Assembly: GCA_021780815.1 (NCBI GenBank)
Contig: JAJXYC010000015.1
Location: 337,796-401,795, forward strand
Length of the DNA stretch: 64,000 nucleotides
Direction of reading: 5' to 3'
Source of the DNA: Bacteroidota bacterium
Lineage (GTDB): Bacteria > Bacteroidota > Ignavibacteria > Kapaibacteriales > UBA2268
Under the pieces are notes generated by a model. The model did not search any database. It was given only the letters and a program-made list of their open reading frames with translations, and was not told where the DNA came from. How positions within the stretch are numbered: the stretch's first letter is position 1; every line of letters begins with the position of its first letter. This document shows, one piece after another, positions 1-64,000 of this stretch. The translations under genes were made by a program, and so were the position numbers.

Positions 1-329
1 AATATATGGGTGAACCGGCCGGAGTTATTTTGTCAATTGGTGGTAAAAATATTTACCACGCAGGCGATACTGCTCTGTTTATGGATATGAAATTAATTGG
101 AGAGATGACACCTATTGATATAATGCTTGTTCCTATTGGTGATAACTTTACAATGGGTATTGATGATGCAGTAAAAGCTTGCGAGTTCGTTCAACCTAAG
201 TTAGCAATACCTATGCATTACAACACTTTTTCAGTTATAAAAGCCGACCCTAACGAATTCGTCCGTAAATCTAAAGCAAAAGGTATAAATGCTCGCACTC
301 TCGCCTATGGAGAAATTTTAGAATTTTAG
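1..329 (+). CDS. UPF0173-type metal-dependent hydrolase (MBL fold), C-terminal part; 5' end lies before the window
   Basis: Frame is open to the window edge; HAGDTALF...PIGDNFTMGIDDAVKA...PMHYNTF are typical C-terminal motifs of this family. Confidence 0.85.
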   Translation, partial: YMGEPAGVILSIGGKNIYHAGDTALFMDMKLIGEMTPIDIMLVPIGDNFTMGIDDAVKACEFVQPKLAIPMHYNTFSVIKADPNEFVRKSKAKGINARTLAYGEILEF

Positions 330-342
330 TTAAATTTTTGTA

Positions 343-753
343 TTAAATTTGTATATTAAACATTCGCGTTAAAGTATAAAGTAAATTTGTCTGGACAGTT
401 TGAAGATTAATCTGGTTTGGACAATTTACTTTATCTCCTTTCCAAGTAATAATGATTGCTTGAATTCGAGAAATGTCTATTTTATTCTCAATTATTTTTA
501 AGGAATATTTTAAACTAATTCGTAATAATCTTTTAATTCTATTACGAACCACAGCCTTTTTATAGATTTTTTTAGGAGCAATAACTCCAAAATAGATTGT
601 ATTTGGATTGGGTTCTAATCTTTTTACTTTAAAGTTGCAAGGCTTAAAGCAAATGGAAATTAAAATAGGAACAGAATAAAAATTTTTACTCTGTTTATAA
701 ACATATTTAAAAGAATTAAAGCCCTTTAAAGGGCTTAAATTCGCAGATTTCAT
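343..753 (-). CDS. rnpA: Ribonuclease P protein component
   Basis: RNRIKRLLRISLK motif (RNase P protein RNR motif); directly downstream of rpmH. Confidence 0.9.
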   Translation of the reverse strand: MKSANLSPLKGFNSFKYVYKQSKNFYSVPILISICFKPCNFKVKRLEPNPNTIYFGVIAPKKIYKKAVVRNRIKRLLRISLKYSLKIIENKIDISRIQAIIITWKGDKVNCPNQINLQTVQTNLLYTLTRMFNIQI

Positions 754-776
754 AAGTTAATTAGATTAATTTCTAT

Positions 777-932
777 TTAAAAATTCTTTGGTTCATCACT
801 GACCGTTAATTTATAACGTCCTTTTCTTCTACGAGCCGATAAAACCTTGCGACCATTTTTAGTTGCCATTCTTGCTCGAAAACCGTGTTTATTCCTTCTT
901 TTTCTAATACTGGGCTGAAATGTCCTTTTCAT
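777..932 (-). CDS. rpmH: 50S ribosomal protein L34 (51 aa)
   Basis: Reverse-strand translation read by eye: [51 protein letters not shown]. Not in the ORF track, probably because it is below its size cutoff. Confidence 0.96.
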
Positions 933-1015
933 ATAAACCTAAATGTTTTTTCAAAATTAAATATTTGATAATTACAAATTTAATAAAAATATTTCAATAA
1001 TTGTAATTATTAAAA

Positions 1016-1708
1016 TTATTTTTTCTCTCCGTTTAAAATCAACTCTGCAATTTTTAAATCAAAAGGTGTTGTCACTTTGATGTTATTATCTTCACCTTCA
1101 ATAACAGTAACTTTGTAGCCAAGAAACTCAACCAATTGAGAAGAATCAGAACCGATATAATTCACATCTCTGGCTTTATTATAAGCTTCAATTATTATTT
1201 CTTTCCAAAAAGATTGTGGAGTTTGTGTAATTGAAAGTTTTCCCCGTTGCAAAGTTCTTAAAATTTGATTTTTATTATTAATTTCTTTTACAGGGTCTTT
1301 AGGAGTTATTCCCAATACAACAGCACCATTTTCTTCGGTAGCATCTAATATTTTTTCTATAAGAGCTTTGCTTAAAAAAGGTCTAATGGCATCGTGGATT
1401 ATTACTATTTCAGCATCTTCAATAGCCTTCGAATGCAAAGCATTATAAATTGAATCTTGCCTTTCTTTTCCACCAACCACAACGTCTTTAACTTTTGTTA
1501 AATTAAACTTTGCAATCAATTCTTTAGTAAAAGAAAACCATTCACTATGAACAGAAATAACGATTGAATCAATTTCTTTGATATCATCAAAAAGTTCTAT
1601 TGTTCTAACAATAATCGGCTTACCTTTAAGTTCCACAAATTGTTTAGGTATATCACTTCCAAACCTTTCACCTTTACCACCTGCGGCAATTATTACACTT
1701 GTTTTCAT
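1016..1708 (-). CDS. ispD: 2-C-methyl-D-erythritol 4-phosphate cytidylyltransferase
   Basis: N-terminal IIAAGGKGERFGSDIPKQF, VIIHDAIRPF, TQTPQSF motifs. Confidence 0.95.
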   Translation of the reverse strand: MKTSVIIAAGGKGERFGSDIPKQFVELKGKPIIVRTIELFDDIKEIDSIVISVHSEWFSFTKELIAKFNLTKVKDVVVGGKERQDSIYNALHSKAIEDAEIVIIHDAIRPFLSKALIEKILDATEENGAVVLGITPKDPVKEINNKNQILRTLQRGKLSITQTPQSFWKEIIIEAYNKARDVNYIGSDSSQLVEFLGYKVTVIEGEDNNIKVTTPFDLKIAELILNGEKK

Positions 1709-1811
1709 ACTTCCGTTTCGTTTAAATTATAAATTTTCTTTTTTTACAAAAAGTATAAATATAGATACGAATGAAATTATATTTTATTCAAAAAATAAAG
1801 AAAATTTATTA

Positions 1812-2336
1812 TTAATAACTTTTTAATTCATCAATAGTAAAGAGCGAAGAAAGCGATATATTCGCATTAGAGAGATTTTCTTTCCCGCCTTGCAATCTAT
1901 CAATCACGCAAAGCGCATCTTCAACGATAACACCTGCATTACGCAAATCTTGTACGCTTAAAATAATTTGCCCACCACTTGTTACTACATCTTCAATAAC
2001 AAGCAATTTCTTGTCTGCAATCTCCATACCCTCTGCAACTCTTCTTGTTCCGTATTCTTTTGCTTTTTTTCTTACAAAAACAATTGGCAACCCAGTTTGC
2101 AATGAAATCGCTGTTGCAATTGGAATACCACCCATTTCCAATGCCGCTAGCCCATCATATTTGTTGGCAATAATCATATCCGACATTTGAATTGAAATCT
2201 CTTTGAGTAGCACAGGATTGGCTTCAAATTGATATTTATCAAAATATTCGTTACTAATTTTACCTGAACGGAGCAAAAATTCACCCGTTAAGTAAGCAGC
2301 TTTGTAAATTAATTTTCCTAATTCAATTTTGTTCAT
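1812..2336 (-). CDS. pyrE: Orotate phosphoribosyltransferase
   Basis: PRPP-binding motif VIEDVVTSGGQI; LEMGGIPIATAIS; RKKAKEYGTRRVAEG. Confidence 0.9.
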   Translation of the reverse strand: MNKIELGKLIYKAAYLTGEFLLRSGKISNEYFDKYQFEANPVLLKEISIQMSDMIIANKYDGLAALEMGGIPIATAISLQTGLPIVFVRKKAKEYGTRRVAEGMEIADKKLLVIEDVVTSGGQIILSVQDLRNAGVIVEDALCVIDRLQGGKENLSNANISLSSLFTIDELKSY

Positions 2337-2369
2337 AATTTTTATTATTTTAATTATTCATTGATAAAT

Positions 2370-3749
2370 TTACTTTGTTGAAATAAAATCTGGCAAATCG
2401 GCATAAATATAAGTAGCAATAGCGATTATTGCAATACATTTATTTAAATCTTCTGGATTTACTTTATCGGGAGTATCTGCGGGCGAATGATGGTACCAAA
2501 AATATTCATCGTTACCTTTTGTTGATAAAGACATACCACTAATCCCAAGTCTCATCATTGGACCAATATCAACACCACCGCCACCTTTTTTGATAGAAAA
2601 ATCAGGAGCAATCTCTTTCACAAGTGGAGTAATGCCTTTTAAAATCGTTAAATATTTTTCGTCTCCTGTAAAACCAATTCCCAAAGGTTCAAAAACACCA
2701 GAATCAAATTCAAAAACAAGAAAATGAGGTTCGTTCTTATGTTTTTCAGCATAAGCAATACCTCCACGGGTTCCACTTTCTTCATTAACCCAAATTACAT
2801 TTCGCATAGTTCTTCTTGGTTTCAATCCTAGACTACGAATAATATTTAAAGCTTCCCAAGTTGAAATAAATCCAGACGCATCGTCTTGCGCACCTTCTCC
2901 ATAATCCCAAGAATCAGAATGACCGCCAAGAGCAACAATTTCTCGTGGTTTTTCGCTACCTCTAATTTCACCCATAAGATTATATGATATAGTATCAGGC
3001 ATCGTTTCACAAGTCATCTTTAATTTCAATTTAGGAGTTATTCCACGATTTTGCAAACGTTGTAATAGTTCGGCATCTTCCAAAGTAATTGAAGCAGTAG
3101 GTATTTTAGGTATAGAATCTTGATAACCCATTACTCCTGTATGTAACATATCAAAACCAATAGGACTAACAGAACGTAATAAACTTGCTACAGCACCATA
3201 TTTTGCAGCTTCGGAAGCACCATGAAATCTATATTGCACATTATGCCCATAACTTACCCAAGGAGCATTATAAACAACAATTTTACCTTTCACTTCTTTA
3301 CTTCTTTTTGCCAATTCATCAAAATCTTTCACAACTAAAACAGGAGCTTCAATCAATTTACCATTCGTCCCGACACTATGACCGAGAGAAGATATTTTAA
3401 AAACTTTATTTCTTGGATAAACCATCTCACAATATTCTTCCCCACGCTTCCAATTTGGCACCATAACTTCTTCAAGATGAACATTTTCAAATCCATCTTT
3501 TTTCATTTCTTTTTCAGCCCAAAAGATAGCATCGTTCAAACTTTTAGAACCAGTTAATCTTGGACCATACGTATCGCAAACGTATGCAAGTTTTTCCCAA
3601 GATAAACTATCCGCCATTGCTTTTTGTATTATTTGCCTTGCAATTTTTGAATAAGTATTGTAAATATATACGGAATCTATTTCAGTACTTTTACTACTTT
3701 GAAAAGCTAAACCTAAACATACTATTAAAACTAAAAAATATCTTTCCAT
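2370..3749 (-). CDS. Secreted M28-family metallopeptidase (carboxypeptidase Q-like, PA domain)
   Basis: Signal peptide; GGHSDSWDYGEGAQDDASG, NEESGTRGG zinc-site motifs; C-terminal YHHSPADTPDKV. Confidence 0.9.
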   Translation of the reverse strand: MERYFLVLIVCLGLAFQSSKSTEIDSVYIYNTYSKIARQIIQKAMADSLSWEKLAYVCDTYGPRLTGSKSLNDAIFWAEKEMKKDGFENVHLEEVMVPNWKRGEEYCEMVYPRNKVFKISSLGHSVGTNGKLIEAPVLVVKDFDELAKRSKEVKGKIVVYNAPWVSYGHNVQYRFHGASEAAKYGAVASLLRSVSPIGFDMLHTGVMGYQDSIPKIPTASITLEDAELLQRLQNRGITPKLKLKMTCETMPDTISYNLMGEIRGSEKPREIVALGGHSDSWDYGEGAQDDASGFISTWEALNIIRSLGLKPRRTMRNVIWVNEESGTRGGIAYAEKHKNEPHFLVFEFDSGVFEPLGIGFTGDEKYLTILKGITPLVKEIAPDFSIKKGGGGVDIGPMMRLGISGMSLSTKGNDEYFWYHHSPADTPDKVNPEDLNKCIAIIAIATYIYADLPDFISTK

Positions 3750-3797
3750 AATTTGCTCACAATAAAGAATTACTAATTGATTTATTTAATATTCAAA

Positions 3798-5243
3798 TTA
3801 TTTAGCAAGAACAACGAATTCAGTTCTTCTGTTTTTCGCTCTCCCTTCCTCGGTATCATTTGAAGCAATAGGACGTGAAAAGCCAAATCCACGATACCGC
3901 AATCGCCTTGCTTCAACACCTCTTTGGATTAAAGCATCATAAACTGCTTTTGCTCTTGCTTCGCTTAAGGTTAAGTTATATTCAATACCACCTACATTAT
4001 CGGTATGTCCTTGTATTTCAAGCTGAATCTTTGGGTCGCTTAACATAACATCTGCAATTTCATCAATAATTGGCGCCGATTCGGGTTTAATTTCAGATTT
4101 ATTAAAATCAAACAAGATTGGACGAGTAAAGGCTGTTCCAATTTTATCCCAAGGCATTAATCCAGAAGTATTGTAATCACCCTCTGCAAATAATGTATCT
4201 TTTCGGTTTGGAATATTCAAATATGAACGAACTTTATGATAACCCCAATATTTCGGTGGATTATAAGTAATTAAATAAAAATACCGCAAACTCATATAAA
4301 TATCTCGAAAAACAGATACAAGTTGTTCTTTTGAATAAGCCTTATAAAACTTTCCACCTGTATATTTTGCTAAATATCGTAAATTTTCATCTTTTGAGTA
4401 TCCAAAAGCTACACTAAAAATATGAATTTGTCTAGCTTTTGCCGTATCAATCAATTCACCTATTTCTTTTTGTGAATAATTGTCATCACCATCTGAAAAA
4501 ATTACTAAAACTCTTGGAACATCGGTTGGTGTATTTTCATAAAGTTGCATATTCTTCCAAATAGCATCATAAACAGCCGAAAATAGCCCAATGCCTTGCC
4601 CCTTTCTTGTATTATATAAACTTAAAATTTTGTTCTTATCTTGAATTAAAGGAACTTTTATATCAAAATCTTTGTTAAATGTGGTAATGCCTATTTTATC
4701 ATAATCCATTTTTAAATTTACAAATAAATTTGTCCCTGTAAATATTGCGTCCATAACTCCTGTCATAGAACCGCTATAATCAACTGTTAAAACTATATTA
4801 TAGGGAATAGAATCTTTTGCCCCAAATTCACGAACTTTAAAATTCTTTATATCTACTTTTTTGATATTATAAACTTTGCCCAAATCTTCTTTAAGTGTGG
4901 AAAAATATTCTACATCTGGATTTTGTTTATATGGATTAGCCATATTGGTAATAAAATGCCCCAATGAATCATATACACGAGCATACAGTTTAATTGTATC
5001 AGGGTACAAATCTGATTCAAGTCGAAAAAAATCATAGATTAATTTATCAGGATTAGCGGAATCAATTGGCAATGTAGAAGTAAGATAAATATCCTTCGTA
5101 GGATTTTCATCAGAATAATCCCATATTTCTTTTTGAAGTTCAAATCCTGTTTTCTGCTCTCTTGATGAAGAACAAGCAACAAAACTTGATATAATAATCA
5201 AAAGGAAAAAAAATTTACCAGTATTATTTTTTAATTTCAACAT
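3798..5243 (-). CDS. Lipoprotein with VWA domain fused to a C-terminal OmpA-like peptidoglycan-binding domain
   Basis: Lipobox-like SSFVACSSS; MIDAS VDYSGSM; OmpA motif LEIQGHTDNVGG...LSEARAKAVYDAL...GRAKNRRTEFVV. Confidence 0.9.
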   Translation of the reverse strand: MLKLKNNTGKFFFLLIIISSFVACSSSREQKTGFELQKEIWDYSDENPTKDIYLTSTLPIDSANPDKLIYDFFRLESDLYPDTIKLYARVYDSLGHFITNMANPYKQNPDVEYFSTLKEDLGKVYNIKKVDIKNFKVREFGAKDSIPYNIVLTVDYSGSMTGVMDAIFTGTNLFVNLKMDYDKIGITTFNKDFDIKVPLIQDKNKILSLYNTRKGQGIGLFSAVYDAIWKNMQLYENTPTDVPRVLVIFSDGDDNYSQKEIGELIDTAKARQIHIFSVAFGYSKDENLRYLAKYTGGKFYKAYSKEQLVSVFRDIYMSLRYFYLITYNPPKYWGYHKVRSYLNIPNRKDTLFAEGDYNTSGLMPWDKIGTAFTRPILFDFNKSEIKPESAPIIDEIADVMLSDPKIQLEIQGHTDNVGGIEYNLTLSEARAKAVYDALIQRGVEARRLRYRGFGFSRPIASNDTEEGRAKNRRTEFVVLAK

Positions 5244-5263
5244 AGAAAATACTTATTTTTAAA

Positions 5264-5917
5264 TTAGTATTTTAATGACAATAACAAACCATCTCCCACA
5301 GGCGCAATAGTTGAAAAATATTTCTGACGCATAAAATCGTTAAATGATTTAATTGATTTTATATCGTTAGGGTTCCTCTCTGGCGCAGACTGTGTAACAA
5401 ATCCAAAAGCAAAAGCATTATCAGCCGATATTATTCCACCCGAACGGACATATTTATCAATCAAATTCACATATTTATGATAATTTGATTTATCAGCATC
5501 TAAAAAGATAAAATCAAAATTATGGTCAGGCTGAAAATCTTTTAAAAAATCTAATGCTTTGTGATGAATAATTTCAATTTTATTTGAAAGTCCGGCTTCT
5601 TCAATTTTTAACTTAGCAAATTCATAATGCTTTTGTTCTAATTCTACGGTAATCAGATTTCCGTCATCAGGTAAAGCTCTTGCCATTGCAATAGCCGAGT
5701 AACCTGCTAATGTTCCAATTTCAAGAACATATTTTGCATTAATTGATTTTAAAATAAATTGAATGAAACGTGCTTGTTCAGGTGAAATTGAAATTTGAGG
5801 AATATTGTGTAATTGAGCATCTATTAAAAGTTGTTTTAAGAATTCATCATCGCTTGAAAAATTATCAACTAAATACTGGAATAAATCTTCTTTGAGTGCT
5901 GTTGCCTGCATTGTCAT
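5264..5917 (-). CDS. SAM-dependent O-methyltransferase (family 3, caffeoyl-CoA OMT-like)
   Basis: VLEIGTLAGYSAIAMARALP, FDFIFLDADKSNYHKY, GGIISADNAF. Confidence 0.9.
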   Translation of the reverse strand: MTMQATALKEDLFQYLVDNFSSDDEFLKQLLIDAQLHNIPQISISPEQARFIQFILKSINAKYVLEIGTLAGYSAIAMARALPDDGNLITVELEQKHYEFAKLKIEEAGLSNKIEIIHHKALDFLKDFQPDHNFDFIFLDADKSNYHKYVNLIDKYVRSGGIISADNAFAFGFVTQSAPERNPNDIKSIKSFNDFMRQKYFSTIAPVGDGLLLSLKY

Positions 5918-5948
5918 AACTTCATTTCCCTTTTTCAGTCAATTTATT

Positions 5949-6896
5949 TTATGGTCTTGTTCCCAGTCTAACATTAACATTAACACCATATTTTTTTATT
6001 GAATTTACAAGCGAGTCTAAATTCGTTATTGTAGAATCGATTCGTTGAGCAAAGCTCTTATCATAAAGTAATTTAGAGACAGTTCCATTGCCTTGTTCAA
6101 TATTGTTCAAAATATTTTTCATATTATTTGAAAGCAATTGCAATGAAGAAAGTAAACTATCAGCTTTTTTGAGCATTGGTTTTGAATTGGTTGAAATTGT
6201 ATCTAAATTACTAACTATTGAACTAAATTGAGATTTATTATCGTTAAGTAATGTTTTTACATTGGTCGAAATTTGTTTCAAATCTTGTAAAGTGGAACTT
6301 ATTGCAGTTTTGTTATTTTCAAGTAAAACACTTAAATCTGCAACCATCTTATCAGTGTTGTTGATAATTGAGACTAAATTTTGATGTAAACTTTTATCAC
6401 CTAAAAGAACATTTAATCCATTTAAAGTAGTATCAACTTTGTTGAGCAATCCAATAATTTCATTGCTTGCCGCACCAAAAGTAGCTACTAATTCACCTAA
6501 ATCTGGTGGATTAGAACCAAGTATATAATTAGAACGATTGAATTTAATTTTAGACTTACCTGGATTTATTTCAATTTTCTTACCACCAGTAATTTCTAAA
6601 ATCAATATAGTGGCAGAAGCATCGGAGTAAATATCCTTAATCTCGTCTAAATTACCAATAACAAGAACGGAATCATGATAATTCTCAATAGAATTAACAG
6701 AACCCCGTTTTACTCCATTAACATAAATAGGGTCAGATGGCTTAAGTCCACCTGAGTGAGGAAAAAGGAACTTAATATCAGTTCTTTCGGAGGATAAATT
6801 TAAACTTCTGCCAAAGACAATCCCAAGAACTAAAATTATAACACCAAAAAATATTAATAAACCAACACGAAATTCAGTTGCTTGGGATATCTTCAT
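5949..6896 (-). CDS. MlaD/MCE-domain protein
   Basis: N-terminal TM helix then MCE core HSGGLKPSDPIYVNGVKRGSVNSI; long coiled-coil C-terminus. Confidence 0.85.
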   Translation of the reverse strand: MKISQATEFRVGLLIFFGVIILVLGIVFGRSLNLSSERTDIKFLFPHSGGLKPSDPIYVNGVKRGSVNSIENYHDSVLVIGNLDEIKDIYSDASATILILEITGGKKIEINPGKSKIKFNRSNYILGSNPPDLGELVATFGAASNEIIGLLNKVDTTLNGLNVLLGDKSLHQNLVSIINNTDKMVADLSVLLENNKTAISSTLQDLKQISTNVKTLLNDNKSQFSSIVSNLDTISTNSKPMLKKADSLLSSLQLLSNNMKNILNNIEQGNGTVSKLLYDKSFAQRIDSTITNLDSLVNSIKKYGVNVNVRLGTRP

Positions 6897-6898
6897 TT

Positions 6899-7411
6899 TT
6901 AATATTTGTTAGAATTGTTAAAATCGTTATCATGATCGAAATCAAAATGAAAATCTTCGTCAAAATCAGCCATTTCACCAGGATAAAAATGGTCAGATGA
7001 AATAAAATCATCTTTGTCATCAATGATTAAATCTTCCATATCAGAATGTACATTTTTCCCATTTAATGGCTTACCTTTACCATCAAGCAATAAGATGTTA
7101 TCAGCCAGAACTTCAACAAGTTGTCTGGGTTTTAAAACAACTTTATCTTCAACGATACGGGTTTGTAAACGACCTTCAACAAAAATACGAGAACCTTTTC
7201 TAATCAGCTTTTCTACAATTTCAGCGAGACCACGCCATGCAACAATAGTGTGCCAATCAGTTTGTTCTTTTAAATTACCCATTCTATCTTTCCAAGTTTG
7301 CGAGGTAGCTATCCTAAACGAAGTAACGGGTATACCACCTGGTGTTTTCTTGAGAATTGGGTCCATTCCTACATTGCCTATTAAAAGCACTTTATTAAGA
7401 GACCTTGACAT
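6899..7411 (-). CDS. ssb: Single-stranded DNA-binding protein with atypical acidic tail
   Basis: NKVLLIGNVGMDPILKKTPGGIPVTSFRIAT...WHTIVAWRGLAEIVEKLIRKGSRIFVEGRLQTR. Confidence 0.92.
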   Translation of the reverse strand: MSRSLNKVLLIGNVGMDPILKKTPGGIPVTSFRIATSQTWKDRMGNLKEQTDWHTIVAWRGLAEIVEKLIRKGSRIFVEGRLQTRIVEDKVVLKPRQLVEVLADNILLLDGKGKPLNGKNVHSDMEDLIIDDKDDFISSDHFYPGEMADFDEDFHFDFDHDNDFNNSNKY

Positions 7412-7468
7412 TAATCTACTCCCAAACTTAAATTAAAAAAAACATAACTGAATAAAGAAGTTATTAAA

Positions 7469-8242
7469 TTATTTTTTATTTTGCGTTGCAGCAGGCTTTA
7501 CTTTAATTAATTCCACTTCAAATATTAAAGCTTCATTAGGACCAATTGCTCCTTGACCTGCTCCACGTTCTCCATAAGCTAAATCTGATGGGATATAAAG
7601 AGTGGCTTTTCCACCTTCTTTCAACAACTGCAAACCTTCTGTCCAACCTTTAATTACTTGGTTTAATGGAAATTGTGCTGGTTGTCCACGTTCAATTGAA
7701 CTATCAAATACTTTTCCATCAATTAATTTACCAGTATAATTTACAACAACTGTATCTGTTTCTTTTGGTGTTAGACCTGTTCCAGGTTGAGTTATTTCAT
7801 ATTGAAGACCTGATGTAGTTACTTTTATTCCAGGTTTTTTTGCATTTTCTTCTAAAAATTTCTTCGAAGTTTCTTGATTAACTTGTGCTAATTTCTTTTG
7901 TTTTTCCATATCTTTTTGCCTTAATTCTTGATTTAAATCTACTATTGATTTTTGAATTTGTTCTTGCGTTAACGCTGGGGCTAAATTGCCTGACACATCT
8001 TTCAAAGCTTGAATAAAAATCTCTGGATTAATTTCCACATCATTGTTCTTCAAATCTGTTCCAAATTGAGTTCCTAAACTGTAGGAAAGAGTGTCTGCTT
8101 TTGTTTTTAAAACAACACTCGACTTCGCCTGTTGTATAGTTGCTGACTGTGTTTGTAGTTTAGTTTTACCTTTTGTTTGACTAAACACATTCGTGCTTAT
8201 TAAGCATACTGCTATTAAGCCTAATACAATACTTTTTCGCAT
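7469..8242 (-). CDS. FKBP-type peptidyl-prolyl cis-trans isomerase (Mip-like)
   Basis: Signal peptide; N-terminal dimerisation region; [43 protein letters not shown]...[13 protein letters not shown]. Confidence 0.93.
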
Positions 8243-8403
8243 TAAAAATCTCCAAAAAATACTAAATTATGAATAAAATTTGATTGTTTATATAAATACG
8301 AGTAAAATGGGAAAAAATTTTTTTTAAATTAAACTTTATTATTAAAAATACAATAAAAAAATCAAAATCTATACAATCCTCTATATAGAAATTTGGCATA
8401 ATA

Positions 8404-9297
8404 TTATATTTTCTTTCGCTTACTTAAATATGCAACCAAAGCTTTGTCAAAAGGTGTGTTCGTAGTAATCAAATTATAATCAATATTTTGAAAATGACAT
8501 TGACTCTTAATTTTATGCAAATATTCTTCCATAGCCGAATGGTAAGCTCTTTGGATTTGAAAAGGATGTGTAATCATTTCTTCTTTTGTTTCTAAATCAA
8601 CGAAATTAGCACTTTTCCCAAATTTGAAGTCTAATTCACGTTCATCAAGAATTTGAAAAACAATAACTTCATTTTGGTCGTGGCGAAAATGTTGCAAAGA
8701 TTTTAAAACTAAATCAGGGTTATCAAAAAAATCGCTAATAACCACAACAAAACTTCTTTTTTTAATCCTTTCTGCAATTAAATTTAATGATTTTGCAGTT
8801 CCTGTTTTATTTTCAGGCTTTGTAGTCTCTAATATTTTTAAAATTTCACGTATATAAGAAGGTCTTGAATTAGGAGATAAAAATTTAATTATTTCAGTAT
8901 CAAAAAGGGCTAAACCTGCCGCATCACGCTGTTGAATCATAAGTAATGCTAAAGATGCCGCTAAATAAGCACCATAATCATATTTAGTTATATTATCACC
9001 AGACGCAAATTTCATTGATGCACTTGCATCAAGAACTATCATTATTCTTGTGTTAGTTTCTTCTTCAAATTGTTTCACAAAATACTTTTCTGTTCTACCC
9101 AAAACTTTCCAATCTAAATATTTAATCTCATCTCCCGGACGATACTGCCGATGTTCAGCAAATTCTACACTAAAGCCGTGAAATGGCGACCGATGCAACC
9201 CCGTGATAAAACCTTCAACTACAAATTTTGCAATTAATTCTATGTTCTTGAGCTTTGCTACAACTTTTGGATTTAAATATTTTCTGTAATCATTCAT
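8404..9297 (-). CDS. DUF58 domain-containing protein
   Basis: HRSPFHGFSVEFAEHRQYRPGDEIKYLDWKVLGRTEKYFVKQFEEETN plus VWA-like VLDASASM. Confidence 0.9.
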   Translation of the reverse strand: MNDYRKYLNPKVVAKLKNIELIAKFVVEGFITGLHRSPFHGFSVEFAEHRQYRPGDEIKYLDWKVLGRTEKYFVKQFEEETNTRIMIVLDASASMKFASGDNITKYDYGAYLAASLALLMIQQRDAAGLALFDTEIIKFLSPNSRPSYIREILKILETTKPENKTGTAKSLNLIAERIKKRSFVVVISDFFDNPDLVLKSLQHFRHDQNEVIVFQILDERELDFKFGKSANFVDLETKEEMITHPFQIQRAYHSAMEEYLHKIKSQCHFQNIDYNLITTNTPFDKALVAYLSKRKKI

Positions 9298-9362
9298 TTG
9301 TTTTGCTGTTTGAAAAGATTAAGTAATTGACGAAATAGTAATTATTTATTTATCTATCTGTC

Positions 9363-12161
9363 CTACATTTTTATTCCTATACTGAAATAATTAACAAACT
9401 CACTCCAAATAATATTATTATTTTTTATATAAAAAGCTCTGCTTATACCTAAATTAAATGGTCCTAATGGAGTATCAATTGAATATTGTAAACCAACTCC
9501 TTCTCTAAAATCTTTGAATTTAATACTTTCGGTAGTGAGCCAAGTTCTTCCCGTATTAAAATGAGCTGATATATACATATCAAAAAAACTTTTAACAGGT
9601 ATTCTGTACCTGTAAGTTGTGTAAAAATTAAAAATTTGACGACCAAGCATTTGGTCTTCTTTCATTCCCCAAAAATTATCTTCACCACCTAAACTAAATT
9701 GTTCGGGTTCGGGCATTGTTTGGTCACCAGCTCCAACTATCAAGCCCCAAGAAAAAGTATTCCTATCAAGAAATGAAAATGAATGTGCAAATGAAAAATA
9801 AATCTTAGAAAATGAGACAAAATCCGGATTAGGTATTAACCCACTTTCTATATAAGTATTTATTCTATATCCTTCTTGTGGAAAATAAATATCATCTTCT
9901 GTATCATATTGAAAATTTAATTTAAAAGTTGCAACTTTATAAAATTGAGGTAATGGTTCCCCTACTTGATAATATCTTTGAAACTCATATCGCAAATCAA
10001 AAGAAAATTTCCCGGCTTTTTCAATTTGGCTTCCAATAGAAAATAAGCCACCAATTCGGTCAAATTGTAATTCATTATTTACTTGTGCTTTAAAGATTTC
10101 CCCTGATGGTGCAAGGCTTTCTTTGTAAGTAAAAATCTTTTTAGTATTATAAAAAATTGATAATTTATTAGTTAGTTGCGTAGTTAAAATTTTAGGATTT
10201 AATAAAGTAAAAGATGTAGATAAATTTCTCGCTCCACCCATAATATTAAAAGATAGCTGTTGCCCAATATTAAATAAATTTTGATGTGTAAATTCTAATG
10301 CCGCTTGTAAATATCGTTCGTTATCAGCACGGACTCCTAATTGAGCCACTTGGTTCCAACTTTCTGTCAAATCACAAAATAAACTATAATTGCCATTCTT
10401 ATTTACAATTGGATACAAATCTACAAATGAATAATAACCTGTTGAAAGTAAATTATCTATGCTTTTTTGAATTTCTATTGAAGATAGGAAACTACCTTTT
10501 TTTATCGTTATTTCCCTCAATACTAAAAACTTCCTAATAAGATTATTACCTGTAACAATCACTGTATCTATAATTCCAGGATTGATTACTAACTCAAGTT
10601 CACCTATATTTTGTCTTGATATAATTGTGTCTATCTTCAAAAAAGAAAAATTACTGTCTCGGGCATACTGCAATATATCATTTGATATTTTTAATATTAA
10701 GTTTTTATCAAAAGTTTCGGAAAAATATTTATAATTTAGCAAATCAATAAACGTGGAAATTTGAGTAGGAATTTTGCTATGCGTAATAATTTTTTTTAGC
10801 CTTGTTGGTCTTACAGCTTTAATTAAATTAATTTTATTAGCATTATCATTATCTAATGATATACTATAATATTCATCAGATGTTTTAAGTGAATTAATAT
10901 AATTAATCAAGTCAGCATAAGTTAAATTGAACGAATTTTTATATAAATAACTATTTAATTTCAAACTATCCGAAGGCGAGAAACCAGTTAAAGCAAGATT
11001 ATCAGCAAAAATATTGGAAGAATTATTCTTTTTACTATCTATACTATTATTGATATAATTAGTAAATGCCGAATCTGTAAAGTTTGAAATTGCTTGTTTA
11101 ATGTTTTGAGCGGCAGTTTCTCCTGCATCTTCACCAAGACGAACCAAAGTATCAACTTGAGTAAAATCTGTATTAGAAAAATTTTTTATATCAGGAGCAA
11201 TTACAAAGTTTGCTTTTTTTAATTGTTCTTTGCTAAATTTTAAAATATCCACAGTTATAATTTGGTCAGCAACATTCCAAGGCGAATTTAAATCTTCTTC
11301 TGGCATTAAAGGAGAAGAAGCGTCAACGGCAATAATTATATCAGGGTGGAACTCTGTAATAGCAGAAGTTACAGGAATATTAGCCATCAACCCACCATCA
11401 ACAAGCAACATATTTTTAATCTTGACAGGTATATGGCGCAAAGGTATTGTAGAACTTGCTCGAACAGCAGTTGCTATATTCCCACTTTTTAAATTTACAG
11501 TGCTGCCAGAAATTAAATCAGTCGCAACTGCTCGGAATGGAATTAGCAAATCATCAAAATTACCATCTGATACATATTTGGCATCAAAGTAATATTTATT
11601 TAAAATAGAGTTAAACTTATTAGCAAAAGATAATCCTTGCGGTAAAATAACATCAAAATTTCTGAAAAATAATTTTATTATACTTTTGTCCTGTAAGCTT
11701 TTATTGTCTAAAATAATATCACGTCTATCAGGATTTTCAATCAAAGAAAAGATTTCATTCCAATCATTTTCATCTAGAAAAGAAACCAAGTCATTAGTAG
11801 AATAACCCGAAGCATATAAACCACCAATAATAGCTCCCATACTTGTTCCTACTATATAATCAATTGGTATATCGGCTTCCTCTAAAGCTTTAATTACACC
11901 AATATGAGCAATTCCCCTTGCTCCACCTCCACTTAGAACAAGTGCTATTTTAGGACGAAAAAAAACTTTATTGGGAATTAATAAATTAAACTTTGAAGTA
12001 TCTCTTTGACGAGCTTCTTGCCAATCTTCTTTTGATTGGAAGTAAGCATCAGAACCAATAAGAGTAAAAGGCTTTGCAAATAACGAATAATTAATTATGA
12101 AAATTGCAGTAGCAAAAAAGCAAAATTTAATACAAGAATATTTATAAAAGAAATGCTTCAA
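9363..12161 (-). CDS. Patatin-like phospholipase fused to POTRA and BamA-type beta-barrel (PlpD-like, type Vd)
   Basis: LSGGGARGIAHIGVIKALEEADIPIDYIVGTSMGAIIGG (GxSxG) and DGGLMANIPV; C-terminal surface-antigen barrel. Confidence 0.9.
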   Translation of the reverse strand: MKHFFYKYSCIKFCFFATAIFIINYSLFAKPFTLIGSDAYFQSKEDWQEARQRDTSKFNLLIPNKVFFRPKIALVLSGGGARGIAHIGVIKALEEADIPIDYIVGTSMGAIIGGLYASGYSTNDLVSFLDENDWNEIFSLIENPDRRDIILDNKSLQDKSIIKLFFRNFDVILPQGLSFANKFNSILNKYYFDAKYVSDGNFDDLLIPFRAVATDLISGSTVNLKSGNIATAVRASSTIPLRHIPVKIKNMLLVDGGLMANIPVTSAITEFHPDIIIAVDASSPLMPEEDLNSPWNVADQIITVDILKFSKEQLKKANFVIAPDIKNFSNTDFTQVDTLVRLGEDAGETAAQNIKQAISNFTDSAFTNYINNSIDSKKNNSSNIFADNLALTGFSPSDSLKLNSYLYKNSFNLTYADLINYINSLKTSDEYYSISLDNDNANKINLIKAVRPTRLKKIITHSKIPTQISTFIDLLNYKYFSETFDKNLILKISNDILQYARDSNFSFLKIDTIISRQNIGELELVINPGIIDTVIVTGNNLIRKFLVLREITIKKGSFLSSIEIQKSIDNLLSTGYYSFVDLYPIVNKNGNYSLFCDLTESWNQVAQLGVRADNERYLQAALEFTHQNLFNIGQQLSFNIMGGARNLSTSFTLLNPKILTTQLTNKLSIFYNTKKIFTYKESLAPSGEIFKAQVNNELQFDRIGGLFSIGSQIEKAGKFSFDLRYEFQRYYQVGEPLPQFYKVATFKLNFQYDTEDDIYFPQEGYRINTYIESGLIPNPDFVSFSKIYFSFAHSFSFLDRNTFSWGLIVGAGDQTMPEPEQFSLGGEDNFWGMKEDQMLGRQIFNFYTTYRYRIPVKSFFDMYISAHFNTGRTWLTTESIKFKDFREGVGLQYSIDTPLGPFNLGISRAFYIKNNNIIWSEFVNYFSIGIKM

Positions 12162-12194
12162 TATTTTATCAACCCTTATTTTGTTTGCTCACAT

Positions 12195-12467
12195 TTATTT
12201 AATACAAAAGTCCTCAAATTCAATATCAGATGTTTCTTCTTCTTGAATTATTCTTTCTACTCTCGCTCTTTGAGGTCCTATTTTTAATTTTGATTTTAAT
12301 TCTTCAATTACATTTTTATCACCCACCACAACAACTTCTACATCTCCATCGTACAAATTCCGCACATACCCTGTCAGCTTTAATTTAGTTGCATTTGTAT
12401 AAGTAAAAAAACGATAACCGACACCTTGAACTATTCCTTTAACTGTAAATTTTACTCGTTGACCCAT
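12195..12467 (-). CDS. Acylphosphatase
   Basis: FTVKGIVQGVGYRFFTYTNATKLKLTGYVRNLYDGDVEVVVVG. Confidence 0.95.
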   Translation of the reverse strand: MGQRVKFTVKGIVQGVGYRFFTYTNATKLKLTGYVRNLYDGDVEVVVVGDKNVIEELKSKLKIGPQRARVERIIQEEETSDIEFEDFCIK

Positions 12468-12482
12468 ATAATTTTTTTTAAA

Positions 12483-13043
12483 TTAATAAACAATAGATTT
12501 TTTAATTTTTTCTGTTTCATCAATTCCACAAAGTTTCTGAACAAGGAAAAAAGCAAAATCAAAAGAAGTCCCCGCTCCACGACTTGATAAAATATTACCA
12601 AATTCCGCTATCTTATCTTCAATATAATTATATTTAGCAAAAACATTTTTTACGCTCGGGTGCGATGTGATTTTACAATTTTCTGGTAAAATACCGAAAT
12701 AATCCAAAATAGTTGGTGCCGCACAAATTGCGGCAATTAACTTTTTGTTGTAATAATGATTTTTTAAAATAATTCCAACTTTTTCTATTTCAATCATATT
12801 TTCAACTCCTTGTGTGCCACCAGGAAGATATACTAAATCGTATAATTTGTTCTCATTGATTTTATGAATTGCAATATCTGGGATAATTCTTGTGTCTCGG
12901 GAACATTTAATTATATCAGACTCGCCCGCTATTGTAACATTTAATTTAGCTCTACGCAAAATATCAATAACAACAACTGATTCAATTTCTTCTGAACCAT
13001 TTGCAAGTAAAACTAATACATTTTTTATCATTTGAAAATCCAA
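12483..13043 (-). CDS. DJ-1/PfpI family protein
   Basis: VLLANGSEEIE; LIAAICAAPTIL nucleophile elbow; start may be at the internal Met (MIKNVLVLL). Confidence 0.9.
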   Translation of the reverse strand: MDFQMIKNVLVLLANGSEEIESVVVIDILRRAKLNVTIAGESDIIKCSRDTRIIPDIAIHKINENKLYDLVYLPGGTQGVENMIEIEKVGIILKNHYYNKKLIAAICAAPTILDYFGILPENCKITSHPSVKNVFAKYNYIEDKIAEFGNILSSRGAGTSFDFAFFLVQKLCGIDETEKIKKSIVY

Positions 13044-13139
13044 TTATTTGCTAAATTATTTATAATAATTTAAATATTTGTTAATTTTTTATTAATTTGG
13101 AATTATTAGTTGTAAAAATGACGAAGTTATTTAGAAAAT

Positions 13140-14369
13140 ATGATGAAATTATCCAAAACAAAAATTTCAGGAGAAATAACCGCTGTCCCATCTAAAAGCA
13201 TAGCACAAAGATTATATTGTTTATCTCTTTTATCTAATGATACTACCGAGATCTTCAATCCATCTTTTTCAAACGATTCTCTAACAATGAAAACTATTAT
13301 TACTAAACTTGGTTGTCAGATTATAGAAAATCCCAAATTTGAAACAATTTATCCCGCTAAAATTTCCGAAGATGCACAAATCAATTGCAATGAATCTGCT
13401 TTATGTGCAAGAATATTATCGCCCATCCTTTCAATTTTCCCTTATAAATTTGAAATAATAGGTAATGGCACTTTAATCAATCGCCCAATGAACGATTTAG
13501 AACAGTTACAACAATTAAATGCAAAAATTAAAACAAATAGCGGTAAATTACCAATTCAAATTGAAGGACCAATTTCATCTGGTGAAATTTATTTGGATTT
13601 ATCTTTGTCGTCACAGTTCTTATCTGGATTGCTTATCGCACTCCCAAAATTAGAAAATCCTTCTAAAATCACTGTTAATAATTTTGTTAGCCGTCCTTAT
13701 ATTGATTTAACAATGGATTTAACAAAGCAATTTGGTGGAAATATTAAATTAATTGATGAAAATGTATTTGAAATTTACCCTTCACAATACAAAGGTGGCA
13801 AATTTAAAATTGAAGGAGATTGGAGCAGTGCAATTTTCTTCTTAATAGCAGGTGCAATTGCTGGTGATTGCTCTGTTTATGGATTAAATCAAAATTCCTT
13901 ACAAAGCGATAAAGTTATCATAGAAATTTTAAAACAAGTTGGCTCTAATATTATTCTAACAAATGAATTTATTTCTATTCAAAAGAATAATCTCAATTCG
14001 TTTGAATTTGATGCAAAAGATGCACCAGATTTAGTACCGTTGTTGTCTGTGCTTGCCGCAAATTGTAAAGGCGAAAGTAAAATTTACAATGTAGAAAGAT
14101 TAGTCTTTAAAGAAAGTGATAGATTAAATACAATGATTCTGAATTTGCGTAATTTTGGCGTCAAGGCTAACTATGAAAATCAAACATTAAAAATAGTTGG
14201 GAGTAAAATTCAAGGTGGAACTTTTATCACCAATAATGACCATAGACTTGCAATGGCTGGCGCTTTGCTTTCTTTAACTGCTGAAAATGATACAATAATT
14301 GATTCTCCTACTTGCGTTGCCAAATCTTATCCATCATTTTGGCTGGATTTTCAGAAAGTAATTCTTTGA
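13140..14369 (+). CDS. aroA: 3-phosphoshikimate 1-carboxyvinyltransferase (EPSP synthase)
   Basis: VPSKSIAQRL, GNGTLINRPM, SSQFLSGLL, KESDRLNTM, NNDHRLAMAGALLSL. Confidence 0.95.
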   Translation: MMKLSKTKISGEITAVPSKSIAQRLYCLSLLSNDTTEIFNPSFSNDSLTMKTIITKLGCQIIENPKFETIYPAKISEDAQINCNESALCARILSPILSIFPYKFEIIGNGTLINRPMNDLEQLQQLNAKIKTNSGKLPIQIEGPISSGEIYLDLSLSSQFLSGLLIALPKLENPSKITVNNFVSRPYIDLTMDLTKQFGGNIKLIDENVFEIYPSQYKGGKFKIEGDWSSAIFFLIAGAIAGDCSVYGLNQNSLQSDKVIIEILKQVGSNIILTNEFISIQKNNLNSFEFDAKDAPDLVPLLSVLAANCKGESKIYNVERLVFKESDRLNTMILNLRNFGVKANYENQTLKIVGSKIQGGTFITNNDHRLAMAGALLSLTAENDTIIDSPTCVAKSYPSFWLDFQKVIL

Positions 14370-14464
14370 ATTTTATTACTTTGCTATAAAATGCAATATT
14401 TTTTGAGTTATTTTGTTTTAATCAAATAAAAGTATTAATTTTTGAAAAAAACTTTGTATTGTAG

Positions 14465-16609
14465 ATGAAAGTGCAAAAATTTGCAATAAATACTAAGTAT
14501 TTAATTTTAGTATTGATAATATTTGTTACCGGCTGCCATTCGTGGGATAATTTCACAACGTATTATAATACATTTTATAATCAACAAAGACTATTAGATG
14601 AAGCGGAAGATGAATTTACTTTCCAAGCCGAAAAAACAAATGACAAGCCAAGAGTAGTAATTTCTGATTCAGCATTGTATTCAGGAAATACTGATAAATC
14701 CCTTGTGCCTTCATTTATGGACGAATATATAATAACCAAACAACAAAGACAAGCAGTAGAACAACAATTAGATTCAATAATCATCAAAGGTTCAAAAGTA
14801 TTATCATACCACCCAAAAAGCGATTATATTGCTAAATCTCTTTATAATATTGCATTAGCTTACTTTTATAAAAATGAATGGTTGCCATCTCAAATAAAAT
14901 GTTCGGAACTGGTAGATAAGTACCCAACAAATGATTTAGCCCCAAACGCATTAATTTTATATGCAAAATCATTATTAATACAAAAGAAATTCCCCGCTGC
15001 TGAAGTAATGCTTTCAAGAACAGTCGATTTAGCTTGGCAGATGAAAAGGTACGATGTTCTTTCCGAAGCATTTAGATTACAAGCAGAAGAACAACTTTAT
15101 TTAAATAATTTAGATGAAGCAATAAAACCATATAAACAAGCTATCGTACAAAGTGATGACAGTGAATTAAAAGCACGTTGGCAATTAGACCTTGCTTTGC
15201 TTTTATATAGAATTGGTAAATTTGAAAAAGCAATTAATGAATTTGACAAAGTTTCACATTACAGCCCTACATATATAACTACTTACGAATCCTTGCTTTA
15301 CAAGGCAAATTCATTAACTTATTTAAAAAAGTTTGAAGCCGCAGAAAAGATTTTTAAAGAATTAGAAAATGATGGGAAATACGAGGAATGGATGGCTTCT
15401 ACTTTTGCAGGGGAAATGCTTTTACATAAAATGCAAAATAATATACCGCAATTTACTAAAGATGAAAAAATTGCAGATTCTGCATACACAAATAATCCAG
15501 CTATTATTGCCGTATATTATTTAAGAGGACGTGATTTATACGATTCTGCAAAATATAACGAAGCATTAGGATATTTTGCAAAATCTCGTGTTGTACGGTC
15601 TCCTGTTTTCAACCAGTCAAATATAATGAACTCTTTACTTACTACTTGGAAACTAAAACAAGCACAAATTGCAACTCCTTTTGAAATGATAAAAAACAAT
15701 AAAAACATTACTGACTCAAGCCGTTCTGCATTAGCAAAAAATCTATTTGAATTAGGAAGAGTCCACGACCAACTTGGGAATAAGGATTCCGTAGAATATT
15801 ATTATTCTCTGGCTTGTAAAATTGCTCCTCCAAACGAAAATGCGACAGCCAAATATCTTTATGTTTATTCAGCGTTCTTAGAATCATCTGATTTGAAAAA
15901 ATCTGATTCTTTGCTTGATGTTGTTGTACATCACTATCCATTTACAGAATATGGAAAAGTATCTATGTCCAAGTTAGGCTACACAAAAGCTTTTATTATT
16001 GATACTGTTCAAGAACTTTTTGACTCAGGCACAGAACTAATGTTGAATAACGAATATCAATATGCTATCAAGCAATTTACCACTTTACTTGAACAATTTC
16101 CTAAAAATAAACTTGAACCAAGAACTTTGTATTCTGTTGGCTGGCTATACGAAAGAAAGCTGAGAAATTATGACAGTGCTTTAATTTACTATAAAATGTT
16201 AGTTAGCAAATATCCGAATTCACCTTATGCACAAGACGTAAAATTAAGTGTTGAATATTTAACTGCGGTAAAAAGCGGTCAACCAGTCCCAGATTATTTA
16301 AAAGACAGAAAACTTTCAGTTTACCAACCTCAACAAGATTTTCAGAAATTACTTGAGCCACCTTTACCAACACAAGCCGCACCGCCGAAACCAGAAAAGA
16401 ATCTAAATATTCAAGATATTATAGCAGACCCATCAAAATTATTGAATAAGACAAAAGAAATGTTTCAAAATCAAATAGATAAAGTTAAAAATTTCAATGT
16501 ACAAAATCAATTAGATTCGTTAAAGAACAAGATGTCCATTGATTCACTAACTAATTTCAAAATTAACCAAATACAAAAATTGCCACCCGATACAACAAAA
16601 CATAAATAA
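14465..16609 (+). CDS. TPR-repeat outer-membrane lipoprotein, PorW/SprE-like
   Basis: Lipobox FVTGCHSW; N-terminal WDNFTTYYNTFYNQQRLLDEAEDEF resembles the SprE/PorW N-terminus; many TPR-like helices. Confidence 0.65.
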   Translation: MKVQKFAINTKYLILVLIIFVTGCHSWDNFTTYYNTFYNQQRLLDEAEDEFTFQAEKTNDKPRVVISDSALYSGNTDKSLVPSFMDEYIITKQQRQAVEQQLDSIIIKGSKVLSYHPKSDYIAKSLYNIALAYFYKNEWLPSQIKCSELVDKYPTNDLAPNALILYAKSLLIQKKFPAAEVMLSRTVDLAWQMKRYDVLSEAFRLQAEEQLYLNNLDEAIKPYKQAIVQSDDSELKARWQLDLALLLYRIGKFEKAINEFDKVSHYSPTYITTYESLLYKANSLTYLKKFEAAEKIFKELENDGKYEEWMASTFAGEMLLHKMQNNIPQFTKDEKIADSAYTNNPAIIAVYYLRGRDLYDSAKYNEALGYFAKSRVVRSPVFNQSNIMNSLLTTWKLKQAQIATPFEMIKNNKNITDSSRSALAKNLFELGRVHDQLGNKDSVEYYYSLACKIAPPNENATAKYLYVYSAFLESSDLKKSDSLLDVVVHHYPFTEYGKVSMSKLGYTKAFIIDTVQELFDSGTELMLNNEYQYAIKQFTTLLEQFPKNKLEPRTLYSVGWLYERKLRNYDSALIYYKMLVSKYPNSPYAQDVKLSVEYLTAVKSGQPVPDYLKDRKLSVYQPQQDFQKLLEPPLPTQAAPPKPEKNLNIQDIIADPSKLLNKTKEMFQNQIDKVKNFNVQNQLDSLKNKMSIDSLTNFKINQIQKLPPDTTKHK

Positions 16610-16637
16610 TCCTTTAACTATTAAATTTGAAAGAAAA

Positions 16638-17762
16638 ATGCAAGACAATGAAAATACTCAACCTTATGATAAAATTTATAATACCCAAAAAATAAATTTA
16701 TCAAATGAAGAATTTCTAAAAAAGCAGTTATACTGGTACAAATCACTTTTTGACAATGCAAGTGATGCAGTTTTTATTGTCCAACCTGAAACTTGGAATA
16801 TACTTGAAGCAAATGAAATGGCATTACAATTACTTGAAACATCAAAAGAAGAGGTATTAGGAACTTCCATACCTCAATTTCGCAGAATATTTAAGTTATT
16901 AAAGAAAAGTAATTCTCCGGTAGTATTAAGCGAATTATCATTGCAAACTCCTTCGGGGCAATTGATGGTAGAAGTAAGTGCCAAATTTATTAATTATTTT
17001 AATGATGATTTTATTTATGCAATTGCAAGAGATGTAAGTGAACAACATTCTTTGACTGATAAATTAGTACAGGCAGATAAATTGGTCCTTTTAGGTCAAA
17101 TTACTGCTGGGGTAACACACGAAATTCGCAATCCACTTGCGGCGGTGAATTTAAATTTACAGATTTTAAAAAGAAATTTTAGCGACGATGCTACTTTCTC
17201 TAAATATATTGATACCGCATTACAAGGCGTTGATAGAATTTCTCGTATTATTGAAGTTACATTAAACTTTAGTAGGCAATCAACTCCTGACATGAAACTC
17301 CATAATTTAAATAATTTAATTCCAACAAGTTTAGAATTAGTTTCCTCTGTTTTAAAAAGAAAAGATATTAAAGTTGAAATTAAATTAGATGAAAAACTGC
17401 CCGAAGTAAATATTGATAATAAGCAGATGCAACAAGTCTTAATTAATTTACTCACAAATGCAGCTGATGCAATTAAATTAAAAGGCAAAATTGCTATTAC
17501 TACTTACATAGAAAAAGGATTAAGAAAAAATGAAGGCGACTTTGTTGTAATTGCCATTACTGATAATGGAGTGGGCATTTCTCCTGATGATTTACCTAAA
17601 ATCTTCAATCCATTTTTTACAAGAAAATCTGATGGAACAGGATTAGGATTGCCAATTACTCAAAGAATTGTTTATCAACACCAAGGCATTATTGATGTGG
17701 AAAGTATTGTCAATAAAGGCACAACATTTTATGTAAAATTACCAGTCCCAATTAAACATTAA
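16638..17762 (+). CDS. PAS-domain sensor histidine kinase
   Basis: PAS region WYKSLFDNASDAVFIVQPETWNILEANEMA; H-box AGVTHEIRNPLAAVNLNLQ; N/G boxes LLTNAADAI, ITDNGVGISPDDLPKIFNPFFTRKSDGTGLGLPITQRIV. Confidence 0.93.
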   Translation: MQDNENTQPYDKIYNTQKINLSNEEFLKKQLYWYKSLFDNASDAVFIVQPETWNILEANEMALQLLETSKEEVLGTSIPQFRRIFKLLKKSNSPVVLSELSLQTPSGQLMVEVSAKFINYFNDDFIYAIARDVSEQHSLTDKLVQADKLVLLGQITAGVTHEIRNPLAAVNLNLQILKRNFSDDATFSKYIDTALQGVDRISRIIEVTLNFSRQSTPDMKLHNLNNLIPTSLELVSSVLKRKDIKVEIKLDEKLPEVNIDNKQMQQVLINLLTNAADAIKLKGKIAITTYIEKGLRKNEGDFVVIAITDNGVGISPDDLPKIFNPFFTRKSDGTGLGLPITQRIVYQHQGIIDVESIVNKGTTFYVKLPVPIKH

Positions 17763-17769
17763 TATCTTT

Positions 17770-18195
17770 ATGACATTTTCAGATGACACAATTAATGTAA
17801 TTAATTATTTAGATGTTTTTAGCAATTATTCATTGCGGAAAAAACAAGATGTTTCTGTATTATTGGAAGTATCGGCTTCTTTAAATATTGCAGACAAATT
17901 CAATCAAATCATTTTCCTTGGCAAATCAATTTGGAACTTATATCAAACAATACGTAGAAGCAGTAATAATGGCGACATTTCTCTTGTCGAAAAAGAAATA
18001 TTAATATCATTCCAAGAATTCCAGAAGAATTTAGAGATTTTGTCTGCCAATTTTTCACCTGAAATACAAAACCGATTTAAAAGTGTATATTTGCAAGATA
18101 CAGAAGGATGCTTCAAAAATACAATTGATTTATCTCACGATTTATCTATTTTCAAAGATATTCAAATCGAAGAATTAAGAAAAAATAAAAAATGA
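17770..18195 (+). CDS. Hypothetical helical protein, probably co-transcribed with the histidine kinase
   Basis: Starts 7 bp after the kinase stop; no recognised domain; followed by a strong terminator hairpin. Confidence 0.6.
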   Translation: MTFSDDTINVINYLDVFSNYSLRKKQDVSVLLEVSASLNIADKFNQIIFLGKSIWNLYQTIRRSSNNGDISLVEKEILISFQEFQKNLEILSANFSPEIQNRFKSVYLQDTEGCFKNTIDLSHDLSIFKDIQIEELRKNKK

Positions 18196-18240
18196 AAAAA
18201 CACTTTGTTCACCGTTTTAATAGCAAACAAAGTGTTTTTT
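18195..18240. terminator. Rho-independent-type hairpin, likely bidirectional between convergent genes
   Basis: aaaaaacactttgtt ... aacaaagtgtttttt, 15-bp arms. Confidence 0.8.
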
Positions 18241-18292
18241 TAATTAACAATCAATATTAATTCTTACATAAATAAGAGAATTCAATAATTAT

Positions 18293-18691
18293 TTATTTCT
18301 TCTTTGATGATTCAACAACAGCATCAACAAATCTTTTATAAACTATTGCATTCTGACCAGAAAGCACTGCTCTATCCATAAAAGCAAGAGTGTTTTGAGC
18401 AATGTTTAATGGAAGTTTAATCTCTACTGAATCATTTGCTTTTCTCCCTTGTGCATTTAAATCTTGCAAAATTTTAGTTATTGCTTGATCAACTTGTAAA
18501 AATGCATCAACTTCGCTACCTTTAATTTCAACTGTCTTTAATGTTTGACTAACAAACACTAAATCTCCAATAACCACTTTTGGTGTTAAAATTGGAACTT
18601 CTTTTTGTTGATTTTGTAAATTTGGTTGTCCTTGTGCAAAAGTTAAAAAGGGGAACACAAAAACCACTAATAAAATAATAACTTTTTTCAT
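18293..18691 (-). CDS. Hypothetical secreted protein (132 aa)
   Basis: Signal peptide MKKVIILLVVFVFPFLTFAQG; ORF between terminator and the next gene. Confidence 0.65.
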   Translation of the reverse strand: MKKVIILLVVFVFPFLTFAQGQPNLQNQQKEVPILTPKVVIGDLVFVSQTLKTVEIKGSEVDAFLQVDQAITKILQDLNAQGRKANDSVEIKLPLNIAQNTLAFMDRAVLSGQNAIVYKRFVDAVVESSKKK

Positions 18692-18721
18692 TATAAATCC
18701 TTTAATTTAATAAAAAATAAC

Positions 18722-19657
18722 TTATATATTCAACATCAATGTAAATCTATGTAAAGTAAGAGAATTACTGAAAATTGACATAGCATAATCAAAATTAAAA
18801 GTATTGGCATTGATACCAGCTCCTAACGAAAATCCCGAAAGACCTTTATCAATATTATTAGTAAGAATTGAACGTATATGATTATCAAAACCAATTCTAG
18901 CTTGGACATATTTTCCAAAATATATTTCTCCGCCGATTGAAAAACTTTTAAATTTATCACCAAAAGAATTTGTTTTATCAGATAGATGATTAAAAGAAGC
19001 ATTAAAAAGTAAAGGTAATCCTTTTAAATGGTGATTAAATCCTATCCTTACATCAAGAGGCACGCCTTCTACTGCACCATCATAAGAAGAAAGTTGAAAT
19101 CCAGCATTTAAGATAGACATCCCTATATTCGTTCTATTATCCGAAAGTTTGTATAATAAACCAAAATCAAAAGCTATTGCTGATGAGGAATACTTTTCAA
19201 TATTAGAAAAGATATATTTTATTCCAACTCCATAAAAGAAATTGCTATCGAGAATATTTGAATAATTGGCAGAAAATGCTAAATCATTAGCTGAAAAAGA
19301 GCCACTTTCAACTCCATACTTATCAATATAATTAAAAGAACCGTAATTGGTATAAATAGCATTTACAGAAATTTTACCATCTTCCCATTGATAAGGTAAT
19401 AAATAAGAAACATTTCCTGAATTAATATCCAATGCTTGCTTGAAGAAAGTAAAAGAAAAATCATTTTTTTCAACAGTAGCCAAACTTGCTGGATTGAAAA
19501 ATACAGCTTGCAAATCGTTTTCAACGCATAAATACGTTCCCCCAAGACCTGCCGCTCTTGCATTAGAAACATCATTTAAAAAGTTAAATACAGGAAGAGA
19601 AAACGAATCCATTGTAAAAGAAAGCAAAATAAAACCTAATAAAACGATTTTTTTCAT
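18722..19657 (-). CDS. PorV/PorQ-family outer membrane protein (T9SS-associated type)
   Basis: NDVSNARAAGLGGTYLCVENDLQAVFFNPASLATVEKNDFSFTF is typical of the PorV/PorQ N-terminal region. Confidence 0.8.
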   Translation of the reverse strand: MKKIVLLGFILLSFTMDSFSLPVFNFLNDVSNARAAGLGGTYLCVENDLQAVFFNPASLATVEKNDFSFTFFKQALDINSGNVSYLLPYQWEDGKISVNAIYTNYGSFNYIDKYGVESGSFSANDLAFSANYSNILDSNFFYGVGIKYIFSNIEKYSSSAIAFDFGLLYKLSDNRTNIGMSILNAGFQLSSYDGAVEGVPLDVRIGFNHHLKGLPLLFNASFNHLSDKTNSFGDKFKSFSIGGEIYFGKYVQARIGFDNHIRSILTNNIDKGLSGFSLGAGINANTFNFDYAMSIFSNSLTLHRFTLMLNI

Positions 19658-20103
19658 ATTTTAAAGTATTTTTGTTTAACCTTTGCAACCGCATTCATAA
19701 ATATAGCAGGAGGTTTCACTGCTCTTTTAGAATCTACTTTCATAAAAAGATGTTCAGTAAATCCCGAAGCGATTAATTCATTATTACGTAAAACGTTATA
19801 ATCAAATCTTAATTTTGAAGTAATTGAATTTATTTTTAATTTTGTTTCAACTTCCAACAAATCGTCATAAACAGATGCATTATGGTACCGTACATAAGCC
19901 TCCAAAAGGGGTAATTGGTAACCTTCATCTTCTAAATTTGAATAAACTAATTCATAATGTCGCATCAATTCAGTGCGCCCAATTTCAAAAAATCTCAAAT
20001 AATTTCCATTATAAACAAACCCCATTTTATCGGTATCCGCATAGCGAACCCTTATCGGGTACTTAAACGAAATTTCAAAATCTTTGTTGCTATCCATATC
20101 CAT
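19654..20103 (-). CDS. Acyl-CoA thioesterase (hotdog fold, YbgC/FadM-like)
   Basis: IRVRYADTDKMGFVYNGNYLRFFEIGRTELMR. Confidence 0.92.
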   Translation of the reverse strand: MDMDSNKDFEISFKYPIRVRYADTDKMGFVYNGNYLRFFEIGRTELMRHYELVYSNLEDEGYQLPLLEAYVRYHNASVYDDLLEVETKLKINSITSKLRFDYNVLRNNELIASGFTEHLFMKVDSKRAVKPPAIFMNAVAKVKQKYFKI

Positions 20104-20123
20104 AAATAATAAAAAGTTTTTAA

Positions 20124-21050
20124 TTATTTGGAATTTAAAATTTCTGTAATTCTATCAAATTCATCTTTTGAGTAAAATTCAATTTCAATAATACCAGCAT
20201 CTTCGGATTTAGGCTTTATAGAAACTTTAGTACCAAGTTTATGTTGTAAATTTTCTTCTTTTTCACGAAGAAAAATTTTCAAAGATTCTTGCAATTCATT
20301 TTTCTCTTTATTTACAACAGGCACGATTTTATTATTTTGTAAGGTAAGCTTTCCTAATTGGAAATCTTTAACCGTTCTTTCTACTTGGCGTACTGACATA
20401 CCTTTTGTAAGGATTTCTTTTTCGAGAGCAAGTATTTGAGATTTTTCGCTTAAACCTAACAAAGAACGAGCATGGCCAATTGTGATTAGATTTTCACGCA
20501 AATCTTCTTGAATTTTTTCTGGAAGTTTTAGCAAGCGAATTAAATTAGTAATTGTTGAACGGTCTTTACCAACACGCTCTGCAACTTGTTCTTGTGTATA
20601 GTTACATTCTTCAATCAAACGATTGTAACCACTTGCAAGTTCAATTGGATTTAAATCAACTCGTTGAACATTCTCAATAAGAGCCATTTCCAGAAGTTTC
20701 AAGTCATCATCAAATTCCATTATAAATGCCGGAATTTCTTTTAATCCAGCGATTTTAGATGCACGGAATCTACGCTCTCCCGAAATAAGTTCGTAAGCAT
20801 CATTCACTCTACGAACTGTTATCGGTTGAATTAATCCGTGCTTTTTAATTGATGATGCTAACTCTTCTAATGCGTTTTGGTCAAAATCAATTCTTGGTTG
20901 GTATGGATTAATTATTATTTTTACTAATTCAATAAAACCAAAGAAATGTTTATTTTCTTGGCTCTGCTCTTCATTTTTTGCAGATTCATTCTTTGGAAGT
21001 AATGCATCCAAACCTTTTCCTAATCCCAATTTGTTTTTTACTGTGCTCAT
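20124..21050 (-). CDS. parB: Chromosome partitioning protein ParB
   Basis: LGKGLDALLP; INPYQPRIDFDQNALEELASSIKKHGLIQPITVRR; SGERRFRASKIAG; HTH QEQVAERVGKDRSTITNLIRLLKLP. Confidence 0.96.
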   Translation of the reverse strand: MSTVKNKLGLGKGLDALLPKNESAKNEEQSQENKHFFGFIELVKIIINPYQPRIDFDQNALEELASSIKKHGLIQPITVRRVNDAYELISGERRFRASKIAGLKEIPAFIMEFDDDLKLLEMALIENVQRVDLNPIELASGYNRLIEECNYTQEQVAERVGKDRSTITNLIRLLKLPEKIQEDLRENLITIGHARSLLGLSEKSQILALEKEILTKGMSVRQVERTVKDFQLGKLTLQNNKIVPVVNKEKNELQESLKIFLREKEENLQHKLGTKVSIKPKSEDAGIIEIEFYSKDEFDRITEILNSK

Positions 21051-21079
21051 TACTTAATAATTAATTTAAACATTCAAAA

Positions 21080-21856
21080 TCAAGAAATTATATTTTTATT
21101 TTTCTGTATTAGTTCATTAGCCAATGCAAGATAATTCTGCGCTCCTGTCGATGTTGCATCATACTCAATAACTGGCATATTATAACTCGGTGCTTCGGCA
21201 AGCCTAACATTTCTTGCAATAACTGTTTTAAAAACTTTTTCATTAAAGTGTTTGCGTACATCTTCTATAACAGAATTTGAAATACGCAATCGGCTATCAT
21301 ACATAGTCATTAATACACCTTCAATGTCTAAATGCTGGTTAAAATTATATTTCACTAATTCAATTGTTCTTAACAATTGACCAAGTCCTTCTAACGCATA
21401 ATATTCGCATTGCACAGGTATTAATACTGTATCAGCCGCTGTTAATCCATTCACCGTTAATAATCCTAATGATGGTGGAGAATCAATTAAGATAAATGAA
21501 TATTTATCTTTAACTGTATCTAATACTTTTTTTAAACGAATTTCTCTATTTTCTTGATTTACTAATTCAATTTCTGCTCCTACTAAGTTAATAGAAGAAG
21601 GCAAAATAGATAAATTAGGATAATTGGTTTTTTGCACAACTTCATCAAAACTTGCTTCTTCAGCTATTAGGTTATAAACTGTAATATCTAAATTCCTTAC
21701 ATCAATACCTAAACCAGAAGAGGAGTTCGATTGCGGGTCTATATCCACAAGTAAAACAGAAAATTCCATCACTCCAAGAGATGCAGCTAAATTTATTGCA
21801 GTTGTTGTCTTTCCAACTCCACCTTTTTGATTTGCTATTGAAATTATTCTACCCAT
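21080..21856 (-). CDS. parA: Chromosome partitioning ATPase ParA (Soj)
   Basis: Deviant Walker A NQKGGVGKTTTAINLAASL; DIDPQSNSSSGLG; IDSPPSLGLLTVN. Confidence 0.96.
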   Translation of the reverse strand: MGRIISIANQKGGVGKTTTAINLAASLGVMEFSVLLVDIDPQSNSSSGLGIDVRNLDITVYNLIAEEASFDEVVQKTNYPNLSILPSSINLVGAEIELVNQENREIRLKKVLDTVKDKYSFILIDSPPSLGLLTVNGLTAADTVLIPVQCEYYALEGLGQLLRTIELVKYNFNQHLDIEGVLMTMYDSRLRISNSVIEDVRKHFNEKVFKTVIARNVRLAEAPSYNMPVIEYDATSTGAQNYLALANELIQKNKNIIS

Positions 21857-21892
21857 ATTTTATATTAATTTATGTTTTATAAATTCTATCTT

Positions 21893-22438
21893 TTAAAAAC
21901 CAAATTTAAAAAAAAATTGGAAAAATGCTGTTAAAATAATTGAATGGTTGATTTTCCCATTTTTTATCATTTCTTTTACTTCCGAAACTGCTGTAGGAAT
22001 TATCCGAATTTCTTCATTTAAATCTAAATTTTGTTCATATTGTTTCTCTAAACCAAACCAAGCATAAGAAAAACATTTATTATTTAAAAATGCAGGATTG
22101 GGATAATTAAAGCCAATTGGTATTAATTCCTTATGAGAGAAATAACCAGTTTCTTCAACACATTCCCGTTGCGCCGCCTGTATTGGTTCTTCATTATCTT
22201 CAATTAAACCACCAGGTATTTCTACTGTTAGTGCATCAATCCCTTGTCTATATTGTTCTATCAAAAGTATCTCATTGTTTATTGTTATCGGTATTATATT
22301 CACCCAATTTTTTGAATTTAATACTACAAATTCACTTTCCCTGTTCCATATTGGATGGCGACGCTTTACTAATTCTACTTGAAATATGTTTAAATTTAAA
22401 ATTCTTTTTTTGGCAATTGTTTCCCAATTTGGTATCAT
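21893..22438 (-). CDS. NUDIX hydrolase (ADP-ribose pyrophosphatase-like)
   Basis: Nudix box GGLIEDNEEPIQAAQRECVEETGY. Confidence 0.93.
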   Translation of the reverse strand: MIPNWETIAKKRILNLNIFQVELVKRRHPIWNRESEFVVLNSKNWVNIIPITINNEILLIEQYRQGIDALTVEIPGGLIEDNEEPIQAAQRECVEETGYFSHKELIPIGFNYPNPAFLNNKCFSYAWFGLEKQYEQNLDLNEEIRIIPTAVSEVKEMIKNGKINHSIILTAFFQFFFKFGF

Positions 22439-22588
22439 TACAATCCTAGAAAGTTCAAAATTAATTAAATTGTATTAATTATTATATAATTTCCATAAAT
22501 TTAAATAAAATTATTAGTAAAAAACCTGATTAGTTTCTTATTTAATTCATTCACAAGTTCGCTTTATTTCGTGCAGAAGGAGCAAAAC

Positions 22589-22622
22589 AAAAGAGACTGC
22601 CCTAATTAAGACAGTCTCTTTT
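22589..22622 (-). terminator. Terminator hairpin downstream of the 1910-aa gene
   Basis: aaaagagactg ... cagtctctttt inverted repeat. Confidence 0.8.
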
Positions 22623-22645
22623 TATGTCCTCGCAGAGAAGATTAA

Positions 22646-25600
22646 TTATTTAACTACTTGGAAGTTTCTATTAATTAATACATCTCCTGCTTTTAATATC
22701 AAAGTATAAGTACCACTGCTAAGTTCTTTCGTGTTAATGGTAATTTGTTGAGTTCCTGAATTTTGACTTCCTGAAAGAATTGTTTGAACTTTGCGTCCGT
22801 TCATATCAAATAATGAAAGGTCAACGTTCATATCATTTCCAAGAGAAAGTTCAATTTGAGCATCATTTATACTTGGATTTGGTAATACTTCCCCAAGTTG
22901 AACGAAGCCGACTTCACCACGGATTTCAACAGTTTTTTCATTGCTATATGAAACACTACCATCTTTATCAGTCATTTTCAATCTGTAAATATATGAATGA
23001 CCATATTCAACAGCAAAGTCATTAACAGGACCATATTTAGTTTCATCCACTGAACGACCTTTTGCAGGGACTTCACTAATAGTAGCGAAATCATTAGAAC
23101 CAACATTTGCTTTTTGTACTTCAAATGTTGAGGAATTAGTTTCACTTGATGTAACCCAAGAAATATCAACACGTTTACCTGCGGCAACTGCGTCAAAGTT
23201 TGAAAGTTCAACTGGTAATAAATTACCACCATTGTATTCAATGTAATCACTTATACCACGAACAATATCGGATACTTTACCGAAATGTCTCCAATCAACA
23301 CCGAGATAAATTGAGTTATATCCAATAGTTGAAGTTACGATACTCATAATTCTTTCGCTGTTTGGATAAGGAGGCACATCATTTTCACCATTCTTACCTT
23401 GTTCCAATTTAGTATAGATATATCCAATGTTTGTTTGACCTGCAATATCATTAGTTATCATAAGCAATGCTGGTTTTGGATAATCATCACCTGCAATACC
23501 AGTAGATTGGATAGTCGTTTCCAAGTTTTTAGCTATTGCCATACCTTTAATTGTATTACCGTCATAATTGCCATTCAATCCAAATGGGTTAGATGGATAA
23601 TTGTTGTTTAATTTCATATAGTTGTTAAGGAATTGTTGACCAAGACCTGTTCTATTTAAACGAGCAATTTCTTGACTTGCAATAACTAAATTCTTCTTAG
23701 AACCGCTTTTACCAGCATCAAGGAATTTACCAAGTGCATCAATTTGATAAACAGATAAATTACCACCTGTTTGTTCGTAATCTCCATCACTCCACATAAT
23801 AGAATTGTAAGGAGTGAAATCAAGCGATTTAGGCATCCAACCACTTAAATATAGATAATCTATATCAAATCTACCAGCAGCATAATCTATGTACCAACCC
23901 ATATTCTTCAAAGCAGAATCAAGTGCAGATTTGTTTGCTTTTGTTGCAATTTCATCAACTGTTGGAGTTGCACTAATTGGTGTCAAATCACTATTAGAAA
24001 TAGTCATAAGTCCAATTGGGCTACGTCTTACATAATATCTGAAATCAACAGATTTGTTATTGTTGCTATTGTTTTCATCCGGCGGAAGAGAAATAGTTAT
24101 TCTATAAACTGGAGTTACATTAGCTTCCATTGGAGCAAATTTATCAGGGACTGTATAAAGCGACAATCCTTGCGATTCTCTTTCTTGATTTAATTCATAG
24201 TAAGTTTTTGGTGAAAATTCTGTCCCAATACCATCGTTCAATTGAAAATCAATATCAACAAAGTTGGAAGTATTCAATACTGGAACAACTTGTGTTGAAG
24301 AAAGAACATTACCAAATGTACCATCAGGATTTTGAACTTGAATGTTAATAGCAACTGGTATAGAACTTTCTGTGTTTGCACCTCCATTATAGATACGACC
24401 AATAAAATCAACAGGAGGATTTGTCATTTCGTAGAATGCTTCAGAGAAGTCCATAGGAGCACTTTCTTTTTTCACACCTTGCATAACGATACCATAAGAT
24501 TCAAGGTCGTTTATGTATGCTTGCCCAACAAATTCAATGGCACCAATATCATAAGATTGTCCTTGGTCACCTCTTGTTTGACCGAACATATCAGTTTTTA
24601 CATCAGGTAAAATTAAACCACGATTGTTTAATATACTACCTTTTGGTGCTGGATTATTCTTCATTGTTACATTAACAGGTTCAATTCCCACAAAGTTAAG
24701 GTCATTAATAAAGTTATAACCAAAGTTTGAAGTTAAATCTTTACCTGTCCACAATCTCCACTGGTCTAATGTTTGATACTCTGTTGGATAACCAGTTTCA
24801 ACAATATTTGAATTTGCATCAATTTGGATATAACGTGCAACAGTTGAACCATTTGCAATATAATAAGCGTTATGGTCCATAGTCAAAACGTCATTTGTAG
24901 GTTCTAATCCTTGATAAAATACTGCTGAACTTCCACCTTGACCACTTGACTTTGTATCTAGTACTGCAATAGCATTGTTTGCAATTGTTAATGTCTTTGT
25001 ATTTTGTACTGCAATACCAGCAATAGTACCTTGATTATCAATTCCATCATCTTCCATTATAATAGTATTGTTTGCTAATAACGCCCCATTAATAAAATGG
25101 TCAGGAACTGATGGAGTTTGTGGATTTGTTTCATCTGCACGTTCAGTAGTTACATAAATTCCAGCACGATTTGTTGTATTATCAAAAGATCTGATATCCC
25201 AAATTGCATTGCTGTATATTTCTACGTTATCATTAATTTCTGGAATAATAAATGCAGTACCATCAGAATTTGCTAATTTCATCTGACTTTGATAAAATTT
25301 AATACCAGTAGCTTCACTTGTTCCTTTTATTTCCGAAATTTGATTACCATAAATATGTAAATTAACATTATTATAACCAAAATTACTTGTTGTGCTGCTT
25401 AAACCAGATAATATTGCATAACCCGTATTTGCACCATTTACTTTATATATCTTGTTGTAAGCAATATCAGTATTTTCTTCAAATCCAACAAAAATACCAG
25501 CACCTGCAACTCTGTCAATAATATTAGATTTAATAATATTACTATTGTTATAAAAAGAATAGAACATATTGCTACTATTCAAATTTACACCTATACCGAT

Positions 25601-28378
25601 ACTCATTATACCATAACCAAAGTTTTTAATTTCATTGGCTTCAAATACGTTGTGGTCATTGGTTAGAGCAGGAACTCCCCACGATTTCTCTGTTGAACTA
25701 TTGCTAATTGAAGCACGATTAACGATACCAGCACTATAACCTTGAATACCAGAAAGTGTAGTTGTAACATCATTTTGGAACATAAATCCATCTGCTGAGT
25801 TATAACTTACTCGTGGAATCCAAGTTAAATTATAAGTTGATTCTGTGCCATTTTCAATTAAACAGTTTTTGATTGTAATATTGTGGCTACCACGACCAAG
25901 ATAAAACACACTGGCATGATTTGGTTCATTACTTATTATATTGAATTTTAAGGATTTTTGAGAACCACCATCAAATATAATATAACCACCATTATTTACA
26001 TAAGCACCTTTTTTATCAGGCTCAATACCTGAATTAATGATGGCGAATGGATTCATATTTGAACTAGATTGTCCAAACATAACACCTTTCCCATTTTGTG
26101 CATGCAAATTAATAGTTACAGTTGAACGAGAAGCAGATTTATCAGCGCTAGGTTTAAAAGTAATGGTTCTATAAACATCAGTTTGAGCATCATAACCAAG
26201 ACCAAGTATTGCACTACTTAGATCCCAAGCAGGTTGATCAAGACCAGGTGAATAAATGTCGTAAGAATCATCAGTAAATTCAAAAGATACATTACCTGAA
26301 AGACCTTTTAAGAAGAGAGCATCAGTTGCTAGTTCTATTGTATTAAAGTTATTAGCATTTCCAGTATATTTTGTTCCAATTGTATAAGTACCACTAAGAC
26401 CTGCTTCAACTGTAAAATCACCTTCTATAACATCATCATTTGTATATAGGTCACCAGGGGCTGATACGTGGAATATTCCATGATAATCTCCTACTTGGTC
26501 AATAACTATACTTGAAAAATAAGCATCTTTTACATTACCTGTTAAACCAGCAGGAATTGATTTCATAAATGTACTAAATGTATGAATATCCGAAGGATTA
26601 TTCTTGGGATAATATGCGAAAGTAACAGAAACATTTGAAAGGTCACTCAACCCTTTGTTAGTAATTTGACATACTGGGTTGAAAGGTCTATGAATAATCA
26701 CATCACTTGTTGGAGTTGGGAAGCTAATTTGTGTAGCAGCAGCTTGGTATTCATATTGAATTGACAAATAATAATTTGGGTCACCAGGTCTTGCATAAAC
26801 ATCATTATATGCTTCATCATCACCATTTTGACCAGAACTTAACAATGTACATTTTGCAACTATTTTATATAGACCTACTTGGTCAGTTGAAAAGCTTTGG
26901 TCCATTGTTACAAGAGCTTGGTCTTTTCTATGTAAAACTTTATCTCCATTAGTAGTATCATATAATTTTGTATATGTACTATTTAAAGTACCATCAGGGT
27001 TATAAATTTGTATTGTCGCCAAAAATTTAGTAACATCATAGATACCTACATTTTGGTATTGAATTGAAAGAGCAATCGGCGTTTGTCTTGGATATTGGAA
27101 ATAATCTGGAGCTCCCGCCGCTCTTGGTGAAATTATACCTACAACTGATAAATCATTAGGCCATGAAACTGTAAAACTCTTCATAATAGACCTGTCAGGT
27201 GAACCAGGTTTCCTTATTACTATTGTTAATTTATATACACCACCACTTGCTGATTTAAATGTACCATCTCCATTTAAAGCATATAAACCTACAGCTTTTT
27301 GAATACTGTACGAAGTAAGTCCTGCAATATCTATCCAATCACTACCTGTTACGAGGTCGATAGCTTTATAAACCACACTATCAGCTGGCAATGGTCCTTG
27401 TATATTAAATTGCATTTGAACGCCTGCCGCATTTGGACTGTAAAATGTTACATAAGGTTTTGGATTACCGTTTGTTCCATCATAAGCAACATTTGCATTT
27501 AAAATATCATTTGGTGCTTTATCACTTGGGAAAGTTTCTTTTATTGGTAATTGATATTCAATTACATAATCTTCTGTTTCTCCTTGTGAATAAACATAAC
27601 TATATCCATAGTTGTAATAATCATAGGCATAACCATTAATACAAGGATTTTTCCCTGAATTATAATATTTTGCCCAGCCATAATCAACTTCTTGATTTGG
27701 TGATGATGGATAGTAGTACCCAACTTGTGCACGGAAACGAGCAGTTGCTGGATTAACATTATCAGGAATCTTAACCATAAAATCATAAACTGTTGGGTTT
27801 GGACATCCATGACTCGGACTGGTGCCACCTCTAAGTGCCCAGAAAGTAGGATTTGGATTTGAACCAGATGGGTCATTTATCCATTCACCTGCGTCTGTCC
27901 AATTTCCATTTGCATTCCAGTCAATAAATAATCTTACTGTATAATAAGAAGAATAACAATATGTATAATCGTAACCACTGTATGCATATCCGTATATATT
28001 ACGTGCTTGAATACGAAAATCATAAGTTTCGCCGGGAGAAACTTTAACCAATTTTGAATTAAAGAATTCATAACAATCAGTTGTTCCGATTTTGTTGTAT
28101 TGAGTTGTTGAAGTTGGGTTGTCCATTAATAAATTATTTTGTGAATCATAAACGGACACATCTTGAATCAATGCACCATAATATGCTGTGTAACCATACC
28201 AATAGTTATAGTACGCAGGCCAGCAATAATAATATGTTGGTGCTGTGAATCCAGTTGGAGCAGTTGGATTACAATAGTTTGTAGGTTGTGCTTCACTGGG
28301 TGCTTTCACAAAAGCGAACATTATCAACATTACTAAACTAAACCTAAGCAATGTTTTAATTTTGTTGTGAGGTTCCAT
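22646..28378 (-). CDS. Very large secreted protein: Tyr-rich N-terminus, GEVED domain, right-handed beta-helix region, T9SS type A C-terminal sorting domain
   Basis: Signal peptide; LFIDWNANGNWTDAGEWI...QGETEDYVIEY (GEVED); N-rich parallel beta-helix-like repeats; C-terminal LPNPSINDAQIELSLG...VDLSLFDMNGRKVQ...LSSGTYTLILKAGD. Confidence 0.9.
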   Translation of the reverse strand: MEPHNKIKTLLRFSLVMLIMFAFVKAPSEAQPTNYCNPTAPTGFTAPTYYYCWPAYYNYWYGYTAYYGALIQDVSVYDSQNNLLMDNPTSTTQYNKIGTTDCYEFFNSKLVKVSPGETYDFRIQARNIYGYAYSGYDYTYCYSSYYTVRLFIDWNANGNWTDAGEWINDPSGSNPNPTFWALRGGTSPSHGCPNPTVYDFMVKIPDNVNPATARFRAQVGYYYPSSPNQEVDYGWAKYYNSGKNPCINGYAYDYYNYGYSYVYSQGETEDYVIEYQLPIKETFPSDKAPNDILNANVAYDGTNGNPKPYVTFYSPNAAGVQMQFNIQGPLPADSVVYKAIDLVTGSDWIDIAGLTSYSIQKAVGLYALNGDGTFKSASGGVYKLTIVIRKPGSPDRSIMKSFTVSWPNDLSVVGIISPRAAGAPDYFQYPRQTPIALSIQYQNVGIYDVTKFLATIQIYNPDGTLNSTYTKLYDTTNGDKVLHRKDQALVTMDQSFSTDQVGLYKIVAKCTLLSSGQNGDDEAYNDVYARPGDPNYYLSIQYEYQAAATQISFPTPTSDVIIHRPFNPVCQITNKGLSDLSNVSVTFAYYPKNNPSDIHTFSTFMKSIPAGLTGNVKDAYFSSIVIDQVGDYHGIFHVSAPGDLYTNDDVIEGDFTVEAGLSGTYTIGTKYTGNANNFNTIELATDALFLKGLSGNVSFEFTDDSYDIYSPGLDQPAWDLSSAILGLGYDAQTDVYRTITFKPSADKSASRSTVTINLHAQNGKGVMFGQSSSNMNPFAIINSGIEPDKKGAYVNNGGYIIFDGGSQKSLKFNIISNEPNHASVFYLGRGSHNITIKNCLIENGTESTYNLTWIPRVSYNSADGFMFQNDVTTTLSGIQGYSAGIVNRASISNSSTEKSWGVPALTNDHNVFEANEIKNFGYGIMSIGIGVNLNSSNMFYSFYNNSNIIKSNIIDRVAGAGIFVGFEENTDIAYNKIYKVNGANTGYAILSGLSSTTSNFGYNNVNLHIYGNQISEIKGTSEATGIKFYQSQMKLANSDGTAFIIPEINDNVEIYSNAIWDIRSFDNTTNRAGIYVTTERADETNPQTPSVPDHFINGALLANNTIIMEDDGIDNQGTIAGIAVQNTKTLTIANNAIAVLDTKSSGQGGSSAVFYQGLEPTNDVLTMDHNAYYIANGSTVARYIQIDANSNIVETGYPTEYQTLDQWRLWTGKDLTSNFGYNFINDLNFVGIEPVNVTMKNNPAPKGSILNNRGLILPDVKTDMFGQTRGDQGQSYDIGAIEFVGQAYINDLESYGIVMQGVKKESAPMDFSEAFYEMTNPPVDFIGRIYNGGANTESSIPVAINIQVQNPDGTFGNVLSSTQVVPVLNTSNFVDIDFQLNDGIGTEFSPKTYYELNQERESQGLSLYTVPDKFAPMEANVTPVYRITISLPPDENNSNNNKSVDFRYYVRRSPIGLMTISNSDLTPISATPTVDEIATKANKSALDSALKNMGWYIDYAAGRFDIDYLYLSGWMPKSLDFTPYNSIMWSDGDYEQTGGNLSVYQIDALGKFLDAGKSGSKKNLVIASQEIARLNRTGLGQQFLNNYMKLNNNYPSNPFGLNGNYDGNTIKGMAIAKNLETTIQSTGIAGDDYPKPALLMITNDIAGQTNIGYIYTKLEQGKNGENDVPPYPNSERIMSIVTSTIGYNSIYLGVDWRHFGKVSDIVRGISDYIEYNGGNLLPVELSNFDAVAAGKRVDISWVTSSETNSSTFEVQKANVGSNDFATISEVPAKGRSVDETKYGPVNDFAVEYGHSYIYRLKMTDKDGSVSYSNEKTVEIRGEVGFVQLGEVLPNPSINDAQIELSLGNDMNVDLSLFDMNGRKVQTILSGSQNSGTQQITINTKELSSGTYTLILKAGDVLINRNFQVVK

Positions 28379-28476
28379 AAATACACCTTTATTTTAAATT
28401 TAAAAATTGTTTTTTCATTTTGTATCTTTTTCTATATCTATAGATAAATTTTTTTGCTAATTGTTACAAAATCTTG

Positions 28477-28554
28477 AAAAAAAGCAATAATTTTTTTGAA
28501 AAAAAATTATTGCTAAATTTTCAGGAAATTTCACCTGAAAATCCAATTTAGCAA
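28477..28554 (-). promoter_or_regulatory. Two overlapping hairpins upstream of the 1910-aa gene; candidate leader attenuator
   Basis: Perfect 15-bp arms 28483-28497/28500-28514, followed on the minus strand by a 6-7 nt T-run; second stem 28510-28525/28534-28554 shares 28510-28514. Confidence 0.4.
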
Positions 28555-28756
28555 AATCAAAATTACAACTTTTTACTATAATAACAATAAAGAAAACTTA
28601 TAATTTTTTATTTTTTTCACTATTTTGTTAATTTTCTCTTAATATAGTTGTCTTTATAATTATGAGTTCTTGATTTTAATCATAAATATTTCAATAAAAC
28701 GTTTGTAAAAGCAAAAAAATTAAGTAATTATTATAAACAATAAAAGGACCAGCAAA

Positions 28757-29350
28757 ATGAAAAAAACAATATTTGTTGTTTTACTAACAGTTATAACATT
28801 CAATATGGCTTTTGCAGAGACATCAGTAAAATATAAAGTAGAAACGAGTAAAAGCAAAATAACTTGGGATGCTCAAAAAGTTGGAACATCTCACGAAGGA
28901 ACAATAATGATAAAATCGGGAGAGCTAATTTTCAAGAATAATATTCTTGTCGGCGGCACTTTTATTATTGATATGACTACAATAGAAGACACGGATTTAA
29001 CTGACAAAGCCCAAAAAGATAAACTCGTAGCTCAACTTAAAGGGGTAGATTTTTTTGATGTTGCAAAATTCCCCGAGGCTAAATTTGAAATCACAAATGC
29101 AGACAGAAAATTAAACCAAGACTATTTAATAACGGGAAAGTTATCAATAAGAGATAAAAGCGATATTTTGAAGATTCCAGTTAGTATAAAAATAAATGAA
29201 GATAACTTGCAAGTTCAAATATCCGCAATTTTTGATAGGACAAAATTTGGAATAAAATATGGCTCAGAAAAATTCTTTAAGAATCTTGGGGACAATATGA
29301 TTTCAGATTATGTGGATATTTTCTTTACTCTTAATGCAACAAGAGAATAA
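28757..29350 (+). CDS. YceI family periplasmic protein
   Basis: Signal peptide; YKVETSKSKITWDAQKVGTSHEGTIMIKSGEL...FDVAKFPEAKFEIT. Confidence 0.92.
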   Translation: MKKTIFVVLLTVITFNMAFAETSVKYKVETSKSKITWDAQKVGTSHEGTIMIKSGELIFKNNILVGGTFIIDMTTIEDTDLTDKAQKDKLVAQLKGVDFFDVAKFPEAKFEITNADRKLNQDYLITGKLSIRDKSDILKIPVSIKINEDNLQVQISAIFDRTKFGIKYGSEKFFKNLGDNMISDYVDIFFTLNATRE

Positions 29351-29375
29351 TAGAGCAAAGAGAATAATAGAGCAA
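29342..29375. repeat. Perfect tandem duplication of a 17-mer (agagaataatagagcaa x2)
   Basis: Read directly; the first copy contains the yceI-like gene's stop codon. Confidence 0.9.
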
Positions 29376-29381
29376 AGAAAA

Positions 29382-32315
29382 TTAAAGTGAAAATTCATCA
29401 ATCAAATATTTTCCAGTCAAGCTGTTTTTATTTTTAATAATTTCTAATGGAGGACCAGTGGCGATAATTTTACCGCCATTGCGTCCACCAAAAGGACCTA
29501 AATCAATAATCCAGTCAGCAAATTTCACTACATCGAGATTGTGTTCAACAACAACGACGGTATTACCGTTTTTAACCAAATCATCTAACATATTCACTAA
29601 AACTCTAACATCATCGAAATGCAAGCCTGTCGTAGGTTCATCAAGTAAATATAAAGTTTTCCCTGTACTTCTTTTGGAAAGTTCAGTTGCAAGCTTCACT
29701 CTTTGGGATTCGCCACCAGACAAAGTCGGAGATTGTTGCCCTAACTTAATGTATCCTAATCCAACATCTTTCAATGTTTGTAATTTCCGCTTAACTAACG
29801 GTAATTCAGAAAATATTTCAACAGATTCTTCAATAGTTAGTTCTAATATATCGGCAATTGATAAATGCTTATATTTAACTTGCAAAGTTTCATCATTGTA
29901 TCGCTTCCCTTGACAAGTTTCGCAAGGGACATAAATATCGGGCAAAAAGTTCATTTCAATTTTTTTCAGACCTGCTCCTTGACAATCCTCACAACGTCCA
30001 CCCGCAACATTAAAAGAAAATCTCCCAGAAGAGTAACCTCTTATTTTTGCTTCTGGTAACATTGCAAAAAAATTCCTAATTTGAGTAAACAACCCAGTAT
30101 ATGTGGCAGGATTTGAACGGGCGGTCTTGCCTATTGGACTTTGGTCTATTTCAATCACCTTATCAATATTTTCTATCCCTTCTATACTTTCATAAGGCAA
30201 AGCTACCAAATTAGTTTTATTAAATTTATTAGATAATATAGGAAATAGCGTATCGTTAATTAAACTTGATTTCCCTGAACCACTCAATCCAGTAATACAA
30301 ATAAATTTACCAAGCGGCAATTCTAATGTTACATCTTGCAAATTATTTCCTTTCGCTCCTCTCAAAATTAAATAATTCCCATTCCCTTCTCTTGGAGAAT
30401 ACTTTGCTTCAATTTGTTTCTGATTTAATAAATACTGTGCAGTCAAAGAGTGTTCAATTTCTGCTTGCTTGATTTTATTTAAATTTTTTGGATTACCTTG
30501 AAATATAATATTACCACCGTGAACACCAGCTTTTGGACCAATGTCTACAAAATAGTCACTTCCCATTATCATGGCTTTATCGTGTTCTACAACAATTACA
30601 GTATTTCCTAAATCCCGCAATTCTTCTAATGATTTAATTAATAAATGGTTGTCGTATTGATGTAAACCAATACTAGGTTCATCTAAAACATACGTTACAC
30701 CAACAAGTTGAGAACCAATTTGTGAGGCTAATCTAATCCGTTGTGATTCTCCGCCTGATAATGTCCGGGAACTTCTATGTAATGTTAAATAATTTAATCC
30801 TACATTTTTCAAAAAAATTAATCTATCGGCAATTTCTTTTAATATTATTTTTGTAATTTCTTTTTCTCTTTTATTTAATACTTTTGTTAAACTTAACGCA
30901 AATTCATAGGCTTCATCAATATCCATTTTGACAAAATCAGAAATACTTTTTCCTTGAATATAAACATTTACACTACTTTGTTTTAAACGATTTCCATGGC
31001 AAGCATCGCATTCTTTTGTTGTTAGATACTTACCTAAATAGTTCTCTACTGAATTCATTGGAGGATTTTCCAACAAATTTTTCAGAATATTGATTAATCC
31101 AATATATTTTTGTTTGTATTTATGAGTATATTTTGAAAATTGATGTTCTACTTCAATTTCATCATCATCATCTCCATAGAAAATTTTTCGGATTTCTTCT
31201 TCAGTTAATTGTGCAAAGGGCTTGTTTAAATCAATTTGATGCAATTCGGCAAAAGCAAATAATTGTTGCCAAACCATTAAATTACTGTCTGGCTTTAATG
31301 TTTGAATTGCACCTTGTTGAATCGATTTAGATTTATCTGGCACTAACAAATCTAAATCAAATGTTTCAATTTCACCTAAACCATCACAAACTGGACAAGC
31401 TCCATATTTAGAATTAAAAGAAAAGTTATTAGGAGCAAGTTTATCGTAAGCTTTACCACATTTTGGACAGGAATATTTAGTACTAAAAGTTTTAGGCGAG
31501 GAAAAAAGCATTTCTTCCCCCACAACCATAACTGTTTGTTCGCCCATTTGAAGAGCAATTTCAAGAGAATTCTTTAAGCGGACAGATGATTCGTCATCTA
31601 CAATTAATCTATCAACAACTAATTCAACATCATGAATCTTATATCTTTCAACTTGCATTCCATCAATCAAACTACGAATATTCCCATCAATACGAACTTT
31701 GCTATATCCTTCTCTAATTAAATTTGCAAACAAATCTTTATAATGTCCTTTTCTGGAACGAACTAAAGGAGCGAGAATTTGAATTTTTATCCCAGCATAA
31801 TCTTGCACTATTTCATTATAAATTTGGTCTATACTTTTTTCAATAACTGGTATATTACATTCAACACAATATTGAATACCAACTTTCGCATAAAGCAAAC
31901 GTAAATAATCATAAATTTCGGTAACTGTTCCAACAGTAGAACGTGGGTTTTTACTAATAGTTTTTTGCTCTATTGAAATTGCAGGTGAAAGCCCATCAAC
32001 TTTATCTACATCTGGCTTTTTTAGCACCTCCATAAACTGCCGTGCATAAGGAGATAAACATTCCAAATACCGCCGCTGTCCTTCTGCATATATTGTATCA
32101 AAAGCAAGTGATGATTTACCCGAACCAGAAACTCCTGTTATTACTATAAATTTATCTCTCGGAATATCTATATCTATATTTTTTAAATTATGCTCCCTTG
32201 CTCCTCGTATCATAATTTGCTCAATCGCTGAACCTTGCTCTTCAATAAAACCAATTTGATTGATTTTCTTTTGTGCCTTTTTATTCGTTTTGTCTTTATC
32301 AGGTTGTGTTCTCAT
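29382..32315 (-). CDS. uvrA: Excinuclease ABC subunit A
   Basis: [23 protein letters not shown], two ABC signatures [16 protein letters not shown] / [17 protein letters not shown], zinc-finger CxxC pairs. Confidence 0.97.
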
Positions 32316-32518
32316 CTATAATTCCAAAAGATTTCAATTATATTGAAACCCTTATTTTATATCTTAAAAATTTTAAATAAAGAATATAGACGATTAAACC
32401 TATTTTTTATATGAATAACTTTGTTAGTAATATTACTACAAATTATGCAATTATTTTTACTACATATTATTGATTAATAAACAATATTGTTTAATTTTGA
32501 ATTTTAACTTGGGGTTAT

Positions 32519-34507
32519 TTGTTGATTTCTACAAATAAAAAAATATATCTTTATTTATTTTGTTTTTTTACCAGCCTAAGCTATTTAATCTCGCAAGGCA
32601 ATGATAGCTTATTGCAATCCACATTAATGTTGGCAGAGTCTAATGAAAAAGCCGATAATTTATTGAAAATTGGCAAATATTTCTTTGATAATTTCCAATC
32701 TGAAGAGGGATTAATTTATACACGTGATGCCATTCCCATAAGTGAAAAATTGCATAACTACCGTAATGTAATTAAAGGAAAATTGCAATTAGCAACTTTT
32801 TATAATTCAATTAATGATATAGAATCATCAACAGCACAATTATTTGAAGCAAGTGATTATATTTTAAAGGCAAAAGATGATAGCCTAACTTTTGAAATTT
32901 ACTTAAAATTAGGTGAAAGTTTCCGTTCTGCTGGTGTTTATGAACTTTCATTTGATTACTTAAATAAAGCAAAAAATATTGCATTAAAAAGTGAGAATAA
33001 AACAAATCTTACTAAAATTTATAACAGATTATCTGCATATTATTTTGAAAATCCTGATATTAATCAATCCATAAGTAAAGCCAATTCGTTATTTTACGCA
33101 CAAAAAGCACTATATTTAGCAAAAGATATTAACGAACAAGGATATTATATTAATTCTTTAAATTTATTAGGCTTAATTTATAAATATAAATTTAAAGATT
33201 ATGCTTCGACACGACAAAACCTTTCATTAGGATTTTATCTGGCAAATAAACTAAATCAAGTTAAACAACTTCCCAATTTATGCTATAATCTCGGAAGTTT
33301 AAATATGGAAGAAAACAATTGGGATAGCACTTTTTTCTATGCGAATTTGGGATTGCGAATTGCTGATAGTTTACATTTAGATGAATCTAAAGGGTTAATG
33401 TCAAAACTCTTATCTGAATATTATGAACATAAAGGAGATTTTCAAAAAGCTCATATCGCCTATCAAACTTTTGCAACTTTAATTTATGATATTGGCAAAA
33501 AGAAAGAAACCTTTCGCTTAAAAGCAATACTTTCACAACAAAATTTAAAAGAAAAAGAACTACAAATTGAATCTGAAAGTAAAACAAGAACATTCATTAT
33601 AATTATTGCTATTTTAGCAATTTTAGTATTAATAATTTTAATTATTTCTCTTTATTCAAGACAAAAAAATATATCAAGAACAAATAAGCAACTACAAGAA
33701 AATAATTTTGCTATAGAAGAGAAAAACAAAGAATTAGACAGACAAAATCAATTAATTATAAAGCAAAATGAAGAACTTTCTGAGACCAATGCCGCAAAAG
33801 ATAAATTATTTTCAATTATCTCGCATGATTTAAAAAATCCAATTGGGGGATTAAAAGAAATGATTTATGTGTTTAGCGAAAACATACAAGATTTTACCAA
33901 AGAGGAAAAAGAAGAAATATTACACGAAATGAAAATGTCTTCCGAAAATGTATTAGACCTTTTAATGAGTTTACTTACTTGGTCTCGCTCTCAAAGGGGA
34001 AAACTTGAATTTGAACCATTTTTGCAAGATTTAAAATTACTCGTAGTCCAAAATTTAAGTATGATTACTCCATTGGCAAGAAAAAAATCTATCCAATTAA
34101 TTGACCAAGTTCAAGAAAATACTCATTGCTTCTTTGATGCAAATATGATTAACACAGTTATACGGAATTTGATTACAAATGCAATTAAGTTCACTCCAGC
34201 AAACGGCACTATAACAATATCTGCAAAATTATGCCAAAAGAATCCTGATTTTATTGAAGTTTTAATTTCTGATAATGGAGTAGGCATTCCACAAGATAAA
34301 ATTGAAAATTTATTTAAAGTTTCGCAAACATACACATCGGTCGGCACAGCAGGCGAAAAAGGCACGGGTCTGGGATTATTAATCGTAAAAGATTTTATTG
34401 ACAAGCATAATGGTAAAATTTGGGTTGAAAGTAATTTAAATAAAGGAACAACTTTTCACTTTGCTATTCCCAGATCTTCCGAAGCTTTGCTCGGAACAAA
34501 AACATAA
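32519..34507 (+). CDS. TPR-repeat sensor histidine kinase with single TM helix (start TTG or GTG)
   Basis: Signal peptide, TPRs, TM TFIIIIAILAILVLIILIISLYS, H-box FSIISHDLKNPIGGLKEM, ATPase motifs NLITNAIKFTP, ISDNGVGIPQDKIENLF, GEKGTGLGLLIVKDFI. Confidence 0.92.
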   Translation: MLISTNKKIYLYLFCFFTSLSYLISQGNDSLLQSTLMLAESNEKADNLLKIGKYFFDNFQSEEGLIYTRDAIPISEKLHNYRNVIKGKLQLATFYNSINDIESSTAQLFEASDYILKAKDDSLTFEIYLKLGESFRSAGVYELSFDYLNKAKNIALKSENKTNLTKIYNRLSAYYFENPDINQSISKANSLFYAQKALYLAKDINEQGYYINSLNLLGLIYKYKFKDYASTRQNLSLGFYLANKLNQVKQLPNLCYNLGSLNMEENNWDSTFFYANLGLRIADSLHLDESKGLMSKLLSEYYEHKGDFQKAHIAYQTFATLIYDIGKKKETFRLKAILSQQNLKEKELQIESESKTRTFIIIIAILAILVLIILIISLYSRQKNISRTNKQLQENNFAIEEKNKELDRQNQLIIKQNEELSETNAAKDKLFSIISHDLKNPIGGLKEMIYVFSENIQDFTKEEKEEILHEMKMSSENVLDLLMSLLTWSRSQRGKLEFEPFLQDLKLLVVQNLSMITPLARKKSIQLIDQVQENTHCFFDANMINTVIRNLITNAIKFTPANGTITISAKLCQKNPDFIEVLISDNGVGIPQDKIENLFKVSQTYTSVGTAGEKGTGLGLLIVKDFIDKHNGKIWVESNLNKGTTFHFAIPRSSEALLGTKT

Positions 34508-34583
34508 ATTTCTCATTTTTTTAATTCAAATTATTTTCTTTTGCATATTATTTCTTAATTTTAGATAAACAAAATAAGAAAAA

Positions 34584-35513
34584 ATGAAAAAAGTCCTCAC
34601 ATTGTTTTTTAATATTGATAGAACATATATTATTAAAATTACAAATGACCCAAAAGGGTTAATTTTAGATTACTTCAATTCAACTGATTCTTTCATTGAT
34701 TTAGATGCAATTCATTCTGGTGAAATTGAGATAAATTTTGGAGAAATAGAGAATATTGTTGATAGCCAACCGATAGATTTTGATTCTATTAATCTTGTTT
34801 TCCCTGCCGAAGCAATTATGACAACTCAAATTCCCGGCAAAAGCAAGTTAGATAAAGATGAATTGGTAAAAATCATCAGTGTGGAACTAATAAAAGCTTA
34901 TCCAAAGTTAAATATTACTGATTTTGAAATTGAAGTATTTCAGTTGGCAAACAATTTAAAGGGAGAATCAAAACAATTATCTGTAATTTTTCAAAAATCA
35001 GATATTGAACTTTTTGAGCAACTCCTTTTCAAATATAATAAACCAATAACCAAACAGTACATAAGTATAATTGCAGCAGCCAACGCATTTTTATATAACT
35101 ACCCTGAATTACACGAGAAAAATAATGCCATTATTGGAATTCAAAATAATTTTATGGATTTTTGTGTAATTTCTAATGGTAATTTAATTTATTATAATTT
35201 ACTGAATTATCTCGATGATGCTTCTATTCCTGATATTTTAGAAAAAGAATTAAATAAAGTAACATCGGATATTGTTCCTAATTTATCTGGTGGATTATAC
35301 TTTTATGGCTCCGATTTAACAAAATCAGTTTTGCTGTCTGTTTGGGAAATTGCTATGCTATTTGGAGTTGAAGGAAAAAGATTAAACGCATTTAGAATGG
35401 TTAGAACTAATTTAAGTAAACGAGAAAGAGAATATGCCGCAAGAACAATGCAAATTTACCCTGCGTGTATTGGTGGTGCAATCCCAAACTATTTTAGTTC
35501 TATTGTGATTTAG
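34584..35513 (+). CDS. DUF3822-like protein (possible actin/PilM-like fold)
   Basis: Position directly before rsmD matches the DUF3822-rsmD arrangement seen in Bacteroidota; sequence similarity judged by eye only. Confidence 0.5.
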   Translation: MKKVLTLFFNIDRTYIIKITNDPKGLILDYFNSTDSFIDLDAIHSGEIEINFGEIENIVDSQPIDFDSINLVFPAEAIMTTQIPGKSKLDKDELVKIISVELIKAYPKLNITDFEIEVFQLANNLKGESKQLSVIFQKSDIELFEQLLFKYNKPITKQYISIIAAANAFLYNYPELHEKNNAIIGIQNNFMDFCVISNGNLIYYNLLNYLDDASIPDILEKELNKVTSDIVPNLSGGLYFYGSDLTKSVLLSVWEIAMLFGVEGKRLNAFRMVRTNLSKREREYAARTMQIYPACIGGAIPNYFSSIVI

Positions 35514-35517
35514 TATA

Positions 35518-36078
35518 ATGCGAATAATTTCTGGGAAATATGGTAAACGTGTTCTTTTAAATAAAATTCCTATCGGAATCCGTCCAACTACGGACCAAGT
35601 GCGAGAAGCTATTTTTAATGTTCTTGAAAATATGATTGATTTTAATGGTAAATTTGCCTTGGATTTGTTTTCAGGAACAGGAGCAGTTGGAATTGAACTT
35701 TTAAGTCGTGGTTGTACAAAAGTAAATTTTGTAGATAATAGTATTAATTCAATAGAATTAATAAAAAGCAATTTAAGCAAATTAGAAATTGCAAAAGAAC
35801 AATTTTCAATAACAAAAATTGATGCAATTAAATTTATCAAAAAAACTACCGATAAGTTTGATATAATTTTTGCTGATCCGCCTTATAAAAATAATTTTTT
35901 CTTTGATATAATGGAAAGTATTTATAAAGCAGATATACTAACAGATAACGGGGTATTTATCTATGAAACAGAAGGAAAAATGAATTTAATTAGTAGTTCT
36001 AATTATGTTCTACAAAAAGAACAAAAATTCGGAAATGCAAAAGTTTATTATTTTTTTATCAAAAAGCATAATAATTAA
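35518..36078 (+). CDS. rsmD: 16S rRNA (guanine(966)-N(2))-methyltransferase
   Basis: MRIISGKYGKRVL...RPTTDQVREAIFNVL; LDLFSGTGAVGIELLSRG; IIFADPPYKN. Confidence 0.94.
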   Translation: MRIISGKYGKRVLLNKIPIGIRPTTDQVREAIFNVLENMIDFNGKFALDLFSGTGAVGIELLSRGCTKVNFVDNSINSIELIKSNLSKLEIAKEQFSITKIDAIKFIKKTTDKFDIIFADPPYKNNFFFDIMESIYKADILTDNGVFIYETEGKMNLISSSNYVLQKEQKFGNAKVYYFFIKKHNN

Positions 36079-36116
36079 AAAAAAATGATTAAATTACAAT
36101 CAAAAGAAGTAAAACT

Positions 36117-36899
36117 ATGAGCCAACAATTAACAAAATATCGCTCGGATATTTCACAAGTTTTTAAACTTGGGGTAAATATATTAAATAACGCACGTGCT
36201 TTAAAAGGCATAAGTTTAGATTTAAAATTATTGGCGGTAAACGGAATAGTTCAAGCAGGGAAAATCGGTTCTTCACAAGGTCAATCTTTGATTACATTAT
36301 CTGGGTTCCTATCAGATTTACCTATTCAAATAGCCCCTGAATTAGAAGATTTGGAGAGAATTACAACTGACTTAGCCAGACAATTAACCGTTTCGTTAAT
36401 TTCTATCATTCGCTTCATATTTTACTCAAATGCTCTTAGCATTTCGTTAGATAGACTTTTAATACAATCTAAAAGCAGTTTTAGAGCCTCCGACTTCAAA
36501 ATACTCAATATTCAAGAATTAACAAAATTGTCTAAAAATGATGTCTTTTTAAAAACACGAGATTTAGACAAAGAAAACATTGAACAAATTGCACAAGTAA
36601 ATATTGGAATTTCAGAAAATTCAAGATTAATGCTTGATAAAGCATTAGATTTACTTAGTAAAGCTGCCGCAAAAATAGAAAATTTAAAACGGAACGGTTT
36701 TATAGCAAATTATATGGGTTCAAATATTTTAATAGAATCTTCGTATCTAACCTCCGACCAACAAAGTTTTCAAGCATTAGTAAATAATATTAGAAATATT
36801 GTGAACAGACTTGATACTAATTTAGACTCAATGATTAATTCAATTAAAGATGCTGAAAACATTTTGCGAAGTGTAATGATGGCAAACCAAAGTAATTAA
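36117..36899 (+). CDS. Soluble helical protein with a degenerate MCP signalling-hairpin-like segment
   Basis: ISLDLKLLAVNGIVQAGKIGSSQGQSLITLSGFLSDLP aligns by eye to the MCP hairpin ([31 protein letters not shown]); no TM or HAMP visible. Confidence 0.5.
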   Translation: MSQQLTKYRSDISQVFKLGVNILNNARALKGISLDLKLLAVNGIVQAGKIGSSQGQSLITLSGFLSDLPIQIAPELEDLERITTDLARQLTVSLISIIRFIFYSNALSISLDRLLIQSKSSFRASDFKILNIQELTKLSKNDVFLKTRDLDKENIEQIAQVNIGISENSRLMLDKALDLLSKAAAKIENLKRNGFIANYMGSNILIESSYLTSDQQSFQALVNNIRNIVNRLDTNLDSMINSIKDAENILRSVMMANQSN

Positions 36900-36927
36900 T
36901 ATTTAGGAAATAAATAAAAGGAATTTT

Positions 36928-37722
36928 ATGAAAAGTGAAATCATTTTTGAATCTGGCGACCACAAATGGATAGTTCTGGGACGGGACACATCTAAAAAAG
37001 ACGAGGTCATAGATACAAATGAGTATATTATTGTAAGTAATGGCGAAGCAATGCTTTTAGATCCAGGTGGAATTGAAATTTTTCCAAGTGTCCTTGCTGA
37101 AATCACAAAATATGTTTCAATTGAACAAATTAAAGTAATTTTCGCTTCCCATCAAGACCCAGATATTTCTTCTTCACTTGCTATGTGGTTGGATTTAGCG
37201 AAACATATAAAAATATACTGCCCTTGGCTATGGACAGGCTTTATTAGCCATTTTGGTATGGGAACAGATTTTATATTAAACCCTATTCCAGATGAAGGAT
37301 TAGAACTCAAAATCGGGGATAAAGGCTCAACGGTATTCCTTGTTCCAGCACATTTTTGCCATTCTCCTGGTAATTTCTCTGTTTATGACCCAAAAGCAAA
37401 TATTTTGTTCTCGGGTGATATTGGTGCCGCTTTAATCCCAAATGATGCTCCGCTTTATGTAGATGATTTTGCTTCACATATAAAATATATGGAGAAGTTC
37501 CATCTCCGTTGGATGCCATCAGTTGGATCTTTGAGACAATGGGTTAGAAGAGTAAGAAATATTAACCCAAATATAATTGCTCCTCAACACGGCTCAATCT
37601 TTGTTGGAGAAAATGTTCATAAATTCCTCGATTGGTTAGATAATTTAGAAGTAGGTAAATGGGAAATGGGTGCCGAAGCAAGCGATATTAATAAAGCTGT
37701 TTGGATGAAATGGAAAAAATAA
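36928..37722 (+). CDS. Stand-alone flavodiiron-type MBL protein, ODP-like (oxygen-binding diiron protein)
   Basis: Diiron/MBL ligand motifs SHQDPD, AHFCHSPGNF, LFSGDIGA, APQHGSIF; no flavodoxin domain (264 aa). Confidence 0.75.
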   Translation: MKSEIIFESGDHKWIVLGRDTSKKDEVIDTNEYIIVSNGEAMLLDPGGIEIFPSVLAEITKYVSIEQIKVIFASHQDPDISSSLAMWLDLAKHIKIYCPWLWTGFISHFGMGTDFILNPIPDEGLELKIGDKGSTVFLVPAHFCHSPGNFSVYDPKANILFSGDIGAALIPNDAPLYVDDFASHIKYMEKFHLRWMPSVGSLRQWVRRVRNINPNIIAPQHGSIFVGENVHKFLDWLDNLEVGKWEMGAEASDINKAVWMKWKK

Positions 37723-37763
37723 TCTACTTTTTACTTTGAAAATTTTGCAAAAAAACTTACTAT

Positions 37764-37794
37764 GGCTATCTTTTTTGAGATAGCCTTTTTTTTT
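37764..37794 (+). terminator. Rho-independent terminator after the ODP-like gene
   Basis: ggctatct ttttttg... agatagcc followed by 9 T. Confidence 0.88.
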
Positions 37795-37926
37795 GGATTT
37801 ACTCACAATAATCTCACAATAATAAACAATAACCTCTATTTTAAATTTACAAATTTGTAATTGTTTTACAACTTCCATAAAAAAGTTGTAAATTTGTTTT
37901 TTCAAAAATCTTTTATAAACAATATT

Positions 37927-39285
37927 ATGGATAAAAATATGGAAACCATCGTTTGTCCAAATTGTGGAATTACAATTAATGTAGAAAGTATTTTATTACA
38001 GACAGCAGAAGCTAAAATAAAATCGGCATATACAGAAAAATTTACGAAGTTAAATACTGAATTTTTAAAAAATAAAGAATTGCTTAGAAAAGAAAAAGAA
38101 GAATTTGAAGAAAAAAAACAAAAGGAAAATGAACTCTTTATCCAAAGATTAAACAAAGAAAAACAAAAAATTGCATTAGAAACTGAACAAAAATTTAAAG
38201 AGCAAAATTTACTTGAAATTAAGACTATGCAAGAAGAAATAGAGAAAAAAAGAAAGGAAAATTTAGAGTTAAGGCAAAAAGAAATTGAAATATTGCGTAA
38301 AGAGCAGGATTTAAAAGAAAAGCAAGATTTGCTCCAGATAGAACATGATAAACAATTAATAGAATCTAAAAAACAAATAGAAAAAGAAATAGCAGAAAAA
38401 GAACAACAAAAAAATGAACTTTTTAAACAGCAAATAGAAATACAATATCAAGAGCAAAAAAAATCGTTAGAAGAACAATTAGCCTTGTTTAAAAAAGCAC
38501 GTGAAGAAGAAAGTGAAAAGCACGAAATGGAGAAGAAACAGATGCAAATACAGATGGAGCAAGTTTTAAAACAATCAGAAGAAATGAGAAAAAAAGTAGA
38601 ACAAGGTTCAATGCAGTTGCAAGGCGAAGTTCAAGAAGTAGCTTTGGAAGAGAAATTAAAAACATTGTATTTATATGATGAAATCCTTGAAGTACCGAAA
38701 GGATTTAAAGGAGCAGATGTTATTCAAGTGGTATATGACGATAATCGAAATGAATGTGGAAAAATTATATACGAAAGTAAACGAACTAAAAACTTTTCAG
38801 AAGATTGGATTCAAAAATTAAAGCAAGACCAATTAGAAGCACAAGCACAAATTGCAGTCATTGTAACTGAGGTAATGCCAAAAGATATGCCTAAATTTGG
38901 AGAAAAAGATAGTGTCTGGATTTGTACGTTTAATGATTTGCCACAAGTTTCTTTTGTTCTACGGGAAATGATGACGAGAGAATTTATTGCAAGAAAAACA
39001 CAAGAAAACAAAGGCGATAAAATGGTCATGCTCTATAATTATTTAACAAGTATTGATTTCAAACAACGCATTGAGAACATCTTTGACGCTTTTGCTTCTA
39101 TGAAATTAGAATTGGAAAAAGAAAAGCGTGCATACCAACGAATATGGAAAGAACGCGAAGTTCAAATAGAAAGAGTATTCACTAATTCAATTGATATGTA
39201 CAGCACTTTTAAAGGTATTGCAGGTAAATCTATTTTGCAAATTGACAATTTGCAGTTACCTGAGGATAATAAGTTAGATTGGTAA
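37927..39285 (+). CDS. DUF2130 domain-containing protein (zinc ribbon, long coiled coil, PD-(D/E)XK-like C-terminus)
   Basis: N-terminal CPNCG; charged coiled coil; VQVVYDDNRNECGKIIYESKRTKNFSEDWIQKLKQDQLEAQAQIAVIV. Preferred start at 37927 (MDKNMETIVCPNCG) rather than 37861. Confidence 0.85.
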   Translation: MDKNMETIVCPNCGITINVESILLQTAEAKIKSAYTEKFTKLNTEFLKNKELLRKEKEEFEEKKQKENELFIQRLNKEKQKIALETEQKFKEQNLLEIKTMQEEIEKKRKENLELRQKEIEILRKEQDLKEKQDLLQIEHDKQLIESKKQIEKEIAEKEQQKNELFKQQIEIQYQEQKKSLEEQLALFKKAREEESEKHEMEKKQMQIQMEQVLKQSEEMRKKVEQGSMQLQGEVQEVALEEKLKTLYLYDEILEVPKGFKGADVIQVVYDDNRNECGKIIYESKRTKNFSEDWIQKLKQDQLEAQAQIAVIVTEVMPKDMPKFGEKDSVWICTFNDLPQVSFVLREMMTREFIARKTQENKGDKMVMLYNYLTSIDFKQRIENIFDAFASMKLELEKEKRAYQRIWKEREVQIERVFTNSIDMYSTFKGIAGKSILQIDNLQLPEDNKLDW

Positions 39286-39347
39286 TTATCTTTTTTAATT
39301 AAAAAATAATTAATTTTTAATAATTCCGTTTAAATAAAAAATATTTT

Positions 39348-39671
39348 ATGATGATTATGAAAAAATTAACAATAGAATTTCAACATTTTGAAGGTTGTCC
39401 AAACTCACCAACACTTTTGAAAAAACTAAAAAACGTGCTGATAGAATTTCCTGAACAAGTTGAATTAAAAATAGTATTAATTGAAAATGAACTTGATGCT
39501 TTAAAGTTTAAATTTATAGGCAGTCCAACTATTTTATTAAATGGAGAAGATTTATTGGGAGTGCCTTTACCTGAAAATGGTACATTAGCGTGCCGCTTTT
39601 ACCCTAAGGGGTTACCTAACGAAGAATTTTTAAAGAACAAAATTATAGAAAAAATAAATGAGTTAAATTAG
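39348..39671 (+). CDS. Small thioredoxin-fold-like protein with a single FEGCPN cysteine
   Basis: [23 protein letters not shown] ... [14 protein letters not shown]; preferred start may be an internal Met. Confidence 0.6.
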
Positions 39672-39679
39672 GAGAAAAT

Positions 39680-39883
39680 ATGAAAATTATAGCAACCGAG
39701 AATGCCTCTTTATCCATTAAAATCAATGGTGGAAAAATTACAAAAGATGGTAAGGAAGAAAATATAGGTCCAAAAACAATTTACCTTTGCCGTTGTGGTG
39801 GTTCAAAGAACAAACCTTTTTGTGATGGGACACATCGTTCAATAAGCTTTCACGCCGAATCAGCCGAAATTGAAATTGAATAG
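39680..39883 (+). CDS. CDGSH iron-sulfur domain protein
   Basis: [16 protein letters not shown] matches CxCx2(S/T)x3PxCDG(S/A/T)H. Confidence 0.93.
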
Positions 39884-39911
39884 ATTATAAAATAAATTAA
39901 TTAAAAACTTC

Positions 39912-39950
39912 AAAAAAAGAAGTTATTTTTAAAAAGTAACTTCTTTTTTT
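39912..39950 (+). terminator. Rho-independent terminator
   Basis: aaaaaaagaagtta ... taacttcttttttt. Confidence 0.85.
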
Positions 39951-40109
39951 ATTAATATTTGCATTATTTAGTAAAATTTTAAAATAAAAAAAATGTATAA
40001 TAATGAAACTTTTTATCAACAACTTGGTAAATAATTCAACATAGGATGTGAATAAAAAGTTAGGACGACTCATAAATTTTGATTACAAATTAATTTTTAG
40101 GAGTTTATA

Positions 40110-40685
40110 ATGAAAAAATTATTAACTTTTTGCACATTCGCACTTCTTCTTGGTAGCTCTGTTTTGAATTATAATGCAGTAGCAAAACCTTCCGAAATAG
40201 CAAAGAATTTCGCCCCATTAAAAAAACAAATGGTAAACTTTGAATTAGGTGTAAGATATATAAAACTTGCAAATTCATGGCGAGAAAATGGCGACAACAA
40301 ACTTTGTTACGAATATTTAATGAAAAGTTATATGATTCTGTCAAATTATGCAACAAACTACTGGACTGGTTATTTATATGAAAGTCTTGGTTATTTCTAC
40401 AAAGATGCAGGCGAGAATGAAAAAGCTCTAATGTATTTTATTAAAGCTAATCGTGTTTACCAAGTTTATGGTGGAACAGATGACGGCAATGGAAGTGATG
40501 CCGCAATGGCTGAACAAGTTTTAAACTTAAAAGAAAGCAAATCAAGTCCCCTCGATGAAAAGGGAGAAGGAAATGAAATACTCCCAGAAAAAGTCAGCAA
40601 GAGCGATGGAGACCACGCATCAGTAAAGAAAATGCTGCTTAATAAACTTGATGAACTCATTAAAGTTGCTAATAAATTAGATTAA
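40110..40685 (+). CDS. Secreted TPR-like protein
   Basis: Signal peptide; TPR-like ELGVRYIKLANSWRENGDNKLCYEYLMKSY...GYLYESLGYFYKDAGENEKALMYFIKANRVYQVYGG. Confidence 0.75.
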   Translation: MKKLLTFCTFALLLGSSVLNYNAVAKPSEIAKNFAPLKKQMVNFELGVRYIKLANSWRENGDNKLCYEYLMKSYMILSNYATNYWTGYLYESLGYFYKDAGENEKALMYFIKANRVYQVYGGTDDGNGSDAAMAEQVLNLKESKSSPLDEKGEGNEILPEKVSKSDGDHASVKKMLLNKLDELIKVANKLD

Positions 40686-40725
40686 TTTTAACTAATGAAT
40701 TTGTATCATAAACAAAAAAGGAAAA

Positions 40726-41859
40726 ATGAAAAATTTAGGTTTAATTATTATATCTTTAATTTTAGCAGTAAGTTACAACTTAGAATGCCAGCCATCTTAT
40801 CCAAGCAAACATCTATCTCATTCTTACGAAAAAGAACTGGGTCGCAGATTTATTAAACTTGGCTTTTCTTGGTATTCATTAAAAGACTATGATAAATCCG
40901 AGTTCTATCTAAAAAAAGGTTTATCTCTTGCTACTGCATATAAAGATTATTATTGGCAAGGAGTTGCTTATGAAACTCTTGGAAGATTAAATTACAAAGA
41001 AGGAAATCCAGACGATGCTTTATTGTTCCTGAGGCAAGCACAGGCAATGTATGATAGATATGGCTATCTTGCGAATGAAGAAGGCAGCAATTCTGCAGTA
41101 AGTTATTATATAAAATTAATCGAAATGACAAATGAAATTTCATATAATAATTTTAATTCTGACCCTGATGCAATAGTAACAGCTGGCGACAACAATTTTC
41201 ATAACAATAGTCTAGACAAAAAACTACAAGATATTTCAGATAAATATGATAATTTAATTGCAAAATATAGTGAACTTGAACAAAATTACAATAACCTTGC
41301 AAATTCAAACGATAACTTGATGCAAATGATTGCTTCACTAAATAAAAATATTATTTCTCTAATTGAACAAATTACTAATTTAATTGCTAAACTCAATGTT
41401 CCACAAAATACTGCTACCACCTTGTCTCAACAACCGAATTCAAATAATATGGAACCTATACAAATCTTTGTTTCCGATAGAATAATTTCTTTCAATTCTC
41501 AAATAGGTATCGGAACGGTGATGTATATGGATTCCAAGATAAAAATTAATGATTATGAATTTGGACCTTTTGTAATGTATGGACGAGACAAACAATTATT
41601 AACTACTGAATATGGTCTTATGGCTTCAAGAATTACATACAAAGGCGACAGTTGGGATGTTCCCGTTGATGTAAATATTGGATTTAATAACAAAGGATTT
41701 TCTTTTGCTGACGCAAGTATTTCAGTAAGATATTTTTTCAGAAACTTTGTTGGAATTTATGCAAAAGTCGGATATAATCTTTCTGACATTATAGTTTCAA
41801 GTACTTCACAAAACATACAATACTCGGTAGTGCATCTGGGTTTATATTTTAGCTATTAG
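40726..41859 (+). CDS. Secreted TPR-like protein with coiled coil and C-terminal barrel-like domain; paralogue of the preceding gene
   Basis: ELGRRFIKLGFSWYSLKDYDKSEFYLKKGL...GVAYETLGRLNYKEGNPDDALLFLRQAQAMYDRYGY aligns with the upstream gene; C-terminal aromatic-ended beta strands (VVHLGLYFSY). Confidence 0.75.
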   Translation: MKNLGLIIISLILAVSYNLECQPSYPSKHLSHSYEKELGRRFIKLGFSWYSLKDYDKSEFYLKKGLSLATAYKDYYWQGVAYETLGRLNYKEGNPDDALLFLRQAQAMYDRYGYLANEEGSNSAVSYYIKLIEMTNEISYNNFNSDPDAIVTAGDNNFHNNSLDKKLQDISDKYDNLIAKYSELEQNYNNLANSNDNLMQMIASLNKNIISLIEQITNLIAKLNVPQNTATTLSQQPNSNNMEPIQIFVSDRIISFNSQIGIGTVMYMDSKIKINDYEFGPFVMYGRDKQLLTTEYGLMASRITYKGDSWDVPVDVNIGFNNKGFSFADASISVRYFFRNFVGIYAKVGYNLSDIIVSSTSQNIQYSVVHLGLYFSY

Positions 41860-41884
41860 AAATACACTCCTAATTATAAAATAG

Positions 41885-41912
41885 AAAACCTCTCATTTTC
41901 TTGAGAGGTTTT
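41885..41912. terminator. Bidirectional terminator hairpin between convergent genes
   Basis: aaaacctctca ... tgagaggtttt. Confidence 0.85.
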
Positions 41913-41935
41913 TATTATTATTATGTTATTAATAT

Positions 41936-44900
41936 CTATACTTCCTGGGCAATTTCTTGTTGAATATTGTCAGTATTATGTTTACGCTCTTTAGCAAAAA
42001 TATAGTATAAAGTAGGAATAACATAAATAGTAAGTAAAGTAGAAGCAACAATACCGCCAATAGTAACAATACCAAGAGGTTGTCTCATTTCAACACCTGC
42101 ATCACCTATTCCCATTGCTAATGGTAAAGAAGCAAGAGATAATGCAGCATTTGCCATAATAATTGGTTTTAACTTAGTAACTGAAGCAAAAATAATCGCT
42201 TCTTTAACTTTTTTGCCTTGTTCTCTAACTAATTGATTGACAAAATCAAGTATTAAAATGGCGTTATTTACAACAATTCCCGTAAGCATAATAATACCCA
42301 TCAATGCTGTAATGCCTAATGGAGTGTTAGTAAAATAGCAAGCTATAACCACACCAATTAATCCAAGTGGCACAGTCATCATAATATAAAGTGGTTGAAT
42401 AAAACTTTCAAGCATAGCGGCAAGTAATAAATATGTAAGTAAAATACCAACAAAGAATGCAAATATTAAGTCAGTCATCATTTGTTTGAATAATTTTGTA
42501 CTTCCCCCATAAGCAAAACCATATCCAAAAGGTAATTTAATTTCACCCAATCTTTTATCAATTTCTGATGTTACGTTTCCCAAAGGAACACCCGGAGCAG
42601 GAGCACCTGTAAATTGGACAGTTTTAAATTTATCACGGTGCAAAATTTTAGTTGGACCAGGAGTTAAAACAATATCTGTAAGTTCTGATAATTTAAAAAC
42701 ACCTGCTTTTGTAACAATTGGAATATCCTTAATTTTTTCAGGCGAATCAATTGAATTATTAGTTAATTTAATTGTTAAATCGTATTCTTCGTTGTTTTTA
42801 TCATCTTTAAATTTAGAAGTGGACATACCTTCAATTGAAGTTCTAATTGTAAAAGCTAAGTCAGAAACATTCAAACCAAGTTCAGCAAGTTTATCCCGCT
42901 TTGGATAAAGAGTCATTTCAGGCTTTCCTATTCTCGTTGATTGTTCAAAGTTAATAAGTCCAGGAATATCCTTTAATTTTTTATAAACTTTGTCAGCTAT
43001 TTTTTGAATTTCATTTTCATTTTGACCAAGGACATAAAATTCAATTGGACTACCTTGCGAAGTTTGTTGTCCTGCCGAAACATTGATTTTAACATCTGGA
43101 ACATTTACAAGTTCTTTAGTAAATTCATCTGTAAGAGTATTAATATCTTTCTTCCGTTCTTTTCTATCAGTTAAATAAATTGTCATTACAGCAAGGTTTG
43201 AACCTAAATCTACTTGACTTGATTTACCAATATCGGTTACTGTTTGTAGTACTTCTGGATGTTTCTTTAAAATATTTTCAATTTCTTTAATTTTTTCAGA
43301 AGTTGTTTCCAAATTAGTGCCTGTTGGCAACTCAATTGTAGCAGTAGCGATACCTTGGTCAAAAGTAGGCTGGAATTCAAAGCCTAATTTACTTCCAAAA
43401 ACAAAAAGAACAAATAAGAAAAGCAAAATAGAAGATAGAACAGTTAAAAGAGCCATCTTTTTATTCTTCAAAACAACTTTCATTGACTTTTCATAAATAC
43501 TTTCAAAGTAATAATCAACCTTTTCCTCCATAAATTTCTGAAAAGCATTTTTCTTTTTCTTCTTATCCGTGAAAAATTTTGATGCTAACATAGGAGTAAG
43601 AATAAAAGAATATAAAAGCGAGAATAGTGTTGTGAAAGTTGCTGATAAAGCCAAAGCTCGCAAGAATTGTCCAACAATACTTGATAAATTTGCTAATGGA
43701 ATAAATACAACAAGATTAGTTAAAGTTGAAGCTAAAACTGCAACTATAACTTCGTTTGTCCCTTTAATAGAAGCATCAAAAGTGCTATAACCCATTTCTT
43801 TATAGCGGAAAACATTTTCAATAATAACAATAGAATTTGCTACCAACACCCCGATTGTAACAGAAATACCTAACAAGGTCATAATATTTAAATCTAACCC
43901 CCACACTTGCAAGAGCAAAAATGAAGATACCACCGATGTAGGCATTGTAATTGCGGCAATTAAAGTTGACCTTAAATCGTGTAAAAAAACGAACAAAACC
44001 AATGCTGTAAGTAAAACACCAAGATAAATATTACCTAATGTATCATTAACACTACTTTCAACGAAAGCAGCTGATTCACGAACAACTTTTAATTCCATTC
44101 CTGGTGGAAGTTTTGCAAGAATATCTGGTAAAACTGCTTTTGTTTTATTTACTATGTCCACAACATTTCCATCTGGACTTTTAATAAGTCCTAAACGGAT
44201 AGCATTATCATAACGGCGGTGATTTTTCACATCTAAAAAAGCAGACATAAGTGAAATTTTCTTGCCTGTATCAGCAACTTGTGCAAATTCACGTAATTTC
44301 TTTAAACCAAATGGAGTTGGAATATCTGTATTCAAAATAGTAGAAATAGAATCGTATTGTCCTTTTAAGCGAACAGAGTATTCTTGATTGCCAATACTAA
44401 AAGTACCCCCTGGTATATCGTAGTTTTGAGCACTAATAGCACCCATAAGTGCAGGTAAAGAAAGCATATTTTCATACACAGTTCTATCGTTAAGTTTCAC
44501 TTGTATTTCACGTTCTTGACCACCGCTAATTGTAACATTTGCCACACCTTTAATTTGTGATAATCTATCTCTTACAACTTTATCGGCATAATCATATAGT
44601 TGTATTGGACTTACATCGCCACTTAAAACAATATCAGCAACAGGAGTTGCTCTTAAATCAACTTTTGTAACAATTGGCTTTTTTGCGTCTGTGGGTAAAT
44701 CGTTAATTATTTGGTCAATTTTATCTTTTACCTCTTGATTTGCAACATCAACATCTTTGTTCAAATCAAATTGAACAATAATTATAGAAACACCATCAAG
44801 AGAATAGGAATCTATATCATCTATTCCTTCTATTGTTGTTACAGCATCTTCTAACTTCTTTGTTACGAGAGTTTCAATTTCTTTTGGTCCAGCGCCTGGA

Positions 44901-45052
44901 TAAACAGTTTGTATTGTAACATAAGGTATTTTCACATCAGGCATTAAATTCATACTTAATGTGCGAAGAGCAAGGTACCCGAAAAATGAGAGTACAATTA
45001 CAATTACAATCATAAATACAGGACGTTTTACCGATAAATCAGCTACACCCAT
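41936..45052 (-). CDS. RND efflux transporter, AcrB/MexB family permease
   Basis: SVKRPVFMIVIVIVLSFFGYLALRTLSMNLMPDVKIPYV; 1038 aa; DxxxD-type TM signature region. Confidence 0.95.
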   Translation of the reverse strand: MGVADLSVKRPVFMIVIVIVLSFFGYLALRTLSMNLMPDVKIPYVTIQTVYPGAGPKEIETLVTKKLEDAVTTIEGIDDIDSYSLDGVSIIIVQFDLNKDVDVANQEVKDKIDQIINDLPTDAKKPIVTKVDLRATPVADIVLSGDVSPIQLYDYADKVVRDRLSQIKGVANVTISGGQEREIQVKLNDRTVYENMLSLPALMGAISAQNYDIPGGTFSIGNQEYSVRLKGQYDSISTILNTDIPTPFGLKKLREFAQVADTGKKISLMSAFLDVKNHRRYDNAIRLGLIKSPDGNVVDIVNKTKAVLPDILAKLPPGMELKVVRESAAFVESSVNDTLGNIYLGVLLTALVLFVFLHDLRSTLIAAITMPTSVVSSFLLLQVWGLDLNIMTLLGISVTIGVLVANSIVIIENVFRYKEMGYSTFDASIKGTNEVIVAVLASTLTNLVVFIPLANLSSIVGQFLRALALSATFTTLFSLLYSFILTPMLASKFFTDKKKKKNAFQKFMEEKVDYYFESIYEKSMKVVLKNKKMALLTVLSSILLFLFVLFVFGSKLGFEFQPTFDQGIATATIELPTGTNLETTSEKIKEIENILKKHPEVLQTVTDIGKSSQVDLGSNLAVMTIYLTDRKERKKDINTLTDEFTKELVNVPDVKINVSAGQQTSQGSPIEFYVLGQNENEIQKIADKVYKKLKDIPGLINFEQSTRIGKPEMTLYPKRDKLAELGLNVSDLAFTIRTSIEGMSTSKFKDDKNNEEYDLTIKLTNNSIDSPEKIKDIPIVTKAGVFKLSELTDIVLTPGPTKILHRDKFKTVQFTGAPAPGVPLGNVTSEIDKRLGEIKLPFGYGFAYGGSTKLFKQMMTDLIFAFFVGILLTYLLLAAMLESFIQPLYIMMTVPLGLIGVVIACYFTNTPLGITALMGIIMLTGIVVNNAILILDFVNQLVREQGKKVKEAIIFASVTKLKPIIMANAALSLASLPLAMGIGDAGVEMRQPLGIVTIGGIVASTLLTIYVIPTLYYIFAKERKHNTDNIQQEIAQEV

Positions 45053-45060
45053 TTTGACTC

Positions 45061-46104
45061 CTATTCTTGAATTTTAACTTTAATACCATTTGTCAATAAA
45101 TTGACACCTTCCGAAATAATTTTATCATTTGGTTTTAACCCAGAGATAATTTCTACTTGGTCACCTTGTGCTTTACCAATCTGCACTTCTTGTGCAGTTG
45201 CCGTATTCCCATCAGCTAGATAAACATAGTTCTTACCAGATATCAAGGCAATAGCACTCCTTGGTATAACTATGGCTTGTGGATTGTTGTAATAAACAAA
45301 TGATATTTCAACCGTCATTCCAACTTTTAATTCATGCTTTGGATTAGGAAATTCTGCTTCAATTTTAAAAGCTTTTCTCATTTGGTCTTGCGCCAATGCA
45401 ACTTCTGAAATATGACCTTTATATACCTTATCGTTTAACTTAATTTCAACTCCCATTCCATTTTTAATGTATTGTAATTCTTGGTCATTAACCCAAAATA
45501 TTGCTTTCATCTTGTCAATTTGTGCAACTGTGAATAATTTGTCTCCGTTTTTAACTTTTTGACCTTCTTCAACATTTTTTTCTACGATTAGTCCACTGAT
45601 AGGTGATTCTACGAAAAGCATTTGTTTTAATGATTCATAATTTCTTTTTGCTACTAAATATTGTGTTTCTGTATTATCAAAATTTTGTTGAGATGTTTCT
45701 CCCCCAGCAAGTAAAGCTTTCATTCTATCATACATCTTCTTCAAATTATCAAAACTTACTTTTGCTTGTTCAAATTGTAAAGCAGGATTATCAGTAGGAA
45801 ATTCTACAACAACTTGATTTTCTTTAACAGCAGCACCAACTTTAAATGAAAACTTTTCAACTTTGTCCCCTACCATTGATGTTACAACAGATTGACGGTA
45901 ACCTTCAAGTGTGGACATATAATTGAACCTTAAAGTTAAATCTTGTTGAGAAATATTCATTACTCTTACAGGAACCCCTTGTTCTTTGCGGATTTCATCC
46001 ATACTTTTAGATGCTACTTTTTGCTTTTGACCGCAAGATTGAATTAAAAATGCTGAAATGACAAGTATAATGCCAAGTTTCATAAATTTTGTGTAATTAC
46101 TCAT
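45061..46104 (-). CDS. RND efflux periplasmic adaptor (MFP)
   Basis: Lipobox LIQSCGQK; VVTSMVGDKVEKFSFKVGAAVKENQVVVEF; SPISGLIVEKNVEEGQKVKNGDKLFTVA. Confidence 0.93.
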   Translation of the reverse strand: MSNYTKFMKLGIILVISAFLIQSCGQKQKVASKSMDEIRKEQGVPVRVMNISQQDLTLRFNYMSTLEGYRQSVVTSMVGDKVEKFSFKVGAAVKENQVVVEFPTDNPALQFEQAKVSFDNLKKMYDRMKALLAGGETSQQNFDNTETQYLVAKRNYESLKQMLFVESPISGLIVEKNVEEGQKVKNGDKLFTVAQIDKMKAIFWVNDQELQYIKNGMGVEIKLNDKVYKGHISEVALAQDQMRKAFKIEAEFPNPKHELKVGMTVEISFVYYNNPQAIVIPRSAIALISGKNYVYLADGNTATAQEVQIGKAQGDQVEIISGLKPNDKIISEGVNLLTNGIKVKIQE

Positions 46105-46130
46105 TTTATAACTCCAAATTATATTCTTAT

Positions 46131-47552
46131 TTAGTTTTCAACTTTTATTTTAAAATACTTTTTATCTAAATTTCCAGTCAAATTATTAATTTCGTCAATT
46201 GTTGAAATATACTGATAAACAGTTTGCAAACGATTAGTTTTTGCTTGCCGCAAAGCTAAATCTGAATTTTCAATTTCTAATTGATTACCTGTCCCTTCTT
46301 TATATCTTAATTGAGAAATATCATAAGCTCGTTGAGCAAGATCTATATTTCTATTTTGCGCTTCTATATTTGCTTGGATTTTTTTAATTTCAGTTAATTT
46401 TGATTTAATTTGAGCAGTTATAAAATCTTTATATTGACTAATACTTTCGTCAGTTTTCATAACAGCGATTTTATCTTGTTCTACTATTCTGGAAGTACGG
46501 AATCCGTTAAATAAATTAATCGAAAAGTTCAATCCAATCATAGATTGACGGTAATTTTGAAAGTTCAAATTATCAGCAGTTCCTTGGAAAGAATAATTCC
46601 CAAATGCCGCAATTGTTGGATAATAATTCGCAACATCTAAATCAATCAGGGCATTGTTAAAATTACGAGAATATTTCATTGTTTGCAAATCAAAGTTATT
46701 GTCTAAAGCCAATTTGATATATTCATCTTCAGATAAAAGTTGTTTATCCTCGTATTTCAATTCACCTTCAAGATTAATTTCTTCGCTTTGGTCAAGTCCT
46801 AATACCAATTTAAGATTATTTTTGGCAGTTTCTAAATTACTTTCCATTTGGTAAACTGTAGGTCGTATGTTTTCAACTTGTACTTCTGCCCTTAAAGCAT
46901 CGAATTCAGCTACCATGCCTTGTTTTTGCAAAGCTTTGACATTATCAAAATTCTTTTGAGCATTTTCAAAACTTTCCTTTGTAATTTTTAATATTTCTTG
47001 CGACAACAAAGTACCGTAAAATGCTTTCTTTGTATTTAACACAGTGGTTGAAATTTTACTTATTAAAGATTCACGAGCAAGTTGTTCATATACACCTGCT
47101 GAACTGATACCTTGGAAAACAGCAGAACTAAAAAGAATTTGTTGTAATTGAACAGTTGTGCTATAACTATTTGCAAGTGTAAAGGATTGTAAAATATCTT
47201 GAACAGGCAAATATTTGCTTTTGTCTTCAGGCAACAATTTCTCTTTAAACAGTATCCCATAAGCGGCATTTGTTAAAAGCGAATAAAAGTCAGGGAAAGC
47301 CATCATAGGCTTTTGAAGGAAATGTGAAAATTGTGCTGTAAAATCAAGCGTAGGATAAGCATATCCATAAGCTTCTTTAACAGCGGAACGAGCCCTATCA
47401 AGCTCTAATGTTGCAATTTTTATATCTTTATTACTGTTTATTGCAATCGTTATTGCACTATCAAGTGTAATATCCCTTGCAATTACATTCTGCACAATAA
47501 AAGAAGAAAAAACAATTACAGAAAATAGGAATAATTTTAATTGTGTTTGCAT
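46131..47552 (-). CDS. TolC family outer membrane efflux protein
   Basis: Signal peptide; repeated LDSAITIAINSNKDIKIATLELDRARSAVKEAYGYAYPTLD; QLRYKEGTGNQLEIENSDLALRQAKTNRLQ. Confidence 0.93.
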   Translation of the reverse strand: MQTQLKLFLFSVIVFSSFIVQNVIARDITLDSAITIAINSNKDIKIATLELDRARSAVKEAYGYAYPTLDFTAQFSHFLQKPMMAFPDFYSLLTNAAYGILFKEKLLPEDKSKYLPVQDILQSFTLANSYSTTVQLQQILFSSAVFQGISSAGVYEQLARESLISKISTTVLNTKKAFYGTLLSQEILKITKESFENAQKNFDNVKALQKQGMVAEFDALRAEVQVENIRPTVYQMESNLETAKNNLKLVLGLDQSEEINLEGELKYEDKQLLSEDEYIKLALDNNFDLQTMKYSRNFNNALIDLDVANYYPTIAAFGNYSFQGTADNLNFQNYRQSMIGLNFSINLFNGFRTSRIVEQDKIAVMKTDESISQYKDFITAQIKSKLTEIKKIQANIEAQNRNIDLAQRAYDISQLRYKEGTGNQLEIENSDLALRQAKTNRLQTVYQYISTIDEINNLTGNLDKKYFKIKVEN

Positions 47553-47594
47553 AGATTTTTATATTTTTTTTAACATCTTATATTATTTGCAATT

Positions 47595-48257
47595 TTAAAA
47601 TTCACTTTTTTTATTCTGACAAATTTCAGTTCTCGCTTGACTTCCCTTTTCAGTAAGTAATCCTGTCATTAAAATATTTAAAATTCCGTCCATTATATCT
47701 TTTTCACTCATTGGAATTTCAGAAATTATTTCGGGAGTTAAAATATTGTCAATCGTAAAATAATGGATAAAATAAACAAGTTCAGGGTTTACATCTCTCC
47801 TCAAATATCCAGATTCTTGACCTATCTTGAAAAGAATACTAAAATAACTCCTGATTTTCGCTCGGCGATATTCTCTTAAATTATTCCAAATTAGAGGGTA
47901 ATGCTTTTTCAAATCCGCCAAAAATGGAGTTGATAAAATATAAAATATCTGTTTTACTGCTTCCATCAGTTCATGGAACAACTCAAGAAAATCTACTGTT
48001 TCTTTCGTTTCTTTCAATTTGCTAAATATGTTTATCCATTGACTATCAAAAATTAATTTAGAGTAATTGATGATTTCAATCACCATTTCTTCTTTACTCT
48101 TAAATACTTCATACAAAGTTTTCTTGCTAATACCTGATTCAGCAGCAATCGTTTCGGTAGTAATATTTTTTATTCCTTTTGTTCTAAATAACTCAATTGT
48201 GTTATTTAAAATCCTATCTTTAATATCTGAACCTGTTGCAAAAATCAAGTTATCCAT
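47595..48257 (-). CDS. TetR/AcrR family transcriptional regulator
   Basis: DRILNNTIELFRTKGIKNITTETIAAESGISKKTLYEVFKSKEEMVIEI. Confidence 0.93.
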   Translation of the reverse strand: MDNLIFATGSDIKDRILNNTIELFRTKGIKNITTETIAAESGISKKTLYEVFKSKEEMVIEIINYSKLIFDSQWINIFSKLKETKETVDFLELFHELMEAVKQIFYILSTPFLADLKKHYPLIWNNLREYRRAKIRSYFSILFKIGQESGYLRRDVNPELVYFIHYFTIDNILTPEIISEIPMSEKDIMDGILNILMTGLLTEKGSQARTEICQNKKSEF

Positions 48258-48380
48258 TTACTAAACCAAAAAAACTAAAAAAACTAAATTTCAAAAAATA
48301 GTTTACGAATTAATAAAAAAAATGTTGCAAAAGGGGAAAAGTATTTTTTTTGCATTTATTTATTTAATTTTGAAAAAATA

Positions 48381-48420
48381 AAAACATTAAAACATTAAAA
48401 CATTAAAACATTAAAACATT
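48381..48420. repeat. Tandem repeat, five perfect copies of the 8-mer AAAACATT
   Basis: Read directly; ends 12 bp before the permease ATG at 48433. Confidence 0.97.
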
Positions 48421-48432
48421 AAAATCACAAAA

Positions 48433-50412
48433 ATGAACATTTTCCAAACGTTAAAAACTGTAATATTTGGCAAAAACAAAAATCCACTTGATTCCAATGC
48501 TTTTCATAATTTAACTTTAATTGCCTTTTTTGCTTGGGTAGGGTTAGGTTCTGATGGTCTTTCATCTTCGTGTTATGGACCATCTGAGATAATGTATGCT
48601 TTAAGTCAACATACGTATTTAAGTTTTATTATAGGGCTTGCTACCGTCTTAACTATTTTTATAATTAGTTCAAGTTACACACAAATAATAGAACTTTTCC
48701 CAACAGGTGGAGGAGGCTATTTAGTAGCGAGTAAGCTATTATCTCCAAACATAGGAATGATTTCAGGCTCGGCATTATTAATTGATTATGTATTAACAAT
48801 TTCAGTATCAATCGCCAGTGGTACAGATGCTTTATTTAGTTTTCTACCTACCCAGTACCAAAGTTACAAAGTGCTGTTTTCAATTTTGATTCTGATTATA
48901 TTAATAACCCTCAATATTCGAGGAGTGAAAGAATCCGTAATGACTTTGCTCCCTGTATTTTTATTTTTCGTTATAACCCATCTTTTTATTATAGTGTATG
49001 GGTTATTTATGCAGACATCAAATTTACCAGCAATAACAACCAAAACATACAGCGACATAGGAAAAACATATACGCAGCTTGGGGCATTTGGTCTTATTTT
49101 TCTTATTATGCACGCATATTCAATGGGAGCAGGCTCTTATACAGGTATAGAAGCTGTTAGTAATGGCTTGCCTATTCTCCGTGAACCCAAAGTGCATACT
49201 GCAAAAAAGGTAATGTTACTGATGTCCTTTTCGTTGTCGTTTTTTGTCTTTGGTTTATTAACTTTGTACTTATTGTATAATGTAAAATTTGTGCCCGGAC
49301 AAACTTTAAACGCTTCATTATTCAATATTGTAACTAGTTCTTGGTCGCCAACGGTAGCTTCTATATTTGTAATTTTTACTTTAATTTCAGAAGGAGCAAT
49401 ATTATATATTGCCGCTCAAACTGGATTTATTGACGGTCCTCGTGTTTTATCTAATATGGCTTTGGATAGATGGGTACCAACTAAATTTGCTTCACTTAGC
49501 GATAGATTAGTTACTCAAAATGGCGTTTTATTAATGGGTATATCGGCATTTTTACTTATATGGCTAACAGATAACAACGTTACTTATTTAATTGTTTTAT
49601 ATAGTATTAACGTTTTTTTGACTTTTTCTCTTTCTCAAATTGGGATGGTTCGCCATTGGCTAAAAGTGCGACATAAAGAAAAGAAAATATTAGGAAGAAT
49701 TACTATCAATTTTATTGGTGCCGCTTTAACAATTCTCATTTTGATTTCCGTAATTATTGTAAAATTCCACGAAGGTGGTTGGATTACTCTTGTCATAACA
49801 TCAGGTGTTGCTTCTCTCGCATTTGTGATACATAAACATTACAAAAAAACTGGTGAAATTATAAAAGATCTTGACACCAAACTTCTAGATTTAAACCAAT
49901 CAGCATTAGAATTTCAAAAAGATGAATCTGCTTTAAAAGCAATTCCATACAATAAAAATGGGAAAACCGCAGTTCTTTTCGTAAATGGATTTTCAGGAAT
50001 TGGTATCCACTCTCTTTTAAGCAGTATGAGGCTTTTTGATAATACTTTTAAAAACTATGTTTTCGTAGAAATTGGTATGATCGATGCCGGTGTATTTAAA
50101 GGCACCGAAGAAATTGTTGCTTTACAAAATAAAATTGAATCTGATGTACAACAATATGTTTCGTTTGTTAATCATCTCGGATTTTATGCAGAAGGCTTTA
50201 CTGCAGTCGGTCTGGATATTGTACAAGAAACTTTAAAGATAGTCCCTGAAATAGTTGAACGTTTCCCAAATTCTATCTTTTTCGGCGGTCAAATAGTATT
50301 CAAAAAAGAAACATTTTTTACTCGGCAATTGCATAACCATACTGTCTTTTCAATTCAAAAAGAGCTTTACCATCAAGGTTACCAATTTGTTATTTTGCCA
50401 ATTAAATTATAA
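48433..50412 (+). CDS. APC-superfamily permease with large cytoplasmic C-terminus (KimA/YdaO-like)
   Basis: GLGSDGLSSSCYGPSEIMYAL, GGGGYLVASKLL, 11-12 TM helices, soluble ~170-aa tail. Confidence 0.75.
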   Translation: MNIFQTLKTVIFGKNKNPLDSNAFHNLTLIAFFAWVGLGSDGLSSSCYGPSEIMYALSQHTYLSFIIGLATVLTIFIISSSYTQIIELFPTGGGGYLVASKLLSPNIGMISGSALLIDYVLTISVSIASGTDALFSFLPTQYQSYKVLFSILILIILITLNIRGVKESVMTLLPVFLFFVITHLFIIVYGLFMQTSNLPAITTKTYSDIGKTYTQLGAFGLIFLIMHAYSMGAGSYTGIEAVSNGLPILREPKVHTAKKVMLLMSFSLSFFVFGLLTLYLLYNVKFVPGQTLNASLFNIVTSSWSPTVASIFVIFTLISEGAILYIAAQTGFIDGPRVLSNMALDRWVPTKFASLSDRLVTQNGVLLMGISAFLLIWLTDNNVTYLIVLYSINVFLTFSLSQIGMVRHWLKVRHKEKKILGRITINFIGAALTILILISVIIVKFHEGGWITLVITSGVASLAFVIHKHYKKTGEIIKDLDTKLLDLNQSALEFQKDESALKAIPYNKNGKTAVLFVNGFSGIGIHSLLSSMRLFDNTFKNYVFVEIGMIDAGVFKGTEEIVALQNKIESDVQQYVSFVNHLGFYAEGFTAVGLDIVQETLKIVPEIVERFPNSIFFGGQIVFKKETFFTRQLHNHTVFSIQKELYHQGYQFVILPIKL

Positions 50413-50432
50413 CAATTTAATTGGCAAAATAA
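50390..50432. terminator. 19-bp perfect inverted repeat overlapping the permease stop codon
   Basis: tattttgccaattaaatt / ataac / aatttaattggcaaaata; left arm is coding sequence. Confidence 0.7.
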
Positions 50433-50455
50433 AGTTATTATAAGTCTATTGTGGC

Positions 50456-51673
50456 TTATTGGATTTTTATTTTCAGGAATTTTCTTTTCCCAACTTTAAA
50501 AATTTTGAAATCAGATAAGTCAATTTTTTCGAATGGATCAGCACATTTTTGGTTTTCAATGTAAACTCCACCTTGTTCAATCATTCTTTTTGCTTCTTTT
50601 TTAGATGGACAAAGGTTAGTTTTTGCAAGAATATCTTGGATAAACATATTTTTATCTTCATTCTCTAAAATAAACTCATCAATTTCATTAGGTAATTCTT
50701 TATTTTTAAAGATTTTTTCGAAATTTTCAAGAGCTTTATCTGCATCTTCTTGTGAATGATATTTTTTAACAATTAATTTAGCAAGACGAACTTTTTCATT
50801 TCGGGGGTGCAAAGAACCATCATCTAATCCTTTCTTGGTATATAAGACTTCTTCTAAAGGAGCAAAAGCGGCATATTGCAAATAACGAGTAATTAAGTTA
50901 TCAGGAATAGACATAATTTTGCCGAACATATTGTCGGGAACATCGCTCAATCCAATATAATTATCATAAGATTTACTCATTTTTTCTACGCCATCAGTTC
51001 CTTCGAGAATTGGCATAGTTAAAATACATTGAGGTTCTAAATTATATGCTCTTTGAATTTCTCTGCCAACGAGCAAATTAAATTTTTGGTCTGTACCACC
51101 AAGTTCCACATCTGATTTAATTGCGGCTGAATCCATTGCTTGCGCCAAAGGATAAAGAAGTTCATGCAAACTAATGGGAGTTCCTTCCTTATATCGTTTC
51201 GAAAAATCATCACGTTCAAGTAATTGGGCAACGGTATATTTCGCCGCCAAATTTATTACATCAACAAAGTTCATAGAAGCAAGCCATTCAGAATTATATT
51301 TTACAGACAATCTTTCTTTGGAAAGTACTAAAGTTGCCTGTTCAAGATAACTTTCACCGTTTTGTCTTGCTTCTTCAAGAGTTAATTGGGGACGTGTTTT
51401 ACTTCTACCTGTTGGGTCACCAATCGTCCCTGTAAAATCTCCAATTATTAAAGTTGCTATATGTCCTAAATCTTGAAATTGTCGTAATTTATTTAAGACT
51501 ACAGCATGCCCGAGATGTAAATCTGGACGACTCGGATCAGCCCCTAATTTTATTATTAAAGATTTATTTTGTTTAATTGATTTTTCTATTTTTTTTACTA
51601 ATTCTTCTTCGGGTATTATTTCTACTGCACCTGAACGAATTAAATCCATTTGTTCATTTACTGTCGGGAACAT
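50456..51673 (-). CDS. tyrS: Tyrosyl-tRNA synthetase
   Basis: KLGADPSRPDLHLGHAVVLNKLRQFQDLGH (HIGH-type), KMSKSYDN (KMSKS), C-terminal S4 domain. Confidence 0.95.
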   Translation of the reverse strand: MFPTVNEQMDLIRSGAVEIIPEEELVKKIEKSIKQNKSLIIKLGADPSRPDLHLGHAVVLNKLRQFQDLGHIATLIIGDFTGTIGDPTGRSKTRPQLTLEEARQNGESYLEQATLVLSKERLSVKYNSEWLASMNFVDVINLAAKYTVAQLLERDDFSKRYKEGTPISLHELLYPLAQAMDSAAIKSDVELGGTDQKFNLLVGREIQRAYNLEPQCILTMPILEGTDGVEKMSKSYDNYIGLSDVPDNMFGKIMSIPDNLITRYLQYAAFAPLEEVLYTKKGLDDGSLHPRNEKVRLAKLIVKKYHSQEDADKALENFEKIFKNKELPNEIDEFILENEDKNMFIQDILAKTNLCPSKKEAKRMIEQGGVYIENQKCADPFEKIDLSDFKIFKVGKRKFLKIKIQ

Positions 51674-52156
51674 TTATACTCCTAATTTTCTTTTTATTTC
51701 CATTTGGGCATCTTTTGATTTTATGTCTTCTCTTTTATCGTATTTCTTCTTTGCTCGAACTAATCCTAACTCAACCTTTACATAAGGTCCTGAGAAGTAT
51801 ATACTTAGTGGTATTATCGTCAAGCCTTTTTCATTTACCGCTACTCTTAATTTTATTGCTTCTCTTGATTTGATTAACAATTTTCTTTGTCTTTTGGGCT
51901 TATGATTCGCTATATTACCAAAAGAATATTCTGGAATATGCAAATTGATAATATATAATTCATTTTTAATTTTATCAGGAAAAGCCGCATACGCATCTTG
52001 TAAGCTACACTTACCTTGACGTAATGATTTTACCTCGGTACCTTGCAATACTATACCTGCTTCAATTGTCTGAACTACCTCATAATCGTGTAAAGCACGT
52101 TTGTTGGAAGTTATTAATCTAACTTTCCTTTCAATATTTTCATTTTCACTTTTCAT
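51674..52156 (-). CDS. smpB: SsrA-binding protein
   Basis: NKRALHDYEVVQTIEAGIVLQGTEVKSLRQGKCSLQDAYA; C-terminal GLVRAKKKYDKREDIKSKDA. Confidence 0.97.
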   Translation of the reverse strand: MKSENENIERKVRLITSNKRALHDYEVVQTIEAGIVLQGTEVKSLRQGKCSLQDAYAAFPDKIKNELYIINLHIPEYSFGNIANHKPKRQRKLLIKSREAIKLRVAVNEKGLTIIPLSIYFSGPYVKVELGLVRAKKKYDKREDIKSKDAQMEIKRKLGV

Positions 52157-52231
52157 TATCTTACAAAATTATGAAAAAAATATCGCATAAGTACGTTCTG
52201 CTAAAATGCAACTTGTTACGGTTATAAAAAC

Positions 52232-52316
52232 TTTGACCTATTTATTTTGCATTAATTACTTGCTATAATAGTTATATGACAACAAAAAATAATAGCATTA
52301 AGCAAAATAGGTCAAA
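52232..52316. other. Extended imperfect stem-loop between two minus-strand genes (structured RNA or terminator candidate)
   Basis: 12-bp perfect outer arms TTTGACCTATTT/AAATAGGTCAAA with further internal pairing (TGC/GCA, TTAAT/ATTAA, TGCTAT/ATAGCA). Confidence 0.5.
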
Positions 52317-52386
52317 TAAACAAATCTTTATTTATCAATTACAAATACAAAATCAAAATAACATAACATTAATACTATTTTAACAA

Positions 52387-53856
52387 TTAAGCAGTTCCGC
52401 TACTATTATTCCGAATTTTGCTATGCTTGTAACCATAAGAAAAGTAAATAATAACACCAATTAACATCCAGCCAATTAATCTAATCCAAGTAGGAAGAGG
52501 AAGAGAAAAAATTTGTACGACAGAAATTAAAGCACCAAGGATAGGAACAAAAGGAACCCAAGGCGTTTTAAATGGTCTATGTAATTCTGGATTTGTTTTC
52601 CTTAGTACAATCACACTAATAGAAACAATCGTAAAAGCCAAAAGAGTACCAATAGAAACCATTTCTCCGAGTGCACCAATTGGAAATAATCCACCAACAA
52701 CAGCAGCGACTGAACCCGTTACTATTGTTGTTATATATGGAGTTCTAAATTTGGGATGTACTTTTGAAAAAATTGGTGGTAAAAGACCGTCTTTTGCCAT
52801 ACTGTAAAAAATTCTTGGTTGCCCTAAAAGAAGAACTAATATTACTGATGATAATCCTGCAATTGCTCCTATTTTAATAAATGGTCTTAACCAAAAAAGT
52901 CCATTACCAGCGGCATCAACACCTACTGCCATTGGGTCGGGAACTAACAATTTATCATATTTCACGATACCTGTTAAAACAAGTGCAACCAAAATATAAA
53001 GTATCGTTGAAATAATAAGCGAAACCATTATTCCAATCGGCATATCTCTTTTAGGATTTTTTGCTTCTTGCGCCGCTGTGGATACCGCATCAAAACCGAT
53101 ATATGCAAAAAATATAACTCCCGCCCCTCTGAGAATTCCACTCCAACCAAATATACCGAATTCTCCTTTATTTTCTGGAATAAACGGCACCCAATTTTGT
53201 GAATTGATATAGGCAAATCCAAATGCTATGAAAAGTATTATTACAAGTATTTTTGCTATTACAATAATATTATTAAAGTTTGTACTTTCTTTTATGCCTA
53301 CTACTAAAAGTGCCGTTACAAAGGCTATAATAAAAACTGCTGGCAAGTTAATCACAGCGCCAGTAGAGAACCAGCCTTTCCCGACCTCATAGGCAAAAGG
53401 AGACTGTGATAGATATGTCGGTATTTTTAAACCAATATCACTTAAAAAACTTGAAACATAACCCGACCAACCTACTGACACTGTCGCCGCTCCAAATAGA
53501 TATTCCAAAATTAAATCCCATCCTATTATCCAAGCTAAAAATTCTCCTATCGTTGCATAAGAATATGTATATGCACTTCCTGCTATAGGTATCATAGAGG
53601 CAAATTCTGCATAAGCCAGTCCAGCAAAACCGCATCCTATCGCTGATATAATAAAGGATATTACTATTGCAGGTCCAGCATATTGTGCCGCCGCTTGACC
53701 TGTTAATACAAATATTCCTGCCCCTATTATTCCACCTATACCTAATGCTATTAAATTAGTCGGACCTAATATCCTTTTTAAAGAAGTTCCCTTCTCCTCT
53801 GACTGAGAAATCAACAACTCAATAGATTTCTTTTGGAATAAACTACTTTTTTTCAT
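52387..53856 (-). CDS. APC family amino acid permease (CAT/YfnA-like)
   Basis: LKRILGPTNLIALGIGGIIGAGIFVLTGQAAAQYAGPAIVISFI; FFAYIGFDAVSTAAQEAKNPKRDMPIGI. Confidence 0.92.
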   Translation of the reverse strand: MKKSSLFQKKSIELLISQSEEKGTSLKRILGPTNLIALGIGGIIGAGIFVLTGQAAAQYAGPAIVISFIISAIGCGFAGLAYAEFASMIPIAGSAYTYSYATIGEFLAWIIGWDLILEYLFGAATVSVGWSGYVSSFLSDIGLKIPTYLSQSPFAYEVGKGWFSTGAVINLPAVFIIAFVTALLVVGIKESTNFNNIIVIAKILVIILFIAFGFAYINSQNWVPFIPENKGEFGIFGWSGILRGAGVIFFAYIGFDAVSTAAQEAKNPKRDMPIGIMVSLIISTILYILVALVLTGIVKYDKLLVPDPMAVGVDAAGNGLFWLRPFIKIGAIAGLSSVILVLLLGQPRIFYSMAKDGLLPPIFSKVHPKFRTPYITTIVTGSVAAVVGGLFPIGALGEMVSIGTLLAFTIVSISVIVLRKTNPELHRPFKTPWVPFVPILGALISVVQIFSLPLPTWIRLIGWMLIGVIIYFSYGYKHSKIRNNSSGTA

Positions 53857-54041
53857 TTAATCTCCTGCAATAATTTTCTTTCGTATTTTTTCTTCGTTTG
53901 TTGTTTTCTTGTTACTTATTTACATTTGCAAAAATACAAAGATTATTTTATTTACAATCAAAGATTACTAAACTTTATTGCTTTTTGTTGAAATACTTTT
54001 GGATAATTGATTATGAGGATTATTCAAATTGTAATTATAAA

Positions 54042-54065
54042 AATTGAATTCTTTTAAATTCAATT
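54042..54065 (-). terminator. AT-rich terminator-like hairpin after the 54083-54913 gene
   Basis: aattgaatt ... aattcaatt, followed on the minus strand by TTT. Confidence 0.45.
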
Positions 54066-54082
54066 GCAATTCGTATTTTTAA

Positions 54083-54913
54083 CTATTTGTTTACATTATT
54101 GCAAGGGCAAATTTTCTTTGCTATTTCTTTGCTAATTTTTAAATCTGGAAATGGAACAAAGTCCAAAATTTTTTTCTTTACATTATCATAACCTTTGTTG
54201 TTACCATCTGTATTTTCAATCCAGTATTTAAGAGCTTCTTCGTTGGTAAATGAGCAAAACTGCATTAATATCACTGCTGAAATATATCCTGCTTGATGCC
54301 AACCATTCCAGCAGTGCATATACATCGGTCCCAATGAAGGATTGTTGATGCGTTCAAGGACCATTTCTAATACTTCCCGAAGACTTTCTTTGCCACTCAA
54401 TGTATTCATCTGATATTTAAGAGTATGGGTAGAATCTTCGTTGTAAAATAAATGTTTTGATAATGAAAAATTTTTGGAATACAAATAAATTGCCTCAGTA
54501 AATCCCAAATTACAAAGATGTTGCAACCCATCTTCTGGCAAAGGATTGTTATTTGCTCTTTTGTTTATTTTATGATAAAAATTGTTGGCTCCCCCACGAT
54601 ATGCAATACCATATAGAATTGTTCGCATATTTCTTGTACCGTAAAGTTCATTAAATCCATCGCCTGTATTGTCAGTTATTTTATTATTTAAACTATCTAC
54701 TTTAAATAATTCTTTGTAAAATTTTACTTTTTCGTCCAGTGTCGTAAATTTAGGAATGCTAATTTGCCGATGAGCAAAACAATTTTGGACAAAAAAATTT
54801 GCTGAAAAATAAAACAAAAAAAAGAAGAAAGAAATTGATCTAGCTTTGGTCATTAACATAATTTTTATCGATACCCCTGATATAGATTTAAAAACGATTG
54901 GTATATATATCAA
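54083..54913 (-). CDS. Secreted PTP/dual-specificity-phosphatase-like protein with degenerate P-loop
   Basis: PMYMHCWNGWHQAGYISAVIL in the position of HCxxGxxR(S/T)G; true start probably at MTKARSISFFFFLF (signal peptide). Confidence 0.6.
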   Translation of the reverse strand: MIYIPIVFKSISGVSIKIMLMTKARSISFFFFLFYFSANFFVQNCFAHRQISIPKFTTLDEKVKFYKELFKVDSLNNKITDNTGDGFNELYGTRNMRTILYGIAYRGGANNFYHKINKRANNNPLPEDGLQHLCNLGFTEAIYLYSKNFSLSKHLFYNEDSTHTLKYQMNTLSGKESLREVLEMVLERINNPSLGPMYMHCWNGWHQAGYISAVILMQFCSFTNEEALKYWIENTDGNNKGYDNVKKKILDFVPFPDLKISKEIAKKICPCNNVNK

Positions 54914-55085
54914 TTGCCTAATAATAGTGCAATGTTTTTTTATTCTGGTTTAATTTGATTCCTTTTTTTAATTCTGATAATAACATACTTTGTAGGTAAA
55001 AATTATTTTTTACAAAATTAATGAAAAGAATAAAAACTCTACCATTACTCAATTTTTTTATAAAATTATGTATATTATGCATAAA

Positions 55086-55121
55086 AAAAATCTCCAATTT
55101 ATATGTCAATTGGAGATTTTT
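55086..55121 (-). terminator. Terminator downstream of thrS
   Basis: aaaaatctccaatt ... aattggagattttt. Confidence 0.85.
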
Positions 55122-55178
55122 CGTTGTTAAAACTTGTATTTTTTCTTAGAAATTTCGTAGGATAAAAAATATTACAAA

Positions 55179-57104
55179 TTAAATTTTATAATCAGGTTCA
55201 TTCATATTTTTAAACAATTCTAAAACATCGTTTAATGATTTAGCCCCTAAATCACCTTTGCCGTGAATTCTTAAAGAAACAGTATTGGTATCAACTTCTT
55301 TTTGCCCAATAATAACAGAAACAGGAATTTTCATTTGTTCAGCTTCTGCAATTTTACGATTAATTTTTTCACTTCTTGCATCAATTTCTGGTCGAAAACC
55401 AAGTTCTTTCAACTTTGATTCAAGTGCAATTGCAAAATCAAGTTGTTTATCACTAATAGGTAAAACTTTTATTTGAACAGGAGCAAGCCAGAATGGGAAA
55501 TTTCCAGCATAATGTTCTATTAAAATAGACATGAATCTTTCCATAGACCCAAAAGGTGCTCTATGAATAATAACGGGACGATGCTTTTGATTATCAGATC
55601 CGATATATTCTAATCCAAATCGTTCAGGCATAACATAATCCACCTGCACAGTACCAAGCTGCCACTTTCTACCTAAGGCATCTTTAACAATAAAGTCAAT
55701 TTTAGGTCCATAAAAAGAGGCTTCGCCTTTACCAATAAAATATTCTAAATTCATTTCGTTTGCAACTTCTGTTAATTCCCTTTCGGCTTGTTCCCACATT
55801 TCAAGACTACCAGCATATTTTTCAGAATTATCATCACGAAAAGAAAGCCGGGTAGTAACCTCCATCCCAAAAGTTTTGAAAACAAGTTGAGTAAGTTCAA
55901 CAGCATTTCTAATTTCATCTTTGAGTTGTGAGTGCATACAATAGATATGAGCATCATCTTGCGTAAAACCACGGACACGAGTAAGTCCAGTAAGTTCACC
56001 AGATTGTTCATAACGATATACAGTACCAAATTCAGCAAGACGAACAGGTAAATCTTTATAGGAACGAGGTTTTAAAGCATAAATTTGATGATGATGAGGA
56101 CAATTCATAGGTTTTAATAAGTATTCTTCTTCTTCTACTTTAATAGGAGCAAATTGAGAATCAGAATAATAAGGATAATGTCCGGAAGTTTTATATAAAT
56201 TTAAATTTCCAATATGAGGAGTAATTACTTCTACATAACCTCTTCTTAATAATTCTTCTTTTATAAAATTTTCTAATTTTCTACGAATAAAAGCACCTTT
56301 AGGCAACCAAACAGGAAGTCCAGCACCAATAGCGGGAGTAATCATAAAAAGTTCTAATTCTTTTCCAAGCTTGCGATGGTCACGTTTTTCAGCTTCTTCT
56401 TTTAAAGTTAAAAATTCATCAAGCAATTGCTTTTTTGGAAAGGTAATCCCATAAATTCTCGTTAACATTTTATTATTAGCATCACCTCGCCAATATGCCC
56501 CAGCAATATTTAACAACTTAATCGCTTTAATTACCGAAGTGTTTGGTATATGAGTACCTCTACATAAATCAGTAAAATTACCTTGTTTATAAAGAGTAAT
56601 TTTTTCATCTTTCAAACCTTCGAGCAATTCAACTTTATAAGGGTCGCCGTCTTTTTTAAAATAATCAATTGCATCTTCCCATCTAATATCTACTCTTTCA
56701 AAATTAGAGTTATGTTGAGCTAGTTCAAACATTTTAGCTTCAATTTTTGGCAAATCTTCATTTGATAATTTAATGCCTTCAGGTAAATCTACATCATAAT
56801 AAAATCCTTGCTCAATAGCCGGTCCAACACCAAATTTTGTCCCTGGATATAAATTTTCAATGGCTTCCGCCATTAAATGAGCTGATGAATGCCAAAAAAT
56901 TTCTTTGCCTTCTTCATCGTTAAATGTTACAATTCTAACTGTTGCATCTTCATCAATTGGCGTTGATAAATCGTATTTAACATCATTTACGAATATACCT
57001 AACGCATCTTTTGCTAATTTATGAGAAATAGATTCTGCAATCTGCTGTCCAGTTATTCCTATAGGATATTCTTTTTGCAAGCCGTCTGGAAAAGTTATTT
57101 TCAT
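55179..57104 (-). CDS. thrS: Threonyl-tRNA synthetase
   Basis: TGS domain; HSSAHLMAEAIENLYPGTKFGVGPAIEQGFYYD; MNCPHHHQIY; GFTQDDAHIYC; RAPFGSMERFMSILIEHYAGNFPFWLAPVQ. Confidence 0.97.
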   Translation of the reverse strand: MKITFPDGLQKEYPIGITGQQIAESISHKLAKDALGIFVNDVKYDLSTPIDEDATVRIVTFNDEEGKEIFWHSSAHLMAEAIENLYPGTKFGVGPAIEQGFYYDVDLPEGIKLSNEDLPKIEAKMFELAQHNSNFERVDIRWEDAIDYFKKDGDPYKVELLEGLKDEKITLYKQGNFTDLCRGTHIPNTSVIKAIKLLNIAGAYWRGDANNKMLTRIYGITFPKKQLLDEFLTLKEEAEKRDHRKLGKELELFMITPAIGAGLPVWLPKGAFIRRKLENFIKEELLRRGYVEVITPHIGNLNLYKTSGHYPYYSDSQFAPIKVEEEEYLLKPMNCPHHHQIYALKPRSYKDLPVRLAEFGTVYRYEQSGELTGLTRVRGFTQDDAHIYCMHSQLKDEIRNAVELTQLVFKTFGMEVTTRLSFRDDNSEKYAGSLEMWEQAERELTEVANEMNLEYFIGKGEASFYGPKIDFIVKDALGRKWQLGTVQVDYVMPERFGLEYIGSDNQKHRPVIIHRAPFGSMERFMSILIEHYAGNFPFWLAPVQIKVLPISDKQLDFAIALESKLKELGFRPEIDARSEKINRKIAEAEQMKIPVSVIIGQKEVDTNTVSLRIHGKGDLGAKSLNDVLELFKNMNEPDYKI

Positions 57105-57294
57105 ATTAATAAATTACTTTTATAAAACAAATTTCAATAAATAAAATTAGACGTATATTTTAAAAATTATTACAAATAATAAAAAAACTATTTATCATTT
57201 TTGTTCCTATTAATTAAGTTATCCGATTTCTGTAATATAAAAATTTGCAATTCGTTTATAATTTATGTTTGGAATTAAGGTAAAATAAATTAAA

Positions 57295-58650
57295 ATGAAG
57301 AAGTATTTTTTGTTATCCTCCCTTGTGATTATGATGTTTAATACAGCAATTTCGCAAGATACACAAAAAATTATAAAAATTGAAGTAAGAGAGCAATTTA
57401 AAAATCAGCTTAATTTTAACAAGCAAAATTTTGATTTTGAAGAAGCATTGAAGTCCGCGGATAAATTTAAATCTTTAATTTTACGCGGAAAATCATTGGA
57501 GTACCTTGACCGACGAATTTCAGCATTCCAAAATCTTGAAGTTTTAGATTTAAGTAATAATCAACTTTCTTCCCTTCCAGAAGAAATCTTATCCTTGAAA
57601 AATCTCAGAATTATAAATTTAAGTGGTAATAAATTCTCTGATTTCCCGGATATTTTATTGCAATTAGGGAAATTACAATCAATTGATTTATCCAGAAACA
57701 ATATTAGAACTATGCTCTTGGATCTATCTAAATCTAAATCTCTAAACAAATTAATCCTTTCAGATAATTATGCGGATACTTTAAATTTTATCAAGCCAAA
57801 TATTGGTATTAATGAACTATATATATCAAATTGTAATTTAACAAGTATACCCTATTCAATAAGCAATTTAAAATCTTTAAAAGTATTAGGTTTGAATAAC
57901 AACAAACTCATTACTATTAATCATTCTTTGCAAAATTTGAAATATTTACAAAAATTAAACCTTTCATCTAATAATATATCAGACTTTCCTGATATATTCG
58001 TCCTTCAAAATTTACAATATCTTGATTTATCCAATAACTTTATTGAACAAGTAAATTTGCAATTTAAAGCCAAAAGTGATTTGCAAAGTTTAATTTTAGT
58101 TCACAACAAAATCACTAATTTCAATCCAAATGATTGTTTATCAAAATTAGAAAATTTGGATTTATCAAATCAAAATTCAAACATATTAAATGCAAATTTT
58201 GAAAAATTAACCAAATTGCGTTACTTAAATATAAATTCAATCAAAACAGGAAAAATCGTTGGTTTAGATAATTTAACCAATCTATATTCAATAGAATTAG
58301 CAAATTTAGGTTTAACAAGTTTTCCTCCTTATTTGCAATATTATTCTCAATTAAAAAAACTTAATTTATCTTATAATTATATTTCTCAAATTCCTGATTT
58401 TATATCTAAATTAAAAGAATTAGAAACAATTATGATGATAAGGAATAATTTAAATCAATTATCAGAAGAATTTTGCACTCTTCCAAAATTAAAATGGGTA
58501 ATGTTAGATAACAATAATTTAACTTCTTTACCTCAATCTCTATTTAGTAACAAATCACTCAAAGTAATTTCTTTAAGAGGAAATAAATTCCCAGACCAAG
58601 TCAAAGAAAATATAATGAAAGAAAATCTTGACTTAAAAATTTCCTTCTAA
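57295..58650 (+). CDS. Secreted leucine-rich-repeat protein
   Basis: Signal peptide; repeated LxxLxxLDLSNNxLxxLP-type units. Confidence 0.9.
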   Translation: MKKYFLLSSLVIMMFNTAISQDTQKIIKIEVREQFKNQLNFNKQNFDFEEALKSADKFKSLILRGKSLEYLDRRISAFQNLEVLDLSNNQLSSLPEEILSLKNLRIINLSGNKFSDFPDILLQLGKLQSIDLSRNNIRTMLLDLSKSKSLNKLILSDNYADTLNFIKPNIGINELYISNCNLTSIPYSISNLKSLKVLGLNNNKLITINHSLQNLKYLQKLNLSSNNISDFPDIFVLQNLQYLDLSNNFIEQVNLQFKAKSDLQSLILVHNKITNFNPNDCLSKLENLDLSNQNSNILNANFEKLTKLRYLNINSIKTGKIVGLDNLTNLYSIELANLGLTSFPPYLQYYSQLKKLNLSYNYISQIPDFISKLKELETIMMIRNNLNQLSEEFCTLPKLKWVMLDNNNLTSLPQSLFSNKSLKVISLRGNKFPDQVKENIMKENLDLKISF

Positions 58651-58961
58651 TTAAAAAAGCACTCAAATTATTAAACCAAAAAATCCTTGTTATCCTAAAT
58701 ATTTGATTTTTAGGGACAAGGTATTTAAAAAAATTTTGATGAATAATTAACAAAATTCATTTTTTATAAAATATATTTTACAAATATAAAATATACTATT
58801 AAATAATAAGTTACAAAGATTAATTTCTCCTCATATAAGTATTATCAAAGAAATTTCTAATAAATCATAAAAATTAAAATAAATTAATTTTAAATTTTGA
58901 ATTATTTTATAGTCTAAATTATTTAATTTTGTAATTATAAGAATAAACTTTTTTTAATAAA

Positions 58962-59435
58962 GTGAATAAAATGGTCAAGAATGCTGAAAAAGTCGAAATA
59001 GAGCCAATAACTGATTTGATATGCGAATTGACTCGTAATTGTGGAATAAAGGAAGATTATTTTGCACAACAGTTTAATTTAACACCAACTGAGCTAAGAT
59101 TTTTGAAATTGTTCGTGTTTTCATCTTCTTATACCAGCAAGGATTTATCAAAATTGCTAAATATTACACCAGGTAGAGTTACTCATATAGTAACTTCATT
59201 AGAGCAAAAAAAATTATTGCAAAGAACTAACAATGTCAATGATAAAAGAGTAATTAACGTGAGTCTTCAGCCACGTGCTACTTCTTTTATAGAAAATTTA
59301 TACTATGGTTACAATGAATTCCAGAAGAAGATACTTCAAGATGTTGGAGATGAGCAACTTAAAGTTATTCAAAACTCTCTTGAAATTTTAGTTGACATAT
59401 TTAAAAAATGGGTAAACGAAAAAAATACTTTATAA
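58962..59435 (+). CDS. MarR family transcriptional regulator
   Basis: TSKDLSKLLNITPGRVTHIVTSLEQKKLLQRTNNVNDKRVINVSLQPRA. Confidence 0.88.
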   Translation: MNKMVKNAEKVEIEPITDLICELTRNCGIKEDYFAQQFNLTPTELRFLKLFVFSSSYTSKDLSKLLNITPGRVTHIVTSLEQKKLLQRTNNVNDKRVINVSLQPRATSFIENLYYGYNEFQKKILQDVGDEQLKVIQNSLEILVDIFKKWVNEKNTL

Positions 59436-59503
59436 TATAAAGTATTTTTCACTTGTATAAAAAGACAATAAACAACTTATGTTAAATAAAAAATGGATAG
59501 ACG

Positions 59504-61072
59504 GTGAAAAAAATCGTATTATTACTTGCTTTTTTTAGTTTAGTTGTTATAGTGGCTATCGGGTATCTATCAGATAGAAATTACGAACCAACTATAGTCC
59601 AACAATTAAAGCAAAAGTATTCAAAAAAATATCCCAAAGATGTTGACCACAGCCGATTTCCTATTTTACAACAAAAATTTACCAGTCCACAACAAGTTAC
59701 AGAAGCTTGTGAATCTTGCCATAATTTAACTGCTCATCAAATAATGAATTCTAATCACTGGAATTGGGAAAGAGCAGAATTTATTAAAGGTAAGGGAATT
59801 GTGTATTTAGGAAAAGCAAATGCCATTAACAATTTCTGTATTGGTACAAAAGGGAACGAATTAAGCTGTGCAAAATGCCATATTGGCTACGGCATGGATT
59901 CAACTCGTAAAATTTTCGCAGATTCAACAAACATTGATTGTTTAGTGTGCCATGATAACACTGAAACTTATGCGAAAGCAGGCGAAAAAGGTGGAGCTCC
60001 TGCTCCAGGACTTGATTACAACAAAATTGCACAAAGTGTTGGAAAACCCAAAAGAACAAATTGCGGTGTTTGCCACTTTTATGGCGGTGGTGGAAACAAC
60101 GTTAAACACGGCGATTTAGAAATGTCTATGTTTGAGCCTACGAAAGAAGTTGATATTCATATGGGAACTGATGCACTAAACTTACAATGCGTTGATTGCC
60201 ATACTACAAAACAGCATATGATTTCGGGAAAACTATATTCATTAAGCTCAATGAATTTAAGTCGTGTAACTTGTGAACAATGCCACACTGAAACTCCACA
60301 CGAAAGCGACATCTTAAACGAACATACTTATAAGGTTGCTTGCCAAACTTGCCATATTCCAGTTTATTCTAAAGTAAATTCTACAAAAATGTACTGGGAT
60401 TGGTCAACTGCTGGAAGATTAAGAAATGGTGAACCTTACGAAATTGATGATAGTTTAGGTAACCACACTTATTTATCTATTAAAGGTAGTTTTATTTGGG
60501 CAAGAAATGTAAAGCCTGATTACATTTGGTTTAATGGAACCGCTTCTCACTATTTAGAGGGAGATGTTATTAACGATACAACAAAACCACTTGTGTTAAA
60601 TCCATTGCATGGCTCTTATAATGATTATGAATCAAAAATTATTCCAGTAAAAATTCACGTTGCAAAGCAACCTTTTGATCCTGTCAATAAAATACTAATT
60701 CAACCAAAGTTATATTCTCCTGAAAAAGGCGAAGGTGCTTTTTGGCAAGATTTTAATTGGATTACTGCCTCATCAGTTGGAATGAAAGATGCAGGATTAC
60801 CATTCAGTGGAAAAATTTCATTTATTAAAACTGAAATGTATTGGCCTATAAACCATATGGTATCCTCAAAAGAACAGTCAGTTCAATGTATTGAATGTCA
60901 TACAAGGAAAAACAGCCGTTTGGCAAAATTAAAAGATTTCTATATGCCCGGTCGTGATTACTCTCCATTTGTAGATATTGCTGGTAATTGGTTAATTATT
61001 TTAACTTTACTCGGAGTTTTAACACACGGAATATTAAGAATGTTTTCTTCAAAAAAATCAAAGAAGGTGTAA
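59504..61072 (+). CDS. Octaheme c-type cytochrome (octaheme tetrathionate reductase-like) with C-terminal TM
   Basis: Eight CxxCH motifs: CESCH, CAKCH, CLVCH, CGVCH, CVDCH, CEQCH, CQTCH, CIECH; N- and C-terminal hydrophobic helices. Start may be GTG. Confidence 0.85.
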   Translation: MKKIVLLLAFFSLVVIVAIGYLSDRNYEPTIVQQLKQKYSKKYPKDVDHSRFPILQQKFTSPQQVTEACESCHNLTAHQIMNSNHWNWERAEFIKGKGIVYLGKANAINNFCIGTKGNELSCAKCHIGYGMDSTRKIFADSTNIDCLVCHDNTETYAKAGEKGGAPAPGLDYNKIAQSVGKPKRTNCGVCHFYGGGGNNVKHGDLEMSMFEPTKEVDIHMGTDALNLQCVDCHTTKQHMISGKLYSLSSMNLSRVTCEQCHTETPHESDILNEHTYKVACQTCHIPVYSKVNSTKMYWDWSTAGRLRNGEPYEIDDSLGNHTYLSIKGSFIWARNVKPDYIWFNGTASHYLEGDVINDTTKPLVLNPLHGSYNDYESKIIPVKIHVAKQPFDPVNKILIQPKLYSPEKGEGAFWQDFNWITASSVGMKDAGLPFSGKISFIKTEMYWPINHMVSSKEQSVQCIECHTRKNSRLAKLKDFYMPGRDYSPFVDIAGNWLIILTLLGVLTHGILRMFSSKKSKKV

Positions 61073-61073
61073 A

Positions 61074-61739
61074 ATGAGTAAAAAGTTAGTTTATATTTAT
61101 AGAGGTTTCGAAAGGTTCTGGCATTGGATGCAAGCAATATTAATATTTTTCCTTGCCTTTACTGGATTTGAAATTCATGGCTCTTATACCTTCTTAGGTT
61201 ATAAAGATGCCGTAAGATACCATAATGTTGCGGCTTATATGCTTATTGTTTTAATCATATTTGCTATTTTTTGGCATCTTACAACAGGTGCTTGGAAACA
61301 ATATGTTCCCACAGCAAAAAATATTAAAGCACAACTTGATTATTACCTCTTTGGTATTTTCAGGAATGCTCCACACCCAACTAAAAAGACAGTATTAAGC
61401 AAATTGAATCCTTTGCAAAAACTCACTTATTTTGGATTAAAAATTTTAGTTATTCCTTTAAGTGTTACATCTGGCTTGCTTTATATGTTCTATCGTTATC
61501 CAACAAGACATGGAATTGATGCAATCAATGTTTCAACATTAAAGTATATAGCCATTTTCCATACTGTTGGTGCAATTTTACTTGTAGTTTTTATTATTAC
61601 TCATTTGTACTTAATTACAACAGGAGAAACAGTTACATCAAACTTAAAGGCAATGTTGACTGGTTATGAAGAATTAGACAGCGATGAGTCTTCAAAAGAC
61701 CAAGTTGGCGAAAAAGAAATTAATACAATAATTGAATAG
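61074..61739 (+). CDS. Membrane cytochrome b (thiosulfate reductase/PhsC- or FdnI-like)
   Basis: YRGFERFWHWMQAILIFFLAFTGFEIHG, VAAYMLIVLIIFAIFWHL, FHTVGAILLVVFIITHLYL. Confidence 0.88.
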   Translation: MSKKLVYIYRGFERFWHWMQAILIFFLAFTGFEIHGSYTFLGYKDAVRYHNVAAYMLIVLIIFAIFWHLTTGAWKQYVPTAKNIKAQLDYYLFGIFRNAPHPTKKTVLSKLNPLQKLTYFGLKILVIPLSVTSGLLYMFYRYPTRHGIDAINVSTLKYIAIFHTVGAILLVVFIITHLYLITTGETVTSNLKAMLTGYEELDSDESSKDQVGEKEINTIIE

Positions 61740-61747
61740 GTGAAGAA

Positions 61748-62269
61748 ATGGAAAAAGAAACAAAATATATGAATCCATACTTAGCTGGAGTCCTTTTAGG
61801 ATTACTCTTAATAGCTACAGTTTATATAACAGGTCGTGGTCTTGGTGCAAGTGGTGCTATTAAAAGTGTTGCAGTAACAGGCGTAGAAATAGTTGCACCA
61901 ACCCATACAGAAAACACAAAGTTTTATAAAGAATATTCCGCAGAACATCCAGGGAAAAGTCCGATGATGAATTGGCTTGTATTTGAAATTACTGGTGTGA
62001 TTATAGGTGCATTTATTTCAGGTTTAATATCGAACAGACTTGATTTAAAATTTGAAAAAGGTCCAAGGTCAACTACCAAAATGAGAGTTGCAGGCGCAAT
62101 TATTGGAGGTATCCTTTGGGGAATTGGTTCTCAATTAGGACGAGGTTGTACAAGTGGTGCAGCATTAAGTGGTATGGCTGTAATGTCCACTGGTGGTATA
62201 ATTACTATGTTTGCTATTTTTGGCGGAGCATACTTTTTTGCTTATTTCTTTAGAAAATTTTGGATTTAA
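61748..62269 (+). CDS. YeeE/YedE family (thiosulfate/sulfur transport) protein, first half
   Basis: GGILWGIGSQLGRGCTSGAALSGMAVMSTGGIITM. Confidence 0.9.
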   Translation: MEKETKYMNPYLAGVLLGLLLIATVYITGRGLGASGAIKSVAVTGVEIVAPTHTENTKFYKEYSAEHPGKSPMMNWLVFEITGVIIGAFISGLISNRLDLKFEKGPRSTTKMRVAGAIIGGILWGIGSQLGRGCTSGAALSGMAVMSTGGIITMFAIFGGAYFFAYFFRKFWI

Positions 62270-62284
62270 TAAGGAGAAATTATT

Positions 62285-63484
62285 ATGGGACCATTAGTGC
62301 CTGATTTAGTCAGTAATAATATGAACTTTATTGTTGCTTTTATTATTGGTATTTTCTTTGGAGCAATTCTTGAACAAGCAGGATTTTCAACTTCTAAAAA
62401 ATTAGTTGGTTTGTTTTATGGTTATGATTTCACGGTCTTAAGAGTATTCTTTACCGCAGGACTTGTCGCCATGATTGGGGTTATGGCTTTGGATCATTTA
62501 GGATTGATTGATGTCAATTTAATTTATATTAATCCTACGTTCCTGACCTCTGCAATTGTCGGCGGCGTTATTATGGGATTGGGATTTGTGGTTGGTGGAT
62601 TTTGTCCCGGAACAAGTATTTGTGCCGCATCGATTGGCAAAATTGATGCAATGATATTTGTTGGTGGTGCAATCCTCGGTGTTATTATCTTCGGAGAAGG
62701 TTACCCGATGTTTGAAGGCTTGTATATGGCTAATAATATGGGTAGTCCACAAATGTTCCAAACTCTCGGCATATCGGAAGGCTTGTTTGCCTTTTTATTT
62801 GTCGTTCTTGGATTAGCTTCTTTTTGGTTCACTTCAATTATTGAAAATAAAGTAAATGGAATTAAAAAACCTGCTATTCGTTTCACTCCATATTATTTAA
62901 GTATGGCTTTAATTGGTGTGTTGCTTGCTTTATCTGCTTTTGTGTTCACTGATAGAAAATCTGAGCTTAATGCAAAAATTCAAGATATGAACTATGTTAA
63001 TTCTTTTCCACTTGATACTATGAATGTAGATGAATTTGCTTTATGTATAACAAAAATATTAGAATGCGACAAATATCAAGGAGTTGATTTTAGGTCAGAA
63101 AAAGAACAAGCAAAATTCCCTTTACCCAAAACAGTTAGTATGACCGAAAACAGTTTGTTCGAAAAGAATACTTTTAAAACTTTAAATATTAGAAATAAAA
63201 TTAATATCTTTATTGCTGATGATGAATTAACTGAACGCAAAATGGCAATAATTGCAACTGAACTCGGTTATCAAAATATACGTATTCTTCGTGGGGGGTT
63301 AAATAATTTTGTTTCCACAATTTTAAACTTTAAACCAATAGAAAACCCAACAACAAAAGAAGAAGAATATACTAATCGCTTTAGACTTTATGCATCACAA
63401 AAAATTCCTCAAATACTAAAAGATTATAAACCTCTTCCTAAATCAAATGACAATAAACCAAAGCGCATAGTTGGCGGATGCTAA
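62285..63484 (+). CDS. YeeE/YedE family protein with C-terminal degenerate rhodanese-like domain
   Basis: GAILEQAGFSTSKK; GLGFVVGGFCPGTSICAASIGKIDAM; C-terminal INIFIADDELTERKMAIIATELGYQNIRILRGGLNNF; ends KRIVGGC. Confidence 0.88.
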   Translation: MGPLVPDLVSNNMNFIVAFIIGIFFGAILEQAGFSTSKKLVGLFYGYDFTVLRVFFTAGLVAMIGVMALDHLGLIDVNLIYINPTFLTSAIVGGVIMGLGFVVGGFCPGTSICAASIGKIDAMIFVGGAILGVIIFGEGYPMFEGLYMANNMGSPQMFQTLGISEGLFAFLFVVLGLASFWFTSIIENKVNGIKKPAIRFTPYYLSMALIGVLLALSAFVFTDRKSELNAKIQDMNYVNSFPLDTMNVDEFALCITKILECDKYQGVDFRSEKEQAKFPLPKTVSMTENSLFEKNTFKTLNIRNKINIFIADDELTERKMAIIATELGYQNIRILRGGLNNFVSTILNFKPIENPTTKEEEYTNRFRLYASQKIPQILKDYKPLPKSNDNKPKRIVGGC

Positions 63485-63495
63485 TTCTCTAAACT

Positions 63496-63538
63496 AAAAA
63501 AGAGGTTATCTTACAAATTAGGATAACCTCTTTTTTTT
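63496..63538. terminator. Terminator hairpin at the end of the sulfur/cytochrome cluster
   Basis: aaaaaagaggttatc ... gataacctctttttttt. Confidence 0.9.
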
Positions 63539-63571
63539 ATCATACAATCTGTTTTTGCCTTATACAATATC

Positions 63572-64000
63572 TTATTTAGATAGTTTTAATTTGGGTAATT
63601 GAAAAATTAATTCAGTCCCTTGATTTTCTACCGAATTAACTAACAGTTTCCCTCGGTGTAATTCTATAACTTGTTGAATTATCATTGTACCTATTCCAAA
63701 TCCAGAGCCATCTTTTGAAGTAGAAAAATAAGGTGTGAGCATTTTCTGTTTGACTGCTTCATTCATTCCCCTGCCATTGTCTTTGATTTGAAAATAATTA
63801 TATCGTGAATCTGCCCAACAAGAAAGTTCTATTTCTCCTATTTGGTTTGGAAGTGCTTTAATACCATTTTCAACAGCATTACGAATTGCTCTAATGAGTT
63901 TTGGCTCATCACAAACCAAATCAAAATCATTACCTAAAATTTGTATATCAACATTTTGGAAAACATTTTTGTCAAATTCCAAAGATACTTGCTCTAACAA
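63572..64000 (-). CDS. Sensor histidine kinase, C-terminal ATPase domain; N-terminal part lies beyond the window
   Basis: AIRNAVENGIKALP (N box), IKDNGRGMNE (G1), GSGFGIGTMIIQQVIELHRG (G2). Confidence 0.88.
   Translation of the reverse strand: MLEQVSLEFDKNVFQNVDIQILGNDFDLVCDEPKLIRAIRNAVENGIKALPNQIGEIELSCWADSRYNYFQIKDNGRGMNEAVKQKMLTPYFSTSKDGSGFGIGTMIIQQVIELHRGKLLVNSVENQGTELIFQLPKLKLSK

What the first reader, a model, noticed from the sequence alone, without database searches (positions are those of the whole stretch)
62972..63484. Rhodanese-like domain without catalytic Cys but with a C-terminal GGC arm
The domain INIFIADDELTERKMAIIATELGYQNIRILRGGLNNF matches the rhodanese core but has no Cys where the CRxGxR loop should be. 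The same protein ends in ...KPKRIVGGC. A terminal GGC recalls SoxY (GGCGG swinging arm) and the C-terminal Cys of DsrC. Sulfur could be carried on the tail instead of the rhodanese loop, receiving it directly from the YeeE/YedE channel.
Basis: partly seen in the sequence, partly recalled or inferred. Interest (0 to 1): 0.65.

Follow-up and report, generated by a model that had tools for sequence, protein, structure and literature searches.

The report
Cysteine-tailed dead rhodanese on sulfur channel
A membrane sulfur channel carries, on its outer face, a rhodanese-like domain that has lost its catalytic cysteine but keeps, in relatives from many bacterial lineages, a cysteine at the end of a flexible tail; it probably works as a tethered sulfur-carrying arm, like the unrelated carrier SoxY, and this tail seems not to have been described before.

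Summary
Window 62285-63484 encodes half of a split YeeE/YedE channel, a sixth helix, a rhodanese-fold domain without catalytic Cys, and a basic disordered tail ending KPKRIVGGC. In 70 aligned homologues only two Cys are invariant, the channel's C107 and the tail's C399; the rhodanese loop position is never Cys. All 32 standalone versions collected (31 distinct) also end in GC, and in 25 this is the only Cys. Unrelated ORFs in the same loci end in Cys about 1% of the time, never in GGC. The split channel plus tailed domain recurs with three different periplasmic sulfur enzymes: octaheme "tetrathionate reductase" plus cytochrome b561 (here), a PhsA-like molybdenum enzyme with NrfD, or a secreted two-domain sulfurtransferase. 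The near relatives tested lack TusA; this genome lacks SoxY. Best explanation: a periplasmic thiol arm carrying sulfane sulfur between these enzymes and the channel, convergent with SoxY (measured ...EVKVTIGGCGG). Direction and cargo are unproven. One PsrABC-type neighbourhood was published; I found no report of the tail.

The parts
58962..59435 (+). MarR-family regulator upstream of the operon; a similar gene is found in a minority of homologous loci
   Evidence: Pfam MarR 2.6e-8
59504..61072 (+). Octaheme c-type cytochrome, 'tetrathionate reductase family' (TIGR04315)
   Evidence: 569 bits, cut-off 375; 8 CXXCH in 67 of 74 homologues
61074..61739 (+). Membrane cytochrome b561, thiosulfate-reductase-cytochrome-b-like, presumed quinone side
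   Evidence: PF01292 8.9e-26; PRK15006 108.8 bits, below cut-off
61748..62269 (+). YeeE1: half of a split YeeE/YedE channel, equivalent to the C-terminal half of StYeeE
   Evidence: PF04143 profile 174-309; 8j4c residues 237-329, E 7.5e-7
62147..62149 (+). Cys134 codon of YeeE1 (GRGCTSG), aligned with the first, entry Cys (C293) of StYeeE; only Cys in 64 of 67 homologues
   Evidence: cysteine order from PMC11073785
62285..63484 (+). YeeE2-Rhd-GGC fusion, 399 aa: the gene of this finding
62387..62389 (+). Ser35, at the position of the third, cytoplasm-side Cys (C22) of StYeeE; Ser in 69 of 70
62603..62605 (+). Cys107 codon (GFCPGTS), aligned with the second channel Cys (C91) of StYeeE; invariant 70/70
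62888..62944 (+). Sixth TM helix (residues 202-220), inferred to bring the soluble domain to the periplasm; in the standalone version it is the N-terminal anchor
   Evidence: model helix 202-220; charge pattern of loops; alignment with standalone anchors
63002..63325 (+). Rhodanese-fold domain (about residues 240-347)
63215..63238 (+). Degenerate active-site loop ADDELTER in place of CRxGxR; acidic in most homologues
63356..63424 (+). Helix 358-380 with the invariant F366 that leads into the tail
63425..63484 (+). Disordered basic tail, K-[RK]-[VI]-x-G-G-C-stop (residues 381-399)
   Evidence: pLDDT falls to 48; 14 residues before Cys have mean net charge +3.4
63479..63481 (+). Cys399 codon, the terminal Cys

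Best explanation
YeeE1 and YeeE2 together make one split YeeE-type sulfur channel. YeeE2 continues through a sixth helix into a periplasmic rhodanese-fold domain that is no longer a catalyst but serves as a tethered platform. From it extends a flexible basic tail whose terminal Gly-Gly-Cys thiol carries sulfane sulfur (persulfide or Cys-S-thiosulfonate). The tail swings between a periplasmic sulfur enzyme, here the octaheme cytochrome fed by cytochrome b561, and the periplasmic mouth of the channel. SHOWN by computation: domain order, loss of the loop Cys, invariance of tail Cys and channel Cys, predicted fold and flexible tail, conserved gene order, swapping of the partner enzyme. INFERRED: periplasmic location, carrier chemistry, exchange with enzyme and channel, direction (I lean to capture in the periplasm and delivery towards the channel).
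For: Tail Cys conserved in 77/78 fused homologues with GGC plus 0-3 residues, including SoxY-like GGCG, GGCGV, GGCGS; invariant Cys only C107 and C399; in residues 221-399 the fully invariant positions are P281, F366, G398 and C399. All 32 standalone versions (31 distinct) end in GC and in 25 it is the only Cys. Gene order octaheme cytochrome - cytochrome b - YeeE1 - YeeE2-Rhd in all 80 loci apart from two contig ends. The same YeeE1-YeeE2-Rhd-GC set follows a PhsA/B/NrfD-type Mo enzyme, beside sat/aprA/dsrA in one genome, and in another lineage lies between a two-domain rhodanese with an N-terminal signal-like segment and a SufS-like desulfurase, with no redox enzyme. Periplasmic side: octaheme c cytochrome, twin-Arg start of the Mo subunit, a lipoprotein-like paralogue with the same tail (L116), loop charges. 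No TusA in any family-f1 genome searched and no SoxY in this genome. Published link: a SoxY variant encoded beside octaheme tetrathionate reductase (PMC11237559); transfer from SoxY Cys to channel Cys has been called conceivable for the YeeE-like SoxT (PMC11582611).
Against: No biochemistry and no model of the complex. The rhodanese body is also conserved in part, so a tail function other than carrying sulfur is possible. Loss of the third channel Cys is also seen in one other split YeeE without this operon (L024), so it is not specific to the arm. L022b, L151 and L155 combine a Cys at the loop position with the tail Cys.
Confidence: 0.66

Rival explanations
1. Self-complementing rhodanese: the tail Cys folds back onto the domain's own vacated loop and acts there as a relocated catalytic Cys, rather than swinging to other proteins.
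For: The loop is acidic (ADDE) in most homologues while the tail is basic, so docking is plausible; D268, R270 and P281 of the fold remain conserved.
Against: The loop is acidic instead of anion-binding and its residues vary, unlike an active pocket; the tail is disordered in the model; F366-to-Cys distance varies from 31 to 36.
Confidence: 0.12
2. The terminal Cys is a structural or ligand residue: a disulfide to YeeE1 or YeeE2, a heme ligand for the octaheme cytochrome, or a metal site.
For: YeeE1 has one conserved Cys; Cys-ligated hemes occur in thiosulfate dehydrogenases TsdA (PMC9562282 abstract).
Against: The same tail occurs with a Mo enzyme and with a sulfurtransferase operon that contain no cytochrome; the Gly-Gly-Cys on a flexible basic tail fits an accessible reactive thiol better than a fixed bond.
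Confidence: 0.1
3. The domain is a sensor or gate: the thiol is modified by reactive sulfur and the basic tail then opens or blocks the channel, without carrying sulfur onwards.
For: Basic tail next to an anion channel; related transporters can serve signalling (SoxT1B, PMC11582611).
Against: The module is tied to sulfur enzymes and its regulators vary: MarR, MerR or none recognised; a gate would not need an exposed GGC end like that of SoxY.
Confidence: 0.07
4. The tail is conserved for some other reason, for example assembly of the complex or protein stability, and the Cys is not reactive.
For: No experiment; low-complexity basic tails are common.
Against: Cys and the Gly before it are 70/70 invariant while the rest of the tail varies; Cys is rare at protein ends (about 1%).
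Confidence: 0.05

Closest known systems
SoxY (PF13501), periplasmic sulfur carrier of the Sox system
   Same: C-terminal Gly-Gly-Cys swinging arm after a [VTI]-rich stretch; measured SoxY ends here are ...EVKVTIGGCGG; periplasmic; a SoxY variant is encoded beside octaheme tetrathionate reductase in lucinid symbionts (PMC11237559)
   Different: Rhodanese fold, no SoxY profile match, membrane-tethered to YeeE, no SoxY in this genome
YeeE-YeeD (TsuA-TsuB), thiosulfate uptake; StYeeE-StYeeD structures 8J4C and 8K1R (PMC11073785)
   Same: Same channel family; a partner thiol adjoins the channel's cysteine relay; natural YeeE-YeeD fusions exist
   Different: YeeD is a cytoplasmic TusA-like protein at the exit side and its Cys is the 'fourth'; here the third channel Cys is Ser, no TusA was found, and the extra thiol is on the inferred periplasmic side
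MerR-psrABC - two DUF395 genes - rhodanese cluster of 'Ca. Thermonerobacter', with psrABC like that of Melioribacter roseus and Ignavibacterium album (PMC6338057)
   Same: Same kind of neighbourhood as the split version found here
   Different: The passages found by search do not mention the missing loop Cys, the GC tail or the octaheme version
Octaheme tetrathionate reductase with cytochrome b561, Ignavibacteriae bacterium Ch128a (PMC7509429)
   Same: Same two genes; L063 is from isolate Ch128a
   Different: The matching passages mention only the cytochrome pair; L063 shows YeeE1 and YeeE2-Rhd-GGC directly downstream
Catalytic single-domain rhodaneses (GlpE, PspE, RDL2)
   Same: Fold
   Different: No catalytic Cys, no CRxGxR loop, conserved tail Cys

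Membership tests
Rhodanese (PF00581) | Rhodanese fold | tested here: met
   Foldseek to 6k6r and many rhodaneses; fused form below the Pfam cut-off, standalone forms scanned above it
Rhodanese (PF00581) | Catalytic Cys in the active-site loop | tested here: not met
   0 of 70 fused homologues
YeeE/YedE sulfur channel (PF04143) | Profile and structural-homologue match covering both halves | tested here: met
   YeeE1 profile 174-309, YeeE2 profile 4-196; 8j4c matches
YeeE/YedE sulfur channel (PF04143) | Three relay cysteines as in StYeeE | tested here: not met
   C293 and C91 equivalents kept, C22 equivalent is Ser in 69/70
YeeE/YedE sulfur channel (PF04143) | Thiosulfate transport | not testable with these tools
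   Needs an uptake assay
SoxY | SoxY domain (PF13501) | tested here: not met
   No match in the Pfam scan of the protein or in genome G000
SoxY | C-terminal GGCGG-type swinging arm | tested here: inconclusive
   GGC with 0-3 following residues in 77/78, not the full GGCGG
SoxY | Sulfur covalently bound to the tail Cys | not testable with these tools
   Needs mass spectrometry
DsrC | DsrC fold with two conserved C-terminal Cys | tested here: not met
   Rhodanese fold; one invariant tail Cys; no DsrC family match
Octaheme tetrathionate reductase family (TIGR04315) | Score above curated cut-off and eight CXXCH | tested here: met
   569 bits, cut-off 375; eight CXXCH in the sequence
Octaheme tetrathionate reductase family (TIGR04315) | Tetrathionate reduction in vivo | not testable with these tools
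   Substrate of this homologue unknown

The most novel reading that the evidence does not exclude
A separate class of swinging-arm sulfur carrier: a rhodanese that gave up its catalytic Cys for a C-terminal GGC thiol, anchored on the periplasmic face of a split YeeE channel, so that sulfur is passed between respiratory sulfur enzymes and the channel without free diffusion. Different redox enzymes (octaheme cytochrome, Mo enzyme) or a sulfurtransferase plug into the same channel-arm unit.
Probability: 0.55. Interest if true: 0.78.

Novelty: new variant of a known kind. Interest (0 to 1): 0.62.

Why it matters
How periplasmic sulfur is handed to YeeE/SoxT-type channels is an open question (PMC11582611 discusses transfer from the SoxY Cys as conceivable). 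Here a candidate hand-over thiol is covalently fused to the channel subunit, which makes the question testable with one Cys mutant. It also suggests a role for many 'octaheme tetrathionate reductase' and Psr/Phs-like operons of uncultured Ignavibacteria, Bacteroidota, Acidobacteriota and others, and points to a second, convergent origin of the Gly-Gly-Cys arm.

Tried and rejected
Misalignment of the rhodanese Cys: rejected, never Cys at the loop position in 70 sequences. Chance or low conservation of the terminal Cys: rejected. Feature of rhodaneses in general: rejected on a small control; the first regular-expression version of that control found only 9 proteins, the second 16, of which 10 have a loop Cys and none ends in GC, and some may not be rhodaneses. 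Loss of the StYeeE C22 equivalent as a mark of the arm: rejected, at least one other split YeeE lacks it too (L024). Dedicated further gene downstream: none recurrent. Sequence search of the fused protein in the PDB gave only a spurious cutinase match. The 2020 StYeeE paper is not held.

Full report
OBSERVATION. The ORF at 62285-63484 (+) encodes 399 aa. Residues 1-220 match Sulf_transp PF04143 (2.2e-13), the rest weakly matches Rhodanese PF00581 (18.2 bits, cut-off 22.2). The AlphaFold2 model from a 70-row alignment gives a well-defined soluble domain (residues about 231-380, pLDDT mostly above 90), a helix 358-380 and a disordered tail 381-399. Foldseek finds rhodaneses as the best PDB matches, and so does a profile search of PDB sequences. 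The position of the catalytic Cys (311) is A, G, S or D in all 70 sequences, never C. The loop reads ADDE in place of CRxGxR.

CONSERVATION OF THE TAIL. All 14 near orthologues end in GGC. One scan of genome contigs returned 80 fused homologues whose records are labelled Ignavibacteria, Bacteroidota (including Prolixibacteraceae), KSB1, LCP-89, Acidobacteriota, Planctomycetales, Chthonomonadia, Elusimicrobiales and others (mostly metagenome bins, so labels may be wrong). Two ends cannot be read (L068 contig end, L092 Ns). Of 78, 77 end in GGC with 0-3 further residues (GGC, GGCG, GGCS, GGCGV, GGCGI, GGCGS, GGCAID) and one (L050) in VGC; L079 counts through a frameshift. In the 70-row alignment the only invariant Cys are C107 and C399. 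In residues 221-399 only P281, F366, G398 and C399 are 100% conserved. The motif is K-[RK]-[VI]-x-G-G-C, and the 14 residues before Cys carry a mean net charge of +3.4. Control: among 632 ORFs of at least 150 aa in the same loci only five non-target ORFs end in Cys and none in GGC. Of 16 other proteins picked by a loose rhodanese pattern in the same clade none ends in GC.

STANDALONE FORM. In related genomes YeeE2 stops after its fifth helix and the next gene encodes an N-terminal anchor, the rhodanese-fold domain and a basic tail ending (E/D/A/G)GC, GGGGC or RMGC. All 32 collected (31 distinct) end in GC. The terminal Cys is the only Cys in 25. Three (L022b, L151, L155) have a Cys at the loop position as well. 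L022b starts with a lipoprotein-like signal (LVSC), which places its tail outside the cytoplasm (lipobox read by eye).

GENE CONTEXT. Window order: MarR (58962), octaheme cytochrome TIGR04315 (59504, 569 bits), cytochrome b561 (61074), YeeE1 (61748), YeeE2-Rhd-GGC (62285). The last four genes are found together in all of the 80 loci except L057 and L088, which lie at contig ends (in two loci, L084 and L094, about 1-1.4 kb separates cytochrome b from YeeE1). No other neighbour recurs as widely. The standalone form lies in MerR - PhsA-like Mo enzyme - FeS - NrfD - YeeE1 - YeeE2 - Rhd-GC operons. YeeE1 and YeeE2 precede it in 22 of 22 loci, and NrfD was also seen within the 1.5 kb flank in most of these. 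In G012 it lies beside sat, aprA and dsrA. In a third lineage (L238, L242) the unit lies between a two-domain rhodanese with a signal-like N-terminus (3-mercaptopyruvate-sulfurtransferase-like) and a SufS-like cysteine desulfurase, with no redox enzyme. So the partner enzyme changes while split channel plus tailed domain stays. The reverse also holds: Chlorobiaceae-like genomes have octaheme cytochrome plus cytochrome b without the channel (the group name is my inference).

CHANNEL. YeeE1 aligns with StYeeE 237-329 and YeeE2 with 5-93, so the two genes form one channel with its halves in reversed gene order. In StYeeE, C293, C91 and C22 are the first, second and third relay cysteines from outside to inside, and C17 of cytoplasmic YeeD is the fourth (PMC11073785). 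Here the first (C134 of YeeE1) and second (C107) are kept and the third is Ser35 (69/70). None of the family-f1 genomes searched has a TusA-family match. Thus the cytoplasmic end of the known relay is reduced and an extra thiol appears on the other side. The Ser is not specific to this module. Topology is inferred: loop charges put the N-terminus outside, loops 34-45 and 192-201 inside and the domain after helix 6 outside, in agreement with c-type heme attachment of the partner and the twin-arginine start of the Mo subunit (general knowledge).

MECHANISM. The best reading is a tethered periplasmic thiol arm that carries sulfane sulfur between a periplasmic sulfur enzyme and the channel. SoxY proteins measured here end ...EVKVTIGGCGG and are unrelated in fold, so the resemblance is convergence of function. 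An independent published hint is a SoxY variant encoded beside octaheme tetrathionate reductase (PMC11237559). The sulfurtransferase context argues that the arm handles sulfur, not electrons. Cargo and direction remain open.

NOVELTY. The split PsrABC-type neighbourhood was described (PMC6338057) and the octaheme-cytochrome b pair annotated in Ch128a (PMC7509429), in both cases without mention of the tail in the passages found. Seven full-text searches of an open-access library found no report of the Cys-less rhodanese with a GGC tail; subscription papers were not searchable. I rate it a new variant of a known kind.

Noticed in passing
L238:5897-9905 and L242:5964-10025: Third context of the unit: two-domain 3-MST-like rhodanese, YeeE1, YeeE2, Rhd ending RMGC, SufS-like cysteine desulfurase; no redox enzyme.
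   Followed up: partly
L116:18021-19220 and L239:5627-6914: Tandem duplicated tailed rhodaneses (both GGGGC in L116, both PEGGC in L239); in L116 one copy keeps the catalytic loop Cys and has a lipobox-like signal.
   Followed up: partly
L151 and L155: Standalone tailed domains with a Cys at the rhodanese loop position (YCE) besides the tail Cys: retained or regained.
   Followed up: no
Family f1 genomes G000-G023: No TusA-family match in any of the family members searched, although YeeE channels are present.
   Followed up: partly
L180-L183, L197: Octaheme cytochrome plus cytochrome b561 without YeeE or rhodanese; short solitary octaheme proteins (about 460 aa) in others (L184, L187, L188, L190, L191).
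   Followed up: no
L189:10813-12005: YeeE2-Rhd is split into two ORFs (151 and 241 aa) in genome G064; the second still ends GGC. Frameshift or true split not decided.
   Followed up: no
L111:1483-15668: dsrA, sat, aprA and the PhsA-like/YeeE/tailed-rhodanese operon lie within about 14 kb in genome G012.
   Followed up: partly
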